DNA of 15,013 bases from an uncultured Clostridia bacterium (GTDB taxonomy: Bacteria > Bacillota_A > Clostridia > Christensenellales > UBA3700), in the NCBI GenBank assembly GCA_946545105.1, contig CAMNMY010000003.1:1-15013 (forward strand), read 5' to 3'. This document shows, piece by piece, positions 1 through 15,013 of the stretch. A model generated the notes under the pieces. That model did no database searches, was not told where the DNA came from, and saw only the letters and a program-made list of their open reading frames with translations. The translations under genes were made by a program, and so were the position numbers. How positions within the stretch are numbered: position 1 is the stretch's first letter; each line of letters opens with the position of its first letter.

Positions 1-339
1 CAAGTAGCGCTTCAATATCCAAAAAGAGGAGATTATACATTCTCACCATTATCTTTTAAGGATTTAGTTCTTCATTTTGAGGAAGTAGATTTTGATACAT
101 TCCCATGTTTAAGACTTGCTTTGCTTGCTGCTGAAAAGCGTGGATTCTATCCAACTATTATGAATGCTGCAAACGAAGAACTTGTAAAGATGTATCTTCA
201 AGATAAGATTGGCTTCTATGACATTTCAAATATGATAGAAAAAGCATTTAATAAATTTGATTGTAAGGATACCTTATCATTATTCAATATTGAAAAAATT
301 GATTACGACGTAAGGGAGTTTGTAAAGAAGAACATATGA
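1..339 (+). CDS. dxr: 1-deoxy-D-xylulose 5-phosphate reductoisomerase, C-terminal part (5' end outside window)
   Basis: This is the last 112 codons of a gene that enters from the left edge and is open in frame 1 from base 1. Dxr makes 2-C-methyl-D-erythritol 4-phosphate from DXP using NADPH, the first committed step of the MEP isoprenoid pathway, in the cytoplasm. The visible part begins QVALQYPKRGDY, then has FPCLRLA and the NAANEE motif (encoded around 100-180), all typical of the Dxr C-terminal region, and ends with the usual helical C-terminal domain. The catalytic and NADPH-binding parts lie outside the window. Its TGA stop (337-339) overlaps the ATG of the next gene, rseP, which suggests translational coupling. 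The neighbour ispG belongs to the same pathway. An ATG at 160 is internal and not the real start. Confidence 0.95.
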   Translation, partial: QVALQYPKRGDYTFSPLSFKDLVLHFEEVDFDTFPCLRLALLAAEKRGFYPTIMNAANEELVKMYLQDKIGFYDISNMIEKAFNKFDCKDTLSLFNIEKIDYDVREFVKKNI

Positions 340-1433
340 TGTTTTTAACTGCAATTACATTTGTAGAAGTTTTAAAATGGATTGGCTATGTGCTAGTCGC
401 TATTCTTTTATTGATGGTAATGATAATGATTCACGAAACAGGTCATTATGTAGCAGGTAAAATTTTTCATTTTACAATCTTAGAATATTCAATAGGTTTT
501 GGTCCAAAAATTTTTCAAAAAGAAAATAAAAAAACTGGAGAAAAATTCTCAATAAGATGTATCCCAATTGGCGGTTATTGCCAATTTGATGGCGAAGATG
601 CAGATTCAGCAAATGAAGGTGCATTTAATTCTAAACCAGTATGGCAAAGAATAATTGTACTATTTTCTGGCGCTTTTATGAATTTGGTATCTGCAATATT
701 GTTTATAACAATATTTTTCGTTTCATTTGGAGATTTTTTACCTAAAGTATATTGTACATATGATTATGTAGATACAGCATATGAACAACAACTTAAAGTT
801 GACGATGTAATTTATACAATTGATGGTAAATATGCATATTCTTTATTAGAGCAAACAAAAATGAAGTCTTTGATGAAAGATAAAGAAGATGTAACTGTTA
901 GAGTATTAAGAGATGGTGAATTTAAGGATTTGCAAATTCATTTGCAAGATTATCATGGATATTATGTTGACCCAGATGGAAACACAACAGAAATGTCAGG
1001 CCATGGACTTGGAATATCTGTTTCATTTCAACAAACTAAATTGCCGTTCTTTAAAGCATTAGGGCATTCATTTGAATTTACCGGTGATGTAATTGCTTTA
1101 ATTTTTAAGACTTTTGTCAATGTGTTTAAAGGAACAGCAAAAGTATCTGAAAATTTAGGCGGAACCGTTACAGCTATCTCTGTATTGTCTCAATTGGCAC
1201 AAAATGGATTTATGGCAGTATTATTTGGCCTATGTGTGCTTTCTGCATCTTTAGGTGTAATGAATTTATTGCCATTCCCAGCACTTGATGGCTGTAGAAT
1301 TGTATTTTGTATTGTAGAAGGAATTAGAAGAAAACCAAACAATCGTAAGATTGAAGCAATAATTAATTTAGCGGGACTTGGAGTTTTAATACTTATAGCT
1401 GTTACTTTAGATTTATTACATTTCTTGGGGTGA
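336..1433 (+). CDS. rseP: RseP/RasP-type site-2 intramembrane zinc metalloprotease
   Basis: Membrane-embedded M50 protease that cuts transmembrane segments of substrates such as anti-sigma factors and signal peptides (known for the family). The 365-residue protein has a first membrane helix at about residues 16-38 containing the zinc motif HETGH (H33, E34, H37). A second hydrophobic segment lies at about 103-131, a PDZ-like domain around 135-215 (DDVIYTIDGK at 156-165), a third helix around 288-310 leading into NLLPFPALDGCR with the third metal ligand D318, and a last helix around 340-362. The family consensus after D318 is usually GGR; here it is GCR. The start ATG at 336 overlaps the dxr stop; a second ATG at 339 is also possible. 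The order dxr-rseP-ispG is the common Clostridia arrangement. Confidence 0.95.
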   Translation: MMFLTAITFVEVLKWIGYVLVAILLLMVMIMIHETGHYVAGKIFHFTILEYSIGFGPKIFQKENKKTGEKFSIRCIPIGGYCQFDGEDADSANEGAFNSKPVWQRIIVLFSGAFMNLVSAILFITIFFVSFGDFLPKVYCTYDYVDTAYEQQLKVDDVIYTIDGKYAYSLLEQTKMKSLMKDKEDVTVRVLRDGEFKDLQIHLQDYHGYYVDPDGNTTEMSGHGLGISVSFQQTKLPFFKALGHSFEFTGDVIALIFKTFVNVFKGTAKVSENLGGTVTAISVLSQLAQNGFMAVLFGLCVLSASLGVMNLLPFPALDGCRIVFCIVEGIRRKPNNRKIEAIINLAGLGVLILIAVTLDLLHFLG

Positions 1434-1437
1434 TAAG

Positions 1438-1911
1438 ATGAGTGAAAAGATTGTTAAAGTTGGAAATTTAGAAATAGGTGGCAAAGATATTATCATTCAG
1501 TCAATGACAAATACAAAAACGACTGATATAGAGGGATCTATTGCACAAATTCTTGAACTTGAAAAAGCAGGATGCGAACTAATTAGATTATCTATTCCAG
1601 ATAAAGAAAGTGCATTTGCTTTAAAAGAAATTGTCAAAAACGTTCACATCCCAGTAGTGGCAGATATTCATTTTTCATCAAATCTAGCTTTGCTAGCTGC
1701 AGATAATGGTGCATCAAAAATTAGAATTAACCCAGGAAATATTGGTTCATTAGATAAAGTGAAGTATCTTGCTGATTATCTAAAAGAAAGAAATATTCCA
1801 ATTAGAATCGGCGTAAACGGTGGTTCACTTGATAAAAAATATAAGCATTTAAATCAAGTTGATGGTATGGTAGAGAGCGCTCTTGAGCATGTTCATCTTC
1901 TTGAAGATTGA
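1438..1911 (+). CDS. ispG: IspG (HMB-PP synthase), N-terminal part; gene interrupted by a frameshift or split
   Basis: N-terminal 157 residues of 4-hydroxy-3-methylbut-2-enyl diphosphate synthase, the iron-sulphur enzyme of the late MEP pathway. The start of the TIM barrel is clear: QSMTNTKTTD (21-30), IPVVADIHF (71-79), KIRINPGNIG (94-103) and IRIGVNGGSL (122-131). The frame closes at TGA 1909-1911 right after HVHLLED, in the middle of the barrel. The matching continuation (NFDNIVIS and onward) is in frame 3 from 1908. Frame 3 has a stop at 1902-1904, so the change of frame must lie within about 1905-1910. One extra T (GAT TTG AAT) would restore LLED-L-NFDNIVIS. The gene starts 4 nt after the rseP stop. 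It may be a real mutation, a sequencing or assembly error, or a split gene coupled through the TTGA stop/start overlap. Confidence 0.85.
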   Translation: MSEKIVKVGNLEIGGKDIIIQSMTNTKTTDIEGSIAQILELEKAGCELIRLSIPDKESAFALKEIVKNVHIPVVADIHFSSNLALLAADNGASKIRINPGNIGSLDKVKYLADYLKERNIPIRIGVNGGSLDKKYKHLNQVDGMVESALEHVHLLED

Positions 1912-2474
1912 ATTTTGATAACATAGTTATATCTTGCAAATCTTCAAATGTAAAAAATATGATTGGGGCTTATAGAAAACTACATGAAAAAGTTCCATAT
2001 CCTTTACATATTGGTGTTACTGAAGCTGGTACATATACGCAAGGATTAATTAAAAATTCCGTAGGAATTGGTTCATTATTAATTGATGGCATTGGTGATA
2101 CAATTCGTGTATCTTTAACGGACGATCCAATTAAAGAAGTATATGCGGCTCAAGATATCTTAAAAGCTATCAATATGTACAATAAGCCATATTGTGAGAT
2201 TATTTCATGTCCTACATGTGCAAGAACAGAAATTAAAGTAAAAGATTATGCAGAAGCAATGCAACAATATTGTCGAGATATTAAGAAAAATGTCAAAATT
2301 GCGGTAATGGGATGCATTGTAAATGGCATTGGAGAGTCTGAAGGGGCTGATTTTGGTATCGCTGGCGGAAAAGAGAAGTCAGTCTTGTTTAAAAATGGAA
2401 AACAAATTGATATAGTAAATAATGAAGATATTTTATCAAGATTAAAGGAGCTAGTAGATAACTTTAATGAATAG
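1908..2474 (+). CDS. ispG: IspG (HMB-PP synthase), C-terminal part with the 4Fe-4S site
   Basis: Continuation of IspG in frame 3: the end of the TIM barrel and the C-terminal ferredoxin-like domain. The cluster-binding residues are intact. SCPTCART gives C101 and C104 of this part, and GCIVNGIGESE gives C136 and E143, matching the three-Cys plus one-Glu site known from IspG. Barrel motifs such as LHIGVTEAG (33-41) and VGIGSLLIDGIGDTIRVS (52-69) are also intact. Both halves therefore look conserved and the only lesion is the frame change. If translated separately, the start would be TTG at 1908, overlapping the previous stop as TTGA, but I see no GGAGG-type ribosome site before it. Its TAG stop (2472-2474) overlaps the next gene by 8 nt. 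Joined with the first part it gives about 345 residues, the normal length of short bacterial IspG. Confidence 0.85.
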   Translation: MNFDNIVISCKSSNVKNMIGAYRKLHEKVPYPLHIGVTEAGTYTQGLIKNSVGIGSLLIDGIGDTIRVSLTDDPIKEVYAAQDILKAINMYNKPYCEIISCPTCARTEIKVKDYAEAMQQYCRDIKKNVKIAVMGCIVNGIGESEGADFGIAGGKEKSVLFKNGKQIDIVNNEDILSRLKELVDNFNE

Positions 2475-4047
2475 CAACACATTTTTACAAAAATTTAATG
2501 CGGCTACCGATAATAAATATTCTTATTTACGTTTAGGAAACATTGTTACGGAAGATAATAAAGAAAAAAATATTGTTAATTTAACATTAACATATATTGT
2601 TCCTTATGAAATCTATAACGATGAAGAAAAATTTAATATAAATGTTCGAGCAGATATTGAAAATACAACATTATCTTTTATTCCAGAAAATGTGCATTGT
2701 AAGATAAAGTTTTCTAAAATCCTTTTATCTGAGCAAGTTGTATTCAAATATGTAAATGACTATATAAGAGAAAATTATTTGAAATTGTTTAATGGTAAAT
2801 ATATTCCAAATGAAATATCTGTAACAATTGCAAACAATATTTGCAATATTGTTATTCCAATAGACAATGTTTTGAAATACTTCTGCGAAAACAAAGGCTT
2901 CAAAGAAGAATTAACAGATTATCTTGATCAAAAATACAATGCAAAAAACATTATAAAGTTTAAAGTTGTAGATATTCCACAGGACGAAGAATTCGCCCTA
3001 AATAACACAATTAGAATAGTTGACGATGGAATTGTTGAGGTTACTGGAAAATTACCTGTAGTGGGCTCTCCATTCCCAGATCCTCCAATATATATCAACA
3101 AATATACAAGAGCAGTTCAAGGCGCTACTATTTGTGGAGTTGTTTTAAACATTGAAAAGAAAGTATCTAAAGCTGGAAGAACATTTTATGTTCTAAATGT
3201 TAAAGATCCAACAGATTCAATAATGAAGTGCTTACACTTTGTTCGTAGAAAAACGGTTAAAAAGTGCAAGCTTGATGATATTAAGCCTGGTGATGATTTA
3301 ATTTTAAATGGTTCATTAGAAGAAGATTCTATGACTAAAAAATTAATGATGTTTGCAGATAATATTATGATTTGTAGAATTGATGTTGAAAAGACAAAAG
3401 AAAAGATTCGTTTCATGAAAAAACAAATCAAAAAAACAGAAGTTCCAGCACCGGTTCCTTATGAAGATGAAGATTCTAATAAAGTTTATACTTTATTTGA
3501 TGAAAGACCATATATTTGTCCGCTTCTTAGAGAAAAAGAATTTACAGTACTTGATTTAGAAACTACAGATTTAATTCGTGATGGTGTAATGCCAAGAATT
3601 GCTGAAATCGCTGCAGTAAGAATGAAAAATGGTGAGATTGTTTCTACATTCTCAACTTTAGTTGATCCTGAAATTCCTATGCCTTTAGCAGCTCAAAGCG
3701 TAAATCATATCACTGATGCTATGCTTGAAGAAGCTCCATTGATTAGAGACGTAATAGGACCATTCTTAAAATATGCGCAAGGTTCAATTTTGGTCGGACA
3801 AAATATTATTGGTTTTGATGGAAAAATCTTAAAACACTATGCAGAAGAGTTTGGTTATAAGTTTGATTTTGAAATGATGGATACAATGATTATGGCAAAA
3901 GATTCTGATTTGAATCTTCCAAGATATAATTTAGATTCACTTTGCAAACGATTTAATATAACAAACGAAGAAGCTCATAGAGCATTGAGTGATACTATAG
4001 CAACAGAAAAGGTATTTGTGGCGCTTGCTAATTATTTAAATCTTTAG
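2467..4047 (+). CDS. PolC-like protein: N-terminal region + OB fold + DEDDh 3'-5' exonuclease, without PHP or polymerase domains
   Basis: 526-residue protein at the chromosomal position where Bacillota carry polC. Residues 1 to about 170 resemble a diverged PolC N-terminal region. About 215-305 form an OB-fold segment (VQGATICGVVLNIEKKV, then DPTDSIMKCLHF). A charged linker runs from about 306 to 357. About 358-526 is a DnaQ/PolC-type proofreading exonuclease with all five expected residues: D363 and E365 (LDLETT), D451 (GQNIIGFD), H504 and D509 (HRALSD). In full PolC (about 1400 residues) the exonuclease sits inside a PHP domain and is followed by the polymerase. Here the PHP half before it and everything after it are missing, and the protein ends cleanly at TAG 4045-4047. 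The start ATG 2467 overlaps ispG by 8 nt. The catalytic residues suggest a working nuclease. Whether it serves a replicative polymerase in trans, or does repair, cannot be seen here. A complete polC may exist elsewhere. Confidence 0.85.
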   Translation: MNSNTFLQKFNAATDNKYSYLRLGNIVTEDNKEKNIVNLTLTYIVPYEIYNDEEKFNINVRADIENTTLSFIPENVHCKIKFSKILLSEQVVFKYVNDYIRENYLKLFNGKYIPNEISVTIANNICNIVIPIDNVLKYFCENKGFKEELTDYLDQKYNAKNIIKFKVVDIPQDEEFALNNTIRIVDDGIVEVTGKLPVVGSPFPDPPIYINKYTRAVQGATICGVVLNIEKKVSKAGRTFYVLNVKDPTDSIMKCLHFVRRKTVKKCKLDDIKPGDDLILNGSLEEDSMTKKLMMFADNIMICRIDVEKTKEKIRFMKKQIKKTEVPAPVPYEDEDSNKVYTLFDERPYICPLLREKEFTVLDLETTDLIRDGVMPRIAEIAAVRMKNGEIVSTFSTLVDPEIPMPLAAQSVNHITDAMLEEAPLIRDVIGPFLKYAQGSILVGQNIIGFDGKILKHYAEEFGYKFDFEMMDTMIMAKDSDLNLPRYNLDSLCKRFNITNEEAHRALSDTIATEKVFVALANYLNL

Positions 4048-4052
4048 ATTTA
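4037..4052. repeat. 16-bp palindrome spanning both convergent stop codons
   Basis: TAAATCTTTAGATTTA is a perfect inverted repeat. It contains the TAG stop of the PolC-like gene (4045-4047) and the complement of the TAA stop of the kinase gene (4050-4052). On the + strand a run of seven T follows at 4061-4067. It could be a weak bidirectional terminator between the two convergent genes, but the stem is almost all A/T and very short, so this is uncertain. Confidence 0.3.
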
Positions 4053-4997
4053 TTTCAACATTTTTTTAGTATCTGTGCCTTTAACTAAGAATTCCCAAAG
4101 TAGAGAATCATCTGGTACTACATCTTCTGTTAGATATCCACAATATTGTAATTTTTCAAATAGTTCTTTGCCATAGGCATTATTTGATTTTTTCAATATT
4201 CCTTCAAGATATGTATGATATAAAAGTGGTTCATATAAATGTGTTGTGTCTAGTAAATAATTTGCAGATACTCTATATGGCTTAATATATTTATCTTCGC
4301 CCTCACAAACATGGTTCCACATCTTTAGAGTTTCTTCAATTCCTTGTCCTCTTGATTGGGCATCACGAATTAATCTTCTCATAAATCTCAATAACTTAGC
4401 TGGGATGATTGTTTGTCCTTCTACTTGGAAGTTTGAATATACACAAATATAAACTCTATAGAATAGAGAATCGTTTAATCTTAAAAGATTAGGGTTTAGG
4501 GCATGAGTTCCTTCAATAACAATTACATCTTGATCAGTAACTTCTACGTGCCTTGTTTCTTTCTTTCTTGATCCTGTTATGAAATCGAAAATAGGGAGAT
4601 CTGTTTCGTATGATGTTATTAAATCTTGGATACAAGAATTGAATTTATCTAAATCTAATATATCAAAGTTCTCAAAATCATAAGAGCCATCTGCAAGTTT
4701 TGGAGTTTTATTTCTATCTATATAAAAATCATCTAAAGATATTGAAACACAACCTTTTCCTTGTAAATTTAGATGCTTTTCAATCATTTTTGATGTTGTT
4801 GTCTTACCAGATGATGAAGGCCCAGCAATAAGCACAAAACGTTTGCTACCATAAATAATATTGTTTGCAATTACTTCAACTTCATCATTATATTTCTTAG
4901 CAGAGAATCCAACTAAATTTTGTAAGTCAAATTTAGCCATTTCATTTATTTTTCTTAAATCTAATTGAGTTTTTGTTACGCCTGTAATGTTCTCCAT
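4050..4997 (-). CDS. Uridine kinase-like P-loop nucleoside kinase (short form without TGS domain)
   Basis: 315-residue protein of the uridine kinase/phosphoribulokinase family, expected to phosphorylate a nucleoside with a nucleoside triphosphate in the cytoplasm (pyrimidine salvage, by family). The Walker A motif is GPSSSGKT (59-66). A DDFY motif follows (89-92), then YDFEN (106-110), the FDFITGSRK region (137-145) and VIEGTHALNP (160-169). The lid-like region has LLRFMRRLIRDAQSRG (202-217). The closest architecture I know is the Clostridia nucleoside kinase that normally carries an extra N-terminal TGS and ThrRS-like region and is about 550 residues; here only a 50-residue N-terminal stretch precedes the P-loop. 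A ribosome site (GAGGAG on the - strand, 5001-5006) lies just upstream of the ATG. It is encoded opposite to all neighbours. The true substrate is inferred. Confidence 0.85.
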   Translation of the reverse strand: MENITGVTKTQLDLRKINEMAKFDLQNLVGFSAKKYNDEVEVIANNIIYGSKRFVLIAGPSSSGKTTTSKMIEKHLNLQGKGCVSISLDDFYIDRNKTPKLADGSYDFENFDILDLDKFNSCIQDLITSYETDLPIFDFITGSRKKETRHVEVTDQDVIVIEGTHALNPNLLRLNDSLFYRVYICVYSNFQVEGQTIIPAKLLRFMRRLIRDAQSRGQGIEETLKMWNHVCEGEDKYIKPYRVSANYLLDTTHLYEPLLYHTYLEGILKKSNNAYGKELFEKLQYCGYLTEDVVPDDSLLWEFLVKGTDTKKMLK

Positions 4998-5037
4998 AAT
5001 CTCCTCACCAAAAACAAGTATATCATAGCTTTGCTAA

Positions 5038-5043
5038 ATTATA
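5038..5043 (-). promoter_or_regulatory. -10 box of the kinase gene promoter
   Basis: On the - strand these bases read TATAAT, a perfect -10 box, 41 bp before the kinase start codon. No good -35 is seen at 17 bp; the hexamer there (5061-5066) reads TATAGT and lies inside the 16-bp palindrome at 5059-5074, which might therefore be an operator. Confidence 0.5.
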
Positions 5044-5058
5044 ACTAAATCTTTTAAC

Positions 5059-5074
5059 AAACTATATATAGTTT
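5059..5074. promoter_or_regulatory. Perfect 16-bp palindrome, possible operator
   Basis: AAACTATATATAGTTT is a perfect inverted repeat 15 bp upstream of the kinase -10 box, covering its expected -35 position. It has the size and symmetry of a dimeric repressor site, but its AT content means chance is possible. Two more inverted repeats lie close by: GAAAATT...AATTTTC at 5079-5099 and AACCTTAAGGTT at 5124-5135. No protein-coding gene is seen in 4998-5230. Confidence 0.35.
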
Positions 5075-5163
5075 ATTCGAAAATTACTAATGAATTTTCA
5101 ATTTTTTTATGAAGTTTTTTGTCAACCTTAAGGTTATGTTAAATTGGATTTTTTATATTTATT

Positions 5164-5192
5164 TTGCAATTATTTCAATATTGCGCTAAAAT
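5164..5192 (+). promoter_or_regulatory. Promoter of the zinc-ribbon gene
   Basis: A -35-like TTGCAA (5164-5169) and a -10-like TAAAAT (5187-5192) are separated by exactly 17 bp, with a second TATTAT overlapping the -10 region (5192-5197). Transcription would begin near 5199, giving a leader of about 30 nt before the ATG at 5231. Confidence 0.55.
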
Positions 5193-5230
5193 ATTATACG
5201 TTAATAATTAATTTTTGGAGGAAAAATTTT

Positions 5231-5650
5231 ATGGCAAAGTGTAAGGTTTGCGGTAACGAACTAGTAAAGAAGAAGACAAAATCTGGCGAAGTAGTTTTAT
5301 ACTGCACAGACTGTAAGAAGATCTACAAACTAAAAGCAAAGGCTGACGAAGCTGAAAAGAAGGCTAAAGAAGAAGAGGAAGAAGAGGAAGAAGAGGAAGC
5401 TCCAAAGAAAGTTGTAGCTAAGAAACTTCCAGAAGCTCCAGTTGAGGAAGACGATGATGAAGAAGAGGAAGAAGCTCCAAAGGCTGCTCCAATTCCAGTA
5501 ATCGCAAAGGAAGCTCCAAAGGCTGCTCCAGTTGCTGCTGCACCTTCAGTTGATCCAGCTCAACTAGCTGCTATTGCAGAATCATTAAGCGGAATCGATG
5601 CTTCACTTAAGGGATTATTAAAGATCTTTAGCAACATCTATAAGGCTTAA
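5231..5650 (+). CDS. Small zinc-ribbon protein with poly-Glu and Ala/Pro-rich tail, function unknown
   Basis: 139-residue protein that I do not recognise. Residues 1-33 form a four-cysteine zinc ribbon: C4-x2-C7, then C25-x2-C28. Next come a Lys/Glu-rich helix-prone stretch (about 33-46), ten consecutive Glu (47-56), a second acidic cluster (72-81), an Ala/Pro-rich linker with a repeated EAPKAAP segment (about 81-105) and a hydrophobic helical end (108-139: DPAQLAAIAESLSGIDASLK, then GLLKIFSNIYKA). No signal peptide or membrane helix is seen. The start at 5231 follows TTTGGAGG at a good distance and begins directly at the zinc ribbon; an upstream in-frame TTG at 5144 has no ribosome site and precedes the likely promoter. 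Frequent AAG, GCT and CCA codons, as in nusA and infB, hint at high expression. It forms its own transcription unit next to the rimP-nusA operon. A nucleic-acid or protein-binding role is only a guess. Confidence 0.85.
   Translation: MAKCKVCGNELVKKKTKSGEVVLYCTDCKKIYKLKAKADEAEKKAKEEEEEEEEEEAPKKVVAKKLPEAPVEEDDDEEEEEAPKAAPIPVIAKEAPKAAPVAAAPSVDPAQLAAIAESLSGIDASLKGLLKIFSNIYKA
5369..5398 (+). repeat. 9-bp tandem repeat coding for poly-Glu
   Basis: The unit GAAGAAGAG is repeated three times plus GAA, encoding ten Glu residues of the zinc-ribbon protein. Slippage by whole units would keep the frame and change the length of the acidic run. Confidence 0.8.
5471..5530 (+). repeat. Two 21-bp direct repeats inside the zinc-ribbon gene
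   Basis: Identical 21-bp copies lie at 5471-5491 and 5510-5530, 39 bp (13 codons) apart and in frame, each encoding EAPKAAP. They look like an internal duplication of the Ala/Pro-rich linker. Confidence 0.8.
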
Positions 5651-5670
5651 TTAAATTTTATTGATAAATT

Positions 5671-5699
5671 TTGGTCATCGCAAGATGGCCAATTTTTTT
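5671..5699 (+). terminator. Rho-independent terminator after the zinc-ribbon gene
   Basis: A 9-bp stem, TTGGTCATC (5671-5679) with GATGGCCAA (5684-5692), has one G-U pair and a GCAA (GNRA) tetraloop, followed by seven T (5693-5699). It sits 20 nt after the stop codon and closes the single-gene unit ahead of the rimP promoter. Confidence 0.9.
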
Positions 5700-5710
5700 G
5701 CAAAATTTGC

Positions 5711-5742
5711 TTTACAAATATAATATATTCGCGTAATATAAT
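5711..5742 (+). promoter_or_regulatory. Promoter of the rimP-nusA-infB operon
   Basis: TTTACA (5711-5716) is followed after 17 bp by TAATATAATA (5734-5743), which contains both TAATAT (5734-5739) and TATAAT (5737-5742). A further TATAAT lies at 5719-5724. The same TTTACA plus TAATATAATA pair with an 18-bp spacer precedes the aminopeptidase gene at 14430. Start of transcription is expected near 5746-5750. Confidence 0.6.
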
Positions 5743-5763
5743 AGTGATTTAAGATATGACTTG

Positions 5764-5788
5764 AAGGCGACTTGAAAAAGTCGCTTTT
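5764..5788 (+). promoter_or_regulatory. Leader hairpin with GNRA loop and T-run upstream of rimP, possible attenuator
   Basis: GCGACTT (5767-5773) and AAGTCGC (5778-5784) form a perfect 7-bp stem with a GAAA tetraloop, extended by three outer pairs to 5764-5787. TTTTCTT follows at 5785-5791. It lies between the promoter and the rimP ribosome site, so it has the form of a weak intrinsic terminator in the 5' leader. As the operon encodes NusA, feedback control through termination is possible. As I recall, B. subtilis nusA is autoregulated by NusA-dependent termination in its leader. Confidence 0.55.
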
Positions 5789-5795
5789 CTTATGC

Positions 5796-5803
5796 AAAGG
5801 AGG
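5796..5803 (+). promoter_or_regulatory. rimP Shine-Dalgarno, unusually close to the start codon
   Basis: AAAGGAGG is a near-perfect ribosome site but only 3 nt (AAT) separate it from the ATG at 5807. It decides the start: the upstream in-frame ATG at 5792 overlaps this site and has no ribosome site of its own. Confidence 0.7.
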
Positions 5804-5806
5804 AAT

Positions 5807-6265
5807 ATGTCTAAATTAATCGATGATGTAACGAATGTAGTTAAGCCTATCATTGAAGAAAATGGTATGGAACTTGTTGACGTAGAATTTAAAAAATTAT
5901 ACGGTCAAGACACACTAATTGTTTACGTAGATAAGGAAGGCGGAATGGATTTAAATGCTTGCGAAAAGATTCATAATGCCATCTCAGATCCACTAGATGA
6001 ATTAGATCCAACACAAGGTAGAGCATATAACCTAAATGTTTCTTCACCTGGTTTAGATAGACCTTTTAAGACAGAAAAGGATTTCTTAAAGCATATAAAT
6101 GAGGATGTAGAAATTTCTCTATATTCTCCAATAGATAAACTAAAGAAGTTTGAAGCAAAGCTTTTAGCTTACAATGGTGATTCTATTGATGTTGAAGTAA
6201 AAAATAAAAAAATTAATATAGAAGCCAAGAATATAGCATTAATCCATGTTGCTATAAAATTTTAG
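5807..6265 (+). CDS. rimP: Ribosome maturation factor RimP
   Basis: 152-residue cytoplasmic protein that helps assemble the 30S subunit (family knowledge). Hallmarks are the N-terminal MELVDVEFKK region, VYVDKEGGMDLNACEKI in the first alpha/beta domain, and the family signature NVSSPGLDRPFK, followed by the short C-terminal beta-barrel domain ending in ALIHVAIKF. Length is typical. The start at 5807 gives the usual MSK... beginning; the upstream ATG at 5792 would add MQRRN and overlaps the ribosome site. It is the first gene of the long operon, and nusA follows after 9 nt. This rimP-nusA order is almost universal in Bacillota. Confidence 0.95.
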   Translation: MSKLIDDVTNVVKPIIEENGMELVDVEFKKLYGQDTLIVYVDKEGGMDLNACEKIHNAISDPLDELDPTQGRAYNLNVSSPGLDRPFKTEKDFLKHINEDVEISLYSPIDKLKKFEAKLLAYNGDSIDVEVKNKKINIEAKNIALIHVAIKF

Positions 6266-6274
6266 GAGGACAAA

Positions 6275-7390
6275 ATGGCAAAGAAAGAAAGTTCAAGTGC
6301 TGTATCAAGCACAAAGAAAGAAATCGTAAGCAAAGAATTTTTCCAAGCTCTTGAGGATTTCGAAGCTCAAACAAAGATCTCTAAAGAACAATTTATAGAG
6401 TATCTTTCAGCTGGTATTTCTGCAGCTTACAAGAAAGAATGTGGTGAAGCAAAGAATATCATTATTCATCTTAACCCAGAAAAGTGCTCAATCAGAGTTA
6501 GAGCATACAAGAACATTGTTGCTACTGAAGAAGAAGTTGAAGATCCAGATAAGCAAATTTCTTTAGAAGAAGCTTTAACATTGGATTCAAAAGCACAAGT
6601 TGGTGGTGTAATTGCTGAAGATTTGAAGTTAAAAGATTTCACAAGAATCGCAGCTCAAACAGCTAAGCAAGTTATCACACAAAGAATCAATGACGCTACA
6701 AAGAACATCATCTTAGATGAAATCTCTAAGAAGGAAGGCGAAATCGTATCTGCACAAATTAGAAGAATTGAAGGCGATACAATCTACGTTGAAATTTCTG
6801 GTATCCAAACAGAAGGTGTTATGCTAAAGAGCGATCAAGTACAAACTGAAGACTACAAAGTAGGTGATACTTTGAAGGTATATGTAAGAAAGATTTCTGT
6901 AGATTCTAAGGGAAATAGTAAAGTTTTAGTTTCTAGAACAAACAATGGATTCATTAGAAGACTATTTGAAATGGAAATTCCTGAAATCAAGGCTGGCCTT
7001 GTTAAGGTTGTTAAAATCGTTAGAGAACCAGGTTACAGAACAAAGGTTGCTATCGTTGCTAATGATCCAACAATCGATGCAGTTGGTGCATGTATTGGTC
7101 AAAAGGGTACAAGAATCACAAATATCGTAAATGAAATCAATGGTGAAAATATCGATATCGTACAATACTGTGATGATGCAAGAGAATTTATTGCTCGTGC
7201 TTTATCTCCAGCTAAGGTTGTTGCTATCGCTCTAGATGAAACATTGAAGACAGCTAAGGCTCTTGTTCCAGATGATATGTACCTAAAGGCTATTGGTAAG
7301 AAGGGTTACAACGCTAAGCTTGCTGTTAAATTAACAGATTGGAAGATTGACGTTAAGAAGTTAAGCGAAGAATCAGGAGTTAACGTTTAA
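6275..7390 (+). CDS. nusA: Transcription termination/antitermination factor NusA
   Basis: 371-residue NusA, the usual length for Bacillota, which lack the extra C-terminal acidic repeats of E. coli NusA. NusA binds RNA polymerase and nascent RNA, stimulating pausing and intrinsic termination. Domains: an N-terminal RNA polymerase-binding domain (about 18-147, after a Ser/Lys-rich extension), S1 (about 153-222), KH1 (about 225-300, with the GACIGQKG loop at 271-278) and KH2 (about 302-368, with AIGKKGYNAKLAVKLTDWKI at 339-358). A strong AGGAGG lies 5 nt before the ATG. Codon use (AAG, GCT, CCA, GTT) suggests strong expression. ylxR begins 1 nt after the stop. The upstream leader hairpin may give feedback control. 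Confidence 0.97.
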   Translation: MAKKESSSAVSSTKKEIVSKEFFQALEDFEAQTKISKEQFIEYLSAGISAAYKKECGEAKNIIIHLNPEKCSIRVRAYKNIVATEEEVEDPDKQISLEEALTLDSKAQVGGVIAEDLKLKDFTRIAAQTAKQVITQRINDATKNIILDEISKKEGEIVSAQIRRIEGDTIYVEISGIQTEGVMLKSDQVQTEDYKVGDTLKVYVRKISVDSKGNSKVLVSRTNNGFIRRLFEMEIPEIKAGLVKVVKIVREPGYRTKVAIVANDPTIDAVGACIGQKGTRITNIVNEINGENIDIVQYCDDAREFIARALSPAKVVAIALDETLKTAKALVPDDMYLKAIGKKGYNAKLAVKLTDWKIDVKKLSEESGVNV

Positions 7391-7391
7391 T

Positions 7392-7658
7392 ATGGAAAAG
7401 AAATTACCTCAAAGAATGTGTATTGCTTGTAGAGAAAAGAAAGATAAAAAGTCTTTAATTCGTGTTGTTTGCAACAAGGAAGGCGAAATATCTTTAGATT
7501 TCACAGGTAAGAAGGCAGGAAGAGGTGCATATATCTGTAACGATATTAACTGTATTAACAAATTGATAAAGAATAAGCTATTGAATAAAGCTTTTGAAAC
7601 ATCAGTTTCTGAGGAAACATACGAAAATATAAAGAATGAGTTTGAATCAAAAGTGTAA
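7392..7658 (+). CDS. ylxR: YlxR family (DUF448) RNA-binding protein
   Basis: 88-residue protein with the YlxR signatures: an N-terminal RMCIACREKKDKKSLIRVV segment (8-26) and the GRGAYIC motif (43-49). The family is a small alpha/beta nucleic acid-binding fold. In B. subtilis YlxR has been linked to RNase P (named RnpM), which is family knowledge and not visible here. The ATG is 1 nt after the nusA stop, with AGGAG at 7375-7379 inside the end of nusA. The nusA-ylxR-ylxQ-infB order is the standard Bacillota arrangement and supports the call. Confidence 0.93.
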   Translation: MEKKLPQRMCIACREKKDKKSLIRVVCNKEGEISLDFTGKKAGRGAYICNDINCINKLIKNKLLNKAFETSVSEETYENIKNEFESKV

Positions 7659-7929
7659 TTCGTATATCCATTTTGCAGTAAAAGCAAATAAAGTGCTATG
7701 GGGACTAGATATGATAAAGACATCTAAGTATATCCCATACGTTATTATTTATGATAAAGCACTTGGTGGAAATAGCAAAAAGCAAATAGAACATTATTCT
7801 GAAGAAAATGAAGTTGAATTAATAGAGGTTGAAGAAAACTATTTAAACAACTTATTGAAAAGAAATAATGTAAAAATAATTGGAATTGTAGATGAGTCAT
7901 TATCTAATGCGATTCTAAACAATAAATAA
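7636..7929 (+). CDS. ylxQ: YlxQ, L7Ae-family (K-turn binding) protein
   Basis: 97-residue small protein placed between ylxR and infB, as YlxQ is. The alpha-beta-alpha pattern fits the L7Ae/L30e fold: FAVKANKVLWGLDMI (13-27), the strand YVIIYDKALGGNSKKQIEHY (35-54), and the C-terminal strand KIIGIVDESLSNAI (80-93). The N-terminal part is diverged from the common LLGLARRAGK motif. It overlaps ylxR by 23 nt; the ATG at 7636 has no strong ribosome site, and an in-frame TTG at 7642 is an alternative, so the start is less certain than for its neighbours. Binding of kink-turn RNA is known for L7Ae-like proteins and inferred here. Confidence 0.85.
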   Translation: MSLNQKCNSYIHFAVKANKVLWGLDMIKTSKYIPYVIIYDKALGGNSKKQIEHYSEENEVELIEVEENYLNNLLKRNNVKIIGIVDESLSNAILNNK

Positions 7930-7932
7930 AGA

Positions 7933-7957
7933 ACGTTTTTTGGAGGATTTGAAACGT
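7933..7957 (+). promoter_or_regulatory. Hairpin covering the infB start codon with the ribosome site in its loop
   Basis: ACGTTT (7933-7938) can pair with AAACGT (7952-7957). The loop holds GGAGG (7942-7946), and the right arm includes the first two bases of the GTG start codon at 7956. It is a short stem and might modestly control initiation of IF2; chance is possible. Confidence 0.3.
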
Positions 7958-10448
7958 GGATGATTTTAAAGATTTTATGAATAAACTTTTAGCGAGAATT
8001 GACAAAGACAAGTCATATCTTCAAGATGCCTTGTTAAAGTTAAACGCTGCTAAAGATAGATTAGAGGTTGCTAAGGAAAAGAGCGCAACAGTTGCTCAAA
8101 AGCCTGTAGTAGATAATGTTGAACCTGCAATCGAAATAAACGAACAACCAAAGGTTGAAGTTGAAGAAGCTAAATCTGAAGAGGTTAAACCTCAAGAAGA
8201 GAAGCAAGAAGAAGTTAAAGAAGAACCTAAAGCTCCTCAACAAGAAGAAAAGCCTAAGTATGTTCCTATTGATCAAGGTAGAGGACCAAAAGGCCCTAGA
8301 GATGGACAACGTCCATTTAATCAAGGCCAAAGAGATGGACAAAGACCAGGATTCAACCAAGGACAAAGAGATGGACAACGTCCTCCAAGACCAGGATTCA
8401 ATCAAGGTCAAGGCAAACCAGGTTTCAACAAGCCACAAGGGCCAGCTTTTGTTGCTTCTGACGTAGTAGATAAGAAAGATACAAAGAAGAACAAGAAAAA
8501 TCCTCAAAAGCCAATTGTTGACGAAAAGAAGTCTGGATTTAATAAGCGTGATTTAATTAAGCGTGGATATGAGGTCGACACATCTAAAGAAATGTTGGAT
8601 GATGACGATGCATATGTAAAGATTAGAGGTGCTAAGAAAGAAAAGAAGCACGAACAAGCGCAACGTGTTGAAATTACAGAGGCTGTATTAACATCAGATA
8701 TCGTACCATTAAAGGTATTTAGTGAAAAGATTGGTAAACCAGCTACAGAATTAGTAAAGAAGTTCTTTGAACTTGGAAAGATGATTAATATTAATTCATC
8801 AATTACATTTGAAGAAGCTGAACTTATCGCCATGGATTACGGCATTACTTTAACACTTGAAAAAGAAAAGACTGCTGAAGATAAGTTAGAAGAATTAATC
8901 AATACAAATGATACTAACGAAAAATTGGTAAAACGTCCTCCAATCGTTACTATCATGGGTCACGTAGACCACGGTAAAACATCACTTTTGGACTACATTA
9001 GAAAGTCTAATGTAATTGCTACAGAAGCTGGTGGTATTACTCAACATATTGGTGCTTATACAATTGATGTACAAGGTGAAAAGATTACATTCTTAGATAC
9101 ACCAGGACACGAAGCCTTCACAGCTATGAGAAGACGTGGTGCTCAAGTTACTGACGTTGCTATTATCGTTATTGCAGCAGATGATGCTATTATGCCTCAA
9201 ACAATTGAAGCTATTAACCATGCTAAAGAAGCTGGCGTTGCTATTATCGTTGCAGCAAATAAGATTGATAAAACAAATGGTGATTATTCAAAAGTTATGC
9301 AACAATTACCAAATTATGATTTGTTACCAGAAGAATGGGGTGGCGATACAATCGTTTGCCCAATCTGCGCAAAGACTGGACAAGGTGTAGATAAATTACT
9401 TGAATCAGTATTATTAGTTGCTGAAATGCTTGATTTAAAGGCTACAAAGAACGCTCCAGCTACAGGTTCAATCATCGAAGCTAGATTAGATAAGGCTATT
9501 GGACCAGTTGCTACTGTTTTAGTAAAGAATGGTACATTAAAGATTAAAGACTTCTTAGTTGCTGGTACAAATATTTGTAGAGTAAGAGCTATGACAGATG
9601 CTTCAGGTAAGGCTTGTAAAGAAGCATATCCATCATATGCTGTACAAATTCAAGGATTCCAATCAGTTCCAAATGCTGGTGATACATTCATCGTTGTTAA
9701 AGATGAAAAGTTGGCTAAACATGTTGCTGAAGAAAGAATTGAAAAGGAAAGAAATGCTATGCAAGCTACAACATCAAGAACACTTGAAGATTTGTTAAAA
9801 GAACAATCTGGAGAAGTAAAGGTATTATCTGTACTTATCAAATCAGATGTTCAAGGTACATGCGAAGCTGTTAAGCAAGCATTGCTTAAGATTAACGAAG
9901 AAAGAGCAGAAGATAATGTAAAAATTAAGATTGTACATGCTGGCGTAGGTGCTATTAATGAATCAGATATTATGCTTGCAGATACAACAAATGCAATTGT
10001 CTTAGGATTCAATGTAAGACCAGAATCTAAAGCTAAAGCACAAGCAGAAAGAGATGGTATTGATATTAGAACATACAGTATTATCTACGATGCTATTGAT
10101 GATATCAATGCTGCATTATCTGGTATGATCGCTCCAACATATAAAGAAACAGCATTAGGTATGGTAGAAATCAGAAACCTATTCAAGATTACTGGTGTTG
10201 GCATGATTGCTGGATGTTATGTGCTTGAAGGTAAGATTCAAAGAAACTGTGGCTATAGATTATTAAGAGATAACTTAGTTATCCATACAGGTAAGATTGC
10301 ATCATTAAAGAGAATGAAAGATGATGTTAAAGAAGTTGGTGTAGGCTACGAATGTGGTGTTGGCTTAGATAATTACAACGACTTCAAGGTTGGCGATATC
10401 TTAGAAACATTCTTATTAGAGGAAGAAAAGAAGGATGAGCAGAATTGA
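7956..10448 (+). CDS. infB: Translation initiation factor IF-2
   Basis: 830-residue GTPase that delivers fMet-tRNA to the ribosome. Residues 1 to about 235 form a variable, low-complexity N-terminal extension: a Lys/Glu-rich part (about 55-100), then a Gly/Gln/Arg-rich repeat (about 115-160). An IF2-N-like domain (about 240-300) follows. The G domain has GHVDHGKT (335-342), GGITQHIG (359-366), DTPGH (381-385), NKID (435-438) and CAKTGQG (471-477); the last usually begins with SAK or SAL, here with Cys. Domains II to IV follow, with the typical end near VGVGYECGVGL. Start: GTG at 7956, with GGAGG 9 nt before; there is no competing in-frame ATG until codon 8. The stop overlaps rbfA by 14 nt. 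Codon use suggests high expression. Confidence 0.97.
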   Translation: MDDFKDFMNKLLARIDKDKSYLQDALLKLNAAKDRLEVAKEKSATVAQKPVVDNVEPAIEINEQPKVEVEEAKSEEVKPQEEKQEEVKEEPKAPQQEEKPKYVPIDQGRGPKGPRDGQRPFNQGQRDGQRPGFNQGQRDGQRPPRPGFNQGQGKPGFNKPQGPAFVASDVVDKKDTKKNKKNPQKPIVDEKKSGFNKRDLIKRGYEVDTSKEMLDDDDAYVKIRGAKKEKKHEQAQRVEITEAVLTSDIVPLKVFSEKIGKPATELVKKFFELGKMININSSITFEEAELIAMDYGITLTLEKEKTAEDKLEELINTNDTNEKLVKRPPIVTIMGHVDHGKTSLLDYIRKSNVIATEAGGITQHIGAYTIDVQGEKITFLDTPGHEAFTAMRRRGAQVTDVAIIVIAADDAIMPQTIEAINHAKEAGVAIIVAANKIDKTNGDYSKVMQQLPNYDLLPEEWGGDTIVCPICAKTGQGVDKLLESVLLVAEMLDLKATKNAPATGSIIEARLDKAIGPVATVLVKNGTLKIKDFLVAGTNICRVRAMTDASGKACKEAYPSYAVQIQGFQSVPNAGDTFIVVKDEKLAKHVAEERIEKERNAMQATTSRTLEDLLKEQSGEVKVLSVLIKSDVQGTCEAVKQALLKINEERAEDNVKIKIVHAGVGAINESDIMLADTTNAIVLGFNVRPESKAKAQAERDGIDIRTYSIIYDAIDDINAALSGMIAPTYKETALGMVEIRNLFKITGVGMIAGCYVLEGKIQRNCGYRLLRDNLVIHTGKIASLKRMKDDVKEVGVGYECGVGLDNYNDFKVGDILETFLLEEEKKDEQN
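8298..8435 (+). repeat. Degenerate repeat in infB encoding RDGQRP...FNQGQ units
   Basis: Residues 115-160 of IF2 consist of about three imperfect copies of RDGQRP-x-FNQGQ followed by shorter GKPGFNKPQG pieces. The DNA copies are similar but not identical, so this is an older in-frame tandem expansion giving a flexible, positively charged segment. Confidence 0.7.
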
Positions 10449-10770
10449 GAGAATAGAAGCAGAACTTGCTAAAGAATTAGCACTTGTTATTCAACAAGAC
10501 GGGGTTAAAGATCCTCGTGTTAAGGGATTAATTAGCGTGCTAAGAGTTACTGTAGATACCGAATTAACATACGCAAAGGTATTTGTAAGTGTTTTAGGTG
10601 CAAATGGTAAAGAACAAGAAGTAATCGATGGATTAAATAGTGCAGAAGGATACATAAAGTCTAGATTAAACAAGAGAATGAGACTTCGTGCGCTTCCATC
10701 ACTACATTTCATCTATGATGATTCACTTGCATATGCTGCATTTATGAATCAAAAACTAACGGAAAAATAA
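10435..10770 (+). CDS. rbfA: Ribosome-binding factor A
   Basis: 111-residue KH-fold protein needed for late 30S maturation and 16S rRNA 5' end processing (family knowledge). Visible signatures are MSRIERIEAELAKELALVIQ at the N-terminus, DPRVKGLISVLRVTV (26-40), the TYAKVFVSVLG strand (45-55), and the C-terminal RALPSLHFIYDDS motif (84-96). The length is normal. The ATG overlaps the end of infB by 14 nt, so translation is likely coupled. The infB-rbfA pairing is conserved in most bacteria. Confidence 0.95.
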   Translation: MSRIERIEAELAKELALVIQQDGVKDPRVKGLISVLRVTVDTELTYAKVFVSVLGANGKEQEVIDGLNSAEGYIKSRLNKRMRLRALPSLHFIYDDSLAYAAFMNQKLTEK

Positions 10771-10771
10771 G

Positions 10772-11737
10772 ATGTTTGAGAATATAATAAACAAAATACA
10801 AAATAGTAATTCAATATTAATCATTTCACATGTAAATCCAGATGGTGATACATGTGGCTCTGCGCTAGCAATGTATACAGCGCTAAAGAACTTAAATAAA
10901 GATGTATATGTTGTTTGCGATTCTGAATTTAATAGAAAATTGTCATTCTTGCCAAATTTTGACAAATATAATTTGGTTGATGAGAATAAAAAGTTCGATT
11001 TATATATTGCAGTAGATTGTTCTGACGAATTAAGACTTGGAAAATTCCAAAAAGCATTTTTAAAGGCTAAAAATAGCATTTGTATTGATCACCATGCAAC
11101 AAATACTAAGTATGCGAAGATTAATATTGTCGACGTAAACGCTGCTGCAACTTGCGAAATTATATATAAGGTGTTGTTGGAATTAGATCAAGTTATGCCA
11201 TGTTTAAATAACGACGTAGGTACTTGTCTATATTCAGGGATCATTACAGATTCTGGAAACTTTATGAACTCATCAACAACTCACGTTACAAAACAAATTG
11301 CAAACGAAGTTGAAATAAAATTTGATGTAGATACAGCAAAGATTGTTCAACATTTTATGAACGAAACAACAATTGATGTTTTCAATCTTAAAACAAGAGT
11401 ATTAGCTAAAGCTAAATTCTATGAGAATAATACAATCGGTATTATCTATTTTTCTCAAGAAGACTTTAAAGCTACAGGAACATCTCATGTTGATACTGAG
11501 GGTATCATTAACGCAATTAGAGATATTGATACAATTCAAATTGCAGTTGCTGTAACACAAATGAGTGAAACAAATTACAAAATAAGCTTAAGATCTTTGC
11601 CAGAGTGCAGAGTAGATAGATTAGCAAGTTCATTTGGCGGTGGCGGACATCCTGCAGCTGCTGGATTTGCACTTCAAGGAAATTACTACGATGTTATGGA
11701 GAGAATCTTAAAAGCTTGTAAGGATTATGTCTTATAA
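10772..11737 (+). CDS. nrnA: DHH-family oligoribonuclease/pAp phosphatase NrnA
   Basis: 321-residue DHH/DHHA1 phosphoesterase. NrnA removes nanoRNAs and, in several species, dephosphorylates pAp. Metal-binding motifs are complete: SHVNPDGDTCGS (19-30; H20, D24, D26), AVDCSD (80-85; D82), IDHHATN (105-111) and GIITDSGNF (156-164; D160). The C-terminal DHHA1 domain has the substrate-binding FGGGGHPAAAGF (288-299). It starts 1 nt after the rbfA stop and overlaps truB by 11 nt. The rbfA-nrnA-truB order is common in Bacillota, supporting NrnA over other DHH proteins such as RecJ or GdpP, which are larger. Confidence 0.93.
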   Translation: MFENIINKIQNSNSILIISHVNPDGDTCGSALAMYTALKNLNKDVYVVCDSEFNRKLSFLPNFDKYNLVDENKKFDLYIAVDCSDELRLGKFQKAFLKAKNSICIDHHATNTKYAKINIVDVNAAATCEIIYKVLLELDQVMPCLNNDVGTCLYSGIITDSGNFMNSSTTHVTKQIANEVEIKFDVDTAKIVQHFMNETTIDVFNLKTRVLAKAKFYENNTIGIIYFSQEDFKATGTSHVDTEGIINAIRDIDTIQIAVAVTQMSETNYKISLRSLPECRVDRLASSFGGGGHPAAAGFALQGNYYDVMERILKACKDYVL

Positions 11738-12608
11738 TTATCTAATCGCTATAAATAAACCAATTAATTGGACATCTTCTGATGTTGTAATCAAGGTAAG
11801 AAATATCTTATCTAAAGCATTAGGTGAAAAAGTGAAGGTTGGACATATGGGAACATTAGATCCAATCGCAACTGGTGTTTTATTACTTGGAATAAATAAA
11901 GCAACTAGATTGTTTGATTATCTATTATCTAAAGATAAAGAATATATTGGTACATTAACATTTGGGACATCTACAGATACTTTAGACTCTATGGGCAAGG
12001 TTGAAGAAACATCTTCATTGCCTACACTTTGTGATATAAAGGCGAAATTGCCTCAATTTATAGGAAATATATCTCAAATCCCACCGAAGTATTCTGCTAT
12101 TAAAATCAACGGTCAAAAGGCCTATAATTTAGCAAGAGCAGGAAAGGCGGTAGAGATAGAGCCAAGAAAAGTTAATATCTTTGATATTCAAATTGTAGAT
12201 TTTAAGGGAAGCGAAGATAAGGTTGAGTCAATAACGCTTGATGTAAAATGCTCATCTGGCACATATATTAGATCTTTATTTTTTGATATTGCATCATCTA
12301 TAAATGTAGCTGGGCATATGTCTATGTTGAATAGGGTTGCGCTTTCTAATATTAAAATTCAAGATTGTGTAACAATTGAAGAATTGGAAAATAATCCAAC
12401 TTCTCATTTTATCCAACCAATGATTGTACTAAATAATATTATGAAAAGCTATGCTTTAAATGATGAAGAATATCTAGATGTATCAAATGGTGTTGGTACA
12501 AAAATTGATAGAAACGATGAATATTTAGCTTTGCTAAAAGATGGTGAAGTTAAATTTGTCGCTCAAAATATAAATGGAATATATAAATCGGTAACGAATT
12601 TGCAATGA
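11727..12608 (+). CDS. truB: tRNA pseudouridine-55 synthase TruB
   Basis: 293-residue enzyme that converts U55 of tRNA to pseudouridine. It has INKPINWTSSDVV near the start (9-21) and the catalytic loop GHMGTLDPIATGVL (39-52), with D45 as the nucleophile. It also has the YSAIKINGQKAYNLARAG motif and CSSGTYIRSLFFDIA, typical of TruB motif II/III. A short C-terminal PUA-like end follows (about 240-293). Length is normal for Bacillota. The start overlaps nrnA by 11 nt and the stop overlaps ribF as ATGA, so this stretch is likely translated by coupling. Confidence 0.96.
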   Translation: MSYNYLIAINKPINWTSSDVVIKVRNILSKALGEKVKVGHMGTLDPIATGVLLLGINKATRLFDYLLSKDKEYIGTLTFGTSTDTLDSMGKVEETSSLPTLCDIKAKLPQFIGNISQIPPKYSAIKINGQKAYNLARAGKAVEIEPRKVNIFDIQIVDFKGSEDKVESITLDVKCSSGTYIRSLFFDIASSINVAGHMSMLNRVALSNIKIQDCVTIEELENNPTSHFIQPMIVLNNIMKSYALNDEEYLDVSNGVGTKIDRNDEYLALLKDGEVKFVAQNINGIYKSVTNLQ

Positions 12609-13534
12609 TAGATAAGGCTTATAACATTAAAATTGACGAATATACTGCAAAAAGTGAAGAAAACGAAGTTCTTTGCTTAGGCTTTTTCGACTGTGTACAT
12701 CAAGGCCATTTAAAGCTTATAAATAGAGCAAAGCAAATTGCGTTTATGAACGATTATTTTGTTTCAATATTTACTTTTGATAACAATCCACTAAAGTATT
12801 TTAAAAATCAAAAATTGGTATATACGTTTGATGAAAGATGTTTTGTTTTTGAAGAGATGCAAATTGACCATGTATATAAAGCTACATTTACAAAAGATTT
12901 TGCATCAATAGATAGAGAAACATTCTTAGATAATTTATTATCTAATAAATCTATAAAAGCAATCATTGTTGGCGAAGATTATACTTTTGGAAAAGACAAA
13001 AAGGGAGATACTATTTATCTAAAGGAATATTGCGAAAAACATAACATTCAACTATATGTTGAATCTTTATATCAATATAATGATGAAAAGTTATCTACTA
13101 CGAATCTTAGAAAGTTGGTAACATCTGGAAACTTAGACGAATTGAATTCGCTTCTTGTTTCTCCATATATAATTGGTGGAACAATAGATAAAGGAAGAGG
13201 CGTTGGCTCTGAGCAATTATTCCCAACGGCCAATCTAACATTGGATGAAGATAAGATACCTTTAGCTCCTGGTGTTTACTATACTCATGTATTTATTGAT
13301 GGTATAAGATATAGGGCCGCAACAAACGTTGGAGCAAAGCCTACATATGATATAGCAACATATAATGTTGAATCATATATTTTATTCTATACTAAGAAAA
13401 TTTATGGAAAGAAAATCTTTGTTGAATTTGAAGAAAAATTAAGAGATAACAAAAGATTTGATTCTATTGAAGAATTAAAAGAACAAATACAAAAAGACAT
13501 CGATTATATTTGTTCACAAAATGGGGGATATTAA
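12605..13534 (+). CDS. ribF: Bifunctional riboflavin kinase / FAD synthetase
   Basis: 309-residue cytoplasmic enzyme that makes FMN from riboflavin and then FAD. The N-terminal nucleotidyltransferase domain (about 20-185) has GFFDCVHQGH (26-35, the GFFDGVHxGH motif with Cys for Gly), VGEDYTFG (122-129) and STTNLRKLVTSGNL (164-177). The C-terminal riboflavin kinase domain (about 187-306) has GGTIDKGRGVG (191-201), FPTANL (206-211), APGVYYT (221-227) and NVGAKPTYD (241-249); VESYI (255-259) carries the likely catalytic Glu256. The stop TAA overlaps the next ATG by one base. The truB-ribF order is conserved in Bacillota. I see no riboswitch upstream. Confidence 0.95.
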   Translation: MIDKAYNIKIDEYTAKSEENEVLCLGFFDCVHQGHLKLINRAKQIAFMNDYFVSIFTFDNNPLKYFKNQKLVYTFDERCFVFEEMQIDHVYKATFTKDFASIDRETFLDNLLSNKSIKAIIVGEDYTFGKDKKGDTIYLKEYCEKHNIQLYVESLYQYNDEKLSTTNLRKLVTSGNLDELNSLLVSPYIIGGTIDKGRGVGSEQLFPTANLTLDEDKIPLAPGVYYTHVFIDGIRYRAATNVGAKPTYDIATYNVESYILFYTKKIYGKKIFVEFEEKLRDNKRFDSIEELKEQIQKDIDYICSQNGGY

Positions 13535-14385
13535 TGATTAAATTTGGTCCATCTGGCTCATGTGAAGAATTTTTAGCACAAGGATTTAAAAAGACTTCTG
13601 ATGGAGTTCCTTGGTTAAAAGAAAAAGGCGTAGATTTGTATGAATATTCTTTTGGAAGAGGAGTAAACATCTCAGAGCAAACTGCATCTGCATATGGTAA
13701 AGTGTTTTATCAAGGTGGAATTGAACTTTCTGTTCACGCTCCATATTTTATAAACCTTGCAACACAAGAAGAACAAAAGGCAATAAATAACATTGGATAT
13801 ATCGAAGGATCACTAAAAGCATTACGCGCCTTTGGCGGTAAACGTTGCGTTTTCCATCCAGGATCTCCACTTAAGTTAGATAGACGTGAAGCTATGAATA
13901 TTCTTTTGAAATCTTTTGAGAATATCGTAGATATTAAAAACAATAATGGATATAAAGATTTATATCTTTGTCCTGAAACAATGGGTAAATTAAATCAACT
14001 AGGAAACCTAGAAGAAATTATTGAAATTGTAAATCATGGTGATGAAAACATTATTCCTTGTATTGACTTTGGCCATTTAAACGCAAGAGAGCAAGGATTG
14101 TTCTACACAAAAGATGATTATAAGAGAGTAATAGATAGATTGATTGATGGAATCGGTGAGAAAAAGACAATGAATATGCATGTTCATTTTTCAAAGATTC
14201 AATATACAGATAAGGGTGAGTTAAGACATTTAACATTTGAAGATACAAAATATGGTCCAGAATTTGAGCCATTGATGGAAGTATTTGCAGATTATAAAAT
14301 GTCACCTTATGTAGTTTGTGAGTCGGCTGGCACTCAAACAAGAGATGCTATGGCTATGAAAAAGTATTATTTGAGCCTAAAATAG
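13534..14385 (+). CDS. Endonuclease IV (Nfo)-like AP endonuclease, TIM-barrel metalloprotein
   Basis: 283-residue protein of the AP endonuclease 2/endonuclease IV family, which cuts DNA at abasic sites using three metal ions. Metal ligands of E. coli Nfo line up almost one for one: H68 (SVHAPYFINLA), H108 (VFHPGS), E148 (CPETMGK), D178 and H181 (IDFGHLNA), H216 (MHVHFSK), H232 and E263 (VVCESAG). The ligand equivalent to D229 is not seen: the DRH motif reads L230-R231-H232. The protein may therefore be a diverged Nfo or a related sugar isomerase-like enzyme. The start chosen is ATG 13534, overlapping the ribF stop with a GGGGG just before; an in-frame ATG at 13510 lies inside ribF and would add eight residues. 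It is the last gene of the operon. Confidence 0.8.
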   Translation: MIKFGPSGSCEEFLAQGFKKTSDGVPWLKEKGVDLYEYSFGRGVNISEQTASAYGKVFYQGGIELSVHAPYFINLATQEEQKAINNIGYIEGSLKALRAFGGKRCVFHPGSPLKLDRREAMNILLKSFENIVDIKNNNGYKDLYLCPETMGKLNQLGNLEEIIEIVNHGDENIIPCIDFGHLNAREQGLFYTKDDYKRVIDRLIDGIGEKKTMNMHVHFSKIQYTDKGELRHLTFEDTKYGPEFEPLMEVFADYKMSPYVVCESAGTQTRDAMAMKKYYLSLK

Positions 14386-14429
14386 GTTAATTTGGCGCAT
14401 TTTTCTTTATGTGCGCGTAAATATAATAC

Positions 14430-14462
14430 TTTACACAAAAATACTCACTATGCTAATATAAT
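14430..14462 (+). promoter_or_regulatory. Promoter of the aminopeptidase gene, very close to its start codon
   Basis: TTTACA (14430-14435), an 18-bp spacer and TAATATAATA (14454-14463) copy the layout of the rimP promoter. TATAAT (14457-14462) ends 7 nt before the ATG at 14470. A second TATAAT lies at 14422-14427. Depending on which box is used, the mRNA would be leaderless or have a leader of up to about 35 nt. Confidence 0.5.
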
Positions 14463-14469
14463 AAAGGTT

Positions 14470-15013
14470 ATGAACGTTTGTAGAGAAATATATGATAGCG
14501 TTAATTTAGATGCGATAATTATTTGTTCAAAATCAAACACCTTTTATTTAAGTGGTTTTGAATCATCGAATTGCCAAATCGTAATTACGAAAGACAATCA
14601 ATATTTTATTACAGATGATAGATATATAAACGAAGCAAAATTGTTGCTTTCAAACGATTTTAAAGTTTTGAGCGGCGATTTAGAAATGATTTCATATATC
14701 GTAAAAGATGCTAAGACCATTGGATGGGATAGCGATGTAACTTATCAAACCTATAAGATGCTTTATGATGAATTTGGAAACAAATTGGTGGATATCCAAA
14801 AAGTTGTAGAAGAATTCAGAATGATAAAATCTCAAAAAGAGCTAGAAAATATCATCAAAGCGCAATCTATTACAGATCATGCTTTTAATGAAGTTTTAAA
14901 GGACTTAAAAGAAGGTGTAAGCGAAATAGAGATTGCAGCAAAGATTGAATATATCTTCTTAAAAAATGGTGCTGAACTTGCGTTCGATTCAATCGTTGCT
15001 TTTGGCGAAAATG
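14470..15013 (+). CDS. M24-family (Xaa-Pro) aminopeptidase, N-terminal part (3' end outside window)
   Basis: Open frame of 181 codons running off the right edge. It begins MNVCREIYDSVNLDAIIICS and has the creatinase/prolidase N-terminal domain (about 1-115), including FYLSGFESS (25-33) and ITDDRYI (47-53). Next comes the linker VVEEFRMIKSQKELENI and the start of the catalytic pita-bread domain with ITDHAFNEVLKDLKEGVSE and FDSIVAFGEN, the segment that leads to the first metal-binding part. The metal ligands themselves are beyond the window. The family removes N-terminal residues before proline. The best fit is a PepP/PepQ-like peptidase of the type often found next to efp in Bacillota. Only AAAGG, 2 nt before the ATG, resembles a ribosome site. 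Confidence 0.88.
   Translation, partial: MNVCREIYDSVNLDAIIICSKSNTFYLSGFESSNCQIVITKDNQYFITDDRYINEAKLLLSNDFKVLSGDLEMISYIVKDAKTIGWDSDVTYQTYKMLYDEFGNKLVDIQKVVEEFRMIKSQKELENIIKAQSITDHAFNEVLKDLKEGVSEIEIAAKIEYIFLKNGAELAFDSIVAFGEN

Follow-up and report, generated by a model that had tools for sequence, protein, structure and literature searches.

The stretch of DNA analysed here, referred to below as the window, comprises positions 1 to 15,013 of contig CAMNMY010000003.1 (assembly GCA_946545105.1, forward strand) from an uncultured Clostridia bacterium. The upstream anchors of the polC locus are present on the plus strand as rseP (336..1433, identified through NCBIfam) and ispG (1438..2474), both halves of which match Pfam GcpE. 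In the window, a frameshift at about 1908-1911 interrupts ispG; in L001, L002, and L003, the window's closest loci, both match parts share one reading frame. The break is either a sequencing error or real. The start ATG of the following gene (2467..4047, plus strand) overlaps the ispG stop codon, and its reading frame, defined from the ORF list, homologues, and alignment, ends in a TAG/TAA-type stop codon at 4045-4047. It encodes a 526-residue protein that we term SA, a stand-alone PolC N-terminal/OB/exonuclease protein. Beyond SA lie a convergent uridine-kinase-like gene on the minus strand (4050..4997, assigned with Pfam), a small CxxC protein containing long acidic stretches (5144-5650), and rimP and nusA (5792..7390, plus strand, Pfam and NCBIfam), which are the downstream anchors of the polC locus. 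The small protein is shared with L001-L003, has no Pfam match, and has a weak NCBIfam match under the cut-off. A promoter scan returned 44 sites against 36.5 expected (sd 6.2) and was uninformative.

SA opens with a PolC-type N-terminal region (residues 1-190; 2467..3036), recognised by hhalign against a PolC N-terminal profile and in an AlphaFold model, followed by a PolC-type OB domain (residues ~192-310; 3040..3396) assigned by hhalign and structural alignment. A linker carrying the motif VYTLF (residues 340-344; 3484..3498), which comparison with relatives marks as a weak match to a sliding-clamp motif, leads into a DEDDh exonuclease (residues 356-526; 3532..4044) supported by Pfam, alignment, and structure, with all of these features on the plus strand. 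The only Pfam domain in the protein is RNase_T (residues 361-517, E 7.9e-29), and the catalytic residues D363, E365, D451, H504, and D509 are all present and invariant in 88 of 88 aligned sequences. The top NCBIfam entries are PolC models that fall well under their cut-offs and match best along the exonuclease, with 125 bits for TIGR01405 (PolC) against a cut-off of 1043 bits. SA passes TIGR00573, the epsilon family domain (73.6 bits, cut-off 71.5 bits), and remains below the dnaQ_proteo equivalog TIGR01406 (75.1 bits, cut-off 222.7 bits). The initial annotation had described a PolC-like N-terminal region and OB fold joined to a complete DEDDh exonuclease, an assignment on which Pfam, alignment, and hhalign agree. 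Its further point that no PHP half precedes the exonuclease and no polymerase follows it is confirmed by the ORF and the family matches, as no PHP family occurs among the Pfam and NCBIfam matches, a C-family palm or polymerase core is absent, and the frame stops directly past the exonuclease. The exonuclease is therefore the C-terminus of the protein, with no epsilon-like C-terminal segment behind it, and the spacing between OB domain and exonuclease is ~50 residues in SA versus ~100 in PolC.

The AlphaFold model of SA, built from a 67-sequence alignment, has a mean pLDDT of 91.5 and a pTM of 0.59, with the lowest confidence at residues 171-190. A Foldseek search with the model ranked the PolC structure 9qpc first (E 1.7e-17), and the structural alignment places model residues 196-526 on residues 218-592 of 9qpc, covering both the OB domain and the exonuclease. 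The rmsd of 18 in this alignment is explained by domains that sit differently relative to each other. Profile-profile comparison by hhalign of the SA N-terminal region and OB domain with 17 PolCs was colinear and gave a probability of 99.6 (E 4e-24, a single comparison), while the parts taken alone gave probabilities of 97.8 for the N-terminal region and 98.9 for the OB domain. In an exonuclease tree, 92 of 93 SA proteins with an active-type nuclease fall into one clade with a support of 100, whose sister group, at a modest support of 74, consists of four PolC exonucleases from this order; the remaining exonuclease (L160) lies outside the clade on a long branch. Together with the locus, these comparisons substantiate the claim that SA derives from PolC, and the sequences indicate that it is what remained of PolC after deletion of the PHP and polymerase parts, probably once, in the ancestor of one Clostridia clade. 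The window protein belongs to a cluster of 7 member sequences from 3 contigs and has 13 further full-length homologues of 515-534 aa that are 40-57% identical; all SA-type homologues for which source names were shown are called 'hypothetical protein'.

The gene order rseP-ispG-SA-rimP-nusA is conserved in the family, mostly in uncultured Clostridia. Both anchors (rseP/ispG upstream and rimP/nusA downstream) flank 66 of 76 SA loci, with anchors on one side at 7 and on neither side at 3. Stretches around polC were fetched from 20 PolC carriers of this order. Of these, 9 show ispG before polC and rimP after it, 10 show ispG before it but contain no rimP, and 1 shows rimP after it but contains no ispG, so that SA occupies the canonical polC locus, as first suggested. 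Close relatives of the window carry the same short form at this locus rather than a full polC. In one locus (L063:1051-3519), an open frame of 823 aa comprises SA and a long upstream extension, which is probably untranslated because it overlaps ispG in a different frame. The earlier suggestion that the kinase gene fills the place where the polymerase would continue turned out to describe an incidental neighbor: among 80 loci compared, the convergent kinase is seen besides the window only in L001-L003, and rimP follows close behind SA in most of the others. We therefore regard the kinase as a lineage-specific insertion outside the system and reject it as the cause of the missing polymerase.

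The distribution of SA and PolC was surveyed in 200 mostly metagenome-assembled genomes of one order, which we take to be Christensenellales in current taxonomy, with up to three candidates per genome scored for PolC and for DnaE. PolC was found in 74 genomes (69 over the PolC cut-off and 5 with large fragments) and SA in 114 (103 among the matches listed, two of them partial, and 11 from a rescan of the 23 remaining genomes); no genome had both and in 12 neither was found. A rescan of all 74 PolC genomes for a hidden SA found none: of six doubtful frames, five match the exonuclease or slightly more and one is a cut piece of PolC. When all candidates were scored in 19 SA genomes and a PolC-bearing outgroup, PolC exceeded the cut-off in the outgroup alone, and a split polC with a separate PHP/polymerase half was rejected for the 19 SA genomes as the polymerase-part matches lay on DnaE-carrying contigs. 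The search for polC and dnaE that the initial annotation called for was run in relatives, and the genomes of L001-L003, the nearest to the window, have DnaE and no PolC. In a tree of IF2 and NusA (91 tips, 1122 columns), the SA genomes form one clade with an IQ-TREE ultrafast bootstrap of 100 at the split, versus 0.32 for the SA node in a rerooted FastTree tree. Given this single clade, loss of the polymerase was probably one event, and the 74/114/0 split probably reflects that event and not 200 independent observations. Contigs of SA relatives are labelled mainly Clostridia, Clostridiales, Christensenella, Christensenellaceae, and Candidatus Coproplasma. Two side observations concern the PolC carriers: the exonuclease active site is damaged or cannot be aligned in 3 of 18 fetched full-length PolCs of the order (L107, L108, and L109), and a PolC-bearing genome (G042) encodes a 291-aa protein (L208:1343-2215) with a DEDDh exonuclease behind an N-terminus that by eye resembles Cas2.

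DnaE scored over its cut-off in 191 of the 200 genomes and in 111 of the 114 with SA (the others being G015, G131, and G199). Among the 19 fully scored SA genomes, 15 have DnaE over the cut-off, three have none (G005, G012, and G015), and one has a fragment (G014). The nine PHP ligands HHDHEHCDH are intact in 28 of 28 DnaE proteins examined, of which 27 come from SA genomes (11 with a dead SA nuclease) and one from an outgroup; a complete ligand set is the 'active' criterion of PMC12926913. A second proofreader is thus not strictly needed, as DnaE keeps all nine PHP residues, and its PHP domain is a potential proofreader without SA, which makes loss of the SA nuclease explicable. Assignment of the enzyme to the DnaE1 type follows PMC3919608, which places DnaE1 in Clostridia, rather than a tree made here.

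A feature that SA does not share with PolC in position is a clamp-type peptide. PMC12309361 gives the consensus of the clamp-binding pentapeptide as QL[S/D]LF or QxxLF and describes a variable first motif position in DnaE3 polymerases as well. The pattern Qxx[LIMF]F occurs in the linker between OB domain and exonuclease in 72 of 93 active SA proteins and strict QxxLF in 39 of 93, where shuffled linkers would be expected to give 1.9 and 0.5, respectively. The motif is located where PolC has the first half of its PHP domain, whereas in 16 of 17 PolCs the clamp motif is C-terminal. In the window the key glutamine is missing from VYTLF; the variants in its nearest relatives are QITLF in P0002, QYTLF in P0009, and QTSMF in P0013. 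The 21 active SA proteins that lack Qxx[LIMF]F mostly have LF- or LL-type variants instead; four (L146, L147, L148, and L160) combine an intact DEDDh set with a linker lacking a recognisable clamp motif. Mean pLDDT around the motif is 77 and 79 for residues 331-350 and 97 just after, and the lower values are as expected if the linker is flexible. The motif is likely to be a sliding-clamp tether in active SA, as predicted from the linker sequences. Among SA proteins with a dead nuclease, strict QxxLF occurs in 0 of 114 and Qxx[LIMF]F in 1 of 114, with the LF retained in two (L157, DGLF; L159, TQTLF). Because most of the dead sequences share one clade, the coincidence of a lost motif with a lost nuclease holds at the level of lineages. 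In a subfamily of dead SA (alignment A4), a Q-x-N/S/T-F-V-like motif is common at the position of the active members' clamp motif.

Catalytic residues have been lost in at least three SA lineages in which long conserved proteins remain, including 92 dead-type homologues of 420-558 aa, and the exonuclease fold is still predicted for dead SA proteins. The function of the family must therefore go beyond exonuclease activity. Across the 60 closest pairs, dN/dS of the active exonuclease is 0.02-0.24 where estimable, and this is usually the most constrained domain; every domain is below 0.5 wherever an estimate was possible, these values being rough as dS is saturated in many pairs, the pairs are non-independent, and two of them only are dead pairs. 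A separate DEDDh exonuclease of 187-212 aa (A3; L181-L189) exceeds 250 bits in 15 of the 200 genomes, eight with dead SA, three with active SA, two with SA unchecked per residue (G077 and G093), and two in which no SA was found. A3 may be another trans proofreader; its spread led us to reject it as a general replacement for the nuclease in dead lineages. It forms a separate clade in the exonuclease tree.

Several explanations for SA can be weighed against these data. That SA arose through misassembly or binning is hardly credible: the ispG frameshift of the window and the mostly metagenome-assembled relatives might suggest it, but the architecture is shared by 74 full-length loci from many differently named assemblies and both anchors recur at most loci. 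Scarcely more plausible is a functionless remnant in decay, which would account for the missing polymerase and PHP domain and for the dead nuclease of certain lineages, yet is at odds with long intact frames across the clade, the dead-type homologues among them, and with dN/dS values that stay low in all domains where estimable. The gene is neither unique nor under relaxed selection but belongs to a conserved family under purifying selection, which is strong on the nuclease, and with an intact active site it is not a decaying fragment, as was argued from the outset. The proposal that SA is a remnant of a lineage that replaced PolC thus holds as history, probably through one loss, and fails as decay.

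The remaining alternatives grant SA a function. It might be a nuclease that the clamp recruits for 3'-5' repair or for trimming 3' ends, resembling exonuclease X or the DinG nuclease and acting apart from the replicative polymerase. We consider this unlikely, as SA retains the N-terminal and OB domains of PolC, resides at the PolC locus, and does not co-occur with PolC, and as it would be odd for a plain repair enzyme to lose its nuclease several times and keep everything else. A mainly structural replisome subunit contacting clamp loader, ssDNA, and clamp, with the nuclease as a dispensable extra, is in our judgement slightly less likely again, given that the exonuclease, where active, is in most cases under the tightest constraint of all domains and that its five catalytic residues are invariant in the aligned sequences. 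Among the three options initially offered, a trans-acting proofreading subunit is the best supported for the lineage of the window, where the exonuclease is intact and strongly conserved, most active relatives have the motif (weak in the window itself), and the nearest relatives have DnaE and no PolC; a repair nuclease and a remnant were the other two.

We thus propose that SA is probably a PolC-derived, clamp-tethered accessory subunit that serves as a trans proofreader for DnaE in most lineages and has a second, non-catalytic role. The proofreading part of this reading follows from a kept nuclease that is usually the most constrained domain and usually adjoins a clamp-type motif, and the non-catalytic part from dead lineages that keep the protein without nuclease and canonical clamp peptide. 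After deletion of the PHP and polymerase parts in the clade ancestor, probably a single event, the clade would have come to replicate with DnaE as its sole C-family polymerase. Active SA, judging from its linker peptide, would ride the clamp beside DnaE and remove mispaired 3' ends in trans, by analogy with epsilon and the DnaE of E. coli. In dead lineages, the N-terminal region, OB domain, and pseudo-exonuclease would be kept for the non-catalytic role, probably at the fork, where a contact of the N-terminal and OB domains with clamp loader or ssDNA may persist even though the nuclease is dead. PMC12926913 relates the N-terminal subdomains of PolC to domain V of tau, and PMC3919608 gives a proposed interaction of these N-terminal domains with the clamp loader. 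PMC12926913 also states that in B. subtilis PolC's DnaQ domain can act in trans to complement DnaE3, which provides a precedent for activity without a covalent link.

SA can be compared with several known arrangements. Its N-terminal region, OB domain, and exonuclease are homologous to those of PolC (NCBIfam TIGR01405 and NF001688) and occur in the same order and the same chromosomal place, but SA is without PHP and polymerase, has 526 rather than ~1400 aa, and carries its clamp-type motif in the linker instead of at the C-terminus. With DnaQ/epsilon it shares the state of a separate DEDDh exonuclease, often with a clamp-type motif, in cells with DnaE as C-family polymerase. The clamp motif of epsilon is located after its exonuclease, whereas SA has the motif ahead of it, has no tail, descends from PolC, and bears additional N-terminal and OB domains in front. 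According to PMC3919608, the C-terminal segment of epsilon past the exonuclease binds the alpha PHP domain, and since SA has no such tail, it would have to contact DnaE through a different surface. The same source describes PolC variants of Clostridia and Negativicutes without the exonuclease insertion, of which the PolCs with damaged exonucleases noted above (L107-L109) are reminiscent; these variants likewise represent separate loss of PolC parts, but they keep the polymerase and SA is the converse. The dispensable catalytic half of eukaryotic Pol epsilon (PMC9022971) illustrates that a non-catalytic part can be essential, the family being unrelated and the comparison an analogy only. We found no recognisable description of a polymerase-less PolC protein in the literature searched, from which subscription papers were mostly absent, and surveys such as that of PMC3919608, which by its own account required a polymerase active site, would not see SA for that reason.

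PMC3919608 asks whether DnaE1 replicates normally in Clostridia with PolC reserved for special situations, and the clade described here is a natural test of that question, as the PolC polymerase is gone, DnaE is left, and the half consisting of N-terminal region, OB domain, and exonuclease is kept. SA is a candidate for a new route to a separate proofreading subunit and shows a proofreader becoming a conserved pseudo-enzyme more than once. There may also be a bearing on PolC-targeting antibiotics, as these Bacillota lack the target domain. We put forward as a tentative generalisation, one that may well prove too broad, that the non-polymerase half of PolC has become an independent replisome subunit, with the polymerase lost once, the nuclease lost several times, and the scaffold kept alongside DnaE. 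If true, nature would have performed a separation-of-function experiment on PolC, and the family would represent a third proofreading and accessory arrangement of Pol III besides epsilon and integral PolC.
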